Shown here in pieces: positions 1 to 64,000 of a stretch of 64,000 nucleotides of DNA. Numbering within the stretch: position 1 is the stretch's first letter; each line of letters begins with the position of its first letter. Origin of the DNA: Thermoguttaceae bacterium (lineage in GTDB: Bacteria > Planctomycetota > Planctomycetia > Pirellulales > Thermoguttaceae); assembly GCA_017441605.1 (NCBI GenBank), contig JAFRXD010000058.1, forward strand, positions 1 through 64,000. The letters are read 5' to 3'. A model generated the notes under the pieces. It saw only the letters and a list, made by a program, of their open reading frames with translations, searched no databases and was not told the DNA's origin. The translations under genes were made by a program, and so were the position numbers.

Positions 1-1
1 A

Positions 2-700
2 TCGGACGACGAGAACGCCGAAAAGACGACAGACGAGGAAGTCGCCGAAGAGGACGCGCAAGCCGCCGAAGAAGATGTTGTTGAAGAAGCCTCCGAGGAA
101 TCGGAAGACGAGAGCGCCGAAGGGACGATCGACGAAAAAGTCGCCGAAGAGGACGCGCAAGAGGCGGAAGAGGAGGATATTGAAGAAGCCTCCGAGGAAT
201 CGGAAGACGAGAGCGCAGAAGGGACGATCGACGAAGAAGTCGCCGAAGAGGACGCGCAAGCCGCCGAAGAAAAGGATATTGAAGAAGCCTCCGAGGAATC
301 GGAAGACGAGAGCGCCGAAGGGACGATCGACGAAGTAGTCGCCGAGGAAAACGCGCAAGCCGCCGAAGAAGAGGTTGTTGAAGAAGCCTTCGAGGGATCT
401 GAAGACGAGAACGCCGAAAAGACGACCGACGAAAAAGTCGCCGACGAAAACGCGCAAGAGGCGGAAGAGGCAGAAGAGGGAGTCGTTGAAGAACCCTCCG
501 TGGACGCGGACGACGAGAGCGTCGAAGAGACGACCGACGAGGAAGTCGTCGAGGAGAACGCGCAAGCCGCGGAACAAGAGGTTGTTGAAAAAGCCTCGGA
601 GAATTCGGACGACGAGAGCGTCGAAGAGACGACCGGCGAGGAAACCGTCGAAGAGGAAGTCGTTGAAGACGCCTCCGAGGACGCGAAAGACGAGAGCGTC
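2..700 (+). repeat. In-frame tandem repeats of about 99 bp (33 residues)
   Basis: Successive units can be indexed by the codon preceding TCC/TTC GAG in the motif EEASEESEDESAEGTIDE: it falls at 89, 188, 287 and 386 (exactly 99 bp apart), then 494 (108 bp), 593 (99 bp) and 671 (78 bp). The first units are nearly identical at DNA level and later ones diverge, as expected for recent expansion at one end. All spacings are multiples of three, so the reading frame is kept. Unit number is likely to vary between strains (inference). Confidence 0.9.
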
Positions 701-2131
701 GAAGAGGATAGCGCCAACGAGACTCAAGAAACGGAAAAACCGAGCGTTGAAGAAACCTCCGACGCGGTCGACAAGGACGAGAAAGCCTCGGAACCGGCGC
801 GTCCGGTTTACAGTTTCGGCGGTTTCTCGTACAGTCTCGCGAGCGCGGCCGAGGAAACGACCGCGAAGGTCGACGAACCGGAGAGCGACGCGGGGGTTAT
901 TGTCGAGTCCTCTTCCCCGCGACCGGACGACAATCCCGAAGAAGAAGTCGTAAAAACGGTCGAGGCGCCGGAACCGGAAGCCGACGCGGAAACACACACC
1001 GTCGAGGCGAGCGAGTCGACGGAAATGAGCGCCAATTCCGACGCGGACGCGCTGGAATCGGCGCGCAACGACGGAATCGAAACCGACGGCGCGCAAAGCG
1101 TTTCGGCAAGTCTGGAAGTCGGGGAGGCGCTCGCGACCAAGGCGGCCGATCTCGCCGAACAAACCCCGAGTTCCGAACCCGAGGAAGAACCGGAAGAACC
1201 GATCGTCATTATGCCCTCTTATAACGCGTACTCGATAACGCCGTCCAAACTGACGGTTCCGTCGACGCGGACGCGCGAGGAGCCTCCGAAAGAAGTCGCG
1301 GTCAAGGGCGACGCGACGAATCCCGACGCGGCAAAGATTTGTCCCACGCTCGATCGAACGGAAAAAGAGTCGCGACCGACCTTTAGTTTTGGCGCGCCGA
1401 GCTACGAATTTTCTCCGATCGCGCGTCCCAAACCCCAACCTCGCGCCCCGCAAGCGCCTCCGCGCCCCGCGGAGCGTCCGGCGACGAGCGCTTCGCAAGC
1501 TCAATTGCGACAAAACCCGCCGACGACTTCGACGCCTCCGGCAAGTCCGGCTCCGCAAGCGCGTCCTCGTCTCTCGACGCCTTCGGCGCGCCGGCAAGAA
1601 TCGCCGGGCGCTTCGGAGCGCCCCTCGTCGCAAACGCGCCCCGAGTCCGCGCTCAACCGCGGCGACGCGAAGTCCTCCGCGCCGGTTCGAAACAACGGGA
1701 CGGTCGACTCGAAGTCGGCGCGCGGCTCGAGGCTCGACGCGCCCGACGCCAAACCGGAAGAAGCGCCCTATAACGCGCCCGATCTAGTGGTTCCGCCAAA
1801 TCTCGCCGACGAGCCGTCCGCGTCCTTGGCGCCGTCTCCGGAACCGGCGAATTTCGAGCGGGTCGCCGGTAAGACGGACGATTTCTCCCTTTCCGCAGTC
1901 GCGCCGGACGCGAAGGCGAAAAGCGTTAGAAAAACGCTCCTTCCCATGCCCGACGAGTCGGTTCCTCCAAAACCTAGCGCTCCCGAGATCAAACCGAAAC
2001 AGGAACCTAAATCCAAGGTCGTCGACGAGATCGAAGACTATATCCCGGACGAGCCGAACGACGCCGAACTCGGTTTCTTCGGACGTTTCTCGAAAGCGTT
2101 AAAGAGTTTGTTCAAAAACGTCAATAAATAA
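2..2131 (+). CDS. Acidic tandem-repeat, proline-rich protein (5' end outside window)
   Basis: No family recognised. The frame is already open at the window edge, so the start lies upstream; 709 residues are visible. Residues 1 to about 260 are dominated by Glu, Asp, Ala and Val in tandem repeats. The stretch around 470-570 is rich in Pro, Ala, Arg and Ser and looks disordered. A short aromatic motif occurs twice, RPVYSFGGFSY (residue 267) and RPTFSFGAPSY (residue 458). The protein ends in a basic amphipathic stretch, LGFFGRFSKALKSLFKNVNK, very unlike its acidic body. No membrane segment is visible in the part present. Lys/Arg-rich ORFs in another forward frame are side products of the GAC/GAG-rich repeats. 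The next gene follows after 63 bp on the same strand. A scaffold or surface role is only a guess. Confidence 0.8.
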   Translation, partial: SDDENAEKTTDEEVAEEDAQAAEEDVVEEASEESEDESAEGTIDEKVAEEDAQEAEEEDIEEASEESEDESAEGTIDEEVAEEDAQAAEEKDIEEASEESEDESAEGTIDEVVAEENAQAAEEEVVEEAFEGSEDENAEKTTDEKVADENAQEAEEAEEGVVEEPSVDADDESVEETTDEEVVEENAQAAEQEVVEKASENSDDESVEETTGEETVEEEVVEDASEDAKDESVEEDSANETQETEKPSVEETSDAVDKDEKASEPARPVYSFGGFSYSLASAAEETTAKVDEPESDAGVIVESSSPRPDDNPEEEVVKTVEAPEPEADAETHTVEASESTEMSANSDADALESARNDGIETDGAQSVSASLEVGEALATKAADLAEQTPSSEPEEEPEEPIVIMPSYNAYSITPSKLTVPSTRTREEPPKEVAVKGDATNPDAAKICPTLDRTEKESRPTFSFGAPSYEFSPIARPKPQPRAPQAPPRPAERPATSASQAQLRQNPPTTSTPPASPAPQARPRLSTPSARRQESPGASERPSSQTRPESALNRGDAKSSAPVRNNGTVDSKSARGSRLDAPDAKPEEAPYNAPDLVVPPNLADEPSASLAPSPEPANFERVAGKTDDFSLSAVAPDAKAKSVRKTLLPMPDESVPPKPSAPEIKPKQEPKSKVVDEIEDYIPDEPNDAELGFFGRFSKALKSLFKNVNK

Positions 2132-2194
2132 GCGTCGTTAGACCCGTAAACCAACTCCCAATTCCCCTCCGCGCTCCGCCAGAAAAGAACGCCA

Positions 2195-5100
2195 ATGTCC
2201 CCGATAAACCAAACGATCGTCGCGACGCTTTCGATCGCTTTCCTAGCGTCGTCCTCCCTTTTGCGCGCGGGTTACCCGGACGCGTCGAACGATTTCCTCG
2301 CGCCTCCCGACTCCGCAAAGCCCGGGGTCTATTGGTTCTTTATGGACGGCAATTTGACGAAATCGGGAATGAAGGCCGACTTAGAAGCGATGAAAAAGGC
2401 GGGGTTGGGACGCGCCATCGTTATGGAGGCGGATCTCGGAGGACCTAAGGGAGACGTCCGCTATATGACGCCCGAATGGCTCGACCATTGGCGCTTCGCT
2501 TCGAACGAGGCGAAGGCGCTCGGAATCGAGCTAACGTCGAGCGTCGGACCGGGTTGGTGCGGAGCCGGAGGTCCGTGGATTTCCCCGGAAAAATCGATGC
2601 AGCACCTTCGCGCCTCGTTCGCGAAGTTCGAGGGGGGCAAAGAAATAGACGCGACGCTCTCGGTCCCCGAACCGCGCGATCCCTACTTCGGTCGCGGCTC
2701 GCTCGGTCCCTGCGAAGAGGCGTGGCGAACCTTTTATCGCGACGTCGCCGTTCTCGCCTATCCGGCGCCAAAAGAGGATCGAAAGTTGCCCGACTGGGAG
2801 GAGAAAGCGCTCTTCTTTCGCCCGCCCTATTCTTCCGTTCCCGGGGTCAAACCGTATTTGCCAACTTGCGCGGACGATCCAAGCGTCGTTGAAGCGCTCT
2901 CCAATTCGATCGTTCCGTTCGACTCGATCGTCGACGTAACGGACCGCATGGACGCGTCGGGGCGCTTTCGCTGGAACGCGCCCGAGGGAGACTGGATCGT
3001 GGTTCGCCTAGGTCGTAGAATCACCGGGCAGACGACGCGCCCCGCCCCCGAAGCCGCGCTGGGACTCGAAAGCGACAAATTCGAGTCGACGGGAATCGAC
3101 GAGCATTTCGCGAATTTCAATTCCAAACTCTATTCTTCGACCAATTTTACGACCCTTCACCACGACAGTTGGGAAATGAGCTCGCAAAACTGGTCGGAAC
3201 ATTTTCGCGACCTGTTTCGCGCCAAACGCGGTTACGACCCCCTCCCCTGGACCCCGGCGATGTTCGGCGTCCCCGTCGGGAGCGTCGAAAAGACCGAGCG
3301 ATTTCTTTGGGATTTGCGTCGAACGGCGCAAGAGTTGGTTTACGAGAACAACGTCGAGCGCATGAAGAAGCTCGGAGCGGAATACGGCCTCAACTTCTCG
3401 ACCGAAGCGTACGACCTCAATCCGGCGGGGGATCTCTATCTGTTCCGCGCGGCGGACGTTCCGATGTGCGAATTTTGGGCGAAGGGATACGGTTTCGAGA
3501 CGACGTTCAGCGTGATCGAGGCGGTTTCGAGCGCGCGAACGACGGGGCGCTCGATCGTGGGCGCGGAATCGTTCACCACCGCGGACGACCGCTGGCGGCA
3601 ACATCCCGGTCTCATGAAGCGGCAGCTCGACTGGGCCCTTTGCGCGGGGGTTAACCGCCTAATGTTCCACCGGATGTGCGCTCAGCCCGGGGACGACGCG
3701 CCCGGCTTTTCGCTCGGACCGCACGGAACCCACTTTGATCGAACGCAAACGTGGTTTCCATTGGTCGGGGATTTCTGCGAGTTCGTCGCGCGAGCCCAGG
3801 CGGTCTTGCAACGCGGAATTTCTTCCGGGGACGTTCTTTACCTTGATCGCGAGGGAGCCCCGCAAGTGTTCGTCGCGCCTTCGTCGGCGTTTTTACCCGG
3901 CGAATTTAAAGACCGGCGAGAATATTGCTTCGACGCCTGCTGTCCGCAAGTCCTTATCGATTCGGCAAAGGGCGAGAACGGCAAAATCGTCTTCCCCGGC
4001 GGCGCGACTTACTCGCTGCTGGTTCTCCCGCGCTCGTCGGAAATAACGGTCGAACTCGCGAAAAAATTGCGCGAGCTGAAAGAGGCGGGCGTTCCCATAA
4101 TCGGCGAGCCGCCAAAACGAACCCCGACGCTCGTCGACTTCCCCAACGCCGACGAGGAAGTTCGCAAAATCGTCGCGGAGATTTGGTCGGGCGAAAACGC
4201 GCCGAGCGCCCCGGGCGACGTCGAGCGCGCGAGTCGGCTCGATCGACGCGCGATTAAAAGCGCCAAGTGGATCTGGGCGTCCTCCGATTACAACGCTCAA
4301 CCCAATGAGCGCCGCGTCTTTACGAAAACGTTCGAGCTACCGTCCGACGAGGACGTTAAAGACGCGTTCGTCGTCGCGACCGCCGACAACGTTTACGCGT
4401 TGAAAATCAACGGGGTCAAAACGGCGGTCGGCAATAATTTCCACGTTCCCGACGTCGCGATCGTTCCCGAAGGCGCGTTAAAGCCCGGGAAAAATATCGT
4501 TTCACTCGAAGTTCTCAACGAGGGTTCCGCCCCGAACCCGGCGGGCGCGATCGTCTGTCTCCGTTTGAACGACTCGCTTCAAATCGTTTCCGACGCCTCG
4601 TGGAAAAACGAGGACGGTTCGAGCGTCGCCGAACTCGGCGCTTGCGATATGGCGCCTTGGAAGACGGACGTCGATCGAACCGAGGTCGACTCGGACGCGA
4701 CCTACCCCGACTGGAGCGTCGTTCAGAAGAAGTTGCGAGAATTGAAGATCGCGCCGGAGTTCGAGTCGACGGGAGACGTTCGTTGGATCCGTCGAATCGA
4801 CGGGGATCTCGATCTGTTCTACGTCGGGGAGCGACGCGACGAACCGCAAACGACCGAGTGCGTTTTCCGCGTCGCGAACAAAGCGGTCGAGCTCTGGGAT
4901 CCCATGACGGGGCGTCGGTATCGAGTCGACGACGCGCGCGAGGAATCGGGGCGAACGATCGTTCCGATTCGCTTCGAACCGTCGCAAAGTTTCTTCGTCG
5001 TCTTTCGTCCGAAGGAAGAAGTCGCGTCCGCTCAACTCCAACTCCCGCCGTCGTCGGAGTTTTTAGCGCCCAAGCGCTCGGAAACGGTCGTCGATCTCTC

Positions 5101-5620
5101 CGAGGACTGGACCGTTTCGTTCGACCAAAACGCGCCGACCAATAGAGACTTCGCGGAAGGAGCGCCCAAAACCGTTTCGTTCGATCTTTTGACCGACTGG
5201 TCGAAAAGCGCCGACCCCTATCTTCGCTATTATTCCGGAATTGGAGTCTACCAAAAAACGTTCGATCTCCCCTCCCCGCTAGATCCGAACGAGCGACTCG
5301 CTCTTGAATTCGACGACGTCCAAGTAATGGCGCGAGTCGAGCTGAACGGTCGAGTCTTGGGAACGATGTGGCAAAGGCCTTGGCGAATCGAGATTCCGAG
5401 CGAAGTCTTGGCCGAAAAAGGGAATCGACTCGAAATCTCGGTCGCGAATCTGTGGTGCAATCGATTGATCGGGGACGCGAGTCGCCCGAGCGAAGAGCGC
5501 TTTACGAGAACCTCGAATCCCATGTGGGGACCCGGCGACGAGCAGTTGCTCCCTTCGGGACTTATCGGTAAAGCGAGACTCGTTCGCCGCGTTTCAAACC
5601 CAAACGGCGAAAGCGATTAA
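2195..5620 (+). CDS. Secreted glycoside hydrolase, GH106-type (alpha-L-rhamnosidase-like)
   Basis: Predicted to release terminal alpha-L-rhamnose from plant or algal glycans outside the cytoplasm. A signal peptide covers about residues 1-26. The family-typical opening follows at 37-60 (PPDSAKPGVYWFFMDGN, then LTKSGMKADLEAMKKAGLG), with a later SSVGPGWCGAGGPWISPE stretch that matches the conserved first part of the GH106 barrel. Two jelly-roll sugar-binding regions are recognisable near 690-790 and 1010-1095, the latter with a GH2-like FELNGRVLG-type strand (here VELNGRVLGTMWQRPWRIEI). Length 1141 residues fits the family. The ATG at 2195 is chosen because the signal peptide starts there, although the ribosome site is weak. 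It sits 63 bp after the acidic-repeat gene and 36 bp before the peptidase gene. Exact linkage specificity cannot be read. Confidence 0.85.
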   Translation: MSPINQTIVATLSIAFLASSSLLRAGYPDASNDFLAPPDSAKPGVYWFFMDGNLTKSGMKADLEAMKKAGLGRAIVMEADLGGPKGDVRYMTPEWLDHWRFASNEAKALGIELTSSVGPGWCGAGGPWISPEKSMQHLRASFAKFEGGKEIDATLSVPEPRDPYFGRGSLGPCEEAWRTFYRDVAVLAYPAPKEDRKLPDWEEKALFFRPPYSSVPGVKPYLPTCADDPSVVEALSNSIVPFDSIVDVTDRMDASGRFRWNAPEGDWIVVRLGRRITGQTTRPAPEAALGLESDKFESTGIDEHFANFNSKLYSSTNFTTLHHDSWEMSSQNWSEHFRDLFRAKRGYDPLPWTPAMFGVPVGSVEKTERFLWDLRRTAQELVYENNVERMKKLGAEYGLNFSTEAYDLNPAGDLYLFRAADVPMCEFWAKGYGFETTFSVIEAVSSARTTGRSIVGAESFTTADDRWRQHPGLMKRQLDWALCAGVNRLMFHRMCAQPGDDAPGFSLGPHGTHFDRTQTWFPLVGDFCEFVARAQAVLQRGISSGDVLYLDREGAPQVFVAPSSAFLPGEFKDRREYCFDACCPQVLIDSAKGENGKIVFPGGATYSLLVLPRSSEITVELAKKLRELKEAGVPIIGEPPKRTPTLVDFPNADEEVRKIVAEIWSGENAPSAPGDVERASRLDRRAIKSAKWIWASSDYNAQPNERRVFTKTFELPSDEDVKDAFVVATADNVYALKINGVKTAVGNNFHVPDVAIVPEGALKPGKNIVSLEVLNEGSAPNPAGAIVCLRLNDSLQIVSDASWKNEDGSSVAELGACDMAPWKTDVDRTEVDSDATYPDWSVVQKKLRELKIAPEFESTGDVRWIRRIDGDLDLFYVGERRDEPQTTECVFRVANKAVELWDPMTGRRYRVDDAREESGRTIVPIRFEPSQSFFVVFRPKEEVASAQLQLPPSSEFLAPKRSETVVDLSEDWTVSFDQNAPTNRDFAEGAPKTVSFDLLTDWSKSADPYLRYYSGIGVYQKTFDLPSPLDPNERLALEFDDVQVMARVELNGRVLGTMWQRPWRIEIPSEVLAEKGNRLEISVANLWCNRLIGDASRPSEERFTRTSNPMWGPGDEQLLPSGLIGKARLVRRVSNPNGESD

Positions 5621-5656
5621 TTAGCGGCGGGGCAAATTAAAACGGGACGAAGAAAA

Positions 5657-6949
5657 ATGAAAACGCAAAGAAAGACGGGCGACCTCGCGAAGCGAGAACG
5701 GACGAGCGCGCGCCCCGAGCGACCGTTGAGATTCGAGGCGCTCGAACCGCGCTTGGCCCTCGACGGATCGACCGGCGCGACCGATCTCGCGGTCGAGCCG
5801 TCCTTTCTGATCGAAAAGGAGTCGCTGCTCGACGGGTCCGCGATCGCGCTCGACGTCCAAGCGTATTCGAGAAACCCCGTCGCGACTTGGCGCGTCGACT
5901 GGGGGGACGGATCGACGACCGAAACGAACGCGCTCGGCGACTCCGCGTCGTTCTATCACTGCTTCCCCGACTCGTCCTCCGACGCGACGTACTTGGTGAC
6001 CCTAACGACCGTCGATTCCGAAGGCGAAGCGAGCGAGGAACCCTACGAGCTCGCGACGATCGACGTCCCGGCGACTCTTCAAAATCTCAACTTCCAAACC
6101 GACGTTTTTTACGACGCGGAAAAGGGGAACTACGCCCAATCGAAGCTCTGCTGGGCGGCGGGCGCGGCGAACGCCCTAGTCTATTCCGGCTGGGCGGACT
6201 CGACGATAACCGTCGACCAGGGAGGAACTTCCGTTTCTTTCGACGACGAGGACGACGTTTACGAGTATTTTGTCGCAAACTTCGACAACACGGGCAGTTC
6301 GGCTCTGTACGCTTTTGAATGGTTCATTACGGGGGACTACGATCCAATGGGAGTCTCCGGCTGGGCGGAACCGACGAGCGGGTCCGGCGGTTTTTACGCG
6401 AGCGCCGACATTGACAACTATCTTTCGTTCGTCCATTACTATTCGTATCGAACGAACAAGACCCCCGAGGCGGTTCTGCCGACGGTCGCGACCTATTTGC
6501 GAGACGGCTCTGGCGTTTGCGTCTCGTTGGCGTTCTATTCGGGGAACGTTCCCGGCTCGACCGTAACGCTCGCGCACACGGTAACGCTATGGGGTTACGA
6601 GCGCGATCTAACTTACGATCCGAGCGATCCCAGATCCTATGCCGCCATTATCGTTAGCGATTCCGACAACGACGCCTACAAGGGCAGAAACGCGCCCAAT
6701 ACGACGGCGACGGTCCGCATTGAGTGGAGTTCGACTTATAACCGTTATCAGCTCGTCGATTATCGCTCCGGCAAGTGCTGGCTGGAAGAGTGCATTGTCG
6801 TCGAGCCAAAATCGTCCGTTTTGCCAAGCGCCGCCGTCCTCGACCCCAACGCGATCGACGCCGCTTTTGAAGAGGCGCGCGGCGACGCGTCCGCGCTTTT
6901 AGCGGAACTCGACGAGGACGATCTTTGGTGGACCGAGCGACCTAAATAG
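5657..6949 (+). CDS. Exported papain-like cysteine peptidase, IdeS/Mac-like, with planctomycete LEPR motif
   Basis: 430 residues. The N-terminus holds the planctomycete surface/export signature LRFEALEPRLALDG (residues 24-37). A PKD-like strand region (about 45-135, VDWGDGSTTETNA) precedes the catalytic part. The motif KLCWAAGAANALVYSGW places the nucleophile at Cys165, and LAHTVTLWGYERD with AIIVSDSDND gives His307 and Asp335, the pattern of the IdeS/Mac branch of the papain fold. Best-known members cleave host immunoglobulin, but environmental relatives have unknown substrates, so no immune role is claimed. Start ATG 5657 keeps the motif close to the N-terminus, and purine-rich GGGACGAAGAAAA lies upstream. 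No dockerin or C-terminal anchor is visible. Confidence 0.75.
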   Translation: MKTQRKTGDLAKRERTSARPERPLRFEALEPRLALDGSTGATDLAVEPSFLIEKESLLDGSAIALDVQAYSRNPVATWRVDWGDGSTTETNALGDSASFYHCFPDSSSDATYLVTLTTVDSEGEASEEPYELATIDVPATLQNLNFQTDVFYDAEKGNYAQSKLCWAAGAANALVYSGWADSTITVDQGGTSVSFDDEDDVYEYFVANFDNTGSSALYAFEWFITGDYDPMGVSGWAEPTSGSGGFYASADIDNYLSFVHYYSYRTNKTPEAVLPTVATYLRDGSGVCVSLAFYSGNVPGSTVTLAHTVTLWGYERDLTYDPSDPRSYAAIIVSDSDNDAYKGRNAPNTTATVRIEWSSTYNRYQLVDYRSGKCWLEECIVVEPKSSVLPSAAVLDPNAIDAAFEEARGDASALLAELDEDDLWWTERPK

Positions 6950-7220
6950 CCAACGAATAACGTCGATCGGGCCTCGGGAACGGTTTGCCCCATTTGTTCT
7001 CTAAATCCGCGTTGTTGCCGCGACGGACGACGTAACGAAGCTCTTCAACGCCTAGGTCTTCGAGGGCGCGAGAAATCAAATCCGCCCGTATCCGGATCAA
7101 GACGATATGGAATACGTGTTTAGAGACACATATTCTTGGGCGCACGCGAAGCGAATAGAACCCTATGCGGGAATAGAACCTTGCAACTTGAGCACCAGCT
7201 ACGAATTTGGAGGTTAGAAT
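6950..7220. other. Gene-free stretch, GC-rich to AT-rich transition
   Basis: No complete gene is supported. Between the peptidase stop and the end of the oppositely oriented AT-rich gene the base composition falls sharply after about 7100. On the minus strand 6942-7145 one frame encodes protein-like text (RADLISRALEDLGVEELRYV) without a convincing start or ribosome site; it may be a remnant of a lost gene or chance. No terminator hairpin or tRNA was seen. Confidence 0.4.
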
Positions 7221-7748
7221 CTAAATACCAAAGATTCTTTTTTTTGTTCTGAAGTACAACTCCACAAGGTATGACAGTTCTGGTTCGTCGATCAACATCA
7301 TACCAATGGGGTCGAGAAAAAACATACAGTCCGAAGTTTCTATCCATCTCAACTCCACTAAGAAATCTTTTTCTTTACTAATCCCTTTTACTTTTTCTAA
7401 ATCTTTATTTAACAAGAATAATATTGTTCTTACAAACTCTTCTAACGCCATTCTCTTCAGTGTGTCGACCTCCGAAGATAGATTACTCAAAAATTTCTTT
7501 CTGGCTTCACCGTATATATCAACTATATCATGAATATTTTGGATGTATTCTGGATCTGGAACCTTTTCCCAAAAATCAGATTCACATTCTCTTAAAACGA
7601 GAATATGACCTTTTTCTTCCGATCCTAGATTCTTTTGTTGCCAATAAACTTTAAACTCTCGAAATTCAACGTCAACAAGACTTATCACATATTCCGCAAA
7701 CTCTTCCAACGACATACGATTCAGAGTGTCGACATTTGGAAAATCCAT
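7221..7748 (-). CDS. Unknown protein with two tandem copies of an ~85-residue domain, AT-rich
   Basis: 175 residues, no family recognised. It consists of two related halves: VDTLNRMSLEEFAEYVISLV at residue 6 and VDTLKRMALEEFVRTILFLL at about residue 93, each followed by a charged strand/helix region. The duplication is also visible in DNA at about 7434-7470 and 7700-7736. The start is firm: AAAGGAGT lies 6-7 bases before ATG at 7748. There is no signal peptide or membrane segment, so it is cytosolic. Its A+T content is far above that of neighbouring genes, pointing to recent acquisition. Small duplicated AT-rich orphans of this kind are often immunity proteins of toxin systems, but no toxin gene adjoins it. 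It could equally be an unrelated orphan. Confidence 0.7.
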   Translation of the reverse strand: MDFPNVDTLNRMSLEEFAEYVISLVDVEFREFKVYWQQKNLGSEEKGHILVLRECESDFWEKVPDPEYIQNIHDIVDIYGEARKKFLSNLSSEVDTLKRMALEEFVRTILFLLNKDLEKVKGISKEKDFLVELRWIETSDCMFFLDPIGMMLIDEPELSYLVELYFRTKKRIFGI

Positions 7749-8002
7749 AATTGACTCCTTTCAATAAGCCAGTGGCGGAGCTGCGAGCGTGGAACCAGAC
7801 TTCGCGCCCAAGTTCTACTGAAAACGGGGGTGCGTTTACAGAGTCTAAAAGAAGAATTCTATTTAGGGCAATCCAAGATTCGATCGCGAACTTTTAACGG
7901 GTCTTAATCGATAGTAAAATTTATCCCAAATCCATTCTCCCTCATCCCCAAAAAAGCGCGCGCGAACGAGAAAAACCGCCGCTCCGCGCGCGCCAAGCAT
8001 TA
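7749..8002. other. Short gene-free stretch between AT-rich gene and oxidoreductase
   Basis: 254 bp without a supportable gene, RNA or clear hairpin. It is AT-rich around 7850-7950 and must hold the promoter of the minus-strand gene ending at 7221, but no convincing -35/-10 pair was found. The oxidoreductase gene ends at 8003 with no recognisable terminator. Confidence 0.4.
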
Positions 8003-9049
8003 TTATTTCCCCAACTTAACGACCGCTCCGGTTTTGGCGGACTCGTAAACGGCGCAAATCGTCTCGACGCTCTTGCGCCCCTCGCGCCCGTCGATCAAGG
8101 GCTTGGTTCCCGTTTCGATCGCTTCGAGCACGTTCTTGAACTGTTTGGCGTGGGCTTGGTGTCCGATCGCGGCGGGATCGGCGGCGCCCCCTCCTCCGGA
8201 GAGGCGATTCGCCATCGACTCGCGAATCGCGGCGTCCTCGTCGAGCGATTCGGCGAAGTCCCATTTGATAATGTCCTCTTCCTCGATGACGGCGGACCCT
8301 TTGTCCCCGTGGATCTCGATTCGCTTGAGGTAGCCGGGATACGCGGCGGTGGTCGCCTCCAGGAGTCCCAGCGCGCCGCTCTTAAATCGCAAGGAGGCGA
8401 CGCAAACGTCCTCGACCTCGATGTTTTTGTGCGCGACGAGCCCGGTGAGCGCGACGACCTCTTCGACGTCCCCCATAAGCCACAGCAACAGATCGACGCT
8501 GTGGATCGCTTGGTTCATCAAGGCCCCGCCGCCGTCCAATTTCCACGTCCCGCGCCACGCGCCCCCGTCGTAGTACTCTTGCGTTCGATACCACTTCACG
8601 ATCGCGTCCCCGAGCGTTTTCTTGCCGAAACGCCCCGCCTCGATCGCTTTTTTCATCTGTTGGCTGGACTGGTGAAAACGACTGGGAAAAACGGTCGAAA
8701 GGGTAACCCCCGCCTTGTCGCAAGCGTCGATAATTCGATCGCAGCGCTCGACGTCGACTTCCAGCGGTTTCTCGACGATTACGTGCTTCCCGGCGCGCGC
8801 GGCGGCGACGGCGGGCTCCAAGTGCGCCCCGCTCGGGGTTCCGATCGTAACGATCTGGATCTCGGGATCCGCGAGAAAAGCCTCGAAGTCCTCGTAAGCC
8901 TTGCAACCGAACTCCGACGCCACTTTGCTAGCCGCCGCCGGGATTTGGTCGTAGCACGCGACCAGTTCCGCGCCGATTTCGCGTATCGCGCGCGCGTGGA
9001 ATCTCGAGATCATTCCGCAACCGATAATGCCGAATTTATTAACCTTCAT
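8003..9049 (-). CDS. Gfo/Idh/MocA-family NAD(P)-dependent oxidoreductase
   Basis: 348 residues, normal length. The N-terminal Rossmann fold begins at once with KFGIIGCGMISRFHARAI (GxGxxx nucleotide loop), followed by TIGTPSGAH and the family hallmark KHVIVEKPLEVD (Glu-Lys-Pro, the lysine being catalytic). The C-terminal half has the typical GGALMNQAIHSVDLLLWLMG segment. Members oxidise or epimerise sugars, inositols and related polyols in the cytoplasm; the substrate cannot be deduced. No signal peptide is present, unlike many planctomycete paralogues. It stands alone on the minus strand, divergent from the gene at 9294, with its own promoter at 9126-9154. Confidence 0.93.
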   Translation of the reverse strand: MKVNKFGIIGCGMISRFHARAIREIGAELVACYDQIPAAASKVASEFGCKAYEDFEAFLADPEIQIVTIGTPSGAHLEPAVAAARAGKHVIVEKPLEVDVERCDRIIDACDKAGVTLSTVFPSRFHQSSQQMKKAIEAGRFGKKTLGDAIVKWYRTQEYYDGGAWRGTWKLDGGGALMNQAIHSVDLLLWLMGDVEEVVALTGLVAHKNIEVEDVCVASLRFKSGALGLLEATTAAYPGYLKRIEIHGDKGSAVIEEEDIIKWDFAESLDEDAAIRESMANRLSGGGGAADPAAIGHQAHAKQFKNVLEAIETGTKPLIDGREGRKSVETICAVYESAKTGAVVKLGK

Positions 9050-9125
9050 AATCGCTCTTTCCGCCTCCGATCGTTCTTCTTACCAAACGGCGGGAGCGCC
9101 TCGACGCGCCCCCTCGACTTTCTCC

Positions 9126-9154
9126 ATTATACGCGAGTAAAAAGCGTCGCGCAA
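9126..9154 (-). promoter_or_regulatory. Sigma70-type promoter for the Gfo/Idh/MocA gene
   Basis: On the minus strand TTGCGC (9154-9149) and TATAAT (9131-9126) are separated by exactly 17 bp. Transcription would start near 9119, giving a leader of about 70 nt before ATG 9049. Confidence 0.6.
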
Positions 9155-9293
9155 GAGACGAGGCGTCGAGCGCGGACTTCGCGGCGTCGAGACGCGCTCT
9201 CTATCCGCGCGATCCTCAAAATTCTTTTAATCCGCAACGAGGGATTTGACGATAACTCGGAAAAGGAGTATTTGCGCTTGGAGCGCGATTTTT

Positions 9294-12047
9294 ATGAAAC
9301 GATCGACCAAAATGCGAACAACGAGCGAAAAAAGAGAAGCGAGCCGCCGAGGCGGAACGATTCGATCGGGGGCTTTTCGAGCGCTCTCGTTGTGCGTCGC
9401 GCTCGGAGCGGGACTGGCCCTCGCGCGAGGCGAGGACGTCGCGTTCCGGGGACAATCTTCGGACGCCGGAGCGGTCGTCGCGGCCGAAGGGGAGCGGGAA
9501 TCGAGCGAGCCGGTTTACGCGGCCCTAGCCCCGGGGGGCGCGATCGCGGCCAGAGCGAGAAGCGTCGCGAGCAAACCGCGCCCCGTCGCGAATCCGTCCC
9601 GAAGCGCCGATTCGAGCGCTCGCCAAGATTTTCGCTCGATGGCGTACGGTTCGCGATCGGAAGCGGCGGAAGAGGCGGTTCGCGAGCTGCTGGCGATCGA
9701 CGACGTTCGCGAGTTCACCGCGCAAAACCGACCGCGCGAAAACGAGGACAACGATCTCGACGAACTCTCCTATTTAGAAGAACTTAACGAGGATATTGAA
9801 ACGGAGGAAAAGCTCGAGGCGATAACGTTCGAGGAAATCGCGGACGAGTGTTTCTACGCGCTCGATCCCTACTCCTCCCTCTTTATAGAATACCCTCCGA
9901 CCGGCGCGTGGACGGAGTCGGTTCTCGAAAGCGTTCAAAACGCGCTGCTCTCTCTCGGCGAATCGTCGGCGCGCGCGGAGGAAGCGCTCGACTCGCTCGA
10001 CTCGAAAATCGCCGAGGCGGACGCGCTTCGCGAGGTTCTGATCGCGTCGGACAGATCGGCGACGCGCGGAAACGACGACGACGCGCCCAAGCTCGTCTCT
10101 CGCTATTCCGCGGCGGGGCGCGTTCAACTTCTGGAATCGTTTAAAAACGCGCTTCGGCGTCGGGCGTACCTTTGGCGCGCGTCGCTAGGCTTCTTCGCGG
10201 CGGAGCGCGAGGGGTCGCTCGTCGCGCCGCGAGATTTCTCGACCGCGGAGCTCGTTCGTCTCCTGAGGGCGACCGAAAGCGCGCGCGATTTCTTCGGGTC
10301 GTCCCCCAACGGGCTTAGTTGGCGCGCGAGTTTCGACGTGGACTTGCTGGCGGAGGACGTCGCGAGCGTTCTCGAATTGCAAACCGGAACGTTCGAGCCG
10401 TCGAACGCGGGGCTCGGCTTCGGGGACGCCGCCGAATTCGCGGATTCGAGCGCCGGAACCAAAACGCCGTCCAAACGCGAGCTCGTCGCCAAAGAGCGCG
10501 CGCGCCGCGCGAGATTTCTGCGAGATCGTCTCAATTCGATCGCGCGCAAAATTGAAAAAACGCCGATGACCCCGGAGCAGCGCCAAGTCTTTAATCGACC
10601 CGCGGTCGCCTCGTGGGCGGAAATCGCGCGCTCGCGAGCGTGCGACCAGGCGAGCGCGAAAACGCTTCTCTACGAGTTCGAGCGCTACGAAAACGTCGGA
10701 GGAGGGCAATCGGGTCGCGCCCTGCAACAATTGGCGCTGAGAATGTCGACTTCGAAATCGGAGGTTTGCCGTCGAGTCGGGCGCGCGATCGACGTCCTTT
10801 ACGACAATCCGAACGTGAAGGCGTACGTTTCGGAAGCGCTCATTAATCGCATGTTGCCGATCAAAGATCCCGAATTCGGGGTCGTTCAGGAGCGCATTTT
10901 GAACAATCCGGTCGCGGGAAGCAGGCGCGTCGACACGACGGTTTCGATTGAATTGATCCCCGACCCCAATCGGCTCCTGATGAATTTAACGGTCAACGGG
11001 CGCGTCTCGACCAAGACGAGCAGCGAGGTTCTCGCCGCCAAGCTTCGCAACCAGAGTTACGCGAACTACGTCGGGAAGAAGACGCTCGAATGGCGAGATT
11101 ACGGAATCGCCTACTCCCCCGCCAACGTCGCGGCGAACGCGGTCAATCGGCTCGACGCGGTGGAGACCGACGTCGACTTCGTTCCGCTCGCCGGCGGAAT
11201 CGCCCGCGAGGTCGCCAGAGCGCAATACGAATCCCGCCAAGAAGAGATACGCGCGGAGATGCGCGCGCGCGTGACCAAAGAGGCCCGCGAGCGAATCGAC
11301 GCGGAGGCGAACGAGCGCTTCGACGCCCTGAACGAGCGCTTGCGCGACAATTTCTTCGCGCGTCTGTCAAAATTGGGCCTGTCCCTCAAAACGCAGCGCT
11401 CCAAAACGACCGACGACTGGCTCTTGGCCTCGCTGCGGCTCGGCTCCGATTACTCCCTCGGTTGCCAATCGACCGAGCCCCCGACGCTCGACGGGGCGTT
11501 CGCGGACTTTAAAATTCACGAGTCGGCGATCAACGCGTATTTGACGCAACTCGATCTGGCGGGTCGAGAGTTGACCCCGCGAGAGACGCTCGACTATCTC
11601 GCGACCAAACTCGACCGTCCCGCCCTGCGACGGATCAAGTTGGAAGAGAACGATTTGCGATTTACTTTCGCCAAAGTCGATCCGATCGTCGTTCGATTCT
11701 TCGAGGATCAGGTTCGGCTAAAGTTGCGATTCGAGCGGATGGCGCTCGGAAAGACGGAATGGAGCGATTTGGAAGTGGAAGTCGCCTACCGTCCGTCGCT
11801 TGGAACCGATCAAACGCCGTCCTTCGCGCGCGACGGGGTCGTCGAAATCTACGGACCGACCAATTTGCGCTCGCTACTCCCGCTTCGAGCGATTTTAGCG
11901 AAAGCGTTCCCGGCGCAAAGAACGTTCGACTTGAATCCGGAATTCTTCCAAACGGACGACCGGTTCGTCGGGTTAAAACTCGGACTTTGCCGGGTTTCAA
12001 GGGGTTGGTTCGCCGTTTCGGTCGTCAGGGACGACTACGGCTTGTAA
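9294..12047 (+). CDS. Large secreted protein of unknown function
   Basis: Not recognised. 917 residues from ATG 9294; GGAG lies 10 bases upstream. The next ATG at 9312 is equally possible, and an upstream TTG at 9246 would add 16 residues before the signal. A signal peptide is clear (basic start, then ALSLCVALGAGLALA, cut near ARGED). After a disordered linker, residues 120-200 are acidic. The remainder looks mainly helical in the middle, with an LDYLATKLDRPALRRIKLEE region near the end and a beta-rich C-terminus. There are no recognisable catalytic motifs, repeats or anchors, so it is probably periplasmic. It is followed by a hairpin at 12057-12090 and stands alone on this strand. The long plus-strand ORF crossing 8150-9787 is not its extension but lies in another frame. 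Confidence 0.75.
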   Translation: MKRSTKMRTTSEKREASRRGGTIRSGAFRALSLCVALGAGLALARGEDVAFRGQSSDAGAVVAAEGERESSEPVYAALAPGGAIAARARSVASKPRPVANPSRSADSSARQDFRSMAYGSRSEAAEEAVRELLAIDDVREFTAQNRPRENEDNDLDELSYLEELNEDIETEEKLEAITFEEIADECFYALDPYSSLFIEYPPTGAWTESVLESVQNALLSLGESSARAEEALDSLDSKIAEADALREVLIASDRSATRGNDDDAPKLVSRYSAAGRVQLLESFKNALRRRAYLWRASLGFFAAEREGSLVAPRDFSTAELVRLLRATESARDFFGSSPNGLSWRASFDVDLLAEDVASVLELQTGTFEPSNAGLGFGDAAEFADSSAGTKTPSKRELVAKERARRARFLRDRLNSIARKIEKTPMTPEQRQVFNRPAVASWAEIARSRACDQASAKTLLYEFERYENVGGGQSGRALQQLALRMSTSKSEVCRRVGRAIDVLYDNPNVKAYVSEALINRMLPIKDPEFGVVQERILNNPVAGSRRVDTTVSIELIPDPNRLLMNLTVNGRVSTKTSSEVLAAKLRNQSYANYVGKKTLEWRDYGIAYSPANVAANAVNRLDAVETDVDFVPLAGGIAREVARAQYESRQEEIRAEMRARVTKEARERIDAEANERFDALNERLRDNFFARLSKLGLSLKTQRSKTTDDWLLASLRLGSDYSLGCQSTEPPTLDGAFADFKIHESAINAYLTQLDLAGRELTPRETLDYLATKLDRPALRRIKLEENDLRFTFAKVDPIVVRFFEDQVRLKLRFERMALGKTEWSDLEVEVAYRPSLGTDQTPSFARDGVVEIYGPTNLRSLLPLRAILAKAFPAQRTFDLNPEFFQTDDRFVGLKLGLCRVSRGWFAVSVVRDDYGL

Positions 12048-12056
12048 CGCGCCGAC

Positions 12057-12090
12057 GCGCGCGACGAGAGTCGCGCGCTCTCTTGATTTC
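12057..12090 (+). terminator. Probable intrinsic terminator after the large secreted protein gene
   Basis: A perfect 9-bp GC stem (GCGCGCGAC / GTCGCGCGC) with GAGA loop begins 10 bp after the stop codon; the following TCTCTTGATTT is only moderately T-rich. Confidence 0.5.
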
Positions 12091-12163
12091 GCTCTCCAAG
12101 GCGATCGAGCCGGGTTAAAGTTCTTTTTTTTCGCGGAGTCTCTCGAAAACGGGAACAAAATTG

Positions 12164-12192
12164 TTGACGTTCCCTCGCGACGCGATTAGAAT
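12164..12192 (+). promoter_or_regulatory. Strong sigma70-type promoter for the response-regulator gene
   Basis: TTGACG at 12164-12169 and TAGAAT at 12187-12192 with a 17-bp spacer. The start site would be near 12200, leaving a leader of about 60 nt before ATG 12261. No other promoter is seen before the downstream STAS and kinase genes. Confidence 0.75.
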
Positions 12193-12260
12193 AGTAACGG
12201 TAGGTCGTCGAGTCGCGGTCGCGCGGTCGCGCTCGACGACGTGTGTCGCTGGGCGCGCCA

Positions 12261-12941
12261 ATGTCGATTCGAGTGCTAATCGCCGATCCCTTTCCCGTCG
12301 TTCGCGCGGGACTGCGCCGGTTCTTTTCGGAAGCGGGCGAGGAAGTCGTCGGCGAGGCGAGCGCGGTTAAAGACGCCCTCGCCAAGTCGCTAGAGACGCG
12401 TCCCGACGTCGTCCTAATCGACGTCAAGTTTCCGGACGGTTCCGGGTTCGACGTCGCCGAAAAATTGCGGGCGCGCGGATTTGACGGAGGTCTCGTTTTT
12501 TTCGCCTCGGAAGCGGATCAAACGAAACTCGCCAAAGCGATCGCGGTCGGCGCGGATTCGTACCTGTTGAAGAAGTCTTCTCGCGCCGAGATCGTTAGGA
12601 TCGCGAGGCGAATCGCGACGAGCGTCGATTCTCGCGCTCGCTCCTCGATCGAAGCCCCGGAGCGAATCGAGGCGCTCGGATCCCTAGCGGGCGAATTGCG
12701 ACGCGCGACGCCCCATATGAGGCGGCGTCGGCGCGCGGATCCCCTCGATCCCCTAACGGAGCGCGAGGCGCAGATTTTGCGGTGCGTGGCGCTCGGGCTT
12801 AGCAACAAAGAGATCGCGGCGGCGCTCCAATTAAGTCTCGACACGATAAAAGAGCGCGCGCAGAATATTTTCCGAAAGCTAGACGTCGGAGGGCGCGTCC
12901 AAGCGGCGGTCTGGGCGGTTCGGAACAAGTTAATTCCTTAG
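12261..12941 (+). CDS. NarL/LuxR-family response regulator
   Basis: 226 residues from ATG 12261; a GTG at 12243 would add six residues, but the receiver fold starts directly at MSIRVLIAD. The receiver domain (1-120) has acidic Asp9, phospho-acceptor Asp54 in VVLIDVKFPDG, and a Lys near 104 (SYLLKKSS). The second acidic residue of the usual pair is replaced (AD instead of DD or DE). The LuxR-type helix-turn-helix spans about 163-222 (LTEREAQILRCVALGLSNKE). It is expected to bind DNA as a dimer when phosphorylated. No histidine kinase gene adjoins. It precedes STAS and RsbW-like genes on the same strand (92 and 81 bp gaps), suggesting a common signalling unit. Confidence 0.92.
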   Translation: MSIRVLIADPFPVVRAGLRRFFSEAGEEVVGEASAVKDALAKSLETRPDVVLIDVKFPDGSGFDVAEKLRARGFDGGLVFFASEADQTKLAKAIAVGADSYLLKKSSRAEIVRIARRIATSVDSRARSSIEAPERIEALGSLAGELRRATPHMRRRRRADPLDPLTEREAQILRCVALGLSNKEIAAALQLSLDTIKERAQNIFRKLDVGGRVQAAVWAVRNKLIP

Positions 12942-13033
12942 ACGAGGAAAGTCGGCTCGCGCGCGGGTCGACGCTTCGTCGTTTCAATAATCCTGTCGTC
13001 GGTCGCCAAGCGACCCTTTAAGGAAAGGCTCCA

Positions 13034-13396
13034 ATGAGCGAATCTTCCGCCCACACTCTTATCCGTTACGAAGGCAAAGCCGCCATTATCGATTGTTTGG
13101 ACGTCAAGTTGAACGACGAGATGACGATCCAGGCGTGGAACGACGAAATTTCCGAGGCGTTGGCGAATATGGTCGTCCAAGACCGTATCATCATTAACTT
13201 TGCCAACGTTAAATTTATGTCGAGTTCCGCGCTGCGAGCGCTCATTTCGCTCAAGGCGAAGGTCGACAAGAAGAACGCCACGCTCTTCCTTTGCAACATT
13301 TGCCCCAACAATATGGAAGTGTTTAAGATCACAAAACTCAACGCGTTTTTCCGCATTACGCCGACGGAAGTCGAGGCGCAACGCGCCGTCGTTTGA
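13034..13396 (+). CDS. STAS-domain anti-sigma factor antagonist
   Basis: 120 residues, a single STAS domain of SpoIIAA/RsbV type. The conserved phosphorylation loop is NVKFMSSSALRALI, with Ser63-65 where SpoIIAA has its target serine. Start ATG 13034 is supported by AAGGAAAGG a few bases upstream. In such partner-switching modules the unphosphorylated antagonist binds the kinase/anti-sigma factor and frees its target; phosphorylation switches it off. The kinase partner is very probably the product of the next gene, 81 bp downstream. The three-serine loop and the Ala in place of Gly after it are small deviations from SpoIIAA. No sigma factor gene lies nearby, so the final target is unknown. 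Confidence 0.88.
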   Translation: MSESSAHTLIRYEGKAAIIDCLDVKLNDEMTIQAWNDEISEALANMVVQDRIIINFANVKFMSSSALRALISLKAKVDKKNATLFLCNICPNNMEVFKITKLNAFFRITPTEVEAQRAVV

Positions 13397-13477
13397 GCGC
13401 TCGCGGACGGCTCGAGGGCGCGACACTCGCGCGTTCCGAGGGACTTTTGTGCAATTGACGCTTTCGAGGGCGACGCA

Positions 13478-13942
13478 ATGTCAATCGAAAACAACGCCTC
13501 AAGCGTTTGGAAATTAAAGGAAAACCTCCCCAGCGTTTCCGGTTCGGGCGAGGGTTGCATCGACGCGGTAGTGGCCGAGCTCGCGGCCCGCGGCTGGGAC
13601 GACGGCGACCAATACGCGATGCGCCTCGCGTTAAGCGAGGCGTTGGAAAACGCGGTGGAGCACGGCAATCGTCGCGACAGCTCCAAGCAAATTCACCTTT
13701 CGGTCGAAATCGACGACGCTCGCGCGCTGGCTTCGGTGCGCGACGAAGGGCCCGGTTTCGCGTTCGCGGAGACGCCCGATCCAACGCTTGAAGAAAACAT
13801 CGGCAAAATGACGGGGCGCGGGCTTTTTCTCATTCGTAGTTTTATGACGAACGTCTGGCACAACGAGGTCGGAAACGTCATCTATTTGGAGAAGAAGCCC
13901 GGCTCTAATCAAGAAGAGGCCAAAGAGGAGGTCGCGAGCTAG
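13478..13942 (+). CDS. RsbW-like serine kinase / anti-sigma factor (GHKL ATPase)
   Basis: 154 residues, one GHKL ATPase domain. The N box is ALSEALENAVEHGN (Glu54, Asn58, His62), the G1 box DEGPGF (89-94) and the G2 box GRGLFLI (113-119), so all ATP-binding elements are present. Proteins of this kind phosphorylate the STAS antagonist and, in the other state, bind a sigma factor or other regulator. It is the third gene of the regulator-STAS-kinase set and is followed by a strong terminator. No PP2C phosphatase, which normally resets such modules, is encoded in the window. Confidence 0.9.
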   Translation: MSIENNASSVWKLKENLPSVSGSGEGCIDAVVAELAARGWDDGDQYAMRLALSEALENAVEHGNRRDSSKQIHLSVEIDDARALASVRDEGPGFAFAETPDPTLEENIGKMTGRGLFLIRSFMTNVWHNEVGNVIYLEKKPGSNQEEAKEEVAS

Positions 13943-13973
13943 AATCGCGCCCGACGTTAAACGCTTAAGAAGA

Positions 13974-14010
13974 ACGCCGTCGAACGGAAAGTCGCTCGAC
14001 GGCGTTTTTT
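13974..14010. terminator. Intrinsic terminator between convergent genes
   Basis: A perfect 10-bp stem (ACGCCGTCGA / TCGACGGCGT) followed by TTTTTTAT on the plus strand. It lies between the RsbW-like gene and the convergent dockerin gene; on the minus strand the tail is TTCTTCTT, so it may serve both. Confidence 0.85.
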
Positions 14011-14034
14011 ATCGAATCTCTCGAATTCGCGCGC

Positions 14035-17000
14035 TTAGAGTTCGGTCGTCAAATCGAGTTTCAAATCGAACTTCCGAGCGGCGGGCTTCGGCATGGGTCC
14101 GCAAAAGACGGCGGAGGAAGTCTCGCGAACGGAAAGTCGTTGCTCGACGGTTCTGGCGGGAACGTCGACGACCAAATCCTCGGCGATCGCGTCGACGTCC
14201 TCTTCGACGAACAGAGAATCGGTCTCGTCCGAATCGAGAAGAACGGCGGTCAGCGCGGCGTCGAGAACGGCGGACGACGCGCTCGAAACGACCGGTTTCG
14301 TCTGGTACGCGGAATCGTAGCCCCCCGCGGCCTTCTTATTAAAGGACTGCAGCGCGAGGGTGAAGTCCTCCAAGTCGTACAGGGAGTTGCCGTTGACGTC
14401 CAAGACTCGGTGCTTGACGGTCGAGATATTGTTGACCGATTTACCCTCGTAGTACTTGGTGTAGAGGGTGAAGTCTTCGAGGTCGACTTGCCCGTTGTCG
14501 TTCAAATCAAAGGCGAACGGGTAGACCTCGACGCCGGTCGGAACCGTCGCGGTCTCGACCATCGTTCCGTTGATCGCCTGCGCGCTCGCGGAAGCGGAGA
14601 ACCCGGGGTCGACGGCGTAGAGAGTTCCGGAATCGTTCAACGCGAGACCGCCGTTGGCGACCGGTTCGAAACGAAGTCGGGAAACCAAGACCCAACCGTC
14701 GGAATCGGCGGTTCCGGAACCGGTCGCGGTAAAGGCGACCGAACCGTTGGAATCGGAGGCGTCGACGGTAAAACCGGGCGCGTTCTCGGCGGCGGAGAAC
14801 GAGAAGTAGTCGGGGTTGAAGGAGAAGGAACCGCCAACGCTGGACACGGCTCCCTCGGTCGTCGCCCAAACTTCGACGTAGAAATTCGACCATTCGTCGA
14901 GCCAAGTTCTCTCCGCGGCGACCGAAGCGGACAAAGAGGTTCCGGCCGCGGAGGACGCGGAGCGCAAGACGTAACGAACGCCACCGGACGCGGAGGTGGA
15001 GTCGGAATTCAGGAGAACGGCGAAGGTTTTGTCTTGAACCCAAACAAAATCTTGCGAGACGTTCCCGGAATCGACGCGAGCGAGAGCGACGCCCATCGAG
15101 TTCGCGGGATCGCAGGAAACGGTCGTGTTAATGAGCGCGTCGAAGACGCTCGAGGTTCCGTTGCCCATCAAGACGCCGAGATAAGCGGTCCCGGCCGTCG
15201 CTTTGCGGACGAAGACGAGGTCGGCGTATCCGTCGGCGTTCAAGTCGGCGGATTGGAGTTCGCCGACGATGGAGGTGTTGTCGACGGCAGTGATCGTGCC
15301 GTTAACGGCGACGCGCCCGGTCGGCTTGGTTCCAAGCCCGTTCGCGGCGGAACGGAGATAGTAAACGACCTCGGCTGTATTGGAACCGGCGGAGGAATTC
15401 ATCACGGCCAAATCGTTCAGCCCGTCGCCGTTTAAGTCGGCGACGACGGCGGAGGTCGGTCGGCAGGGGTCGGTTCCCGAATAACGAGTCGTCAGATTAG
15501 AGGCGACCAGGGCGGAACCGGAGTTGCGCAGGATCTGGACCGAGTCGGAACTCTCGCTAACGACGACGAGATCGTCGCGCCCCGTTCCATAGAGATCGCC
15601 GGCGGCGACGGCGGAACCGACGCCAATATAAGTGCAGGAATAAGAGGCGGTAAGCGAATTTTTCGTCGTGTCCAACTTATAGACGTTGGCGGACGTCGCG
15701 GTCGTGGAATTCTTGTAAGCGGTGTAGACGACGGCGATTTCGTCGACGCTCGTTTGGCTAAATTTCCCAACCGTCAAATCGACGAACGTGCCGGGAATCG
15801 TTTGGGTCGTTAACGCGACAAGATCGCCGCCGGCGATTTGGTGGAAGATTTGGAGGCTGGAGCCGACGTTCGCTTTGTACTGAACGGCGACGTCGATAGC
15901 TCCGTCGCCGTCGAAATCGCCAAAGACCGCCTTGGCGGCGGGTTGAGAGAATTTGTAGAGCTCGGTCTGATTAGTCAGGGAGCCGTTGGCGGCGACGTCG
16001 GCGACGTAAATGTAGTTGTCGCCAACCAAAAGGGCTTCGGTCTTGCCGTCGTTGTCGTAATCGCCGACGTAAACGGAATGATACTTCGGAGAGGAGACGA
16101 CGAGGGAAGCCTCGGTAAAGACGTAGCCGTAGGCGATGGAGGCGTCGCCGAGGTAGAAGACGGAGGCGTTTTCCTCGCCGTTCGCGATAAAGAGCTCCAA
16201 GTCAGCGTCCCCCGCCGCGTCGCCCAAAGTTCCGACGGACGAGGAGTTCAAGGAGATGGAGTCGCAGGCGATCCACTGCCCTAGGGTCGTCGCGTCGACG
16301 GTCGCCCCGTCCTCGGGAGCCTCCTTCAAATTGAGGGTGGCGAGCCCGCTCTGCGCGGAACCGCCGAGCACGGATCCCACGACGAGGAACCCGTCGTTTT
16401 CCGCGACCCAATTGAAGACAAACTTAGACCCGTAACCGGTGAAATCGTAGCGAGTTTGCTGGACGGTATTGCCGGAGAACTTCGAAAGCGCGAGGTAATT
16501 GGCGCTCGCGGTCGCCTCTTTCAAAAGGAGATAGCTGTCGCCGTTAACAACGGTGGATCCGAGAAGGGTTCCGGTAACGCCGGACTTGACGGAGGGAGAG
16601 GAACCGAACGAACTCGTCGCGACCCCGGAATAGAGCGCGAGCGCGGTCGTTTGAGCGGAAGTGGTGAGCGTGGAGACTTGGAGAGCGAGATCGTATCCGC
16701 CCGAAGCGTTTTCGAGCAACGCGGAAGAAAACTCGGTAAAAACGTATCGCGACGACGCGGCGAAAGGCGAGACGTCCAAGGAGGCGGAGGAACCTTTAAC
16801 GAAGGACGAGGACGACGAGTTCCACGTATAGACGGTCGAAGTCATCGCGGTTCCGCTCGAGGAAAGAACGAGCATGTCGTCGAAACCGTCGTTGTTGAAG
16901 TCGGCGAATTTGACGTCGGAATAGAGCCCCCAATTTCCAAGTTCGCTAATCGTTTGCTCTTTCGCGAGCGAGAAATTTCCGCTACCGTCGGAAACGTAGA

Positions 17001-17277
17001 CGGAAACCGTCTTGCCCTTGCCGTAGATCGAAACAAGCTCCGCCTTTGAATCCCCTTGCAGGTTGACTAGACCGCAGAAATCGACGTTACTTGGCAGTTC
17101 GACGGAATAGTCGGCGCCGCCGGTTTGAAACTCGGTCGTCGTTTCGGCGCCAAAACCGCCCCAGTCGACGTTCAGCATTTCTCGATTTTCCAACGATTCG
17201 AGCGAGAGCCGCCGCGCTCTCCGCATGGGTTCGCGATTCTTTCGGTCGAAAACGCGTTGAAAAAAATTATTACTCAT
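14035..17277 (-). CDS. Surface protein with FG-GAP/VCBS repeats, cohesin-like domain and C-terminal dockerin
   Basis: 1080 residues from ATG 17277. That start is preferred over codons further upstream because the promoter at 17462-17490 excludes them, and the planctomycete export signature LSLESLENREMLNVDWGG then lies near residue 30. At least five FG-GAP/VCBS-type calcium-loop repeats follow (for example ADFNNDGFDD, GDYDNDGKTE, GDFDGDGAID, ADLNGDGLND, ADLNADGYAD) between about 120 and 680, probably a beta-propeller. A cohesin-like beta-sandwich covers about 790-880. A type I dockerin pair sits at 915-980 (DLNDNGQVDLEDF and DVNGNSLYDLEDF), followed by a roughly 95-residue tail. It is expected outside the cell in protein-protein or glycan contacts; no catalytic motif was seen. 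It is transcribed alone and ends at the shared terminator. Confidence 0.88.
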   Translation of the reverse strand: MSNNFFQRVFDRKNREPMRRARRLSLESLENREMLNVDWGGFGAETTTEFQTGGADYSVELPSNVDFCGLVNLQGDSKAELVSIYGKGKTVSVYVSDGSGNFSLAKEQTISELGNWGLYSDVKFADFNNDGFDDMLVLSSSGTAMTSTVYTWNSSSSSFVKGSSASLDVSPFAASSRYVFTEFSSALLENASGGYDLALQVSTLTTSAQTTALALYSGVATSSFGSSPSVKSGVTGTLLGSTVVNGDSYLLLKEATASANYLALSKFSGNTVQQTRYDFTGYGSKFVFNWVAENDGFLVVGSVLGGSAQSGLATLNLKEAPEDGATVDATTLGQWIACDSISLNSSSVGTLGDAAGDADLELFIANGEENASVFYLGDASIAYGYVFTEASLVVSSPKYHSVYVGDYDNDGKTEALLVGDNYIYVADVAANGSLTNQTELYKFSQPAAKAVFGDFDGDGAIDVAVQYKANVGSSLQIFHQIAGGDLVALTTQTIPGTFVDLTVGKFSQTSVDEIAVVYTAYKNSTTATSANVYKLDTTKNSLTASYSCTYIGVGSAVAAGDLYGTGRDDLVVVSESSDSVQILRNSGSALVASNLTTRYSGTDPCRPTSAVVADLNGDGLNDLAVMNSSAGSNTAEVVYYLRSAANGLGTKPTGRVAVNGTITAVDNTSIVGELQSADLNADGYADLVFVRKATAGTAYLGVLMGNGTSSVFDALINTTVSCDPANSMGVALARVDSGNVSQDFVWVQDKTFAVLLNSDSTSASGGVRYVLRSASSAAGTSLSASVAAERTWLDEWSNFYVEVWATTEGAVSSVGGSFSFNPDYFSFSAAENAPGFTVDASDSNGSVAFTATGSGTADSDGWVLVSRLRFEPVANGGLALNDSGTLYAVDPGFSASASAQAINGTMVETATVPTGVEVYPFAFDLNDNGQVDLEDFTLYTKYYEGKSVNNISTVKHRVLDVNGNSLYDLEDFTLALQSFNKKAAGGYDSAYQTKPVVSSASSAVLDAALTAVLLDSDETDSLFVEEDVDAIAEDLVVDVPARTVEQRLSVRETSSAVFCGPMPKPAARKFDLKLDLTTEL

Positions 17278-17461
17278 CTTTGCAACCTGCTTAAATGGAT
17301 AAAACAAGGATTGGGAACCGTCGCGCTCTGTACTCCGCGCTTCCCTCGATACGCTTCCGAAGTCGACGAGCCGCGCGCGAGCGAAACTCGTCTCCCTACT
17401 AAATGTCGCGCTTTTCCACGCTGAAAAAAAAGCGCAAAGTCGCTTCGCCGACCCGGCGTCT

Positions 17462-17490
17462 ATTATATAGCTCTCGTTTTCTAAAAACAA
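17462..17490 (-). promoter_or_regulatory. Sigma70-type promoter for the dockerin gene
   Basis: On the minus strand TTGTTT (17490-17485), a 17-bp spacer and a perfect TATAAT (17467-17462). The predicted start near 17455 leaves an unusually long leader. Confidence 0.7.
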
Positions 17491-17642
17491 TAACGATTTT
17501 AACGACAAATCCTCAAAAAGAAAAAAAGGCTCCTAAACGCGGTCGCATAATCGGCAAACCAAACCGATTTTAACGCGGAACGACTCTCGCCCAAACCGCC
17601 CTCCGCGTTTAGACGATTTCGGCGGTTAAAAGTTTCCCCGGA

Positions 17643-17680
17643 ACAAAAAACGCCGGAAACGCGTCGCGCTCCCGGCGTCG
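17643..17680 (-). terminator. Intrinsic terminator after the yhaN-like gene
   Basis: On the minus strand a 7-bp stem (CCGG-rich: ACGCCGG / CCGGCGT) with a 15-nt loop is followed directly by TTTTTTG, 35 bp after the stop codon. Confidence 0.65.
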
Positions 17681-17715
17681 GTCAAAAGTTCGACGAACGA
17701 ATAGTCGAGCGAGAA

Positions 17716-20700
17716 CTATTCTTCGCTCTCCTCGTCGCCCTCCTCTTCAAGTTCCTCTTCTTCAAGTTCTTCTTCCTCGTCTTCCTCGGAATCTTCTAGA
17801 TCTTCCTCCTCCTCTTCTTCTTCGTCGTCGGAGTCGGACGTCATAAACTCGTTGAACGGTTTGGCGATTTCAAATCGCGAATCGTCCTTTAGTCCGTCGA
17901 CGACGCTCGACCACCCTCCGTCCTCGTCAAAGTCGGCGTCGGGATCGACCGAAACGTAATCCGCGTCCTCCTCTTCGTCGAAGTCGGACTCGATTTGGGA
18001 ATCGGGAGAGTCGACGACGCTTATTTCCGCGACGTCCTCGCCGGAATCGCCGGAAACGGACGACGAAGAATTCGAGACCACCTTAATCGAGGACGAAGAA
18101 ACGGATCCGTCGACGGTCGCCGCCTCGCGCGAAGAGAAATCGGTGGAAATTTCGCTCGCGCCCGATTCGTAAACAAACTCTTCCGGGGCGACTCCCACAA
18201 CGCTCGGCTCTTCTTCGCTCGCTTTCGGCTCGACGCGGAATTCAAGCTCGTTCGGCTCTACGAGATCGACGTCGAGCGATTCGGTCGGTCGAACCTCCGC
18301 GCTCGCGGAAACGCGCTCGAAAACGGAGGCGCTCGTTTCCGCGAGGGAATCGGTCGCGCGAGAACCGTCGTCGCTCAGTTTGTACTCGAAGCTCTCGTTG
18401 TACTCGACGTTCTCGACCGCCTCGACGCCCGGTTCCGCCGGAGGGGCGTCGATCGCGTAGGCGTACGCGGAAGTCTCGTCCGCCTGTTCGACGAAATTCG
18501 GTTCGTTTTCGTCGAGCCGCTCGACGTCGACGGTAACTTCGGTCGTCGATTTCTTAATCGGGGTCAAAACGCGGAACCGTCTTCTGGCGGGATCCGTCTG
18601 GGACGGCAAAACGCGAACCGGAACGCCCAATCTGAGGAAGAGTCGGCAAATGTGCTCGTGGCACGTGAAGAGGAAGATCTGTCGCCCCGCCTTCGCGAAA
18701 TCGACGAGCAACTTCGCGGCGATCGCGGCGCGTTTGTAGTCGAAATTGACCAAAACGTCGTCCCAGATGAGCGGCATTTGAACGCCGTGTTTCTCAAAGG
18801 AAACGACAAGAGCCAGCCTAATCGCGATAAAGAGCAGCTCTCGAGTGCCGCGAGAAAGCGCCGCGACGTCGAGCGTCTCGCCGTTCGACGCGTCGACGAA
18901 GAGGGCGTCCTCGCCGAGCGGAGTCCAGATGTTGACGTACATCCCGTCGGTGAGCGTCTTGAGGAAACGCGAGGCTTCGCGCAGCGTTTCCGGTTGGCGC
19001 TCTTTTTCGTAGGCGCGACGGATATCCTCCATCACATGCTCGGAAACGGAGCGACTTTGCCACAACTCCGCCATTTTCGCCAAGCGAAGATCGGCGGCGA
19101 CGGCGTTAAATCGTTGGCGAATCGAATCCTTTTTCGCGGCGAGCGCGTCGGCGCGCTGTCCGAGCCGACCGGAAAGTTCGAGCTTCCCTTTCAATTCCGC
19201 GTCGAACGACTCGATTCGTTTAACGAGATTCTCGACCGCGATCGGAAGATCGGCGCGAACTTCCGCGTCGTCGAGCAGCGCTCTCAACTCCTCTTCCGGA
19301 TCGACTTCTTCGCCAAGAAGAGCTGCTTCAATGCCGGCGGCGAGGCGATGCTGTATCGCGTCGAGTTCGGCTCGGCGCTTAACGTAAAGTTCGCGTCGCT
19401 CCACGGCGGCGAGCAACTCCTCGCGACTCTTGACGCCCAAACTGGACAGGAACCGTCGAAGTTCGCGAACTTGGCGACGGCGCAAGGCTAGAGCTTTGCG
19501 ACACTCCTTCTTGAACTCGATCATTTCCTCGAGCAATTTGGCGCGATTGGTCAGGGAATTTGAGCGCTCCTCGAGGAGACCGCGCAATTTGGCGACTAGG
19601 AGCGTTGGCGCTTTCTCGACGATTCCAAATTTGCCGACCAGCTGGAGCGCAACGTCGAATCTGTCGGAAATCCCCTGGCGCTCTCTTCCGAGATACTCGA
19701 TCTCGGAGCGAACGGCCTCCGCCTCGCGGCGCAAATCGTCGGCGATCCCGGCGCGAGCGAGCAAGTCGCGAACTTGGCTCGGTTTGAGCGTCGTCGGCAA
19801 GTAGGCGCCGCGAAGCCATTCTCGCCATCGTTTTTTCGAGGCTTTGTAACTCGTCTCCGCTTTTTTGCGAAGCCCCTCGAGCGCCCTGGATCGACGCGTC
19901 GCCTCGCGCCACTGTTCCTCGACCGGAACGAGACCTTCAAAGAAACTCAAATCCAACTTCGCTTTTTGAAGTCGGGAGTCGAGGGTGGCGGAAGCTTGAT
20001 TCGGAGCGGGCGGGAACTTGTCGTCGAGCTTTTTCGCCTCCTCTTGCGCTTGCTCTAGCTGCTTCGTTAGCAACCCCAACCGACGCTGATTGTCTTCAAG
20101 CCTTGCGCGATTGCGCCGCTCGATGGACGTTTTGACCCAAAAACAGACGACGGCGGCGATCAGTCCGAACAGCCCGAAAACGTGATCGATTCCAAACTTA
20201 TGGAACAAGCTCAGCGCGAAAAAGAGCGCGCCGAAGAACATTCCGGCGGCGAGCCAATAGAACGGAGGGCCAACGATCGCTTGATTCTCGGCAAAGACTT
20301 TGTTCTGGCGCTCGAGTTCCTTGCGATACGAGGTCATTTCGACGACGCGCCGATCGATCTCGATGCGGCGACGAAGCCCGGCGACGAGCGCGCCGGTTTT
20401 CTCGATCGCTTCGGTCAAGTTCTTTTGCTGTCGCGAGGTCAATCCGCGCTCGAGTTTCTCGACGAGCTCGCTCAGTTTCGCGGAAACGGAATTCAACTCG
20501 TCGCGATACTTCATCAGCCGCAACCGACGTTTGCGCATCGCCTTGGCCGGAATTTTGAAATCCTCGACTTCTTTGAACGGAACGCCGTCTTCCAGCAACT
20601 TGTTCGGCAAGACGATTTCGGAAGTCTCGCCGTTTTTGCGATTCTTGTCGCGATTGGCGAGAACCGCCTCGGGGGCCATATTCTCCGCGACAATAGAGGC

Positions 20701-22134
20701 GTTAATCGCCTCCATGGCGGAAGGAGTGAGCATAATCTTGCCGTCCCGAGCGCCTCGAAGACGAACGTCTTCCTCGTTGAGCTTGACGGTCAGTTCCGCC
20801 AATCTCTCGCGCAATTTGGCGACTTGGGCGTCGATCTCGTTCAATCGCGGAAGATCGTCCTCTAAAATGGCGACGCGAGCGACCAACTCGTCCAAAACGG
20901 GGTCGATCTCGACGGCGGCGCGCTCGTCGCGTTTCGCGAGAAAAGCCTTTTTAAGCTCTCTGATTTTAAGACGGGTTTGGTTCGCGACGTCGGCGAGCTC
21001 CTTGGCGCGATCGTACGCGGGGCGCTCGATCTTGGGAACGGTTCCCATCTCGTCGAGCGCGAGCCGAGCGGCGGCGCGCTCGTCCCAAGTCGGGGCGATT
21101 TGCAGGGCGAGCTCGCGCAACTTCTTCTGTAACTTCGCCTTGTCGAGCCGCTCTTGCAGGGCGTTGGCGGCTTCGAGAACCGCGCGGCGCTCCTCGAGGA
21201 GCCGAGCGCACTCCCGCAGATCGGACGCGGTCTCCGACGCGTTTCGGCGCGATCGGTCGCGTTCGGAAAGGAGATTCTCCAAAATGGAGGGACGTCCCTT
21301 TTGATCGAGCAGATCGTTCCTTTCGGAAACGATTTGTTGGAACACCTGAACGAAAGCCCCGCGATCGACTCCAACGCTCAATCGATAGAGCATCTGCGCC
21401 GCCTCGGTCTCGTTCAACATGCCGAGCTTTTGCAGTTCGTCGAGCCCAATGGCGAAGACGCCGTTGTAGGTCGACTCGTCGAGATTGCACGTCAAAGACT
21501 TGGCGAGATAATCGCCGACGCGCGTCCCGTCGGGACCGATCACGATAAGCGATTCGGCGATTTTTTGCCCGGGCAGCGAGTAGAACCGCCCGCTCCAATT
21601 GAGGAGACCGTCGGACACGACGAACCCGGCTTTTCGCTCGACGGCGGATTGATAGCTCGCGTCGCGCCGCACGTATCGTCGCTCGAGCTTGTGCTCGCCG
21701 AAATCGGAGGTCAACGTCGCGGAACCGCCGATCCAAACGCGAGCCGCGGTTTTCGCGGCGTCTTTGGGATCGGAGGAGACGACTTCAGGCCCCGACTTCG
21801 GAGCGCGATTCAAGAAGCGACGCAATTCCGGAGGAACGTCGGAGCGCTCGTCCAACGAGGCGGCGTTGGGATCGGTTCTTCGGGGATCGTTTCGAAAGGC
21901 GTCGAGATCGGCGCCGACGCGCTCTCGCCGCTTTCTTCCGTCGAGAGCCATTTGAATGTAGCGAGCGCGGTCTTCGTCGCCGCCTCCGTAGAGGCAGGTC
22001 CGAATGAACTGCATAAGGGTCGTCTTACCGGCCTCGTTCGGTCCGAAAAAGACGTTGATCCCGCCGGAGATTTTGGGCAGATTAAGGTCTTCCCAAACGC
22101 CGAAACGCTCGATCTTTAGAGACGAAATCTTCAC
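17716..22134 (-). CDS. yhaN: YhaN-like SMC/Rad50-type AAA ATPase with membrane hairpin and long acidic tail
   Basis: 1472 residues, longer than usual YhaN proteins. Walker A is GPNEAGKT at 31-38. Long coiled coils flank a central hydrophobic pair of segments at about 615-670 (FYWLAAGMFFGALFFALSLF and FGLFGLIAAVVCFW), as in other YhaN proteins, replacing a zinc hook. The ABC-type signature LSRGTRELLFIAIRLALV and Walker B MPLIWDDVLVNFD lie around 1090-1140, so the ATPase head appears complete. From about 1180 to the end there is an extra disordered tail very rich in Glu, Asp and Ser, ending in nearly uninterrupted acid residues. The start overlaps the upstream YhaO gene by 4 bp (ATGA), so the two are translationally coupled. 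The family is assigned to DNA end processing at the membrane; the precise function here is unknown. Confidence 0.85.
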   Translation of the reverse strand: MKISSLKIERFGVWEDLNLPKISGGINVFFGPNEAGKTTLMQFIRTCLYGGGDEDRARYIQMALDGRKRRERVGADLDAFRNDPRRTDPNAASLDERSDVPPELRRFLNRAPKSGPEVVSSDPKDAAKTAARVWIGGSATLTSDFGEHKLERRYVRRDASYQSAVERKAGFVVSDGLLNWSGRFYSLPGQKIAESLIVIGPDGTRVGDYLAKSLTCNLDESTYNGVFAIGLDELQKLGMLNETEAAQMLYRLSVGVDRGAFVQVFQQIVSERNDLLDQKGRPSILENLLSERDRSRRNASETASDLRECARLLEERRAVLEAANALQERLDKAKLQKKLRELALQIAPTWDERAAARLALDEMGTVPKIERPAYDRAKELADVANQTRLKIRELKKAFLAKRDERAAVEIDPVLDELVARVAILEDDLPRLNEIDAQVAKLRERLAELTVKLNEEDVRLRGARDGKIMLTPSAMEAINASIVAENMAPEAVLANRDKNRKNGETSEIVLPNKLLEDGVPFKEVEDFKIPAKAMRKRRLRLMKYRDELNSVSAKLSELVEKLERGLTSRQQKNLTEAIEKTGALVAGLRRRIEIDRRVVEMTSYRKELERQNKVFAENQAIVGPPFYWLAAGMFFGALFFALSLFHKFGIDHVFGLFGLIAAVVCFWVKTSIERRNRARLEDNQRRLGLLTKQLEQAQEEAKKLDDKFPPAPNQASATLDSRLQKAKLDLSFFEGLVPVEEQWREATRRSRALEGLRKKAETSYKASKKRWREWLRGAYLPTTLKPSQVRDLLARAGIADDLRREAEAVRSEIEYLGRERQGISDRFDVALQLVGKFGIVEKAPTLLVAKLRGLLEERSNSLTNRAKLLEEMIEFKKECRKALALRRRQVRELRRFLSSLGVKSREELLAAVERRELYVKRRAELDAIQHRLAAGIEAALLGEEVDPEEELRALLDDAEVRADLPIAVENLVKRIESFDAELKGKLELSGRLGQRADALAAKKDSIRQRFNAVAADLRLAKMAELWQSRSVSEHVMEDIRRAYEKERQPETLREASRFLKTLTDGMYVNIWTPLGEDALFVDASNGETLDVAALSRGTRELLFIAIRLALVVSFEKHGVQMPLIWDDVLVNFDYKRAAIAAKLLVDFAKAGRQIFLFTCHEHICRLFLRLGVPVRVLPSQTDPARRRFRVLTPIKKSTTEVTVDVERLDENEPNFVEQADETSAYAYAIDAPPAEPGVEAVENVEYNESFEYKLSDDGSRATDSLAETSASVFERVSASAEVRPTESLDVDLVEPNELEFRVEPKASEEEPSVVGVAPEEFVYESGASEISTDFSSREAATVDGSVSSSSIKVVSNSSSSVSGDSGEDVAEISVVDSPDSQIESDFDEEEDADYVSVDPDADFDEDGGWSSVVDGLKDDSRFEIAKPFNEFMTSDSDDEEEEEEEDLEDSEEDEEEELEEEELEEEGDEESEE

Positions 22135-23687
22135 GAGTCAAGCTCCTTTCCGTCCAAATTTCTCGACAATTCCCGCAACTCGGCGGCGACGGCTCTATTT
22201 TTCTTCGGCAGCGCCTTGGTCGTCGCGCCCGAGTTCAGGAGAGCGACCGGCGAATCGGTCTCGGAGAGCAAGTCGACTCCAAGCGCGGCGGCTTCTAAGA
22301 GCGCGGCGCGTCGGCGCTCGGCGATGGCGGCGGCCCTCGCGGCTTCGTCGACTCCCGCGTCGTCCAGATCGGGGTCGAACGAGGTTAAATCGAACAATTC
22401 GGCGACTTCCGGCCTAAACTCCTTCGCTTCGAGAGCGGCCAATCGCGCGGGTAAGTCGCCCAAATCGGCGGTCTCGCCGTCGAGCCGACGCCGATTGGCG
22501 ATTTCGCGTTTGACGCGCGCCAAAGCGGCCCAATCGCGAACCTCGTTCGGCATAAAGGATTCGAGGTCGATTTCCTCGCTGGGATTTTCCCAATAGTAAC
22601 GGATCATCCGCAAATAATCGCCGAGAATCGTCTGTCTCTCGTACATTTCCTCGGGCATTTTTTCGGGCAAAACCGGCTCGATATCGACGGCGTAAATAAT
22701 CGGGGCGCTCTTCGCGAAATCGGCGCGCAAATCGCGGAGAATGGTCTGAGCGGCGGTTCCGTACCGGAGGGCGGGCAAAACGCTCGGATCCGCCTCGACT
22801 CGCCACTTAACGAACCAAACGTCGTCGTCGAAAGTTCGCCCGAGATAAGCGGCGGACTCAAGGGCGCGCTCGCGAATCGCCTTCAGGCGGGCCCTCGCCT
22901 CGTTGAGAATTTCGTCCTCGGTTTCGTCCTCGCGTACGACCAACGTCTCGACCGACCAGCGCAAAGGAGAAGTGCGAATTAGCGAGGTGGTCGTTCTGCC
23001 GGACTCTCCGACCTCGACCAGGGTCGCGCCGTAGTCTCCCGTCTCCGAGAAATTGCGCGCGAGCGTCGAGCCCGCGTAAACCGCGAGGCTGGGACTGCGC
23101 GAGACGACTTCGCGCGTTTTGGTTCCGCCCATCGCCCAGTATCTCACCGAATCGCTCTTAACGGCCTCGGAAGGAAGCCTTCCGTTGAAAACCCCGATCG
23201 TATAGAGATCGTCGACGTCCTCGATCGGTTCGACGCTTCTCGGAGAAAGCGCAGCGGAACCGCGACTCGCCCCGAGAAGCCGCGCGACGGGAACGCCCTC
23301 GCGCTCGAAGAAGGTTTCCTCGATATGGTCGGTCGAAAAGACGCGAACGTTGTCGGGAAAGCGAAACGCGGCGGGAATCGCCTCGGACGCGTCGCTCTTG
23401 CCCGCCGCCCAATAGACCGGAATCCGCTCGGCGCGCAATCGCTCAAATTGCTCGATGAGGAAGAGAACCCCCCAAGGCCCCGCGTCGCGAGGCGAAAGCA
23501 GATCGCCGCTCAGAACGACAAAATCGACTTTCTCTTTGATCGCGGCGTCAAAAAGCCGCTCGACGGCCGCTCGAGGCGCGTCTAAGACCGCGCTTCCGCA
23601 ACGATCCGGCAGTTCCAAAAGACCGTCGACCGGAAGCTCCAAGCGGAAATCGGAAGCGTGTAAAAATCGAAATCCTTGCGAGGTCAT
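22131..23687 (-). CDS. yhaO: YhaO-like metallophosphoesterase-fold protein lacking the metal-binding histidines
   Basis: 518 residues from ATG 23687; an upstream TTG would add 55 unlikely residues. The order of motifs follows SbcD/Mre11/YhaO nucleases, but key residues differ: HASDFRLE keeps Asp13 yet has Arg15 for the usual His; SGDLLS keeps Asp62; the GNHD motif is GKSD (96-99); the expected His of motif IV lies in VFNGRL; and the GHxH motif is GGTK in YWAMGGTKTREV. The fold is therefore recognisable while most metal ligands are lost. The C-terminal half has the helical YhaO region with an Ala/Arg-rich end. It is co-transcribed with yhaN (ATGA overlap). It probably acts as a structural or DNA-binding partner instead of a nuclease (inference); an undetected alternative metal site is possible. 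Confidence 0.8.
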   Translation of the reverse strand: MTSQGFRFLHASDFRLELPVDGLLELPDRCGSAVLDAPRAAVERLFDAAIKEKVDFVVLSGDLLSPRDAGPWGVLFLIEQFERLRAERIPVYWAAGKSDASEAIPAAFRFPDNVRVFSTDHIEETFFEREGVPVARLLGASRGSAALSPRSVEPIEDVDDLYTIGVFNGRLPSEAVKSDSVRYWAMGGTKTREVVSRSPSLAVYAGSTLARNFSETGDYGATLVEVGESGRTTTSLIRTSPLRWSVETLVVREDETEDEILNEARARLKAIRERALESAAYLGRTFDDDVWFVKWRVEADPSVLPALRYGTAAQTILRDLRADFAKSAPIIYAVDIEPVLPEKMPEEMYERQTILGDYLRMIRYYWENPSEEIDLESFMPNEVRDWAALARVKREIANRRRLDGETADLGDLPARLAALEAKEFRPEVAELFDLTSFDPDLDDAGVDEAARAAAIAERRRAALLEAAALGVDLLSETDSPVALLNSGATTKALPKKNRAVAAELRELSRNLDGKELDS

Positions 23688-24132
23688 CGTACTCTGTTCT
23701 TTTCGTTGGAAAATCGCCCTGTCGTTCGATCGCGCCCCTAAAATAAAGGGATCGCGACTATACTGGTACGTTGTATATTTTAATACAAATCGCAAGACGG
23801 GGCGCTCATTTTTGCGGCGGAAAGCCGATTTTTTTCGAGCGAGCGCAAACAATAGAACGAAAAAGAGAGTTATAACGATTTAATCGAAATCCGCTCGCGA
23901 AGTCGGTTTGTTCCTAAAAAAGCAAATATCCGTAAGAATCGATCCTCGCGACCTCAAGACAAAGGCTTAGCGGAGATTTAAATAAGGCGCGAGAGAAAAA
24001 CAAAAGCGAGGAACTCGACCAACGCGAGCTCCTCGCAAGGGAAAATTGACGCGTCAATTCGCCGAAAAACGCGCGAATCGACGCCCGGAAACCGGTTCGT
24101 CGAACGCGGCGAACCGGTCTCCAAGACGAAAA
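23688..24132. other. 445-bp intergenic region
   Basis: No gene is supported. It holds the terminator of the metalloprotease gene (23990-24036) and upstream sequences of the yhaO-yhaN pair. An AT-rich near-palindrome (TTGTATATTTTAATACAA, 23771-23788) lies about 85 bp before yhaO; a minus-strand TATAGT follows it at 23762-23757 but no good -35 box fits. The palindrome could be an operator. Confidence 0.45.
23990..24036 (-). terminator. Intrinsic terminator after the metalloprotease gene
   Basis: On the minus strand a 12-bp stem with one G-T pair (GCGAGGAGCTCG / CGAGTTCCTCGC) and a 7-nt loop is followed by TTTTGTTTTTC. Confidence 0.85.
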
Positions 24133-27100
24133 TCATTCAATGACTTTCGCGGGATCGAGCGTCTTGGTGATCTTCTCGTTGAGAACTTCCAAGTGGGCTC
24201 TACCGTACCGATCGGCTCCGCGAGCGTTGGAGTTGGCGTAATCGGCGGACGAACTGGCGAGAACCGTTTGGATCGCTTTTTGCAATCGGCGCAACTCGAC
24301 CCGGGACAAACCGACAACGTCGGCAACGCCCGCCGCCGAGGAGGAACTGTCGGCGAAGGAAGCGAGACGATCGAAGTAGTAGCGCTGCAAATTGCGACGC
24401 TGCGTGCTAATCGTAACGGCGATCTTGGCGTCCTTGTTCTCCTCGAGCGCTTTCGCGGCTTCGTAAATCTCCTGGAAGACGGCGTTGGAAACGGACTCGG
24501 TCATTTCGGCGCTCGTGAAGACGTCCTCGCCCTCGGGCGTTCGAATCTCGGCGTCGGCGAGATGGCTCAACGTCAACGAACTAAAGAGTTGCGAAATAAC
24601 CGCGCTTTGCCAAGCCAAAATCGTGGAGTGAACGTCGTTGTCGTAACGCATCGGGACGGAACTGCCCCAATGGCGCCAGCGATTCGGAGCGAGATAGTTA
24701 AAGAGTTGTTGCGGGACTTTGTAGCTATCTTTGCCCAAAGCGTTCTCGACCAAGAACGCCATCGCGGCGCGCTGATCTTGCGCGGGAACGACCTCGAACG
24801 GTTTGCGATCGCCCTCGTCGCCCTTGAAGTCGCGATTGACTTTAATACCGCCGATATAGTTGGCGGCAAATTCCATCGCGCCGGCTTTCCAAGAGCAAAG
24901 CATCGTGAAACGAGTGCGAAGTCGTTGGTAAGACTCGCCGTCCTTCACGATTTGATCGTTCAATCCGGGCATAAGTTGGTCGACGAGCGCGACGCGAACC
25001 TTCGCGTATTCGAGCGGATTGTCGCCCAAGTCCCAAATATTAACGTAGGGATCGATCGTGGAGCCGTAGCAGTCCTCGTCGGTGGCGAAGTTGCACTCGG
25101 GCTTCGACTGGCGCGCGGCGATCTTCTTCAATTCGGGAAGTTCCGTTTCGGTCGACTTCCCTTGGAAAACTTTGTAGCCGTACTCGATGCACCATTCGTC
25201 GTATTCGCCAAGATGGTAGGAGTAGTAATCGCCCTGTTGACGACCTTTCGGCATAATGTTGATCGGAGTGTAGTCCATCACGGAACCGACGAACCCGTGC
25301 TCGGTCCATTTGGAAGCGTCGTTGATTTCGTCGAGATTGTGAAGAGCGCTTTGCTTGAAGGAGTGGCGCAAGCCAAGGGTGTGCCCGACTTCGTGCGTGA
25401 TCGTTTGACGCATGCCTTGCTCGTAAACCTTTTTCTTCTCTTCTTCGAGTCGTTTTTTGGCTTCTTCGCGCTTGGTCTCGGCGTCTTTCTTTTCCTTTTC
25501 CTCGGCGGCTTTCTTAGCCTCTTCCTCGGCCTTTTGTTTGGCTTCCTCTTCCGCTTTCTTGGCGGCTTCAGCCTTCGCGGCTTCGGCGGCTCTCAGTTCG
25601 TCGAAAGCGGCGCGAAGCTCGTCGAGCTTCTTCGAGGTTTCGGTCGCGACGCGAAGAGCCACGTCGGCGGCTTCTTTCGCCTCTTGGGCCTTTTTGCCCA
25701 ACTCTTCGGCGGACGCCGTTCCGGCGGCTTTCGCCTCGTCGGCGGCGGCTTTTGCCTCGTCGGCGACTTTTTGCGCGGCGGCGGCGGCTTCGCTCGCCTT
25801 TTGAGCCGTTTCGCGCAAGGCGTTTTCTTCGGCTTGGCGCGCCTCCTCGCGAGCTTTGGCGGCTTCTTCTTCGGCCTTCTTGGCGGCTTCCGCTTCGGCG
25901 GCTTTCTTCTCGGCTTCGGCTTTTTCCGCTTCGCTCGGTTCCTCTTGGGTCGATTCCTCTTGCAAACCGAGGAACGCGTCGGCGGCGGCGCTATCGACGT
26001 TCATAATGTCGAAGAACGTGTTCGCCAAGCCGAACTGTTGCGACATAAAGAGCTCCATATCGGCGCCGCAAGAGCAGTGGCGGAAATTGGAGCAATCCTT
26101 GCCTTCCATCGCGGCGATCGCGGCCTCGCGACGCGCCCCGCCGAATTTGTCGACGAGTTGGTCGGACGTGTAGAGATCAAAACTGCGAGTCCAGCTGCGC
26201 AGGAAACCGGAGGTCATGACAATATCGGCGTCGAGGATTTCCCCGGTCATCGGATTGACGCGGCTCGGACCGATCGCGAAACCGGTGTCCGTAACGGACC
26301 AACGAATCGTATTGTAGTTAATGTCCTCGGGATCCCATTCGTCGTTGTCCTCTTGCTGACGCACTTCGACGGCGTTATAGAATCCGGCTTTTTCAAACGC
26401 CTTGTTCCATTCGAGCACGGCGTCGCGTATCGTTTTGCGATATTGATAGGGGGTCGCTTTGTCGAGCCAAAACACGATCGGCTTTTTCGGAAGCGATTTC
26501 TCGGCGGTCGGTTCGAGCTTTTGGAGGTTCCAGCGGTTGATGTAGCGGATAAAGTTGTCGTCGGCGGACATTTTGCTGACGTCGCGAAGGGCGGTCATAA
26601 AGAACCCGACGCGCTCGTCGGCCAAACGAGGCTGATATCCGGAGTTCGGCAATTTGCTGATCGAATAATGGACGTTGACGCAAACGCCGCGAAGGTCGAG
26701 AATAATATCGGTCGAACCGGAACCCGCAGTGTACGTGGCGGCGACTTCCAGCTCCAAATTATCCTTCATCGCCTTGACTTTAGCCCAGGTGGAACGATCG
26801 CGAGCGAAAGAGCCAAGCCCCAAGTCGCAAAGCTGATCGCTCATAAAAATCGAGGTAACGTCGACAACGTCGCCACCGTCGGGACCTTTGGCGACAATTG
26901 GGAGGCTGTAGAGAATGCTGTCGGTGAAGGCGACTTTGAGAGCCTCCGAATCGGGACCGCTGTCGGCGCGATAGCGATAATTCCTTCGAACGATTTGAAT
27001 TCGATCGTCGACTTTCTTAAAGCGCCACAGCATATCCTCCCCGTCGCGGTCGAGCGTCTGACCGCCGTAGACGTCGGACGAACCTACCCCGCGAGCGACG

Positions 27101-27396
27101 GACATTGCGACAATATAGTCGACGTCCAACTGAGAGGAGCCAATCTCCCAATAGAGGGAGTCTTTTTTACGGTACGTCGTAATGGGACCGCCAACGCGGG
27201 TCGCGTCGGGAACCGCCTGCTCGAAAGACGGCAATGTTGGAGCGGCTTCGACTTGGACTTGGGAAGTCGCTTGCGTCTCTTCGACCGCGGTTTCGCCCGA
27301 CTCGGGAACCGGCATAGAGGTCGGTTCGTCGGCAAAAGCGATTCCGCAAACGCCGACCGTCGCCACAAGCGCGGACAGTAAAAAGCGCCGTTTCAT
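24133..27396 (-). CDS. Secreted zinc metalloprotease (DUF5117/DUF4953-like) with helical insert
   Basis: 1087 residues. Start ATG 27396 is supported by AAAGGTG and a signal peptide (MKRRFLLSALVATVGVCGIAFA). The N-terminal two fifths resemble the DUF5117/DUF4953 family of large zinc proteases (for example YRKKDSLYWEIG, DILYSLPIVAKG-type text, FWLDKATPYQYRKTIRDAVL). The metzincin-type site HEVGHTLGLRH gives His668, Glu669, His672 and His678. Between about 480 and 660, right before this helix, lies an Ala/Glu/Lys-rich segment with long predicted helices, unusual for the family. The conserved C-terminal region contains SVMDYTPINIM (the Met-turn-like element) and WNKAFEKAGF-type motifs earlier. 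It acts outside the cytoplasm on unknown proteins. It is monocistronic, with promoter 27486-27514 and terminator 23990-24036. Confidence 0.88.
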   Translation of the reverse strand: MKRRFLLSALVATVGVCGIAFADEPTSMPVPESGETAVEETQATSQVQVEAAPTLPSFEQAVPDATRVGGPITTYRKKDSLYWEIGSSQLDVDYIVAMSVARGVGSSDVYGGQTLDRDGEDMLWRFKKVDDRIQIVRRNYRYRADSGPDSEALKVAFTDSILYSLPIVAKGPDGGDVVDVTSIFMSDQLCDLGLGSFARDRSTWAKVKAMKDNLELEVAATYTAGSGSTDIILDLRGVCVNVHYSISKLPNSGYQPRLADERVGFFMTALRDVSKMSADDNFIRYINRWNLQKLEPTAEKSLPKKPIVFWLDKATPYQYRKTIRDAVLEWNKAFEKAGFYNAVEVRQQEDNDEWDPEDINYNTIRWSVTDTGFAIGPSRVNPMTGEILDADIVMTSGFLRSWTRSFDLYTSDQLVDKFGGARREAAIAAMEGKDCSNFRHCSCGADMELFMSQQFGLANTFFDIMNVDSAAADAFLGLQEESTQEEPSEAEKAEAEKKAAEAEAAKKAEEEAAKAREEARQAEENALRETAQKASEAAAAAQKVADEAKAAADEAKAAGTASAEELGKKAQEAKEAADVALRVATETSKKLDELRAAFDELRAAEAAKAEAAKKAEEEAKQKAEEEAKKAAEEKEKKDAETKREEAKKRLEEEKKKVYEQGMRQTITHEVGHTLGLRHSFKQSALHNLDEINDASKWTEHGFVGSVMDYTPINIMPKGRQQGDYYSYHLGEYDEWCIEYGYKVFQGKSTETELPELKKIAARQSKPECNFATDEDCYGSTIDPYVNIWDLGDNPLEYAKVRVALVDQLMPGLNDQIVKDGESYQRLRTRFTMLCSWKAGAMEFAANYIGGIKVNRDFKGDEGDRKPFEVVPAQDQRAAMAFLVENALGKDSYKVPQQLFNYLAPNRWRHWGSSVPMRYDNDVHSTILAWQSAVISQLFSSLTLSHLADAEIRTPEGEDVFTSAEMTESVSNAVFQEIYEAAKALEENKDAKIAVTISTQRRNLQRYYFDRLASFADSSSSAAGVADVVGLSRVELRRLQKAIQTVLASSSADYANSNARGADRYGRAHLEVLNEKITKTLDPAKVIE

Positions 27397-27485
27397 CGAA
27401 AACACCTTTCGTTAAATGTGCGTGGTAAAAATAAAAGTCTCGGCGCTCGCGGCAAAGAAGTCCGCGCAAACAACCGTTTTTATCT

Positions 27486-27514
27486 ATTCTAACACGCAAA
27501 CTGGCGTTCGACAA
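27486..27514 (-). promoter_or_regulatory. Sigma70-type promoter for the metalloprotease gene
   Basis: On the minus strand TTGTCG (27514-27509), 17 bp, TAGAAT (27491-27486). Predicted start near 27479; leader about 83 nt. Confidence 0.65.
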
Positions 27515-27594
27515 GCGTCGCGCTAGAAAAATGGGCAAATTGGAGAAATTAGAGAAATTTAAAAAGAAAAACCGGTATTATCAGACCTTCTTTT

Positions 27595-28737
27595 CTACGC
27601 GTCGCGCAAACTCCAGCGCAACTGTCCGCAGGCGGCGTTGATTTTATCGCCTTTGCGGAACCTGACTTTGACCTGGATCCCGGCGCTTTCCAAGGCGCCG
27701 ACAAAGCGCTCGACAACCGCGTTGGAGGGAGTCTTAAAGGGCAACTCGGGCGCCGGATTGTAAGGAATCGCGTTGACGATCGCGGTTTTATCGCGCAAAA
27801 GTCGAGCCAATTCGAGCGCGTCTGAAACGGAGGCGTTGATTCCGTCGAGCAGGACGTACTCGTAGGTAACGCGACGCCCGGTCGAACGGAAGAAGAGGTC
27901 GGCCGCGCGCAAAACCTCGGCGATCGGGTGGATCTTGTTTTGCGGCATAATGGAGTCGCGAACGCGGTCGTTCGGCGCGTGTAGAGATATCGCCAACTTA
28001 TAGGGAACTTTCGCTCGAGCGAGTCTCTCGATTCCCATGGGAATCCCGACGGTCGAGATCGTAACCTTTCGATTGCCAATATCGAGACCGTCGGAGTCGG
28101 TCGCCTCGGCGAGCGCGGGCAGGAGCGCGTCCAAATTGAGCGTCGGCTCTCCCGTGCCCATAACGACGATATGAGTCAAACGCTCTTCTTTCGGCAAGAG
28201 CGCGTTGAGTCGCAGGAGCTGCTCGAGAATCTCGCTTTTGGTCAGATTGCGAACAAAACCGCCGAGACCGCTCGCGCAGAAAGCGCATCCCATCGCGCAT
28301 CCGACTTGGGTACTTACGCACGCGGTCCGGTGCGCGCGATCGTCGCGCAACAAGACGCACTCGACGCGTCGCCCGTCCCGCCACTCGATCAGGAGTTTTT
28401 CCGATCCGTCGTCGGAGAGCGACTTGGCCACGACGCGCCCTTCGTAAAGGGAATCGTCGGAATCGAAAAAGTCCGGTTCGACGAAATCCTCTCGTCCGTC
28501 GCGGACGATCCTTGGTCTAAAACGCAAATCGGAGATTTTCGGCGTCGAAAAAATCTCGGTCAGACGCGCCCGAACGTCTTTGGACAAATCGCTCATCGCG
28601 GAAAAACGATCGGTCTTGCGCGAAAAAATCCAGCGACGAACCTGCCCCGCGCGGTAGGCGGGGAGTCCCAACGATTTAAAAAAGTCGACCAATTCGCTTT
28701 TATCGAACGCCAACAACGGGCGCGCGGGCTCGTCCAA
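27595..28737 (-). CDS. rlmN: 23S rRNA (adenine-2503-C2)-methyltransferase RlmN
   Basis: Radical SAM methyltransferase that methylates A2503 of 23S rRNA (and, in known homologues, A37 of some tRNAs). The radical-SAM cysteines are in VGCAMGCAFCASG (CxxxCxxC), followed by GTGEPTLN. The N-terminal RlmN helical domain begins with LLAFDKSELVDFFKSLGLP and FRAKQ-like YRAGQVRRWIF. The C-terminal catalytic region contains GINASVSDA and IPYNPAPELPF. The TTG at 28737 is chosen: GGAG lies 6 bases upstream, it is 16 bp after the preceding stop and gives the usual 380 residues. A TTG at 28824 would add 29 residues and overlap the upstream gene. It is the last gene of the SpoIIM-type membrane operon, a placement with no obvious functional reason. 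Confidence 0.93.
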   Translation of the reverse strand: MDEPARPLLAFDKSELVDFFKSLGLPAYRAGQVRRWIFSRKTDRFSAMSDLSKDVRARLTEIFSTPKISDLRFRPRIVRDGREDFVEPDFFDSDDSLYEGRVVAKSLSDDGSEKLLIEWRDGRRVECVLLRDDRAHRTACVSTQVGCAMGCAFCASGLGGFVRNLTKSEILEQLLRLNALLPKEERLTHIVVMGTGEPTLNLDALLPALAEATDSDGLDIGNRKVTISTVGIPMGIERLARAKVPYKLAISLHAPNDRVRDSIMPQNKIHPIAEVLRAADLFFRSTGRRVTYEYVLLDGINASVSDALELARLLRDKTAIVNAIPYNPAPELPFKTPSNAVVERFVGALESAGIQVKVRFRKGDKINAACGQLRWSLRDA

Positions 28738-28753
28738 TTTTCGCTCCAACTTG

Positions 28754-31354
28754 TTAAAGGGTCTCGCGTTTGTCCAAGTTTTCGTAGGCGTCGATCTGCT
28801 CGCGCGCCCAATCCCTAGCGCCAAGGCGCTCCAATTCGCTAGCGTAGGCTCGGACGTGCTTTCCGAAATCGTTCGTTAGTTCCCGAACGGAGCGTTTGGG
28901 ACGACCGAAAATCGGATAGCAACAAAACACAAAAACGACGCCCAACGCGAACGCGTGCCAAACAAAAATGGTAAAAGGTTCGAGTCGCATTAGGCTAAAG
29001 GCGCCCTCGGTCTTTTTGCGCGGAATCCGAACTCGCTCGCTGAAATCCAAATTCCCGCACACAAAGGCGACTTTGCTCTTATTCGGAATTTCGCGGGTCA
29101 ACCTCGCGGCGAGCGCGCGATTCGCCGAAGAAATCAGCCCGTAGTTTGACAAGAACGAATTGGAGTTGACGATCAACAACTTGCTCTCGCCAATTTTTCG
29201 CTCGCAAATCAAAGGAGCGCCGTCAAGCGCGACGAGGACGTTGGTCTCACCTCGCGGTTCCACCGCGCACAACTCGCGCAACTCGGCGGTTTCAGGAAGA
29301 TCTTTTGTCCACGACGGATCGCCGCTAAACTTACCGGAGCGAATAAAACGTTTTTCGAGAAGTTCGATCGGAACGCTAGCTCCCGAGGTCGAAGAAGAAT
29401 CGTTCTCCCCTCCCCCAAAAGCTCTCGAATTGAGTTTCGTCGCGAACATAGGGGTTCTGGAGCGTCGCAACCCTTCGAGCGACGTTTCGACGTTCTGGTG
29501 GGAAATCCCGAACGACGGAGTTTCCGGCGCGGGCGGAGCGACGGGGCTCGCGTCGGATTCGGAGTCCGGTTCGCTCGAGAAACCGGCGGAGTCCCAATCC
29601 GTACCTTCGTCGAATCCATATTCGCTAAAGTGAACGGAGTCGAAAAACGCCGTTCCCGAGGTTTTTCTATCGTTGCCGGAAAAAGTAAGATCTTCGAATT
29701 CCGACGCTTTTGAGGATTGGAAATAAAGTTTTTGCAAACCGTCGGAACTCGCCAGCAGCCTTTTCGCGTCCTCGCGGCGTCGGCCGAACGAGACCGTCGC
29801 TAATTTCAAACTGGAGGCGAATCCGCGAATCAATCCTTCGCACTCGTTCAGATTCGCGGCGATTTCGGCGGTTTTGTCCCCCTCCGCGCGGTCGCGCTCT
29901 TCCAGCAAACGTCGACGCGAATCGAGGAGATAGTAAGGATAGGCGTCCCAGTCCCCCGCCACGAAAACGAAGGTTCGACCGGGCTTGGCTTTCAGCCACT
30001 CGACGACCGACTCCTCCTGGTTGTCAAAGGCGGGGGTGGATCTGGTGACGGTAAAATCGGCGAAGTCGGCGGCGTCCGAGTTGGCGTACCGACGCAGGTT
30101 GCGCTCAAAAGCCCGCTTTCGCGCCTCGATTTCTCGCGCTCTCTTATCGGAATCGCCCTCGATTATTTTAGGATTGGGATCGACTTGCGACCAGCGCAAG
30201 TCGTCGAACAGGGAGTCTCGATAAGAGAATTGATCCGGCCGATAAGGTCGATAGCCGGAGCGCGACTCAAACCAGAAAATGGCGCTCGGCGCGGATTTTC
30301 TCTTATCGGACGGATCGAGATGGCCGTTCCAACTCTCTTCGATCTCCCACTTTGCGACGGCTCGGCAATAGTTCGCGTAAGCCGTTTCCGCGTTAAGACT
30401 TTGCGATCTCGGAGTAGAAACCGGCGAGTCGTAGTCCTCTCGCCAATATCGCTTGCCGGAGCATCCAAGGCAGGCGAAGGCGAGGGTCGCCGTCAGTAAA
30501 ACGAGGTACGCGGGGGGCAAGGTCGGGGCTTGGGCGGCGGCTTTTTTGGCTTCCTCGGCGGCGAGGACGAGCTCGACGTCCTTTTTCTCCATAATCGCGT
30601 CGAACGGTTTCCGAAGCTCCCAAACGCGCTCAAATTCGTCCCGCGAAATCGCGACTCCACCGAAATAGACCCGTTCGAACTCGCTCATCGCCGACCGATA
30701 AATCGACCGCAACTCGTCGAATCCCTCGAGTTCGCGCCAAAATTCCAAGTTGGTCTTGCCCTTGTCGAGTAAAATAAACTCGCGCTTGTCCATTTCGACG
30801 AGTAGCCAACTGAAAAAATAGACGAGCGCCAGTCGCAAATCGCCTCTGGCGCGAGCTTCCGAGGCGGCGGCGAACAGGTCGTCGTATCGCTCGACGGCCT
30901 CCGGCGCCAGCGTTTCGATGCGCCTGGCGCGAGCCTTCTCGTCCTCGCGATCGCGATCCTTTCGCAACTTTGCGCCAAGCCAGTATTTTCGCGCGGCGAT
31001 CGCGATCGCGACAATTACGGCGAGGCAGAAGAGCGCGAAAATCGCCCAGAAGAAGCCCATAATAATCCCGCCCGTCCCCCTGGCGGTTCCGGTCGACCTA
31101 TGCCAAGCGCGGTCCTTTTTTGGCTTTACCGGTTTGGGAGCCTTGGGAGGCTCTTGGGGCAGGTAGACGGGGGCGCGCTCCCTTTTGGAGTACCACGGCG
31201 CGAAGTTTTGGGGGAGCGCCCTATCAAAATCCTTTTCGTATCGCGGCGTTTGGGCGGACGATTCGGTCGAATCGTCGCCGCGAACCGAGTCGACGCCAAG
31301 GACGGTAGCGAGGAGCGCGACGCAGAGCGCGCTCAAAAAACAATGTCCGCTCAC
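28754..31354 (-). CDS. Membrane protein joining DUF4129-like and DUF4350-like regions
   Basis: 866 residues. GTG 31354 is the start: GGAGGTG lies 5 bases upstream, the codon overlaps the previous stop as GTGA, and a signal peptide follows (FLSALCVALLATVLGVDSVRG). A membrane segment at about 115-140 (IIMGFFWAIFALFCLAVIVA) precedes a cytoplasmic DUF4129-like helical region (EARARGDLRLALVYFFSWLL). Another segment near 280 (AYLVLLTATLAFACLGC) leads to a long second part resembling DUF4350 (FVFVAGDWDAYPYYLL; ICERKIGESKLLIVNSNSFL; a final segment FVWHAFALGVVFVFCC). In relatives these two domains are usually on separate proteins of an operon with MoxR and DUF58 genes. The function is unknown. The N-terminal ORF extension past 31354 is out of context. 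Confidence 0.75.
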   Translation of the reverse strand: MSGHCFLSALCVALLATVLGVDSVRGDDSTESSAQTPRYEKDFDRALPQNFAPWYSKRERAPVYLPQEPPKAPKPVKPKKDRAWHRSTGTARGTGGIIMGFFWAIFALFCLAVIVAIAIAARKYWLGAKLRKDRDREDEKARARRIETLAPEAVERYDDLFAAASEARARGDLRLALVYFFSWLLVEMDKREFILLDKGKTNLEFWRELEGFDELRSIYRSAMSEFERVYFGGVAISRDEFERVWELRKPFDAIMEKKDVELVLAAEEAKKAAAQAPTLPPAYLVLLTATLAFACLGCSGKRYWREDYDSPVSTPRSQSLNAETAYANYCRAVAKWEIEESWNGHLDPSDKRKSAPSAIFWFESRSGYRPYRPDQFSYRDSLFDDLRWSQVDPNPKIIEGDSDKRAREIEARKRAFERNLRRYANSDAADFADFTVTRSTPAFDNQEESVVEWLKAKPGRTFVFVAGDWDAYPYYLLDSRRRLLEERDRAEGDKTAEIAANLNECEGLIRGFASSLKLATVSFGRRREDAKRLLASSDGLQKLYFQSSKASEFEDLTFSGNDRKTSGTAFFDSVHFSEYGFDEGTDWDSAGFSSEPDSESDASPVAPPAPETPSFGISHQNVETSLEGLRRSRTPMFATKLNSRAFGGGENDSSSTSGASVPIELLEKRFIRSGKFSGDPSWTKDLPETAELRELCAVEPRGETNVLVALDGAPLICERKIGESKLLIVNSNSFLSNYGLISSANRALAARLTREIPNKSKVAFVCGNLDFSERVRIPRKKTEGAFSLMRLEPFTIFVWHAFALGVVFVFCCYPIFGRPKRSVRELTNDFGKHVRAYASELERLGARDWAREQIDAYENLDKRETL

Positions 31355-32307
31355 GCGCCCACCTCCGCCGCTTCGCCGCGAATCGTTTGATTCTCGCTTT
31401 CCGGATCCAAGGAAAGAGAACCGAGGGTTCGTCCTCGTCGGAAACGTTTGGGGATCGTTTCGTCTTCGGAACGATCGAGCGCGACAAGTTCGCGAGCCTG
31501 GGTTTTGAACGCGAGATCTATGTCCCAACCTTCGCTCGCTATTCGGTAGTTTATATAGGAAAAAAAGTTGTAAACAACGTTGTATAATTTGCAACCGAAA
31601 ATAAAAACGGGAAAAAAGAGAAAATCGAGCAAAACGATCTTGGGAACCTCGTCGGGAACAAACGAATTAACAATGGAACCGATCAATAGAAGCCCGCTAA
31701 TAACTCCGCAAATCAAGTAGGACTCCGTGCCTAGAAGTTCGAAAAAGCCGGAACCGCCGTATCCGGAATTCATATTGGCGACGCGTTTGCGCGTGGAAAT
31801 CCGCTTGCCGTCCCCTCGAAAGGGCGCTCGCTCTAAGAGAATCGTTTCGACGTAAAAGCGTCGCAAACGTATCGGTCGCGTCAGAATCAAATAATAAATC
31901 AACTGGAACCAGCGCTCGCGCCAAGAGCGAACGACAAATTTCCAATGAATTTCGCGCTCGTCGGGAGAGAAAAGCCAAATCCCGAGATACTGCGAAACCA
32001 AAGACCCGATGAAGGCGGTTTCCAACGAAACGGTCAACCAAACGACCGAGGGGAAAAGGAAAGACCAATGATAGACGGAAACGCGACCAAATTGCGGCTC
32101 AATGACGTCCTCCCAGGGAAACCACAGCGCCCAAAGCGCCAAGTTGACAAAATAAACCGGAACGGCGAGCAACGCGTAGTAAAACAGGAGCGTCGGCAAT
32201 TTCTTCACGGCGACGCGAAGCGCGAGATCTCGCGTTTCGTTTAACGTTCGCTTGCGAATCGCGATCGAGCGTCGCAGCCAATCTCGTTGGGGCGTCTTCC
32301 TATCCAT
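31351..32307 (-). CDS. Multi-pass membrane protein of the SpoIIM-type operon
   Basis: 318 residues with at least five hydrophobic segments, for example LPTLLFYYALLAVPVYFVNL near 35-55, FLFPSVVWLTVSLETAFIGS near 85-105, SYLICGVISGLLLIGSIV near 200 and VLLDFLFFPVFIFGCKLYNV near 230. The last part, INYRIASEGWDIDLAFKTQA, matches the segment that ends many membrane proteins found beside SpoIIM, RDD and DUF4129 genes in planctomycetes. The C-terminus is hydrophilic and cytoplasmic. It starts 9 bp after the SpoIIM stop and its stop overlaps the next start (GTGA), so the three genes are certainly one transcript. No enzymatic motif is visible. Confidence 0.75.
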   Translation of the reverse strand: MDRKTPQRDWLRRSIAIRKRTLNETRDLALRVAVKKLPTLLFYYALLAVPVYFVNLALWALWFPWEDVIEPQFGRVSVYHWSFLFPSVVWLTVSLETAFIGSLVSQYLGIWLFSPDEREIHWKFVVRSWRERWFQLIYYLILTRPIRLRRFYVETILLERAPFRGDGKRISTRKRVANMNSGYGGSGFFELLGTESYLICGVISGLLLIGSIVNSFVPDEVPKIVLLDFLFFPVFIFGCKLYNVVYNFFSYINYRIASEGWDIDLAFKTQARELVALDRSEDETIPKRFRRGRTLGSLSLDPESENQTIRGEAAEVGA

Positions 32308-32316
32308 TTGCGAGCG

Positions 32317-33333
32317 CTACCTTACGAAAAAACGATTTCTAACGAGAGCGCCTCCCCCGAGAACGCCAAAATAAAAAACTAATAGGGCGGAGGCGACAAG
32401 CTGGATCGCGCTTTTAATCGTCGCCGAGTCGACATTGAAGAGGATCGTCAAGTATTCCAATCGATTCGGAGACACGAGGGCTTCGATCGAGGCCGCGGCG
32501 CAAAAGAGGGCGAAAGCCGCGACGATCGTCGGCGTCGCTTGAATCGCGGCGCGACGAATCGAGTCGACGCGACGGTAACCTTGGGTCCAAATTACCCCGA
32601 ACCCAACGCGCAAACCCGCGGCGGCGGAGAGCGCGATCGCGGTCAGTTCGAAAGGACCGTGCGCGGCGGTAAACTCCAGAAAATGTTGCGCCGTTTCCGG
32701 TTTGATCGCGCCGCTTTGCATATATCCGAAGACGCAGCCCAGCATAACGGAGTTGCTCAATAGCAAAAAAATCCCGGGCAAACATCCGGCCGCGCCGAGC
32801 GCGAAACACTTAAACCCTATCCCCCCGTTATGAGAGGCGTACCAGCCGACGGCGGGGACGCGATCCAACGGATCGGCGTCGAGGGCGCGATCGTACATCG
32901 CCTCCATCGTCGCCAACGTTCCGCTCCCGACCACCTTCTCCGCAAAGTCGACGTCGTACCGGCATTTGTAGTCGCAGACGAGAAACGGAACCCAAAAGAG
33001 AATCATCGCGACCCAGAAGGTCGGATCGGAAACGATCCACCGAGGGGCGTCGTAAAAGAAGGTTTCCCATAAGCCGCGCCAAGAAAAATTCCTTCGCCGA
33101 TACAAACACTTATTGGCTCGTCCGACGAGGTTGTTGAGATACTGGATCGTGGCCGGAGGGAATTGATAGGATTCCGCCAAGGCAAGGTCGCCGCAGACGG
33201 CGCGGTACAAACTCGCGAATTTGGCGACGTCCTCGGGCTCTCTTTTGGCGAGAGGTCGAGAGCGCTTCGCGATCTGTTCTTCTAACGCGCGCCAATCGGT
33301 TTCGCGCTTGGTCAGCAATTCGGACAGTGTCAT
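32317..33333 (-). CDS. SpoIIM-family (stage II sporulation protein M-like) membrane protein
   Basis: 338 residues. After a soluble N-terminal helical region of about 90 residues (ASLYRAVCGDLALAESYQFP) come six or so membrane segments, including FWVAMILFWVPFLVCDY, GIFLLLSNSVMLGCVFGYM and the family motif FTAAHGPFELTAIALSAAAGLRVG. In Bacillus SpoIIM belongs to a septal peptidoglycan-remodelling complex; in non-sporulating planctomycetes the role of this relative is unknown. It is the first gene of a four-gene minus-strand operon ending in rlmN. Start ATG 33333 has GGAGACG upstream and the promoter at 33378-33406. Confidence 0.85.
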   Translation of the reverse strand: MTLSELLTKRETDWRALEEQIAKRSRPLAKREPEDVAKFASLYRAVCGDLALAESYQFPPATIQYLNNLVGRANKCLYRRRNFSWRGLWETFFYDAPRWIVSDPTFWVAMILFWVPFLVCDYKCRYDVDFAEKVVGSGTLATMEAMYDRALDADPLDRVPAVGWYASHNGGIGFKCFALGAAGCLPGIFLLLSNSVMLGCVFGYMQSGAIKPETAQHFLEFTAAHGPFELTAIALSAAAGLRVGFGVIWTQGYRRVDSIRRAAIQATPTIVAAFALFCAAASIEALVSPNRLEYLTILFNVDSATIKSAIQLVASALLVFYFGVLGGGALVRNRFFVR

Positions 33334-33356
33334 TTTGGGACGTCTCCGTCGGCGTC

Positions 33357-33385
33357 TTGAAAACGGTATCGGACTCTATTATAAT
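33357..33385 (+). promoter_or_regulatory. Sigma70-type promoter for the LOG-family gene
   Basis: TTGAAA (33357-33362), 17 bp, perfect TATAAT (33380-33385); start near 33392, leader about 68 nt. Its -10 box overlaps that of the divergent promoter. Confidence 0.75.
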
Positions 33386-33406
33386 GCGACCGGCGCGAGA
33401 AAACAA
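33378..33406 (-). promoter_or_regulatory. Sigma70-type promoter for the SpoIIM-rlmN operon
   Basis: On the minus strand TTGTTT (33406-33401), 17 bp, perfect TATAAT (33383-33378). The palindrome ATTATAAT at 33378-33385 gives both strands a -10 box. Confidence 0.7.
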
Positions 33407-33459
33407 CTCGCGTCGAGCGCTTTTCCATTTTTTCGGCTATAAAAAGAGAGGGACAAACC

Positions 33460-34362
33460 ATGACGACCAAACGCTCCGATCTCGCGAACGTCGAACAAAA
33501 CCTAGCGCGTCTGAAAAACGCTGCGAGTTATCGGATTTCGACGCGCGACCCCGAGTTTCTCGAAGGAGACGACGGCAGAGAGGCCCGACTTCTCTCCGAG
33601 TTTCTGAAAGCCGAGCGTGCCCTGGAGCGCGCCAATATCGCCTCGACGATCATCGTTTTCGGAAGCGCGCGCATTTTGCCTCCCGAGGTCGCTCGCGAGC
33701 GATTCGAGGCGGCGGAGCTCGAGGCGAGCGCGGCTCCTCAAAACGGCGAGAAAGCGCTGGCGTTGGCGCGCGCGAAAACCGCCCTCGAATTGAGCGAATA
33801 CTACGGAATCGCGCGAGAATTTGGCGAACTCGTCGCGCGAGAAAACGACAAATTTAACGAGGAGCGAGGACCGCGCGGCGAGATTTCGGTGAACAAGACG
33901 CGCGAGTACGTCGTTTGCACCGGCGGGGGTCCCGGGATTATGGAGGCGGCGAATCGCGGGGCGTACGACGCGGGGGAAACGTCGATCGGCCTCAACATAT
34001 CGCTCCCGTTCGAGCAAGAGCCAAATCCTTTTATTTCCTCGACGCTCTGTTTCAATTTTCACTACTTCGCGATGCGCAAGATGCATTTCCTTCTGAGGGC
34101 GAAGGCGCTCGTGGCGTTCCCGGGGGGATTCGGAACGTTCGACGAATTGTTCGAGGCGCTCACTCTTCGTCAAACGGGGCGAATGCAAGATTTGCCGGTC
34201 GTGCTATTTGGAGAGGATTTTTGGAAAAAGACGATTAACTTCCAATACCTCGTCGACGTCGGGGTCATTAGTCCCCAAGATCTCAATTTGTTCGCGTTCG
34301 CCAAAACGGCGCGAGAAGGTTGGGAAATCATCGATTCGTATTACAAAGGCGAGAAAAACTGA
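33460..34362 (+). CDS. LOG-family nucleoside 5'-monophosphate phosphoribohydrolase-like protein
   Basis: 300 residues. The LOG/TIGR00730 Rossmann-like fold is shown by VVCTGGGPGIMEAANRGAYD (near 150-170) and ALVAFPGGFGTFDELFEAL (near 216-235), the paired GGGxGxM and PGGxGTxxE motifs that form the nucleotide site. Characterised relatives hydrolyse cytokinin riboside monophosphates or other nucleotides. The N-terminal 100 residues form an additional helical region, as in the longer bacterial LOG proteins that also include a SASTIIVFGSARI-like strand (here ASTIIVFGSARI). It is cytoplasmic. ATG 33460 is preceded by GAGAGGGAC. It is divergent from the SpoIIM operon and uses the overlapping promoter. 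Confidence 0.9.
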   Translation: MTTKRSDLANVEQNLARLKNAASYRISTRDPEFLEGDDGREARLLSEFLKAERALERANIASTIIVFGSARILPPEVARERFEAAELEASAAPQNGEKALALARAKTALELSEYYGIAREFGELVARENDKFNEERGPRGEISVNKTREYVVCTGGGPGIMEAANRGAYDAGETSIGLNISLPFEQEPNPFISSTLCFNFHYFAMRKMHFLLRAKALVAFPGGFGTFDELFEALTLRQTGRMQDLPVVLFGEDFWKKTINFQYLVDVGVISPQDLNLFAFAKTAREGWEIIDSYYKGEKN

Positions 34363-34413
34363 TTAGGGGAGCGGGCGAGCTTGGGATCGGGCGACAAAAA
34401 AACGCGAGGGCGC

Positions 34414-34442
34414 TTCCTTGACGAGCGACTTCGCGTTATAAT
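34414..34442 (+). promoter_or_regulatory. Possible promoter for the small membrane protein gene
   Basis: A perfect TATAAT at 34437-34442. The 17-bp-spaced hexamer is TTCCTT, while the better TTGACG at 34418-34423 is only 13 bp away, so the -35 element is doubtful. Confidence 0.35.
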
Positions 34443-34505
34443 AACTCCGCTCGCGCCGCGGCGCGGCCTCGTTTCCCTGCCAACCGTTTATTAAGAGACG
34501 AACAA

Positions 34506-34805
34506 ATGAAAAAATACCGAGCGCTTTCTCGACTTTTCGCTTTGGCGGTTTTGCTCGCCAATACCCCCTTGGTTCAAGCGGCCGAGGAAGAGGAGGCCGA
34601 GTCCGATCCGGTGTGGGTTTTAAGTTACGCGAGTTTCCTTCTCTTCGCGGCGATCACGGTCTTCCTTTGCGTGTTCTTTTCGCGCCGCCGCGAAACGGCG
34701 CTCGGAGTGGAAGACTTGAAGCGAGTCGGGCAATTGCGCAACGACCGGATTAAAGAGCGTCGCAAGGCGGAGATGTACGCGCGCGTTCACGGGCAGAAGA
34801 GGTAA
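34506..34805 (+). CDS. Small membrane protein of unknown function
   Basis: 99 residues, no family recognised. An N-terminal signal peptide (LFALAVLLANTPLVQA) is followed by an acidic run (EEEEAES), a single membrane segment (WVLSYASFLLFAAITVFLCV) and a short basic cytoplasmic tail rich in Arg and Lys. This topology puts the acidic run outside and the basic tail inside. ATG 34506 lies after AAGAGACGAAC, a weak ribosome site. The tail ends at a DUF4416 gene 31 bp downstream, so the two may be co-transcribed. Similar short proteins with this architecture are common in planctomycetes, without a known role. Confidence 0.75.
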   Translation: MKKYRALSRLFALAVLLANTPLVQAAEEEEAESDPVWVLSYASFLLFAAITVFLCVFFSRRRETALGVEDLKRVGQLRNDRIKERRKAEMYARVHGQKR

Positions 34806-34836
34806 AATCGAGGCGCGACGAGCGAGAGTTGAAACG

Positions 34837-35397
34837 ATGGGTTCGATAAGACCTTGCAAACCCGTTCTTCTTCTTGTCGCCGCGTTCGGTTCTTCCGAAG
34901 AGGCGCTCGCCCTAGGAAAAGAGCGCGCGGAAAAGCGGTTTGGACCGATCGCCAAGGAAAGCGCGACCTATCGTTTCGAGGATTTTACTCGATACTACGA
35001 AAACGAAATGGGCGCGTCGCTCCCCAAGCGCTTTTGGGTCTTTGAAAATCTAGTCGATCCGAGCGAGCTCGCGTCGATCAAAATCGAGACCAATTCCTGG
35101 GAAGAAGAAATTGGAGCTCGGCTCTACGGCGAAGGCAAGGCGACTACTCCTCGCCCGTTGAATTTGGATCCCGGCTATATCGAGCTGGGTAAACTGATTC
35201 TCGCGTCGACCAAAGACCACGCGCATCGGATCTACCTACGAGACGGTATTTTCGCGGAAACAACCTTGATGTACGCCCAAAAGCGCTGGCGCGCGCTCCC
35301 TTGGTCTTACGCGGACTACCAAAACCCAAAGAACCAAGATTTTTTCACCGAATGCCGAGCGTATCTGCGGGAGCGCCTCAAAGAGCGAGGGCTCTAA
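34837..35397 (+). CDS. DUF4416 family protein
   Basis: 186 residues, full length. DUF4416 features are the opening with PVLLLVAAFGSSEEAL, YRFEDFTRYYENEMG, LNLDPGYIELGKLILASTKD and HRIYLRDGIFAETTLMYAQ, ending with LPWSYADYQNPKNQDFF. The family is conserved in planctomycetes, deltaproteobacteria and others, without a known biochemical activity; its conserved His and Asp residues could bind metal (inference). No signal peptide is present. It lies 31 bp after the small membrane protein gene and ends just before the promoter of the GH99-like gene. Confidence 0.88.
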   Translation: MGSIRPCKPVLLLVAAFGSSEEALALGKERAEKRFGPIAKESATYRFEDFTRYYENEMGASLPKRFWVFENLVDPSELASIKIETNSWEEEIGARLYGEGKATTPRPLNLDPGYIELGKLILASTKDHAHRIYLRDGIFAETTLMYAQKRWRALPWSYADYQNPKNQDFFTECRAYLRERLKERGL

Positions 35398-35410
35398 TTC
35401 GGCAACGCGG

Positions 35411-35439
35411 TTGACGCCCGATTTCTCTTTGCGTAAAAT
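35411..35439 (+). promoter_or_regulatory. Strong sigma70-type promoter for the GH99-like gene
   Basis: TTGACG (35411-35416), 17 bp, TAAAAT (35434-35439). Start near 35446, leader about 57 nt to ATG 35503, which argues against the earlier in-frame start at 35458. Confidence 0.75.
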
Positions 35440-35502
35440 GACGGCGAGACGAGCGCGATGCTCGTTTCGTCGTTATTTTTTCCTTCAACTTCGGGAAACG
35501 CT

Positions 35503-38016
35503 ATGAAGAATGTCTTGAAACTTTGCGTCGGTTGCGCGCTGTGTTTTTCGCTCGTCGCGTCCGTCGCGGCTCGCGAGCCCAAAACGCTGATCTCTTGGGA
35601 TTTTAATAGCCAAGCGGAAATCGACGCTTGGGGAAAAAACTGTCTCGACAAACCGGTTCTCAAGGACGGAGCGTTTTCCGCCAACTATACGGACTGGGAT
35701 CCGTTTATCGTTAGTCCTCAATTCGAACTAAAGCCTCGACCGGGGCAGTACGTCGAAATCCGAATGAAATCGACGGGATTCCACACCGGGGAAATCTTCT
35801 TCGCGTCGTCGAACGAGGGTAAATACAACGGGTTTTCGCAAGATAAAACCGCGGCTTGGGAAATCGTTCACGACGGAAAGTGGCGAACGTACCAAATTAT
35901 GCCCGCGTGGCTCGCGGAACCGCAAATTATAAAGATTCGCGTCGATTTGGGTCGTCCGACGGAGGACGAAATTAAAAACGGCGCGAGCGTCGAGATCGAT
36001 TACGTCCGCGTCCTCGACATTGGAATCGACGACGCGACCCCCTCCGAGAAAACCGAATGGGGAGTCGAGGAGCTCGCGAAATACGCGACCAATTCGAGCG
36101 ACGAAACAAACGGTTGGATTGGCGAAATCGGGGTTATCGACCCTAGCGCGACCGGTTCGAATCTCTATCTCGAATTCGCTCGAACGGCGTCCGCGATCGA
36201 GGCGACTCCCTTTCCTCGAGCGAGTTTGCGTTTTCTGACCGGCGAGGGTTCCGGGGTTCTTTCGCTGCAAATTCCGCTTTTTAATTTGGGCTCGAGCGCA
36301 GCGAACCAATTTGTAAAGAACGTGGATCTTTCCGCTTTCCCGGGGTGGGGAGGCAAAATCTTTCGTTGGGAGCTAACGACGCCGAAGGAATACGAAATTC
36401 GCAAGCTCGCGTTCTCCAAGGAACCGTTGGGACCGGGGATACTCGAGACCCAGGGAAATTTCGCGCAAGTGGGGCTCTCCCGATTGAAGGACGGCAAAGC
36501 GGCATTGACTTGTGAAACGATCGTCCGCAACGCGGGGGGCGGCGCCCTCGAAGCGTTCTCGCTCGTTTCAAGCGGTTCCGAGAAGTTCGCGTCCGCGACG
36601 GCGCAAAAAATCGCGGTCGATCCCTTGCTCGGCTTTAATCCGACGGGAGACCGTCTGGCGTCGAAGGGAATTTCCGGAGGAGAGGACGCGGAGCCCTTCG
36701 AAATCGCCGTCGATGCGAACGGCGTCGCGCGTTTCCCGAAAGAGGCGAGGCTCGAACCCGGCGAGGCGTATCGACTGGTAGCGAACTACGAAGCGAGCGA
36801 ATGGGGTAAATTCATACCGGAGCTTCGTTTAACGGCGAGCGATCAAACGATCCCGTTCAGCCCCGAACTGAGCGTCTTGCCGGACATCGATTTGCCGAAG
36901 CTCGATTGCGTAGCTCCCCCGAAAAAAGTCGAAAGCGACTATGAAATTGGCGCGTTCTATTTCCCCGGCTGGTCGAAGCGCTCCGGCTGGGACAAAATCG
37001 ACGAGGCTGCCCCGATTCGGAAACCTTTGCTTGGCTATTACGACGAGGGGAACCCCGAGGTCGTCGATTGGCAAATCAAATGGGCGGCGGAAAACGGAAT
37101 TCAATTCTTCTTCGTCGACTGGTACTGGAAAAAGGGACAAATTAGCCTCGACCACTGGATTCGCGCGTTCCAACGAGCGAAATATCGCTCGAATTTGAAA
37201 TGGGCGGTTATGTGGGCGAATCACACGGGGTACGGCACGCATTCGACCGAGGACTGGAAAGAAGTGACCAAGTTCTGGATCGACAACTACTTCAAGACGC
37301 CGGAATACTACCGAATCGACGACAAGCCGGTCGTCGTTATGTGGGATCACTCGATCGTCGACCACGATATGATCGAGGAAGCGAAAGCCGAGGGTCTCGA
37401 CCTCAAGCCGGGCGAGGGTTGCAAACGCGCGTTCGAGATTGTTCGCAAAATGTGCGTCGACGCGGGGTTGCCAGGGGTTTATTTCATCGCGATCAAGTGG
37501 CCCGAGCACGCGGTCGATCCGCAAACGGTTCAAAAGTACGCCGACGCCGGATTCGACGCCACGACGATCTATCACTTTATGTACCCCGGAAAAGACGTTA
37601 AAGATCCGCAACTGTACTCCTTCGAGCAAGTGGTCAAAGCGTCGCGACCGAATTGGGAAGAACGCGAAAAGACCGGCATTCTTCCTTCGATTCCTAATAT
37701 TTCCACCGGTTGGGACTCTCGACCGTGGCACGGATTCCGCAGTACGGTCGTCTACAACCGCTCGGTCGAAGGTTTCCGACGCGTTTTGCGCGATTTCAAG
37801 GAGTTCGCGAAAGAGACGGGCGTCAAGCGAGTCGTTCTCGCGCCCCTTAACGAATGGGGCGAGGGATCGTACATCGAGCCGAACAACGAGTTCGGGTTCG
37901 GCATGTACGAGGCGATACGCGAGGAGCTTTGCAAAAAACCGGAAGGCGGATTCCCCCCCAACTACGCTCCGAGCGAGGTCGGTCTAGGTCCGTACGATTT
38001 GCCGAAGGAAAAGTAG
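35503..38016 (+). CDS. Secreted GH99-like / WbsX-type glycoside hydrolase
   Basis: 837 residues from ATG 35503. The signal peptide is MKNVLKLCVGCALCFSLVAS plus AREP. Residues 30-180 form a beta-rich, carbohydrate-binding-like domain starting ISWDFNSQAEIDAW. The catalytic barrel is at about 480-810: YEIGAFYFPGWSK, WAAENGIQFFFVDWYW, WAVMWANHTGYG, PVVVMWDHSIV and the closing WGEGSYIEPNNEFGFG. This is the WbsX-like GH99-related family, known from polysaccharide loci and acting on alpha-linked glycans (endo-mannanase-like); specificity cannot be read. It is followed by a strong terminator, so it forms its own transcript beside the GxGYxYP gene. Confidence 0.85.
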   Translation: MKNVLKLCVGCALCFSLVASVAAREPKTLISWDFNSQAEIDAWGKNCLDKPVLKDGAFSANYTDWDPFIVSPQFELKPRPGQYVEIRMKSTGFHTGEIFFASSNEGKYNGFSQDKTAAWEIVHDGKWRTYQIMPAWLAEPQIIKIRVDLGRPTEDEIKNGASVEIDYVRVLDIGIDDATPSEKTEWGVEELAKYATNSSDETNGWIGEIGVIDPSATGSNLYLEFARTASAIEATPFPRASLRFLTGEGSGVLSLQIPLFNLGSSAANQFVKNVDLSAFPGWGGKIFRWELTTPKEYEIRKLAFSKEPLGPGILETQGNFAQVGLSRLKDGKAALTCETIVRNAGGGALEAFSLVSSGSEKFASATAQKIAVDPLLGFNPTGDRLASKGISGGEDAEPFEIAVDANGVARFPKEARLEPGEAYRLVANYEASEWGKFIPELRLTASDQTIPFSPELSVLPDIDLPKLDCVAPPKKVESDYEIGAFYFPGWSKRSGWDKIDEAAPIRKPLLGYYDEGNPEVVDWQIKWAAENGIQFFFVDWYWKKGQISLDHWIRAFQRAKYRSNLKWAVMWANHTGYGTHSTEDWKEVTKFWIDNYFKTPEYYRIDDKPVVVMWDHSIVDHDMIEEAKAEGLDLKPGEGCKRAFEIVRKMCVDAGLPGVYFIAIKWPEHAVDPQTVQKYADAGFDATTIYHFMYPGKDVKDPQLYSFEQVVKASRPNWEEREKTGILPSIPNISTGWDSRPWHGFRSTVVYNRSVEGFRRVLRDFKEFAKETGVKRVVLAPLNEWGEGSYIEPNNEFGFGMYEAIREELCKKPEGGFPPNYAPSEVGLGPYDLPKEK

Positions 38017-38052
38017 CGCGTCGTTAACCGTTATCAACCGTTACTAAGTCGT

Positions 38053-38096
38053 CGGCGCGCGCGGGGCGTCTCGGTCCCGCGCGCGCCGCGTTTTAT
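38053..38096 (+). terminator. Intrinsic terminator after the GH99-like gene
   Basis: A 12- to 13-bp perfect GC stem (GGCGCGCGCGGG / CCCGCGCGCGCC) with a 10-nt loop, followed by GCGTTTTATC. Confidence 0.75.
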
Positions 38097-38111
38097 CATA
38101 CGGATCCAACG

Positions 38112-40022
38112 ATGAAAACAATCATATTATCCGCGTTTTTGGGGCTCATCGTCGTCTTTTCAAGCGCGAGTTCGGCGCGCGGCGACGAGCCTTATTTCGT
38201 TTACGATCTCTCCCCGTTGCAAAACGTCGACCGCGCGAATCCGACGGACGTCCGGCGCGTTTGGGACGAGACCCTGCTCGTCTCCGCACTTCAAGGACTG
38301 GCGAATCGCGATTCGGCGCGACTCTACGTCCTTTTCGTTCGCGGATTTGGAAAAGAGACGGACAAATTCTGGCTCGAGCTTTTCTCCCAAAACTGGCTCA
38401 AATCCCGCGAGCGCCGAGACGTCGAGTCGTTGGACGCGGCGCTCGATTTGTTCTCCGACTCCTATAATGGCGTCGTGTTGTACGACGAAAACGTCCCGTC
38501 GACGGTAAACGTCGCGCTGACGATCGCGGGAGTCGAGCGCCTCCTTCCGGTTCGTTACGACCCGACCGAGGGATCGCTCTACGACCGAATCGTCGCCAAC
38601 GGTCGAAAACTTCCCGTAAAATCGCGACTTATCAACAAAGACGGTTCCCCGATGTTCGTCGGTTCCGGCAAAATCCCAGGCACAAAGCTTCAGTCGACCG
38701 GGTCCGCAAAAGTCGACCCGTACTACTGGCTGATCGAAAAGTACATGAAGACGGGCAAAGTCGATCCGACCGACGGAAACTACTATATCGACGCCGATTG
38801 GATTAAGCGCCCCATTGGCGCGACGCAAAACCATTGTTTGACGAATCGCGACTTCGGCGTCGCGAACAAGGGCTTCTTCTTCGACCTCTCCCCGTGGGAA
38901 GACGAAACGCCGAACGACGACCGCGAACAACCGTTGGGAGCCGATTTCAACGCCTTCAACGCGATTATGCGCGCCGCTTACGACGCGACGCGCGGGAAAA
39001 AGGCGATTTGCGTTCGCGGATTCACCCCTTGGGACTCGAAATACACCGACCACGGCAACGCCGGTTGCAAACACCCCGGGGTGGCGACCGAATGGCGCCA
39101 CGCGGAAATCCTCTCGAACTACAACGCTTACCTCGACGCGGACGCGCTCGGCTGCGGCGCGATGGCGAACGCGTCGTTCTTCCGGCATTTTCCACTAAAG
39201 GACTCCTATCCGCAACAAAAACCGACGGTCGACGATCTCAAAGCGCGAGGGTTCGTCGACGAGGCCGGGAAAGTCGCGGACAAAACGTTCGTCGCGATCT
39301 ACGGGGGGGATTACGATTCCGCCGCGTGGGTCTACCAAGCCATGCCGGTCTTCTGGAACGACTCGGCGCGAGGAGAAATCCCGATCAGTTGGGCGTTCAA
39401 TCCAAATCTCGCGGATCGTTTCGCGCCGGGGTTCGATTACTTCCGCGAAACGAAAACCCCGAACGACTTCTTCATCGCCGGGGATTCGGGCGCCGGGTAC
39501 GTTAATCCGACGGGATTCGTCGAACCCCGTCGATTCTCCGGTTTGCCCGACAATCTCGACGTTTGGGTCGAGCATTGCAAAAAATATTTTAAACGCTGGG
39601 ATATTTCCGGGATCGGATTCGTTATCGACGGCGACGCCCGAACGAGCGATCGTCGAACCCTAGAACGACTCTCCGCCTGCGCCCCGGACGGTATTACGAC
39701 GCATCGCGGTCAGACAATGGGAGTCGTCGACAATACGCGCGGGGGTAAGACGGCGTTTCGCCCGATGAACTTCGATCTCGCGAACCCAGAGCGCGGCGCG
39801 GAGATTATTCTGGGAGACGTCCGTTCCAATATGGGACCGCAGTTCAATATGTACCGAACGATTCTTTGGTCGCCGAGTCAAGTCAAATCGATGTTCGAAG
39901 CGGTAAAGCGCGACGCGGACCGCGGGGCGCGGGTCGAGTTCGTCGACGCCTATTCTTTTTGGCTCTTACTTCGTCTAGAGGTGGAAAACGTCGGCAAAGA
40001 CGACTTGACAATTAGGCTGTAA
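38112..40022 (+). CDS. Secreted GxGYxYP-domain putative glycoside hydrolase
   Basis: 636 residues. A signal peptide (LSAFLGLIVVFSSASSARG) precedes a GxGYxYP-family body: DETLLVSALQGLANRDSARL near 55, a long central region with CVRGFTPWDSKYTD and CGAMANASFFRHFP, and the family name motif region GDSGAGYVNPTGF near 456 (the first Tyr is kept, the second replaced by Asn). The family is associated with polysaccharide-degradation loci, with activity unproven. It is expected in the periplasm or outside. It stands directly after the GH99-like gene's terminator; no promoter was recognised in the 95-bp gap, which is mostly the hairpin. Confidence 0.82.
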   Translation: MKTIILSAFLGLIVVFSSASSARGDEPYFVYDLSPLQNVDRANPTDVRRVWDETLLVSALQGLANRDSARLYVLFVRGFGKETDKFWLELFSQNWLKSRERRDVESLDAALDLFSDSYNGVVLYDENVPSTVNVALTIAGVERLLPVRYDPTEGSLYDRIVANGRKLPVKSRLINKDGSPMFVGSGKIPGTKLQSTGSAKVDPYYWLIEKYMKTGKVDPTDGNYYIDADWIKRPIGATQNHCLTNRDFGVANKGFFFDLSPWEDETPNDDREQPLGADFNAFNAIMRAAYDATRGKKAICVRGFTPWDSKYTDHGNAGCKHPGVATEWRHAEILSNYNAYLDADALGCGAMANASFFRHFPLKDSYPQQKPTVDDLKARGFVDEAGKVADKTFVAIYGGDYDSAAWVYQAMPVFWNDSARGEIPISWAFNPNLADRFAPGFDYFRETKTPNDFFIAGDSGAGYVNPTGFVEPRRFSGLPDNLDVWVEHCKKYFKRWDISGIGFVIDGDARTSDRRTLERLSACAPDGITTHRGQTMGVVDNTRGGKTAFRPMNFDLANPERGAEIILGDVRSNMGPQFNMYRTILWSPSQVKSMFEAVKRDADRGARVEFVDAYSFWLLLRLEVENVGKDDLTIRL

Positions 40023-40057
40023 CCCAAGAGCGAGCGAAAGGAGCGCCAAAAAGCCCC

Positions 40058-40085
40058 TTGACTTGCGCGACGAGGGGCGTATAAT
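40058..40085 (+). promoter_or_regulatory. Strong sigma70-type promoter for rpsU
   Basis: TTGACT (40058-40063), 16 bp, perfect TATAAT (40080-40085). Start near 40092. Confidence 0.8.
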
Positions 40086-40091
40086 GGGGCG

Positions 40092-40269
40092 TTCACTTTT
40101 TTAGAGGGCGCGACGTCGCCCCGATATATTGGGAACAAAAAAGCGTTCGACGCTAGAGCGAGTTAAGCGCAGGGCGGGATTCCGTCGGCGCGTCGCGAGT
40201 CGATCTCTTCGCGAAATGCGGTTCGTTCGTTTTCGATGTTCCCCGACCTAAACTTTGGAGGATTCACTC
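40092..40269 (+). other. Long untranslated leader of rpsU
   Basis: About 178 nt between the predicted start site and GTG 40270, with complementary GC-rich segments (for example GGGCGCGACGTCGCCC, 40107-40122) that could fold. Ribosomal-protein leaders often bind the protein for autoregulation; that is inference here and no known leader family was identified. Confidence 0.4.
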
Positions 40270-40467
40270 GTGGTCAAACTCACACTGCGCGACAAAGAAA
40301 CGATTCAAGACGCCGTTCGCCGCTTCCGCAAGCTGGTCGAACGCAGCGGCATCAAAAAGGAAATGCGCCGCCGAGAAACCTATGAAAAGCCGAGCGAAAC
40401 CAAACGTCGCGCTCGTCTTCGCGCAGAGCGTCGAGCCTTCCGCGCCTCCAAGATGGCGCAGCGCTGA
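40270..40467 (+). CDS. rpsU: 30S ribosomal protein bS21
   Basis: 65 residues, almost entirely basic, of bS21 type: [20 protein letters not shown], then [10 protein letters not shown] and [17 protein letters not shown]. It belongs to the small subunit near the 16S rRNA 3' end and the anti-Shine-Dalgarno region. GTG 40270 is chosen because TTTGGAGGATTCACTC places a perfect GGAGG 7-8 bases upstream; an earlier TTG at 40255 lies inside that site. Transcribed alone, with its own strong promoter and terminator. Confidence 0.95.
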
Positions 40468-40496
40468 TTCCAAAGCGAATCTTAAGACTATACGCG

Positions 40497-40527
40497 GACG
40501 CGACGATTTTTCGTCGCGTCTTTTTTT
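40497..40527 (+). terminator. Intrinsic terminator of rpsU
   Basis: A perfect 10-bp stem (GACGCGACGA / TCGTCGCGTC) with TTTT loop and seven T's. Confidence 0.93.
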
Positions 40528-40676
40528 GTCTCCGCGCGGCTTCGCGGGCTCTTCGATAGGTTCGTGAAAACGCTCTTGTCTCGCGAGCGGAAAAAGGGTA
40601 TCGTTGCGCGAGACCGTCGCGTCCTCGCTTGGGCGAGAGTCCGCGATCGGTTCGACCTCCTTTTCCGAGCGCAACT

Positions 40677-41564
40677 ATGAGTCGAAACAGCGTCCAATTC
40701 ATCGCGAAAGTTAGCCGCGCGACGGCGCGTCTCGTCGCCTTCTGGCTCGTCTTGACCTGCTTTGTTCCCGGTTGTTCCACGCCTATTTTCTGGACGGACA
40801 ATCCGGTTCTATTGTACTTGCCCGGCGCGGGGCGCCGCAGCGATCCGATCCCCGGGTTCATCACGCCCTCGGAGCGAATCAAACTAATCGAGGAAAAAGG
40901 GAAAAAAGGCGCGAAAGCGACCTCCGAAGAAAAAGACGTTCTACTCGTTCAACTCGTTCAGGAATACGAGAAGACCTCGAGCCCCCACGTCCGCCGCGCT
41001 TCGCTCGAGGCGATCGGGCGAATTTCCGCCAACTACGCGAATCCCGCCGCCGAAAAGATCTTTCGCGAAGCCCTTCAAGACGACGAGGATATTAAGCTGA
41101 ATTTGTCGGCGTGCCGAGCGCTCGGGAATTACGCGTCGGAAGGTCCGATCGCAAAGAACAAAGAAAACCGCGAGCAGCGCAAACTCGCGATCGAGCTTCT
41201 CTCGGCGCGCTACCGCGCCCTGCCCTATTCGATCGCGGCGGGCTCCGAGGACGAAAACGCGCGACGCAAAGACGTTCGTCTCGCCGTTCTTCGCGCGCTC
41301 GGCAAATTCCAGCCGGAGGATTCCCCCGAGCTGTTCGAGACGCTCGAATTGGCGCTGACCGGCGAAAAGCTCGACGACGGCGCGCTGGAAGCGACCGCTT
41401 GCGAGACCCTCGCGCAAATCACTGGCAAGAAATACGGCGTTAACGGGGACGCTTGGCTCCATTACATCGCGTTCGCGCGAGGGGAGGAATCGAAAGCGCC
41501 CGAGGAGCCGTCGTTGCTAACTCGCGCGCCCAAAATCGACAACGAGACCGGGCTTTTCAAATAA
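40677..41564 (+). CDS. HEAT-repeat lipoprotein
   Basis: 295 residues from ATG 40677. The signal peptide ends at a lipobox-like FVPGC with Cys33 as the lipid-anchored residue (ARLVAFWLVLTCFVPGC). The mature part holds helical HEAT-like repeats: SSPHVRRASLEAIGRIS, EDIKLNLSACRALGNYA, RKDVRLAVLRALGKF and DGALEATACETLAQITG. Such repeats form a protein-binding scaffold. It is anchored at the periplasmic membrane or outer envelope. An in-frame ATG-less extension to 40629 is rejected because it would bury the signal. It precedes an isochorismatase-like gene by 23 bp; no functional link is apparent. Confidence 0.85.
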   Translation: MSRNSVQFIAKVSRATARLVAFWLVLTCFVPGCSTPIFWTDNPVLLYLPGAGRRSDPIPGFITPSERIKLIEEKGKKGAKATSEEKDVLLVQLVQEYEKTSSPHVRRASLEAIGRISANYANPAAEKIFREALQDDEDIKLNLSACRALGNYASEGPIAKNKENREQRKLAIELLSARYRALPYSIAAGSEDENARRKDVRLAVLRALGKFQPEDSPELFETLELALTGEKLDDGALEATACETLAQITGKKYGVNGDAWLHYIAFARGEESKAPEEPSLLTRAPKIDNETGLFK

Positions 41565-41587
41565 ACTTTTCGCGGGAATAGCGCCCT

Positions 41588-42139
41588 ATGAAGTTAACGC
41601 CAGACAACGCGATCGCGCTAATCGTCGACTTGCAAGAGAAACTCGTTCCGGCAATGGACGACGCGCCGCGTCTCGTCGCGCGCTCGAAGTACCTGCTCGA
41701 AGGGCTATCGGTTCTTCAAATACCGGTCGTTCAAACGCGCCAGTATCCCAAAGGGCTAGGCGATACCCTGGCGGAAATCCAAGAGGCGGCGCCGAGCGCA
41801 AAGTATTTCGACAAAACGACGTTCGGGTGCCTCGAAACGAAAGAAATTCGCGACTTTTTCGTCGCCGACTCGCGCCCCAACGTTCTGCTCGCGGGGATCG
41901 AAACGCACATCTGCGTTCTGCAAACCGCGTTGGAACTGCTCGAACTTGGCAAGCGCGTTTATTTGATCGCCGACTGCTCGACGTCCCGCTCCCCGTTCGA
42001 CGCGCAAATCGCGCAAGAAAGAGCCTTCCAAGCCGGAGTCGTTCCCGCGACCGCCGAAGCGATTCTCTTCGAGACGACGCGCGACGCGGGATCTCCTTAT
42101 TTTAAGGCGATTAGCAAACTTACCAAAGAGTTGAAATGA
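41588..42139 (+). CDS. Isochorismatase-like cysteine hydrolase
   Basis: 183 residues, a complete isochorismatase/nicotinamidase fold. The catalytic triad is present: Asp14 in ALIVDLQEKL, Lys76 in YFDKTTFGC and Cys109 in GIETHICV, with the cis-peptide-type GIETH segment before it. The substrate could be nicotinamide, isochorismate, ureidoacrylate or another amide; there is no neighbour to decide. Cytoplasmic. It follows the HEAT lipoprotein gene closely and is terminated by a strong hairpin. Confidence 0.9.
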   Translation: MKLTPDNAIALIVDLQEKLVPAMDDAPRLVARSKYLLEGLSVLQIPVVQTRQYPKGLGDTLAEIQEAAPSAKYFDKTTFGCLETKEIRDFFVADSRPNVLLAGIETHICVLQTALELLELGKRVYLIADCSTSRSPFDAQIAQERAFQAGVVPATAEAILFETTRDAGSPYFKAISKLTKELK

Positions 42140-42166
42140 CCGCGGCTCCCCTTCCCTAAAACAAGA

Positions 42167-42197
42167 AAACCGCGTCCCAAAGACGCGGTTTGTTTTT
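42167..42197 (+). terminator. Intrinsic terminator after the isochorismatase-like gene
   Basis: A perfect 10-bp stem (AAACCGCGTC / GACGCGGTTT) with CCAAA loop, then GTTTTTATT. Confidence 0.9.
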
Positions 42198-42207
42198 ATT
42201 CCATATC

Positions 42208-42262
42208 CCGTCCGAACGAAAGTTCGCTTATCGACTTCGGTTCGGACGGTCGACTCGTTTTT
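42208..42262 (+). promoter_or_regulatory. Hairpin leader before cysK (possible attenuator)
   Basis: A second stem lies just after the upstream terminator: CCGTCCGAAC (42208-42217) pairs perfectly with GTTCGGACGG (42240-42249), enclosing a smaller hairpin CGAAAGTTCG (42217-42226). A T-run (GTTTTTCC) follows at about 42257. It may terminate read-through or regulate cysK; no T-box or SAM/SAH riboswitch consensus is seen. Confidence 0.5.
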
Positions 42263-42301
42263 CCGGGCCTAATCCAAACTCAAACGAAAGGAACGCGAGC
42301 A

Positions 42302-43222
42302 ATGCCGCAAATTTACGATTCGATTCTCGACCTGATCGGCGAAACCCCGCTACTGCGCGTCAATAAGCTCAACGAGAGCAAAGCGAGCGTCTTCGCCAAA
42401 GTCGAATACTTCAATCCAGCGGGCAGCGTCAAAGACCGCGTCGCGCTCGCGATGATCGAGGACGCGGAAAAGTCGGGCGTCTTGAAACCGGGCGCCACGA
42501 TTATCGAACCGACCAGCGGCAACACGGGAATCGGGCTGGCGCTCGTCGCGGCGGTCAAGGGGTACAAACTAATCCTGACGATGCCGGAGACGATGAGCGT
42601 CGAGCGCCGCAAATTGATCGCGGGTTACGGGGCGCAAATCGAGCTCACCCCGGGCGCCAAGGGTATGCTCGGCGCGGTCGAGAAAGCGCGGGAACTGCAA
42701 AGCGCGATTCCCGGCTCGTGGATTCCAATGCAATTCGAGAACAAGTCGAATCCCCAAAAGCACTACGAGACCACCGGTCCGGAGATTTGGGACGCGCTCG
42801 CGGGGAAAGTCGACGCGTTCGTCGCCGGAGTCGGAACCGGCGGAACCCTTTGCGGGGTCGCCAAATACCTGAAAGAGAAGAACCCGAATTTCAAGGCGTT
42901 CGCGGTCGAGCCCGACTCGAGCCAAGTCCTCGCGGGCAAGCCCGCCGGACCCCACAAACTCCAAGGTATCGGCGCCAATTTCGTCCCCGGCAACTTCGAT
43001 CCGAGCGTCGTCGACGAAATAATCCCCGTCGGGTCCGAGGACGCGGGCAAAACCGCGCGCGACGCCGCGGTTCGCGAGGGTCTGCTCGTCGGGATCTCCA
43101 GCGGAGCCGCGCTCTGGGCGGCGCTGCAAGTCGCGAAACGACCCGAGTTCGAAGGGAAGAACGTCGTCGCGTTGCTGCCGGACTGTGGCGAGAGGTATTT
43201 GTCGACTTGGCTGTTCGACTAA
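42302..43222 (+). CDS. cysK: Cysteine synthase A (O-acetylserine sulfhydrylase)
   Basis: Makes L-cysteine and acetate from O-acetylserine and sulfide in the cytoplasm. 306 residues, normal length. PLP is bound by Lys44 in NPAGSVKDR; the substrate loop is EPTSGNTGIGLAL, the phosphate loop GVGTGGTLCGVAKYL, and the C-terminal GISSGAALWAAL is intact. The family-typical ending LPDCGERYLSTWLFD is present. ATG 42302 follows AAAGGAACG. It is transcribed alone, behind the hairpin leader. With metY (52224) and metK (58170) it covers parts of cysteine and methionine metabolism, but these genes are not in one operon. Confidence 0.96.
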   Translation: MPQIYDSILDLIGETPLLRVNKLNESKASVFAKVEYFNPAGSVKDRVALAMIEDAEKSGVLKPGATIIEPTSGNTGIGLALVAAVKGYKLILTMPETMSVERRKLIAGYGAQIELTPGAKGMLGAVEKARELQSAIPGSWIPMQFENKSNPQKHYETTGPEIWDALAGKVDAFVAGVGTGGTLCGVAKYLKEKNPNFKAFAVEPDSSQVLAGKPAGPHKLQGIGANFVPGNFDPSVVDEIIPVGSEDAGKTARDAAVREGLLVGISSGAALWAALQVAKRPEFEGKNVVALLPDCGERYLSTWLFD

Positions 43223-43507
43223 GATTCCGGTCGACGCGGGACGTCGTTCCAGTTCGGGAAAGGTCCTCAAGTAAGAGCGCGTCGACGCGCGCGTCGCTAT
43301 TTCGCCAAAAGCGAGCGACGCGCGCTCGTCGTTTAATCCCAAACGTTTGGTAGGTCCCCAAATACTCTCCGCGAAGATCGACGCATCGGGATTGGCGATA
43401 GAAAAGGGTCGAGAAAACGTTTTTCTTCTGAAAAATCTCGACAATCTTGATCTTACCAATAGAATTCTTGGTTATGGTCGAACTCCCACTCCGTGAAGGG
43501 ACGCTCA
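43223..43507. other. Stretch between cysK and the decayed island
   Basis: 285 bp without a gene. A 12-bp GC stem at 43287-43325 is the only structure; the right end becomes AT-rich as the island begins. A weak TTGATC (43446) upstream of the island gene lacks a good -10 box. Confidence 0.4.
43287..43335 (+). terminator. Possible terminator downstream of cysK
   Basis: GCGCGCGTCGCT pairs with AGCGACGCGCGC (43314-43325) around a 15-nt loop; the tail TCGTCGTTTAATC has a weak T-run, so function is uncertain. Confidence 0.4.
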
Positions 43508-44283
43508 ATGAAGAGTTACACCGCGCGTTGGATCCAAAAAAATAAAAAACGCATCGCGTTATTCCTGTTCGAGTTAAACGAAGAAAAAAAAACGCTAAGG
43601 CAAATAGAGTTGCGCCCGACCGGTCAAACGCGCCGTCAGGCGGGCGATAGCGTCCAAGAAGAAAGATATTTGGACGCCATAAATAATCGGAACTTTTCTT
43701 GGAACTTAGTAAGTTAACGGGAGAAATATCTAAGGAGTATTTCGAATTATTGTGGAACCGCGAAGACTGGTTCGATAAGAACTACTTGGTTTTTGAAACG
43801 AACGATCTGGAGCGCGAGTACGAAAAAGTTTGTCAAGTAATGCGATCGCGCTCTATCGAAAGTTCCAACCCAATTAAACACAATCTAGTCTTTTGGTTTC
43901 ACCAAAACGTCAACGACCCCATAGCGTTTATATCGGAATGGGGGGAGGATCAATTTGAGGTAAGAAGAATAGAAATATACCAAACGGGGAAAACTCGACG
44001 TCTTGAGAACAATTCCAACGCGTTATCGGAAGTTCCTTACTCGGAGTTAGAAGGAATCAATAGCGATCCTAATTGTTGGGAGTTTCTCCAAGAATCGATT
44101 TCCAAAGACTATTTTGAATTGATTTGGAATCGCAAAGAATGGCGAGTTCAAAGCGAAATTGCCAAATCCCCTCGCGAACTTGAGCGATCGTATTATCTCG
44201 TCCAGGACGCGATGAAAACGATCTCCTCAAACGGACTCGCGTTAATGAACTTTTTATTTTTCTTTTGGTCGCTACCAGAGTAA
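43508..44283 (+). pseudogene. Frameshifted gene for two tandem DUF6881 domains
   Basis: Two overlapping ORFs are best read as one broken gene. Frame A from ATG 43508 (GAAGGG 7 bases upstream) encodes WIQKNKKRIALFLFELNEE and LRQIELRPTGQTRR, then stops at 43717. Frame B carries on from about 43699 with ELSKLTGEISKEYFELLWNR. A second full copy follows: FWFHQNVNDPIAFISEWGE, RRIEIYQTGKTRR, then WEFLQESISKDYFELIWNR. Aligning the copies places the break at the Trp codon: copy two has TGGGAG where copy one has TGGAAC, so one missing G at about 43701 explains everything. DUF6881 is a small protein family often found near toxin-immunity loci. A sequencing error instead of decay is possible. About 250 codons in total; AT-richer than its surroundings. 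Confidence 0.78.
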
Positions 44284-44394
44284 TTTTCAACGAGCGCCAT
44301 CCGAGGAAATAAGCGCCCATCGGAATGGACGCCAGAATGAATCAACAATGCCTAGAACTAACGGTAAAAGAACAACTGTCAATAATTCTCTTAA

Positions 44395-45176
44395 AGTAGC
44401 CCCAACGTTAGTAGTCAATTATTCCACGAGGAACTTGGACTACGTAAAACAGCGATAGTCAAAAGTCTCTCCGACGAAGCGCTTAGTCTTTGGACTCGTC
44501 TGTTGCGAGAGAATGTTTCCGACGTTCGCGGCGTTTTCTATGGAAGCCCCTTGGAAAACGCCGGAGGAACTTCGCGGCTATATCGATTTGCTGTGGGACT
44601 ACGCGGAAGCGCCCGATAGAACGCGCGTTGGAAGCGACGATTGCGAAAAACTTGAACTACTAGTTCCCGACTGTGACGACGATTATCCTTTCGACTCCAA
44701 TTTGTTGGGACACGCTAGTTGCGCGGCGAGCGCCCCGACGTTTTTAATGGACGCGTTGTTAAAAGGGAACGATTTGGCGCGCGTTTCGGCGATCGTCGCG
44801 ACCGAAGATCATTTGGGGAGAACTCGCGAGCTTCATCGAAACGGAGGTCGAAATAAACGCGAATTTGATCGAGCGCGAAAACGAGGAAACGCGAGCCGTT
44901 ATCGACAGACTCCTTCAAAATCCGCTAAACCCGCTCGAACTCGTTCCGATAGAAAAGAAGAGAAATCGAATCGAATGGACGGAATTCGCGCTTACCGTCG
45001 TCGATACTCCAAGGTACGAGCGCGAGACGAGAATTCTATCGGACTGTTTGGACGAAATAGAGTCTCGCGACGACGTCTCCCTTTTCCGAAACAAATACGG
45101 CGCTTGCTCAAACGGCGCAATATGCGTTTGGAATCCAATAACGAGAGAAGCGAGACGCAGATCCGTTGCGGAGTAA
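44395..45176 (+). pseudogene. Remnant of a DUF416 (YjaG-like) gene with two frameshifts
   Basis: Three frames together give a DUF416-like protein. Frame 1 (from about 44395) gives FHEELGLRKTAIVKSLSDE; frame 2 (about 44468-44800) gives LVFGLVCCERMFPTFAAFS, PEELRGYIDLLWDYAEA and LLVPDCDDDYPFDSNLLGH; frame 3 (about 44805-45176) gives ELASFIETEVEINANLIERE and LLQNPLNPLELVPIEKK. The CERMFPTFAAFS segment matches the CERxxPNYxxF motif of DUF416 proteins such as E. coli YjaG, and the order is correct. Breaks therefore lie near 44478 and 44800-44820. No start or ribosome site is clear. Single-frame ORFs here are fragments. The DUF416 family has unknown function and appears in some immunity clusters. 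Confidence 0.7.
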
Positions 45177-45267
45177 AAACTCGCGATTCGAACCTCGACC
45201 TCGCGTCGGGAATCTCGAGTAAGTTTCGCGTTGTAACTCGCGCGCGGCAAAAGACTAAAAAAGATAG

Positions 45268-45303
45268 CGCCGAGTTCCTCCCGAACTCGGCGTTGTCTTT
45301 TGG
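45268..45303. terminator. Bidirectional terminator between the island and the glycosidase operon
   Basis: A perfect 10-bp stem (CGCCGAGTTC / GAACTCGGCG), loop CTCCC; plus-strand tail TTGTCTTTT, minus-strand tail CTATCTTTTTTAG. Outer AAAGAC/GTCTTT arms extend it. It lies only 17 bp from the end of the minus-strand operon. Confidence 0.88.
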
Positions 45304-45319
45304 TTGATCCAAAGGTTAT

Positions 45320-47029
45320 TTATCGCTCCCGAATCTCCTCTTCCGGACGCGGAAACACTCCGATTTCCCCTTGCGGCATGGCGGGAGTCGTACAATGATG
45401 CATCTCGTCGACGACGCCTTCCGGGAAGAGATCCGAGTGGTACAAACGCTGCAATTCAAGAATCGCGTCGGCGTAAGTTTGGGTGTTTCGGTTCCCGCGA
45501 ACGTTGATCTCGTATTCCAGCAGGCAACGGCAGTAGAATTGTCGCCAGCGCAACGATTCGCGAAGGGACGGCAGGATTTCCGAATCGATTTTGACCGCCA
45601 ATTTCATCGCGTCGAGCGCGGTCGCGGCGTACTCGGGGTTCGGATCTTTCAAAACGAGAATCGCTTCCAGATCGCGACATAGCGCGACGAAATCGTCGGG
45701 GTCGCAACCCGAAAGCTCGTATCGCGCGTATTCTCGCAAAGAGTCCTCGGCGCTCTCGTCCCGGAAATAAAACCCCGCCTCCATAATTTTATTGACGTCC
45801 TCGAACGGTCCCTCCGAGTAGAGCATGCAACCGTCGACATGTCCGCGAACCTGTTCCCACAGCTCGGTAAAGCGCCGGGGTTGCGGGGTGGCGCCGTATC
45901 CGCCCCACGGGAATCGCCCTTGCATGGAAATCTCCGGGAAGGTAATGAGTTTATGCCCTTCCGGCAACGGGTGTTCGAGTGGGTATCTCGGGAAATCGGC
46001 GTGGGCGTCGGCGAGGATATAAGGGACTTCCGGACGGTCCTTCGCCCAATTCCAAAGCGCCTCGAACTCGTCCTCGTGGAAAGTCCACGTCGACACAATG
46101 AACCGCTGATCCGGGGCGAACTCGTCGTTGACCATTTTGGAATATCGATCGACGAACTTCAAGAAGCCGTTCGTCGCCCAGGGACCGCACTTCTCGCACT
46201 CGCAACCGCCCTCGTCGAAGGGCCACCAGCAGGTGTAGTCCGCTTGCGCGCCGACGAAGGAACCGAACACGGTTCGAATAACCCGATCCATATATTCCAG
46301 ACCCTCGGGGGTCGACGGACACGCGTTAATCCCGTTGTTGCCGCGTTTTGGGTCGACGTTCGGAGTCGCCTTGAGCTCCGGCGGCATATCGCGCGCCGCC
46401 TGATTCGGACAGCCCATCGCAACGAACGAAAGATCGAGCCGCTTGGCGGCGGCGCGAATCGTCTTCACTCCGTCGGCCGCTTGGCGCCACTCCTCGGCGT
46501 CGGGATCGAGATTCAAATTAATGATCGGAATCGGGATCGTCGCGATCGTATTGAACCCCCACAGCGCCAGATCCTCGACGCATCGCTCCAGTTCCTCGCG
46601 GGTCGCCATATGGTACCAGTTATGAAAATGCCGCGCGAAGTAGCAGCATCGAAACGACGCGTCCGGCTTTTCGCGAATCGAGAGTTTCGGAGCCGCGAAG
46701 GAGTCGACGCCGTAGTCGAGAGAGCGCAATAATTTACCGGAACCGAAGATCAGACCGGGGAACGAACCGGCGCGAATCGACGCGCTCGTTCCGTCCGTTT
46801 CCAAGACGTATTCCTCCGGATCCAAGTTCGAATCGATCGTTAGCGACGCGCTAAGTTCCCCCGAGGCCGAGCGCTCGGCGATTCGCTCTTTGACGATCTT
46901 TTCCAGAAGCGCGCCCTTGTCGGCGGAAACGCCGGAAAATTGAAAGTCCAACCGCAACGGTTCCGCGGCGAAAATAAAAGAGGCGGCGCTCCACGCAAAG
47001 AGCGCCGCGAATAAAGCGGTTCGTCTCAT
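45320..47029 (-). CDS. Secreted glycoside hydrolase, GH20/alpha-glucuronidase-like N-terminal fold
   Basis: 569 residues from ATG 47029, chosen for AAGGATCAATCA just upstream and the signal peptide MRRTALFAALFAWSAASFIFA. Residues 22-140 resemble the GH20-type N-terminal beta-domain (GKLLRSLDYGVDSFA before KLSIREKPDASFRCCYFARH). A barrel follows: ERCVEDLALWGFNTIATIPI, YTCWWPFDEGGCECEKCGPW (a Cys-rich loop) and FPWGGYGATPQPRRF. The C-terminal 120 residues are helical. Relatives include DUF4838-type and glucuronidase-like enzymes of environmental bacteria; the substrate is not readable. Last gene of the five-gene minus-strand run, 80 bp after the GH16 gene, so probably a co-expressed glycan enzyme. 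Confidence 0.7.
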   Translation of the reverse strand: MRRTALFAALFAWSAASFIFAAEPLRLDFQFSGVSADKGALLEKIVKERIAERSASGELSASLTIDSNLDPEEYVLETDGTSASIRAGSFPGLIFGSGKLLRSLDYGVDSFAAPKLSIREKPDASFRCCYFARHFHNWYHMATREELERCVEDLALWGFNTIATIPIPIINLNLDPDAEEWRQAADGVKTIRAAAKRLDLSFVAMGCPNQAARDMPPELKATPNVDPKRGNNGINACPSTPEGLEYMDRVIRTVFGSFVGAQADYTCWWPFDEGGCECEKCGPWATNGFLKFVDRYSKMVNDEFAPDQRFIVSTWTFHEDEFEALWNWAKDRPEVPYILADAHADFPRYPLEHPLPEGHKLITFPEISMQGRFPWGGYGATPQPRRFTELWEQVRGHVDGCMLYSEGPFEDVNKIMEAGFYFRDESAEDSLREYARYELSGCDPDDFVALCRDLEAILVLKDPNPEYAATALDAMKLAVKIDSEILPSLRESLRWRQFYCRCLLEYEINVRGNRNTQTYADAILELQRLYHSDLFPEGVVDEMHHCTTPAMPQGEIGVFPRPEEEIRER

Positions 47030-47109
47030 TGATTGATCCTTGCGTTGACCGCGCGCCGTAAGTTGAACGAGCGCGCGGCGATCTCGTCGAGCGAAAAAAG
47101 AGCGCGCGC

Positions 47110-48000
47110 CTACTTCTTCTCCGGCAAAGCCTCCGGCTCCGGCGCGTCTTTCAGTCGCCAAACGCGGACGTAATCGATACTAAACGTCGCGGGAAGATCC
47201 TCGGGGTTCGGCTCGCCGAACCAGTCGCTCATAATCTCGCAATCGAGCATAATATGGAGCGGACGGCGGAAAAAGTCGTTCTCGCGCGCGAAGACCTCGC
47301 GACCGTCGACGTACCAGCGGAGCGCGTCGGGCGTCCACGCGAGACCGAACGTGTGGTAGTCCGCTCCAAAGTCGAAATCCATCTTCTCTTTATAAGCGTA
47401 GTTCGGAGTCTTGAACTTCTTTTTATTGACGATCGACTCGAGATAGGGAGTCGCGTAGCGATGGATCGTCGCATAGTAAACGCGCTCGAAGCCTTTGTCG
47501 TTCGGCTTGCCGCAGTACTCGAGAATATCGATTTCCTCGGAAAACTCGCCCTCAACGTATTTTATATCGGGACGATCCGAAAAGGGATCGTAGAGCCAAA
47601 AGGCGTTGCAAACGCAGGCGCGCATCGATTTGCAACGCGCCTCGTAATAGCCGTAACATCCCTTCGTCTTGCTCTTAACGATCGCCTTCCAGTACTTGTC
47701 GTACCCTCGCGCCGCGTTCTCGACGTCGACTTCCTCCGGCTTCATAAGACTCGCTGTCAAGCGGAGCGCCCCGTCGGAAACCTCGACGTTGCGTCGAGAG
47801 AAAAGCGCGGGCTTTCTACCTCGCCACGCCGGGTTAAAGTCCCACCATTTCGAGGAATCGAGCGAGTCGGAATTAAACTCGTCGCTCAATTCGGGAACAA
47901 ACTCGTACCCGTCCCCAAGCGGACACTCGGGCGTCTCTTGCGCGACCGCCGAGGAAGCGAGCGCCGCGACGACGACAAAAGCGATAAAAGAGGCGCGCAT
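47110..48000 (-). CDS. Secreted GH16-family endo-glycanase
   Basis: 296 residues. The signal peptide (MRASFIAFVVVAALASSAVA) ends before QETPEC. The GH16 jelly roll follows, with SDEFNSDSLDSSKWWDFNPA at the start and the family active-site motif EIDILE at 156-161 (Glu156 nucleophile, Asp158, Glu161 acid/base). FGLAWTPDALRWYVDGREV and the closing IDYVRVWRLKD are also typical. GH16 enzymes cut beta-1,3/1,4-glucans or algal galactans (laminarin, agar, porphyran, carrageenan); the cleft residues needed to decide are not clear. ATG 48000 follows AAAGGAAACGACT. It starts 21 bp after the Sel1 gene and 80 bp before the GH20-like gene. Confidence 0.92.
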   Translation of the reverse strand: MRASFIAFVVVAALASSAVAQETPECPLGDGYEFVPELSDEFNSDSLDSSKWWDFNPAWRGRKPALFSRRNVEVSDGALRLTASLMKPEEVDVENAARGYDKYWKAIVKSKTKGCYGYYEARCKSMRACVCNAFWLYDPFSDRPDIKYVEGEFSEEIDILEYCGKPNDKGFERVYYATIHRYATPYLESIVNKKKFKTPNYAYKEKMDFDFGADYHTFGLAWTPDALRWYVDGREVFARENDFFRRPLHIMLDCEIMSDWFGEPNPEDLPATFSIDYVRVWRLKDAPEPEALPEKK

Positions 48001-48021
48001 AGTCGTTTCCTTTATTCTAAA

Positions 48022-49563
48022 TTACTTCCAAGTCAATAATTTCCGTTCCGCGTCGGGAAACCCTCGCCGCGCCGACAGCTCGTAGAGTTCCTTCGCTTTG
48101 GCCCCGTTTGGCGCGGCGCCAAAACCTTTCTCGTAACAAAGACCGAGATAATACAACCCCTCGGGATCCCCTTGGTTGGCGGCTTTTTGAAAGAAGTCGA
48201 ACGCGGCGTCCGGATCTCTTTTCACCGCGATCTCGCTCAAAAGGGACTTGCCTAAAAAGACTTGCGCCTTCGCGTTCCCTTTGGACGCGGCGCGTTTAAA
48301 CCATCGCTCGGCGCTATCGTCGTTTTGATCTAGGGAAATCCCCAATTTGTAACAGCGACCGATATGAAACATCCCGCTCGGATCTTCGTTTTTCGCCGCC
48401 TTTCGATACCAATGAACCGCTTGGTACGCGTCCTTCGCGACGCCTCGACCGCTCTCGCAACACTCGCCGACTTTGGTTTGGGCGAGGGCGTACCCCTGGG
48501 CGGCGGACAAACGAAACCATTGATACGCCTGGTTTTCGTCGGCAAAACAACCTTCGCCGCGCAAGAGCAAATCTCCAAGTTTGCACTGCGCCTCGGGATC
48601 GCCGAGGTCGGCGGCTCGCTTATAGAGCGCGAACGCCTCCTCGGGATCTTCGTCGAGCCCAAGCTCGCCCCTTAGGCAGTGATCGCCCATCGCGACGAGC
48701 GCTCGAACGTGGGATCTGTTCGCCGCTTTCGCGAGCCATTTGACCGACTCTTCGGCGCTTTGCTCGACGCCCTCGCCGACCGCGTAGCGGCGGCTCAGTT
48801 CGTATTGCGCGTCGCGATCCCCGGTCTGGGCGGCGTTGTAATACCAACTGGCGGCTTTGCTTTGATTCGCCTCCACTCCCGCGCCCTTCGCGTAGCATTC
48901 CGCCAATTTGACGAACGCGGCGCCCACGCCAAATTGCGCCGCCTTCCGATACCCGCGATACGCCTGGAGCAAGTCGACCGGAACGCCAATCCCGCGCTCG
49001 TAACACCGCGCCAAATAGAAGTATCCGTCCTTGGAACCGCGCGCGATCGCCTTGCGGTACCAGCGAAACGCGACCGCTTCGTCCCGCTCCACGCCGCGCC
49101 CTTCCTCGTAACACTGACCGACGATTATCTGAGCGCTAGGATCGTCGGAAAGGGCGCGATCGAGCGCCTTTTGGAAATCGCGCGTCTCCTTGGACAATTT
49201 TGGCGCGGCGACCTCGGGGTTTTCCTCGAAAGGTTCCTCGGGAAGGTTCGTAACGCCCGTCCCCGAATCGTTGCAAACGATTACGATATCCCCCGACTGC
49301 TCCAAACGTTTTAACGAGAGAGCGGCGTCTCGAAGGAACCTCGCGTCCTCTTTGGACAACTGCGCGGTCGGTATTCGATAATTGTTGCCGTCCGTCCCAA
49401 TGAGACGAACGCGCTCTTTGAGCAACTTAATGGGATTCCTATTCGGGTCGATCTCGGCGGTTAAAGTCCGTCCGTTCGCGAGCGTCCACTCGCGAACCGC
49501 GAATATCTCGTCTCGGGTTAGTTGAACGGAATTGGAGTCCGAACTAGCGCTCGAATCGCTCAT
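48022..49563 (-). CDS. Sel1-repeat protein with N-terminal SHD1-like domain
   Basis: 513 residues, no signal peptide. Residues 20-85 resemble the SHD1 domain common in planctomycete proteins (REWTLANGRTLTAEI, IPTAQLSKEDARFL). From about 140 on there are about ten Sel1-like repeats of 36 residues, for example AQIIVGQCYEEGRGVERDEA, AAFVKLAECYAKGAGVE, AQCKLGDLLLRGEGCFADE and GMFHIGRCYKLGISLDQ. These helical pairs form a binding superhelix for proteins, so a scaffold role in the cytoplasm is likely. ATG 49563 lies 32 bp downstream of pyrK. It sits between a pyrimidine-pathway gene and glycoside hydrolases, giving no clue about its partner. Confidence 0.88.
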   Translation of the reverse strand: MSDSSASSDSNSVQLTRDEIFAVREWTLANGRTLTAEIDPNRNPIKLLKERVRLIGTDGNNYRIPTAQLSKEDARFLRDAALSLKRLEQSGDIVIVCNDSGTGVTNLPEEPFEENPEVAAPKLSKETRDFQKALDRALSDDPSAQIIVGQCYEEGRGVERDEAVAFRWYRKAIARGSKDGYFYLARCYERGIGVPVDLLQAYRGYRKAAQFGVGAAFVKLAECYAKGAGVEANQSKAASWYYNAAQTGDRDAQYELSRRYAVGEGVEQSAEESVKWLAKAANRSHVRALVAMGDHCLRGELGLDEDPEEAFALYKRAADLGDPEAQCKLGDLLLRGEGCFADENQAYQWFRLSAAQGYALAQTKVGECCESGRGVAKDAYQAVHWYRKAAKNEDPSGMFHIGRCYKLGISLDQNDDSAERWFKRAASKGNAKAQVFLGKSLLSEIAVKRDPDAAFDFFQKAANQGDPEGLYYLGLCYEKGFGAAPNGAKAKELYELSARRGFPDAERKLLTWK

Positions 49564-49595
49564 CGTTTAACTTTCGTTGCCAAATGCCAAAAGGT

Positions 49596-50447
49596 TCAAT
49601 TCCACTTGAGCCGCGACGCGTCGAACACGGGACCGTCGACGCAAGTCCGTTTATAATCCCAAGTTCCGTCGTCGGTCTTCCATTCGACGACGCAGGAAAA
49701 ACACATGCCCATTCCGCAAGCCATCGGGGACTCGAGCGAGGTCCAACATTCCAAACCGCGCTCGAACGCGAAGTTCGCGACCGCGCGAAGCATAGGGCTC
49801 GGACCGCACGCGAGAACGAGCGCGTCGAACGCCTCGGCGCCCGCGGGGAAAAGATCGGCGAGCGCGTCCGTAACAAATCCTTTCGTTCCGAGACTTCCGT
49901 CCTCGGTCGCGACCCGCGCGTCGACCCCGAGCGCGCGGAAGTCGTCGAGACAAATCGCCCGCGACGCCGAGCGAGACCCGAAAAGATACGTCGTCTCGGG
50001 GCGCTCGGACTCGGGAATCTTAGCGAGCTCTTTGACCAAGAGATAGAACGGGGCGAGCCCGACCCCTCCGGCGACGAGCGCGAGTCGCTTCGGCGACTTG
50101 TCGCGGAACGCGACCTCCCAGCCGTTTCCGAGGGGTCCCCAGAGCGCGAGCTTGTCGCCGACGCGAGCGCGAGCCAGACGGTTCGTGCCTTTGCCGACGA
50201 TCGCGTAAATCGCCTCGACGCGCCCGGTTTCGGGATCGGCGTCGTAGGCGGCAAAGGGGCGCCCGAGCAAAGGGTCGGCGCCGTCGAGAGAGCGAAGCAT
50301 CAGGAACTGCCCCGGCTTAACCAGGGAGGCGAACTCGGGAGCGCGAACGGCGATCTTTCGCATAGAATCGCAGATCGGTTCGTTCGAGAGGATTTCGACC
50401 TCGCCGGTCCAAAGATCTTTTCGTTGTTCGATGTGTTCGATCATCAA
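49596..50447 (-). CDS. pyrK: Dihydroorotate dehydrogenase B electron-transfer subunit
   Basis: 283 residues, PyrK/ferredoxin-reductase type. It passes electrons from dihydroorotate dehydrogenase B to NAD+ through FAD and a 2Fe-2S cluster in pyrimidine synthesis. The FAD domain contains GQFLMLRSLDGADPLLGRPF; the NAD domain has LVAGGVGLAPFYLLVKEL; and the cluster is held by CGMGMCFSC plus a later Cys (TCVDG), a Cx4Cx2Cx13C-like arrangement. The partner gene pyrD is not in the window, which is unusual for this pair. It lies 15 bp behind the rluB-type gene. Confidence 0.92.
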   Translation of the reverse strand: MMIEHIEQRKDLWTGEVEILSNEPICDSMRKIAVRAPEFASLVKPGQFLMLRSLDGADPLLGRPFAAYDADPETGRVEAIYAIVGKGTNRLARARVGDKLALWGPLGNGWEVAFRDKSPKRLALVAGGVGLAPFYLLVKELAKIPESERPETTYLFGSRSASRAICLDDFRALGVDARVATEDGSLGTKGFVTDALADLFPAGAEAFDALVLACGPSPMLRAVANFAFERGLECWTSLESPMACGMGMCFSCVVEWKTDDGTWDYKRTCVDGPVFDASRLKWN

Positions 50448-50462
50448 GGGTTTCCTCGCAAA

Positions 50463-51911
50463 CTACCGACCGCGCTTTTTCGATTTGAATCCGGCTCGAG
50501 GCCCGGTCGCGCCGGATCGCGAGCCGCGTTTAGAGGCGCGAAACGCGGCGGCGGCGCGCTCGCGGCGCTCTCGGCGCTCGGACGCGTCTTCGTTAAAACG
50601 GTCGCGAGGGCCCGAAGTCTCCTCGCGGGAAAACTTTCGCGGACCGATCGTCCTTTCTTCCTCGCGGTAATCGCGGCGCCCTCGCTTCCGTTTTTCAAAC
50701 GGAAACTCGGAGTTCGGAACTCGGCGCGCGTCGAAGGAATCGGAATCGAACTCGTCGGGCTCGCTCGCGTCTTCAAAACCGCGGTGGAATTGCTTGCGCG
50801 TCTCGTCGCGGAAAAAGGGATCCGCCTTCTTTTCCTTGCCCCCCTTCTTGTCGTCCTTCGAGTTTGACCGAGAGATTTTTCCCTCGCGTTTTCGCGCTTC
50901 GATCTCTTCCAATTCCGAAACTTCCAAAGGACGACGCGACGTTTGAAACTCGTCGTCTCGCGCTCTCGCGCAGTACTCGGCGGTTCCGTACAAATCGGCG
51001 ACCTCGCGCGAGGTCAGCAAACGGAACTCCCCGGGAGCCAAATCGCCCAATTTAATCGAGCCGATTTGAACGCGGCGCAATCGCATGACCTTGTGCCCGA
51101 CGCGCGCGAGCATGCGGCGAATTTCGCGGTTCTTTCCCTCGGTCAGGGTAATTTCCAAAATGGAGCTCGTCTTATGGCTCGACTTAATAACGACGTCGCG
51201 CGCCTGAACGATTCCTTCCGCGATATGAACGCCGCGCTCGAGCGCTCGAGCCAAATTGCCGTCGACCTCCCCCGCGACTTGAACCCGATACTTCTTCGGA
51301 ACCTCGAATCGAGGGTGCGCCAAACGCTCCGACAGCGCGCCGTCGTTCGTGAGCAAAATGAGCCCCTCGCTGTTTTGGTCCAGCCTGCCGATGGGGAAGA
51401 GCCGCCCCAAGCGATCCGGGATAAAGTCGACGACTCTGCGCCGCCCGGACGGGTCAAAGTTGGTGCACAGCGCGTTGCGCGGCTTGTTCAGCGCGACGTA
51501 AACCGGTCGCGACTTATGAATCGGTTCCCCGTCGACCCGTATCTTTTGCTCGTCGAGCCGAACACGAACGCCCAGTTCCGTAACGATCTCGCCGTCGACG
51601 TCGACGCGCCCGTCGAGGATCAACTCCTCGCAATTGCGCCGACTGCCGTATCCCGCCGCCGCGAGAACTTGTTGCAGGCGTCGCCCCTGAGGCTCGTCTT
51701 CGCGAGGGGCGCCGTCCTTTTTCAAACCGTTCTTTCGAGTCGAGATCGAAAAGACGGAGTTGGCGGCGGCGCGACGCTCGCTCGAAGTCTTCTTCGACTT
51801 TCGGAACTTCGGACGACGAGACGGATCCGATTTGGAACCGCGCGAATCGGCTCGCGAATTCCTCTTGTTGCGGGCGCCTCGACCTCGGTCGCCCGAATTA
51901 TTCTTGCGCAT
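50463..51911 (-). CDS. RsuA/RluB-family ribosomal pseudouridine synthase with long charged tails
   Basis: 482 residues, of which about 80-320 form the enzyme. An S4 RNA-binding domain (RLQQVLAAAGYGSRRNCEEL) precedes the catalytic core with IGRLDQNSEGLILLTNDG, whose Asp is the nucleophile, and the C-terminal RMLARVGHKVMRLRR. It probably isomerises a uridine of 23S or 16S rRNA (RluB-like, inference). The first 75 residues and the last 160 are highly charged (Arg, Lys, Ser, Glu), low in complexity, and probably disordered. This is much longer than usual (250-300). A possible promoter (-10 TACAAT, 51970-51965 on the minus strand) has no good -35. First of five clustered genes. Confidence 0.9.
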   Translation of the reverse strand: MRKNNSGDRGRGARNKRNSRADSRGSKSDPSRRPKFRKSKKTSSERRAAANSVFSISTRKNGLKKDGAPREDEPQGRRLQQVLAAAGYGSRRNCEELILDGRVDVDGEIVTELGVRVRLDEQKIRVDGEPIHKSRPVYVALNKPRNALCTNFDPSGRRRVVDFIPDRLGRLFPIGRLDQNSEGLILLTNDGALSERLAHPRFEVPKKYRVQVAGEVDGNLARALERGVHIAEGIVQARDVVIKSSHKTSSILEITLTEGKNREIRRMLARVGHKVMRLRRVQIGSIKLGDLAPGEFRLLTSREVADLYGTAEYCARARDDEFQTSRRPLEVSELEEIEARKREGKISRSNSKDDKKGGKEKKADPFFRDETRKQFHRGFEDASEPDEFDSDSFDARRVPNSEFPFEKRKRGRRDYREEERTIGPRKFSREETSGPRDRFNEDASERRERRERAAAAFRASKRGSRSGATGPRAGFKSKKRGR

Positions 51912-52223
51912 AACGGCGTTTTCTCCAAAAAAGGCGTCTAAATTGCGACGGGCGCAATTCGATTATTGTATCAGTCAAAGGGCGTCAAAAAAAGGGGGCG
52001 TTTCGGTCGTTTTCTCGAAAAAACGTCGTTCCAAAGCCCTAGAATCGTTGTCGCGGCTTGGATCGGACGGCGCCGGTATTATAGAGCGCGCGACCGATTC
52101 GTAAACATGAAAAAACGTCCGATGAGAAAACGGGACGACGAAAAAGAAAACGGGGCGCCCAAAGGAACTTGCCGTCCTTTGGCGACCCGTTAAAATACGA
52201 CCTAGATACGTCGAGGACTAAAT
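51912..52223. other. 312-bp intergenic region
   Basis: No gene is supported. It includes upstream sequence of the pseudouridine synthase gene on the right strand end and the metY terminator (52141-52192). Small plus-strand ORFs here are basic, without ribosome sites. Confidence 0.45.
52141..52192 (-). terminator. Intrinsic terminator of metY
   Basis: On the minus strand a long imperfect stem (AACGGGTCGCCAAAGGA with TCCTTTGGGCGCCCCGTT, one bulge) is followed by TTCTTTTTCG, 31 bp after the stop. Confidence 0.8.
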
Positions 52224-53504
52224 CTAAATCTTGGCGAACGCTTGCTCCAAATCGGCGATCAAATCGTCGGAGTCCTCGATTCCAACTGAAAAACGAATCA
52301 TATCGGGACGAACGCCGGCGGCTTCCAACTCGGCGTCGGACAGCTGACGGTGAGTGGTGCTCGCCGGGTGAAGAACGCACGAGCGCGCGTCGGCGACGTG
52401 CGTGACGATGGAAATCAGGTTCAAATTCCCCATAAACTTTTGCGCCGCTTCTCTTCCCCCTTTAACCCCGAACGAAACGACCCCGCAACTACCGTTCGGC
52501 AGATACTTTTGCGCGAGCGGGTAGTATTTGTCGCCCTTTAAGCCGCAGTAGTCGACCCAAGAGACTTTGTCGTTCGCGGCGAGGTACTCCGCGATCTTTT
52601 GCCCGTTTTCCGAATGGCGCTTCATTCTGAGGTGCAACGACTCGAGACCCAAATTGAGCAGGAACGAGTTTTGCGGAGAGGGAATCGCGCCCAAATCGCG
52701 CATAAGTTGCGCGGTGCACTTGAAAATAAAAGCGCCCCCTTGCCCGAATTTCTCGGCGTAGACGATTCCGTGATAACTTTCGTCGGGAGTCGTCAGCCCG
52801 GGGAACTTCTCCTTATGCGCGAGCCAATCGAACTTTCCGGAATCGACGATCGCCCCTCCGATCGCGGCGGCGTGTCCGTCCATGTACTTCGAGGTCGAGT
52901 GAACGACGATATCGGCGCCCCACTCGAAAGGTCGGCAGTTAATCGGGGTCGGGAACGTGTTGTCGATTACGAGCGGGACGCCGGTCTCGTGGGCGACTTT
53001 CGCCCATAATTCAAGATCCAGCACCGCGGTGGACGGATTAGATACGGTTTCTCCGTAAAATGCCTTCGTGTTCGGTTTGACGGCGGCGCGCAACTCCTCC
53101 TCGGTCGCGTCGACTGGCACGAACGTGAAATCGACGCCCATCTTTCTCATCGTCGTATTGAAAAGATTGAACGCTCCCCCGTAAATCGCCGACGAAACGA
53201 CGACGTGATCCCCCGCGTTCGCCAAGTTGAAGACCGCGTAGAAAATGGCCGCCTGCCCCGAGGAGGTCAGCATAGCCGCCGAGCCCCCTTCGAGGGCGGC
53301 TATCTTCGCCGCGACTAAATCGTTCGTCGGATTCGCCAACCGCGAGTAAAAATACCCCGACGCGTTCAGGTCGAATAGATCCCCGAGCGATTCGCTCGCG
53401 TCGTAGCGAAAAGTCGTGCTTTGATAAATTGGAATCTGGCGCGGCTCGCCGTTTTGCGGTCGATAACCGGCTTGGACGCATCTCGTTCCTATTTGTTGAG
53501 TCAT
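52224..53504 (-). CDS. metY: O-acetylhomoserine sulfhydrylase
   Basis: Makes homocysteine from O-acetylhomoserine and sulfide. 426 residues, the usual MetY length (longer than cystathionine gamma-synthases). Cys/Met-metabolism PLP fold: PIYQSTTFRYDASESLGDLF, YSRLANPTNDLVAAKIAALE, then HSTSKYMDGHAAAIGG with PLP-binding Lys206, and LHPASTTHRQLSDAELEAAG near the end. ATG 53504 is preceded by GAGAAGAAAG. It is transcribed alone, with its own promoter and terminator. A role in methionine synthesis with metK (58170) is likely. Confidence 0.95.
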   Translation of the reverse strand: MTQQIGTRCVQAGYRPQNGEPRQIPIYQSTTFRYDASESLGDLFDLNASGYFYSRLANPTNDLVAAKIAALEGGSAAMLTSSGQAAIFYAVFNLANAGDHVVVSSAIYGGAFNLFNTTMRKMGVDFTFVPVDATEEELRAAVKPNTKAFYGETVSNPSTAVLDLELWAKVAHETGVPLVIDNTFPTPINCRPFEWGADIVVHSTSKYMDGHAAAIGGAIVDSGKFDWLAHKEKFPGLTTPDESYHGIVYAEKFGQGGAFIFKCTAQLMRDLGAIPSPQNSFLLNLGLESLHLRMKRHSENGQKIAEYLAANDKVSWVDYCGLKGDKYYPLAQKYLPNGSCGVVSFGVKGGREAAQKFMGNLNLISIVTHVADARSCVLHPASTTHRQLSDAELEAAGVRPDMIRFSVGIEDSDDLIADLEQAFAKI

Positions 53505-53599
53505 CTTTCTTCTCCCAATGTCTAAACCGTTTGTTCTCGAACCTATAAACCAACGAACCTCAAAGGATAATTTTTAATTACCCATATAACTACTAGGTT

Positions 53600-53626
53600 A
53601 TTATACGCCGCTTTCAAAAACGTCAA
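53600..53626 (-). promoter_or_regulatory. Promoter for metY
   Basis: On the minus strand TTGACG (53626-53621) and TATAAT (53605-53600) with a 15-bp spacer, 2 bp shorter than optimal. Start near 53593; the leader of about 90 nt is AT-rich, without a recognisable SAM riboswitch. Confidence 0.55.
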
Positions 53627-53644
53627 CGGTCATTTTTTGCTTTT

Positions 53645-54217
53645 TTAAGAATTCTCGATCTTCTTAACTGCGAGGAGCCGTCGATACCCCGATTTTTGGA
53701 GGATAATTTCCCCGACAAACTCGTATCCCATGCGTCGGAAATTGGCGAGACTATATTTGTTGTCGGGAGAAACGACCGAGGTTAAAACGCGAGCGCCGTT
53801 TGACGCGAGAATCGATTCGAGTTCCGAAAAAAAGACGCGCTGAAACCCAAATCCGCGATATCCGAGCGCGACCTGGATCAATTCAATATAGGCGACGCGT
53901 CCGGGAATCGCGAATTCTTGGGGAGAAATATAGGAGCGAAATAGTTCCAATTCGCTCCGCCGATAAGACGCGACCCCGCAACCCGCCAGCTCGCCGTTTG
54001 GAGCCTCGATTCCAAGCGATACAAACTCGGGACTTAGAAAGAAATCCCGAAACTCGTCGTCCGTCTCTTCGATAACGTACCAACTGGGATTGGTCGCGGC
54101 GATATTGGCGAGAATCGCGTCGCGCATCGCGAGGCACTCGTCGGCGCGGGCGGAATCGAGAGGAAAACGAACGAGGCGGTAACCCTCGGGAAGAACCGGA
54201 AGAGATAAGGACGACAT
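53645..54217 (-). CDS. GNAT-family acetyltransferase-like protein
   Basis: 190 residues. The core shows the GNAT layout: an N-terminal strand-helix part, GELAGCGVASYRRSELELF, then VAYIELIQVALGYRGFGFQR as the acetyl-CoA binding A-motif (Q/RxxGxG/A, here GYRGFGFQ), and a C-terminal strand (LANFRRMGYEFVGEIILQ). Cytoplasmic; the amine substrate is unknown. It follows pgm by 91 bp; its end lies 19 bp from the metY promoter. Start ATG 54217; no strong ribosome site is visible. Confidence 0.82.
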   Translation of the reverse strand: MSSLSLPVLPEGYRLVRFPLDSARADECLAMRDAILANIAATNPSWYVIEETDDEFRDFFLSPEFVSLGIEAPNGELAGCGVASYRRSELELFRSYISPQEFAIPGRVAYIELIQVALGYRGFGFQRVFFSELESILASNGARVLTSVVSPDNKYSLANFRRMGYEFVGEIILQKSGYRRLLAVKKIENS

Positions 54218-54308
54218 TGGAATCGAGGTCGGTTAAGAGAAGGAGCGAAGAACGAAGGGCGGCGGCGAGTCTCGAACGCGTCAAAACTCGCGCCGCTGTC
54301 GAGCCAAA

Positions 54309-55961
54309 TCAACGCGCGTCTTTCAGCGCCTCGTTGACAATGCTTTGCGCCTCTTCGAGAATCCGCTCGAGATGCTCCTCGCTTTTGAACGACTCGCCGT
54401 AAATCTTGTACGCCATTTCGGTTCCCGACGGTCTCGCGGCGAACCAGCCGAACTCGGTCGCGACCTTTAGGCCGCCGATCTCCGCCCCGTTGCCGGGCGC
54501 TTTCGTTAGGCGCGCGACGATTTTGTCCCCCGCGAGCGTCTCGGCGGCGACCTGCTCGGGAGCCATCTTCTTGAGCGCGTCCTTGATTGCCAGCGTGGCG
54601 GGAGCCTCGACGCGCTTGTAGAACGACGAGCCGAATTTTTCCGCCAATTCCATATGAATCGCGCCGGGATCTTTGCCGGTTTTCGCGAGAATTTCCGCCG
54701 CGAGCAAATTGAGAATCGGTCCGTCTTTATCGGTCGTCCAGACCGTTCCGTCGAACCGCAGGAAACTCGCGCCCGCGCTCTCCTCGCCGCCGAAGCAAAT
54801 CTCTCCGTTGAACAGGCCCGGCACGAACCACTTGAACCCGACCGGAACCTCGAACAATTTCCGACCGCGAGACGCCACGACTCGATCGATGATCGCGCTC
54901 GAAACGAGCGTCTTGCCAATTCCAAGTTCCGACGACCACGAGGGACGATGCGAGACGAGATAGTCGACCGCGACCGCCAAGTAATGATTGGGATTCATTA
55001 GTCCGACGCTCGGAGCGACGATTCCGTGCCGATCGGAATCGGGGTCGTTCGCGAACGCTATGTCGAACTTGTCTTTGAGCGCGATCAGGCTTCCCATCGC
55101 CCAGGGGCTGGAGCAATCCATGCGGATCTTGCCGTCGTGGTCGATGCGCATAAATGAAAATGTCGGATCGATTTTATCGTTCGCGATCGTTATATCGAGC
55201 CCGTACTTGTCGGCGATCGGCGCCCAATACCCCGCCGCCGCGCCGCCGAGCGGGTCGACCCCGATCCGGATTCCCGCCGAGCGTATCGCCTCCATATCGA
55301 CGACGTTCCTCAGATCGTCGACGTACCCCGGAACGTAATCGACAATGTTGGTCGTCGAAGCCGCGAGCGCGTCGTCGAAATCGACGCGTTTCACGTCTTT
55401 GTTGTCGTTCTCCAAATAAGCGTTGGCGCGAGCCTCGATCCAAGAAGTCGCGTCGACGTCCGCGCCGCCGCCGTTCGTTCCGTTGTACTTGATCCCGCCG
55501 TCGGTCGGAGGATTGTGCGAAGGGGTGATGATCACGCCGTCGGAATAGTTCGCGCCGTTCGCGCGATTCGCGGAGAGAATGGCGCGGGACACGGCGGGGG
55601 TCGGAGTCGGCTCGTTGTCCTTCTGAACGTTGGTCTTAACGCCGTTGGCGGCGAGCACGCTCAGGGCGGTCTTCTGAGCCGCGTCGGAGAGCGCGTGGGT
55701 GTCCTTGCCGAGCCACAATACCTCGGGCGCCCCCTCCGGGGTTTGACGGCGATAGTCGACGATCGCTTGAATAATCGCCTCGATGTGCGCCTCGTTAAAC
55801 GAGGAATCGGAAGCTTTTCCGCGATGCCCTCCCGTTCCGAACCGAACTCGCTGCTCGGGAACGCTCGGGTCGGGGCGTTTCTCGAAATACTCTCGCTCCA
55901 AAGCGATCGGATCGATTAAATCGGACGGTAGCGCCGGTTGACCGGCTCGTTCGTGAATCAT
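54309..55961 (-). CDS. pgm: Phosphoglucomutase (alpha-D-glucose phosphate-specific)
   Basis: Interconverts glucose 1-phosphate and glucose 6-phosphate. 550 residues from ATG 55961, chosen because GAGGAGCGAAACT precedes it; an ATG at 55976 lacks one. Motifs: [10 protein letters not shown] at the start, the phosphoserine loop [11 protein letters not shown] (near 150), metal loop DPDSDRHG, sugar loop GGEESAG and phosphate loop RPSGTE. Pgm of this length is standard. It feeds glucose units from polysaccharide breakdown or glycogen into glycolysis. Part of a minus-strand series, 207 bp behind the Minf_1886 gene and 91 bp before the GNAT gene, so co-transcription is unsure. Confidence 0.96.
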
Positions 55962-56168
55962 AGTTTCGCTCCTCAACGCGCTATTTATTCGCTGTATGTA
56001 GATTTAAACCGTCGCGGCGACGTCGAGCCGCTCAAATTCAAAGTCGACCGGCGGATCGAAAAGTCCTCGCTAGACTCCGCGCAATTTCTTTGTCGACGAC
56101 CGATAAAAGGTTGGCGCAAAAGGTCGAACCCCTCGCTTAGCGAAACGAGCCTTTCTTGCGTCCTCCGC

Positions 56169-56609
56169 TCATCGCCGCCGTTTCTCGTAGTGAAACTCGA
56201 ACGCAGCGTCGAGTTGCTCTCCGAGATCGAATAGGTCGTCGAAATCGTCTCGGGAATCGTCGGGGGTTTTCGCCATAAGCCCGACGTCGATCATGTTATA
56301 GACCGCGTCCCCAATATCGCCGGTTGTTCGCAACCCCAAGCTCTCCAACACGACGCGAGCCATTCCTCCGTAGAGCGCGACGGCGTAGACGACCGCCGCG
56401 CCGCACACGTCCGCCCCGGACACGTGGGCGTCGGCGGACTCCTCGTCGACGTCGCCAAAGGGGGTCTCGGTTTGCTTTATTTCGCCGGCGCCGAGTTGCA
56501 AGGCGCAGTCGAGAACCTCGTTGATAAAGTTGTACGTCTCTCGACAAAAGCGCTTGTCTCTTTTCAAGAGCGTCGCGATAGCGGCTTCCTCGTTGATCTC
56601 TTCGTCCAT
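56169..56609 (-). CDS. Minf_1886-family protein
   Basis: 146 residues. The family pattern is complete: DKRFCRETYNFINEVLDCAL, HVSGADVCGAAVVYAVALYG, MARVVLESLGLRTTGDIGD, AVYNMIDVGLMAKTPDDSR and a final acidic DDFDDLFDL. The family is widespread in Planctomycetota and Verrucomicrobiota, with no proven function. It is cytoplasmic and small. It lies 28 bp behind the PIN/TRAM gene on the same strand and is likely co-transcribed with it. Confidence 0.88.
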   Translation of the reverse strand: MDEEINEEAAIATLLKRDKRFCRETYNFINEVLDCALQLGAGEIKQTETPFGDVDEESADAHVSGADVCGAAVVYAVALYGGMARVVLESLGLRTTGDIGDAVYNMIDVGLMAKTPDDSRDDFDDLFDLGEQLDAAFEFHYEKRRR

Positions 56610-56637
56610 AAGAATCTCGCTTTCGGAGGCTCCGGGG

Positions 56638-57744
56638 TCATTGGTTCGGCCGTGCGTGTCGACCGGTCGCGGACGAGTTGGACGGATCGAGGACGATCGT
56701 CGTTCCGGACAATTTCTTGGTCGTGTACTCGTAGCGCGCGAAAATCATGCGACCGGCGCTCGTTTGGAGCACGCTCGTTACCGTAACGACGACGCGCTCG
56801 GCGATGTGGTTGCGCCCCTGATCGACGACGACCATCGTCCCGTCGTCCAGGTACGCGATCCCCTGCCCTATTTCCTCTCCGGACTTCACGACGTCGACTT
56901 CAAAACGCTCGCCCGGCAAGAAGACCGGCTTGAGGGCGTTCGCCAAATCGTTCAGATTAATAACCGCGACGCCCTGCAATTTCGCGACTTTATTCAGGTT
57001 GTAGTCGTTGGTGACCAGTTTGCCTTCGAGCCGCTTGGCAAGCGCGACCAGTTTCAAGTCGACCGGCTGATTGGCGTATTCGGGCAACTCGGAATCGTCG
57101 ATTTGCAAGTCGACGCCCGGCATATTCTGGAGCCGACTGAGCACGTCCAACCCACGTCTCCCTCGCGTGCGCCGACTGCGATCCGAACTGTCGGCGATGT
57201 GCTGCAACTCGACGATCGCGAATCGCGGCATTAGGAGAGGACTGTCGACAATTTTCGTCTCCATTACGTCGGCGATTCGTCCGTCAATAACGACGCTCGT
57301 GTCTAAAATGAGGGGTTTAATCCCTTTGACGTTGCGCTGAAATTCGACGAACGGAATAATAAATCGGAAATCGTTGCGCGTTTGCAGGAGGAAGCTTACT
57401 CCGCAATAGCTGAAAAACAGGAGTAACGTCGCGGTGACGCTCTGGCGCAGAACGTCCCCCGAACCGTCTCCGGCGCGATCGGCGAAAAAAGGCTCCAGCG
57501 CCAAACCCATGAGGTACGTGGTGACCAATCCGATGAGCAGTCCAAAATACCCCGCCGAAATCCAAACGATCTTCTTTTTGGGAAACGCGACGTCGAGACC
57601 GACGACGGCTAGCGCGAGAAAGACGAGGAGAAAGAACGTCGTCAATCCAGCGGCTCCCGAGCCGACGGCGCCGCCGCGCACAAACGCGACGCCAATTCCG
57701 CTCGAAGCCAATATAAAAACGCAACGCAATATCAACAAAGGCAT
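56638..57744 (-). CDS. Membrane-anchored PIN/TRAM domain protein (YacL-like)
   Basis: 368 residues from ATG 57744. Four hydrophobic segments in the first 125 residues (for example LLILRCVFILASSGIGVAFV and IVWISAGYFGLLIGLVTTYL) anchor it. A PIN nuclease domain follows at about 145-265 (LILDTSVVIDGRIADVMET, LVTNDYNLNKVAKLQ, with the conserved acidic residues), then a TRAM domain at 275-340 (GIAYLDDGTMVVVDQGRNH) that may bind RNA. This is the YacL-type architecture, thought to act in RNA processing. It is the first gene of the run and precedes the Minf_1886 gene. A TATACT (57859-57854, minus strand) could be its -10 box, but no -35 fits. Confidence 0.9.
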   Translation of the reverse strand: MPLLILRCVFILASSGIGVAFVRGGAVGSGAAGLTTFFLLVFLALAVVGLDVAFPKKKIVWISAGYFGLLIGLVTTYLMGLALEPFFADRAGDGSGDVLRQSVTATLLLFFSYCGVSFLLQTRNDFRFIIPFVEFQRNVKGIKPLILDTSVVIDGRIADVMETKIVDSPLLMPRFAIVELQHIADSSDRSRRTRGRRGLDVLSRLQNMPGVDLQIDDSELPEYANQPVDLKLVALAKRLEGKLVTNDYNLNKVAKLQGVAVINLNDLANALKPVFLPGERFEVDVVKSGEEIGQGIAYLDDGTMVVVDQGRNHIAERVVVTVTSVLQTSAGRMIFARYEYTTKKLSGTTIVLDPSNSSATGRHARPNQ

Positions 57745-58169
57745 AGTCAAACTTTTCTCCGTCCTAAACGCGAAACGCCCAAGGGGCGGACAATCTCCGC
57801 GCTCGACTCAAAGGCGTTTGTACGGCGCCCCCGCGCCTATCGTTCCCGCTTTTAGTATATCGCAACGGTTCCGACGGACTAGGGGTTTTAACGATTTTTT
57901 TCAAGCGCGCGAACCGCGAGAGCGCCTAAAATGGCGAGCGATTCTCGCGAGAATCGTAAGAATCGTTCTAATCGGCTTATTTTGCGCCTCCGGTTAAAAA
58001 TGCCTAGAAAGAAGTTCGTTTTTAGGAAAAACGCCCTCCCCCCCTTGAATTTCCAACCGTCAACGGGTATGATTTCACTGGGGTGGAGTTGACCGCGAAC
58101 GCGTCGAACTTCCTTTTGTAAAGTCCCCGCGCGAATTGGACGGTATGGCGTTAAGGAGCCTTATATATA
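57745..58169. other. 425-bp divergent intergenic region before metK
   Basis: No gene. It carries the metK promoter (58045-58073) and upstream sequences of the PIN/TRAM gene. A pyrimidine-rich C-tract (58036-58044) precedes the promoter. The metK leader, about 90 nt, shows no SAM-I, SAM-II or SAH riboswitch consensus. Confidence 0.5.
58045..58073 (+). promoter_or_regulatory. Sigma70-type promoter for metK
   Basis: TTGAAT (58045-58050), 17 bp, TATGAT (58068-58073). Start near 58080. Confidence 0.65.
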
Positions 58170-59369
58170 ATGTCGAAACGTTACTTCACTAGCGAAGCCG
58201 TTGGGATGGGCCATCCCGATAAACTGGCGGATCGCATTTCCGATAGCGTATTGGACGCGTGCTTAGCGCAAGATTCTTCGAGTCGAGTCGCCTGCGAGAC
58301 GCTGGTCACGACCGGTTTGGCGGTCGTCGCCGGCGAAATCACGACCAAAGCTCGGTTGGACTATCAACAAATCGTTCGCGGCGCAATTCAACGCGTCGGC
58401 TACACGGACGACGAGTACGGCATTAACGGCGCGACTTGCGCGGTGATGATCGCGCTCGACCGCCAAAGCCCCGATATCGCCCAAGGCGTCGACTCCACCG
58501 ACTCCAAAGACGTCGGAGCGGGCGATCAAGGGCTTATGTTCGGCTACGCCTGCAATCAGACGCCCGAGCTAATGCCCCTTCCGATCGCCCTGGCGCATCG
58601 CATTATGAATCGCCTCAACGATCTGCGCTTCTCCAAGGCGGTCGATTGGCTCAGACCCGACTCGAAATCCCAAGTCACGGTCGAATTCGACGGCGACAAG
58701 CCGGTTCGCGTCGACGCGGTCGTTCTCTCGACCCAGCACGACCCGAGCGTCGACCAAAAAGAAATCGCCGACTGGGCGATCCCCAACTGCATTCTCCCGT
58801 GCTTGCCCCAAGAGCTGGTCGACGACAAAATCAAGTACTTCGTCAATCCCACGGGCAAGTTTGTCGTCGGAGGTCCGAACGGAGACTGCGGTCTGACCGG
58901 ACGCAAAATCATCGTCGACACGTACGGAGGTTGGGCTCGCCACGGCGGCGGGGCGTTCTCCGGCAAAGACCCGACCAAAGTCGACCGTAGCGCGGCGTAC
59001 ATGGCGCGCTATATCGCGAAAAACGTCGTCGCTGCCGGGCTGTCCGACTCCTGCGAGGTCCAGCTCTCCTACGCGATCGGAGTCTCGGAGCCGATTAGTG
59101 TCCTGATCGATCTCGGCGGCAAAGGTAAAGTTGACGAGCAAAAAGTTTCCGACGCCGTTCGCGAACTCTTCCCGCTTACCCCGCGAGGGCTCGTCGACGC
59201 GCTGAAACTGCGCGCCCCGATTTACGAAAAGACCTCCTTTGGAGGCCATTTCGGTCGCGGTTCCGACGTCTATTCTTGGGAAAAGAACGTCGGCGTCTCC
59301 GCCCCGGACGACGCCTACTTCACCTGGGAAAAAACTGATAAAGCCGAGGAATTGGCGAAATTGTTGTAA
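58170..59369 (+). CDS. metK: S-adenosylmethionine synthase
   Basis: Makes SAM from methionine and ATP. 399 residues, normal length. The N-terminal signature is present as [21 protein letters not shown] (usual form GHPDKxxDQIS), followed by [25 protein letters not shown] with the conserved hexapeptide GAGDQG, and [20 protein letters not shown] with the second-domain loop. The C-terminal domain ends with [17 protein letters not shown] precedes ATG 58170 by 12 bases. It has its own promoter and no terminator was recognised before the next gene. Confidence 0.96.
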
Positions 59370-59411
59370 TTTTAGCGAAACAAATTCGAAACAAACGCGT
59401 TTTAAATGTAC

Positions 59412-59440
59412 TTGCGTCCCGTCGAAGGGCGCCATATTAC
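59412..59440 (+). promoter_or_regulatory. Possible promoter for the DUF362 gene
   Basis: TTGCGT (59412-59417), 17 bp, TATTAC (59435-59440). A start near 59447 leaves about 19 nt, just room for the AAGGAA ribosome site, and would exclude the upstream ATG 59406. Confidence 0.45.
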
Positions 59441-59465
59441 GACGCCAACTAACAAGGAACTAACT

Positions 59466-60407
59466 ATGGAAATGACGCGCAAAGAATTCCTGCGAACCGT
59501 CGCGTTGACCGGCTTCGCCACCACGTTTAGCGCTCTCGATCCGATCGCCGTCCTCGCGCAAGCGGGCGCCAACGCCGAAGGCGAGAAGGTCGATATGGTC
59601 GCTCTGCTCGGCGGAGAACCGGCGCAAATGTTCCAGAAGGGAATGGAAGCGCTCGGCGGTATCGAGCGATTCGTCAAGAAGGGCGATCGCGTTACGATTA
59701 AGCCGAACATCGGATGGGACAAAGCTCCCGAGCTCGCCGCCAACACGAATCCCGACCTGATCGTCGCCCTCATCAACGCCTGCAAAGACGCCGGCGCGAA
59801 GGAGATCGTCGTTTTCGACCGCACGTGCGACGAGTGGCGCAAGTGCTACGAGCACAGCGGGATCGAAGCCGCCGCCAAAAAGGCGGGCGCGATCGTTCAA
59901 CCGGGCAACGACGAAGTTTACTATGCCGAGATCTCTCTACCCAAGGGCGTCGCCCTCAAAAAGGCGAAGGTTCACAAGGCGATTCTCGAATGCGATTGCT
60001 GGTTCAACGTCCCGATTCTGAAAAACCACGGCGGCGCCAAAATGACCATCTCGATGAAGAACCTCATGGGAATCGTTTGGGATCGCCAAGCGTTCCACCA
60101 AAAGGGGCTCGACCAATGCATCGCCGACATCGGCACCCTCGACAAGCCCGCCTGTCTCAATATCGTCGACGCCTATCGTCTGATGAGAGTCAACGGACCG
60201 CGCGGGCGCGACGAGTCCGACGTCTCCCTCGCCAAGGGGCTCTTTATGTCGACCGACCCCGTCGCCGTCGACGTCGCCGCCATCAAGTTCTTCAACCAAT
60301 TCCAAGACATGCCCTTAGCCGACGTCAAATACCTCGAAAAGGGTCAAGATCTCGGGCTTGGGTTCGTCGACGTCTCCAAGTTGAACGTCGAGCGCGTTAA
60401 GATCTGA
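59466..60407 (+). CDS. Exported DUF362-domain protein
   Basis: 313 residues from ATG 59466, preceded by AAGGAACTAACT. The N-terminus EMTRKEFLRTVALTGFATTF resembles a Tat signal (Arg-Lys in place of twin Arg), with cleavage near VLAQAGA. The DUF362 body has DRVTIKPNIGWDK, VVFDRTCDEWRKCYEHSGI, WFNVPILKNHGGAKMTISM, then KNLMGIVWDR and STDPVAVDVAAIKF. DUF362 proteins are frequently linked to iron-sulfur proteins, and the next gene encodes a polyferredoxin, which supports a joint redox or maturation role. Only one Cys-rich site is absent here, so it carries no cluster of its own. No substrate is known. Confidence 0.82.
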   Translation: MEMTRKEFLRTVALTGFATTFSALDPIAVLAQAGANAEGEKVDMVALLGGEPAQMFQKGMEALGGIERFVKKGDRVTIKPNIGWDKAPELAANTNPDLIVALINACKDAGAKEIVVFDRTCDEWRKCYEHSGIEAAAKKAGAIVQPGNDEVYYAEISLPKGVALKKAKVHKAILECDCWFNVPILKNHGGAKMTISMKNLMGIVWDRQAFHQKGLDQCIADIGTLDKPACLNIVDAYRLMRVNGPRGRDESDVSLAKGLFMSTDPVAVDVAAIKFFNQFQDMPLADVKYLEKGQDLGLGFVDVSKLNVERVKI

Positions 60408-60436
60408 GCTCCGGCGCGTTTGTAAATTAACTCGCG

Positions 60437-60476
60437 AAATCGTCGAGGCGGTTTTGTCTCGGCGATTTCTTGTTAT
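60437..60476 (+). terminator. Probable terminator after the DUF362 gene
   Basis: AAATCGTCGAG pairs with CTCGGCGATTT (60458-60468, one mismatch) around a 10-nt loop, followed by CTTGTTATT; a short T-run. It may instead attenuate the next gene. Confidence 0.5.
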
Positions 60477-60526
60477 TATCGCGCGAGTTCGCGCCGTTTT
60501 TCACCGCATTTTCTCCCCTAAACGCT

Positions 60527-62308
60527 ATGAAATACACCGTCCTTCGCGCGATTCGCATTCTCGTCGCGCTCTGCGTCTTCATCGCGATCGTCTCCTTCTT
60601 CGTCGACGTTCGCGACAAGCTCCCGCAACAGCTCGCTTGGCTGGAAAAGATCCAATTCGTTTCCGCCGCGACGGGAGGCGGGCTCCTTATAGCCGTCGCG
60701 ATTCTAATCGCGACGGCGCTCTTCGGGCGAGTCTACTGCTCCGTCGTCTGTCCGCTTGGGATTTTGCAAGATATCTTCTCTTGGCTCTCCGGGCGAGTTC
60801 GCTTGTTCTTCGCCCCTAAACAGGGCGCGAAAGCGGCTCCGGTCGGCGAGGGAAAACAAGCCGCGCCAAAGGTCAAGCGACCGAAAAAACCGTTCGCTTG
60901 GAAGAACTATTCGTTCTCGAAGAATCATATCGGCGTCCGCGCGTTTTTCCTGATCTACGCGATCGTCGCCGGATTCGTCGGACTTTTCTACTTCGGGCTC
61001 CTCGACCCTTACGGGATATTCGGGCGCATCGCCGTCAACGTCTTCAAGCCGCTCAACGTAATGGCGAACAACGGGCTGTTCGAGTACTTCTCGAAATCGG
61101 AATCGGAACAATGGAAGACCGCGTTTTACCACGTGGCGCTTCGTCCGGAAAGCGGATGGGCCCTCGTCGTCGGGCTCGTCTCGTTCGTCGGGATCGCGAT
61201 CTTCGCCGGTCTGCGCGGTCGGCTCTACTGCAATACAATCTGCCCCGTCGGAACCCTGCTCGGGATCCTCTCGCGCTTCTCGCTCCTCCGAACCCGTATC
61301 GACGCGAGCAAGTGCGTTAGTTGCGGGCTTTGCGAAAAGCGCTGTAAAAGCTCCTGCATCGACGCGAAAAGCAAGACCGTCGACGCGTCTCGTTGCGTCG
61401 TCTGCTTCGACTGCTTCGGAGCGTGCCGCAAAGACGCGATCCATTTCGGGTTCGGACGAAAACCGGAGCTCGCGCCGAACGAAACCGCGCCCAATTCGGA
61501 AACGAACGGCAAACTCGACGAGGCGACCCTCAAAGAAAAAGGGCGAATCGAACGCGAAATCCAAGGCTACGATCCGAGCAAGCGCCAGTTTATCGCGCTG
61601 ACCGCCCTCGCCGCGACCGCCGCCGTCGCGAAATTCGCCGGCGCCGACGATCCGAATCCTAGCGTCGAGAACCCCGAGGGCGCCGGCGAAACGGCGGACG
61701 AGACCGAAGAAGCTAAGCCCGCCGACTACGGACAAACGCCGTACAAACAGAATTGCACTATTATGCCCCCGGGCGCTCCCAGCAAGGGGCATTATATGCA
61801 TCATTGCGTCGGGTGCCACCTTTGCGTCGCGAAATGCCCGTCGCATGTGTTGAAGCCCTCCGGCTTTGAGAACGGGCTTCTGGGGTTTATGCAGCCGAAA
61901 GTCGACTTCTCCCATGGATTCTGCAATTTCGACTGCACGACCTGCGGCGACGTCTGCCCCGCGAAGGCGATTCTGCCCCTTACGGTCGAGCAAAAACACG
62001 TTACCCAAATGGGACAAGTCGTCTTCATTAAAGAAAACTGCATCGTCTACGCCAAAGACGAGCACTGCGGCGCTTGTTCCGAGCACTGCCCGACCCAAGC
62101 GGTTCATATGGTTCCCTACGGCGACAACGGTCTGACAATCCCCGAGACCTCTCCGGAAATGTGCGTCGGGTGCGGCGGGTGCGAGTACATTTGCCCCGCG
62201 AGACCTTACCGAGCGATCTATATCGAAGGGTTGCCCGTTCAAAAGGAAGCGACTCCTCCGCCAAAGGAAGAGGCAAAACAGGTCGAAGAAGTCGACTTCG
62301 GTTTCTGA
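60527..62308 (+). CDS. NapH/NapG-like membrane polyferredoxin (fused)
   Basis: 593 residues from ATG 60527. The first half resembles NapH-type quinol-linked membrane proteins: LVALCVFIAIVSFFV, FGRVYCSVVCPLGILQDIFS, HIGVRAFFLIYAIVAGFVGL and YCNTICPVGTLLGILS, with two CxxxCP motifs, then two 4Fe-4S sites (CVSCGLCEKRC, CVVCFDCFGAC). An internal signal-like segment (SKRQFIALTALAATAAVAKF) at about 345 leads to a NapG/MauM-like second half, with CVGCHLCVAKC, CNFDCTTCGDVC, CGACSEHC and CVGCGGCEYIC. Such halves are normally separate proteins, so this is a fusion. It should move electrons from the quinone pool towards a periplasmic acceptor. It follows the DUF362 gene by 119 bp and a possible terminator. 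Confidence 0.85.
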   Translation: MKYTVLRAIRILVALCVFIAIVSFFVDVRDKLPQQLAWLEKIQFVSAATGGGLLIAVAILIATALFGRVYCSVVCPLGILQDIFSWLSGRVRLFFAPKQGAKAAPVGEGKQAAPKVKRPKKPFAWKNYSFSKNHIGVRAFFLIYAIVAGFVGLFYFGLLDPYGIFGRIAVNVFKPLNVMANNGLFEYFSKSESEQWKTAFYHVALRPESGWALVVGLVSFVGIAIFAGLRGRLYCNTICPVGTLLGILSRFSLLRTRIDASKCVSCGLCEKRCKSSCIDAKSKTVDASRCVVCFDCFGACRKDAIHFGFGRKPELAPNETAPNSETNGKLDEATLKEKGRIEREIQGYDPSKRQFIALTALAATAAVAKFAGADDPNPSVENPEGAGETADETEEAKPADYGQTPYKQNCTIMPPGAPSKGHYMHHCVGCHLCVAKCPSHVLKPSGFENGLLGFMQPKVDFSHGFCNFDCTTCGDVCPAKAILPLTVEQKHVTQMGQVVFIKENCIVYAKDEHCGACSEHCPTQAVHMVPYGDNGLTIPETSPEMCVGCGGCEYICPARPYRAIYIEGLPVQKEATPPPKEEAKQVEEVDFGF

Positions 62309-62321
62309 CCCGTTCAAAAGA

Positions 62322-62364
62322 AACGCCCGACGATTCGCGCTCCGCGTCGCCGGGCGTTTTTTTC
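62322..62364 (+). terminator. Intrinsic terminator after the polyferredoxin gene
   Basis: AACGCCCGACGA pairs with TCGCCGGGCGTT (62346-62357, one mismatch) around a 12-nt loop, followed by TTTTTTTCTTTC. Confidence 0.88.
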
Positions 62365-62456
62365 TTTCAAAAAACGGCGCGATTTCGCAAGGAAACGCGA
62401 GGCGCGGCAACGTTCTCTACGGTGAAAACCCGATTCTTAAAGACAAGGAGATCGCA

Positions 62457-64000
62457 ATGAAAACAACCTCCCGTCGCCTCGCGAGCGCCCTCGCGATACT
62501 GTTCGTCGCGCTCGCGTCCTCTTTTAGCGCCAAAGGCTTCGCTCAAACCGAGTCCGGCGCGAGCGCTTCGCAACCGGCGCCGCTCGTCGGCAAAATTGAA
62601 TCGCTCGGGGCGTTTAAAAATGGCGTCTGCGTCGTCGAACAGCGATTTGACGTTCCGAGTTCCGGTCGGTATTCCGCCGATTTTCCTCCTTCCCCGCTCC
62701 ACGGGGCCTTTTTTATCCAAAGCGACGCGGTCGTTTCCGCGACGACCGCGAACGTGGAAACCTCGATTCCCATCTCGGAAGCGGGGGCTCTCGATTGGAC
62801 AAAAGACTTTCAAGGTCAATGGCTTAAAATAACCCTTCCCGGCGAAACGGAAGCGCAAAAAGTTCGAGTTCTGTCCGCCGCCAACGCCTCGACGTCCGCC
62901 GAAACGATTCGAGCGGCGCAATTGGGGCTCGTTTCCAATCCCCCCAATTCCGATTCCGTTCTGCTCGAACGCGAATCGGGCGAAACCCTTTGGCTCGCGA
63001 ACCCGGGGGCCGTAACGAGCGTCGTCTTAACGGAAAAAACGCCCGAGACAGTATCGCGCCAAAAACCGCGAATCTTTTTTGACGTAAACGTCGCCCCCGA
63101 GAAAAAGGGCGCGACGATACGCTTGTTCTATCTCTCGCGCGGTCTCTGCTGGGCCCCGCAATACCGGGTCGAAATCCTCGACGGCAAAAAGTTGGAAATC
63201 GAGCGATCCGCGATTCTTATCAACGAATGGGGCGACTTCGAAGACGTTCCGGTCACCCTCTACAGCGGCTTTCCGCAAATAGCGCTCTCGAGCTCGACCT
63301 CTCCCATGGATCCGACAATCGCGCTGCAGTCCTTCTTCACCTCGCTCAACGGCGCGTCCCTTGGAAACCTTCAGCGCCGCGATTCGGCGCTCATGACCCA
63401 AGCGGCGTTTAGCAATTCGATCGGCGCCATGGGAGGAATCGATCTAGCCGCCGATCTGTCCGCCGCCTCGACCGCCTCCGAAGGGGACGGAATCGACGTC
63501 TTCGGACAAAGCGTCGGGGTCAAGACTCTCAAAAAAGGAGAGCGCCAAATGTTCTCCATTGGGCGCGCGTCGACCGACTACGAACCGATCGTCTGCTGGA
63601 ACATTATGGACGCGCGCGACGCCAACGGTCGCTTTCTAGGGATCCAGAACGCGACTCAAGAGATTAGGAACGATCGCTACGGGCAAACCACCAGCGGCGA
63701 GTACTCTCTCGAATACTCCAACCGATTCCCCGAGCCTTGGGACGCCGTTTCGTTCGCGAATCCGTTCGAATCCCCGATCACGACCGGTCCCGCGTCCGCC
63801 ATTAAAGGCTCGCGCTTCCTAGGTCAGAACTCTCTTTTCTGGACAAATCCGAACGAAAAGACGCTTCTCCCGATCACCAAAGCGCTTAGCGTTCGCGTTT
63901 CCTCGATCGAAAACGAGCGCTTCTTCGAACCGCTCGATCCACGAGCGGCGCAACAAGCGCTAATCCAGTCGCAACAACGCCAAGAGCGCAAGACGTATCT
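62457..64000 (+). CDS. Exported DUF4139-like protein (3' end outside window)
   Basis: At least 514 residues are visible and the frame is open to the window edge. AAGGAG lies 7 bases before ATG 62457. A signal peptide (MKTTSRRLASALAILFVALA, cut near FAQTES) is followed by a beta-rich region, with LFYLSRGLCWAPQYRVEILD and INEWGDFEDVPVTLYSGFP at about 220-275. The latter two segments match the start of the DUF4139 (mucoidy-inhibitor-like) domain. A Ser/Ala-rich insertion (residues 280-350) interrupts the domain. It is expected in the periplasm; the function of DUF4139 proteins is unknown. The gene lies behind a strong terminator, so it is independently transcribed, though no promoter box was recognised. 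Confidence 0.8.
   Translation, partial: MKTTSRRLASALAILFVALASSFSAKGFAQTESGASASQPAPLVGKIESLGAFKNGVCVVEQRFDVPSSGRYSADFPPSPLHGAFFIQSDAVVSATTANVETSIPISEAGALDWTKDFQGQWLKITLPGETEAQKVRVLSAANASTSAETIRAAQLGLVSNPPNSDSVLLERESGETLWLANPGAVTSVVLTEKTPETVSRQKPRIFFDVNVAPEKKGATIRLFYLSRGLCWAPQYRVEILDGKKLEIERSAILINEWGDFEDVPVTLYSGFPQIALSSSTSPMDPTIALQSFFTSLNGASLGNLQRRDSALMTQAAFSNSIGAMGGIDLAADLSAASTASEGDGIDVFGQSVGVKTLKKGERQMFSIGRASTDYEPIVCWNIMDARDANGRFLGIQNATQEIRNDRYGQTTSGEYSLEYSNRFPEPWDAVSFANPFESPITTGPASAIKGSRFLGQNSLFWTNPNEKTLLPITKALSVRVSSIENERFFEPLDPRAAQQALIQSQQRQERKTY

Follow-up and report, generated by a model that had tools for sequence, protein, structure and literature searches.

A planctomycete YhaO-YhaN gene pair with a degenerate nuclease-family subunit and a predicted membrane-hairpin ATPase

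The window, the whole stretch of 64,000 nucleotides of a Thermoguttaceae bacterium that was analysed, carries a YhaO-YhaN gene pair in which the Mre11-like subunit YhaO has lost most of the metal-binding and catalytic residues of its family, and in which the ATPase YhaN keeps its nucleotide-binding motifs and carries a predicted membrane hairpin. We propose, with a probability of about 0.57, that the pair forms a membrane-anchored complex of the Mre11-Rad50 type with a pseudo-nuclease Mre11-like subunit, acting as a tether or sensor of DNA or DNA ends. The features of the pair are listed below by window position; motif numbering follows Pyrococcus furiosus Mre11, with D49, N84, H85, H206 and H208 verified on an alignment to the structure 1ii7.

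17716..22134, minus strand: YhaN-like (SbcE/Rad50-like) ATPase of 1472 aa with coiled coil and membrane hairpin
17719..18582, minus strand: acidic C-terminal tail behind the ATPase head, about 287 aa, 33% Asp plus Glu
18757..18771, minus strand: Walker B LIWDD, YhaN residues 1122-1126
18844..18858, minus strand: ABC signature LSRGT, YhaN residues 1093-1097
20134..20262, minus strand: transmembrane hairpin, YhaN residues 625-667, at the turn of a predicted antiparallel helix pair
22018..22044, minus strand: Walker A GPNEAGKTT, YhaN residues 31-39
22131..22134, minus strand: overlap of YhaO stop and YhaN start, GTGA, 4 bp
22131..23687, minus strand: YhaO-like pseudo-nuclease of 518 aa, with core and capping domain in residues 2-342 and a helical C-terminus
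22608..22631, minus strand: C-terminal helix motif TILGDYLR, YhaO residues 353-360, candidate YhaN-binding element
23118..23126, minus strand: motif V, GHxH replaced by G-G188-T189-K190 (positions of H206 and H208)
23184..23186, minus strand: motif IV, His (H173) replaced by N168 in V-F-N168-G
23394..23399, minus strand: motif III, GNHD replaced by GKSD, with K97 for N84 and S98 for the catalytic H85
23502..23504, minus strand: motif II Asp, D62 (Mre11 D49), kept
23643..23651, minus strand: motif I, DxH replaced by D13-F14-R15, with the Asp kept and the metal-ligand His now Arg

The yhaO frame starts with ATG at 23687 and ends with a stop codon at 22131-22133; yhaN starts with GTG at 22134. 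Only two of the eight metal-binding and catalytic residues of Mre11 are left in the window YhaO, D13 (D8) and D62 (D49), the other six being replaced (H10 by R15, N84 by K97, H85 by S98, H173 by N168, H206 by G188 and H208 by K190). The residue set of an Mre11-type two-metal nuclease (DxH, GD, GNHD, H, GHxH) is thus incomplete and, judged by its sequence, the protein is without the residues on which two-metal nuclease chemistry depends. When a profile of the window's relatives is aligned to 1ii7, its GD falls on G48-D49, a GGxxD stretch on GNHD and GGrh on GHIH (206-208); this consistent pairing indicates that the registration of the motifs is no artefact, and a misalignment was ruled out by aligning the protein independently to intact YhaO and to 1ii7. 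Chance, a local mutation and an assembly or sequencing error were likewise rejected, since named relatives that are 63-77% identical have replacements of this kind too, dN/dS is low in close pairs (values below) and the degenerate copies group in one clade. In the window's genus the lost metal may have been replaced by Arg15 and Lys190, which would neutralise Asp13 and Asp62, possibly within a salt-bridge network.

The protein nevertheless belongs to the YhaO/SbcD/Mre11 phosphoesterase family by descent. Its AlphaFold model (pLDDT 88, pTM 0.81) predicts an Mre11-type fold with the capping domain, and residues 2-342 of the model match Mre11 and SbcD structures with Z scores of 21-25. The best match is 5dny_C (Z 24.9, rmsd 3.3 over 274 residues), from the ATP-bound Mre11-Rad50-DNA complex. 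The Pfam Metallophos profile is exceeded narrowly (21.8 bits, cut-off 21.5). The model ends in C-terminal helices, and the motif TILGDYLR is kept throughout the clade described below; by analogy with Mre11 it is a candidate for the element that binds YhaN. Descent is also evident from the linkage of the gene to that of an SMC-like ATPase. A YhaN homologue adjoins YhaO in 75 of the 81 loci compared, in 66 of 80 degenerate loci YhaO is immediately followed by an ATPase frame with a Walker A motif, and a spacing of -4 is the most frequent among related pairs.

The window YhaN matches the AAA_27 profile with 39.3 bits (cut-off 22) and has the features of SbcE-like (PF13514) YhaN, namely Walker A, ABC signature, Walker B and a coiled coil with a predicted membrane hairpin. 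In the NCBIfam scan it gave no match to TIGR00618 (SbcC) at E values up to 1, and no frame of the source genome (3.93 Mb, 82% complete) scored above the cut-off of that family. Hydropathy detects two hydrophobic segments, residues 625-643 and 649-667. AlphaFold folds residues 521-760 into an antiparallel helix pair with both segments at its turn (pLDDT 91). The corresponding tip of the Rad50 coiled coil is the site of the zinc hook. The C-terminal tail is very acidic at its end. A preliminary description of this DNA had read DFR, GKSD, a missing motif IV His and GGTK in YhaO with both Asp of motifs I and II kept, Walker A, signature, Walker B and membrane hairpin in YhaN, and a gene overlap of 4 bp; on re-reading the sequence we found every one of these again.

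Searches of the phylum, the class, the family and named genomes yielded 158 distinct degenerate YhaO, carried by the window's order and by a second family of the same class. Among the carriers with a name are gut Thermoguttaceae MAGs, Bythopirellula polymerisocia, Roseimaritima sediminicola, Stieleria, Rhodopirellula baltica and R. solitaria. In the class sample the window's order had a classified degenerate copy in 25 of its 27 genomes, the matches of the other two being left unclassified (one row was merged as a near-duplicate and one genome was not fetched), and family f3 had one in 25 of 29; a further 27 genomes, belonging to other families, showed nothing but intact copies. Coverage beyond Planctomycetota was that of the 80 top-ranking loci in the genome scan, all planctomycete by record title except for one bacterium.

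The degenerate YhaO form one clade (FastTree support 0.98). A mixture-model YhaO tree from which the motif columns and those adjacent to them had been removed placed all degenerate copies on one side of a branch, with one long SbcD row misplaced, and a second mixture-model tree without motif columns gave a clean degenerate clade with support 99. The tree of YhaN head domains recovered the same clade (support 98). Nothing could be learned from a further fast tree, also built without motif columns, whose rooting outgroup was scattered. A long-branch artefact behind the single clade was ruled out, as the clade persists without the motif columns and under the mixture model. In both the YhaO and the YhaN trees it adjoins members of a hairpin-bearing intact group, found mainly outside the class. 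The preliminary description had reasoned that the replacements, if shared by related planctomycetes, would mark a variant of the family, and that intact histidines at other alignment positions of close homologues would speak against it. The replacements are indeed common to the window's order and the second family, the closest homologues show no such displaced histidines, and a variant of the family is what emerges; by its sequences, the degenerate YhaO-YhaN pair appears wider and older than first noted.

A literature search found no account of a nuclease-dead YhaO and none of a YhaO-YhaN pair in planctomycetes. No conserved third gene was found near the pair beyond the level of the genus. The gene surroundings bear on a reading that we consider unlikely, in which the ATPase now performs another membrane task (chromosome organisation, DNA uptake or defence against foreign DNA) with YhaO as a structural partner only. 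SMC-like heads resemble those of many defence ATPases, at low score, and the DNA-uptake option rests on SbcE of B. subtilis, reportedly connected with competence. However, no defence or competence gene is a conserved neighbour, and PADLOC returned generic ATPase matches for YhaN and none for YhaO, on which ground we rejected a defence system. Two further candidates were discarded: a phage origin, for which there was one weak viral match (30% over about 95 residues), and a general partnership with Ku-type end joining. Ku occurs in just 7 of 118 genomes of the class, a rarity that leaves a general end-joining role unsupported. For the proposed tether or sensor, too, neighbouring genes, Ku and defence matches point to no pathway.

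The order in which the active site was lost is suggested by the residues that remain. Among the 158 degenerate relatives H206 is kept in none, N84 in 3 and H85 in 4, while D8 is kept in 134, H10 in 109, D49 in 105 and H208 in 90; the D8 and H10 counts are biased in the named set, because the scan pattern there demanded D8 plus H10 or R10. On the tree without motif columns H206 changed once, H85 twice, N84 four times and D8 eight times, and H10, H208, D49 and H173 changed 11 to 20 times each (about 19 for D49 and 13 for H208), all of these being rough counts from parsimony on a fast tree. It appears from this pattern that H206 and H85 were lost near the base of the clade and that the other ligands eroded repeatedly later; the few changes at H206, H85 and N84 suggest that the founding loss struck the catalytic His and what we take, from Mre11 and calcineurin structures, to be the ligands of site 2. 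DxH and the second motif V His survive in many relatives of the clade (HASDFHLE and GGRH), and the four presumed site-1 ligands (D8, H10, D49, H208) occur together in 80 of the 158, while N84, H85 and H206 are gone. In the window's genus the named members combine R10 and R208 with retained D8 and D49, the window itself having K208, and the genus looks, from these residues, like the end state of the erosion.

The retained ligands could also mean that YhaO is altered rather than dead, a one-metal (site-1) phosphoesterase or a metal sensor from which the window's genus has specialised further. Partial metal binding is conceivable in distant members of the clade, as H10 and H208 are kept there, and one-metal activity is possible, by residue content, in the half of the clade that has all site-1 ligands; even in the window's genus D8 and D49 remain. 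This explanation is improbable in our view: the catalytic H85 and the site-2 ligands are gone, the repeated changes at D49 and H208 are unexpected for an essential catalytic site, and the window lacks both H10 and H208.

The predicted hairpin accompanies the degenerate active site. All 65 long YhaN of the named degenerate loci have a mid-protein hydrophobic segment, 45 of them two, and another sample gave a hairpin in 27 of 30 YhaN of degenerate loci. Three strongly eroded copies (L148, L159, L167) have a YhaN without a detected hairpin. Signature and Walker B are kept in 62 of 63 long YhaN partners of degenerate YhaO. In intact pairs within the class, YhaN lacks the hydrophobic hairpin in nearly all cases; the few intact pairs with a hydrophobic segment (L049, L287, L289, L290, L291) lie mainly outside the class. 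The distribution of the hairpin indicates that the membrane type is the pair that lost its nuclease and the soluble type the one that kept it, although so few lineages are involved that the correlation does not amount to a tally of independent events. The link of a dead YhaO with a hairpin-bearing YhaN is new here. The source genome has both types, as do most sampled genomes of family f2: its second pair, on contig C53 (locus L046), is intact (HAADLHID, AGDLF, GNHD, GVLHT, GHVH), and its YhaN, about 1232 aa long, lacks the hairpin.

The presence of both pairs in these genomes would agree with a regulatory role, in which the dead pair acts on the intact YhaO-YhaN beside it in the cell and, by forming mixed dimers for instance, restrains or steers the nuclease. 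We give this little credence, since the YhaN of intact class pairs is nearly always soluble and 28 sampled genomes have a degenerate YhaO without an intact one. In 26 of these 28 the SbcD model matched only the degenerate copy or gave weak, low-scoring hits, leaving them without any intact SbcD/Mre11/YhaO detected; the other two (G246, G272) have an SbcD-like protein. A search for SbcC in 15 tested genomes found nothing above the cut-off. Because the same SbcD search recovers most intact YhaO at E values of about 1e-8 or better, the missing intact SbcD/Mre11 is more than low sensitivity, an absence from profile searches meaning that no recognised nuclease of the family is present and that an unrecognised active enzyme may remain elsewhere.

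Gene decay, with YhaO heading towards a pseudogene, could account for the frequent active-site changes across the clade and is nonetheless dismissed, because dN/dS in close pairs is 0.02-0.17 (by a simple counting method), a sign of strong purifying selection and of proteins that are maintained, nearly all degenerate matches are open frames without inner stops, and the fold and the C-terminal motif are conserved.

Since the active site of YhaO is lost, the ATPase is intact and often no nuclease of the family is detected, the probable role of the pair is to hold or sense DNA at the membrane rather than to cut it. In the proposed tether or sensor, two YhaN heads would enclose ATP and engage DNA or one of its ends, and the dead YhaO dimer would scaffold and stabilise this closed state as Mre11 does, without cutting. 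The hairpins would fix the assembly in the inner membrane, where it would hold, sense or recruit DNA or its ends; ATP hydrolysis would serve as the release switch, and cutting would be left to other enzymes. Work on related proteins describes H85 of Mre11 as essential to nuclease activity (PMC4996933), the nuclease-deficient H84Q variant of E. coli SbcD as lowering the ATPase of its complex by only about 15% (PMC6265447), and ATP-bound MRX as supporting end tethering and signalling (PMC6567933). More tentatively, and at somewhat less than even odds, we suggest that many species in two lineages have abandoned an active nuclease complex of the Mre11-Rad50 type altogether and have only the membrane-anchored dead tether or sensor left.

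Mre11-Rad50 both holds and cuts DNA ends, two roles that nuclease-dead mutants separate in the laboratory. If our reading is right, planctomycetes have uncoupled the structural role of Mre11 from its catalytic one in nature, and the clade is a natural test of the value of the non-cutting role. It also raises the question of how planctomycetes without a recognised Mre11 or SbcD process blocked or hairpin DNA ends.

Among known systems, YhaO-YhaN of Firmicutes (SbcEF, with SbcE corresponding to YhaN) is likewise a gene pair that joins an ATPase of the PF13514 type to a calcineurin-like protein. A membrane hairpin is also a feature of B. subtilis YhaN, and the YhaO of Firmicutes is assumed to belong to the active nuclease type, whereas the phosphoesterase described here lacks most metal-binding and catalytic residues. 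SbcCD and Mre11-Rad50 share with the window pair a phosphoesterase core with cap (predicted here) and an ABC/SMC-type ATPase with a long coiled coil; they differ from it in that here the two-metal site is missing and a membrane hairpin stands at the tip of the coiled coil. The intact planctomycete pair of the source genome consists of homologous, neighbouring YhaO and YhaN, but it keeps all eight active-site residues, has no hairpin and belongs to a separate lineage. A precedent for inactivated calcineurin-like phosphoesterases turned scaffolds is found in the B-subunits of eukaryotic DNA polymerases (PMC4996933); those subunits, in contrast to YhaO, sit with an OB fold and a polymerase, and their loss of the active site was independent.

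The degenerate YhaO and its membrane-hairpin YhaN ATPase are adjoined by a gene on each side, and the YhaN protein itself carries a long C-terminal extension, as follows:

14035-17508, minus strand: large gene with repeats resembling FG-GAP and dockerin-like motifs, adjoining the pair
17719-18582, minus strand: YhaN C-terminal tail of ~287 amino acids, 3' of the ATPase head
24133-27405, minus strand: gene for a secreted-looking, zinc metalloprotease-like protein (HEVGHTLGLRH), adjoining the pair

The metalloprotease-like protein is interrupted by a long Lys/Glu/Ala-rich stretch. The position of this gene beside the YhaO-YhaN pair is conserved only within the genus of the window, and the same holds for the FG-GAP/dockerin-like gene. 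In the YhaN tail, Asp and Glu together make up 33% of the residues and more than 60% of the last 60; YhaN proteins across the genus are generally long (1329-1558 amino acids).

Among the other degenerate YhaO copies, those at loci L042 and L043 (genomes G024 and G194) have also lost the GD of motif II, which reads AGK or SGE. Strong erosion of YhaO was seen at L148, L159 and L167, in genomes of f3, a second family of the window's class, and the membrane hairpin was not detected in the YhaN proteins of these three loci. A single viral contig from IMG/VR (L294) matched the YhaO N-terminus weakly, with 30% identity over ~95 residues. The window's own genome encodes an additional YhaO-YhaN pair (L046, contig C53, 118000-136000), which is intact and apparently soluble.
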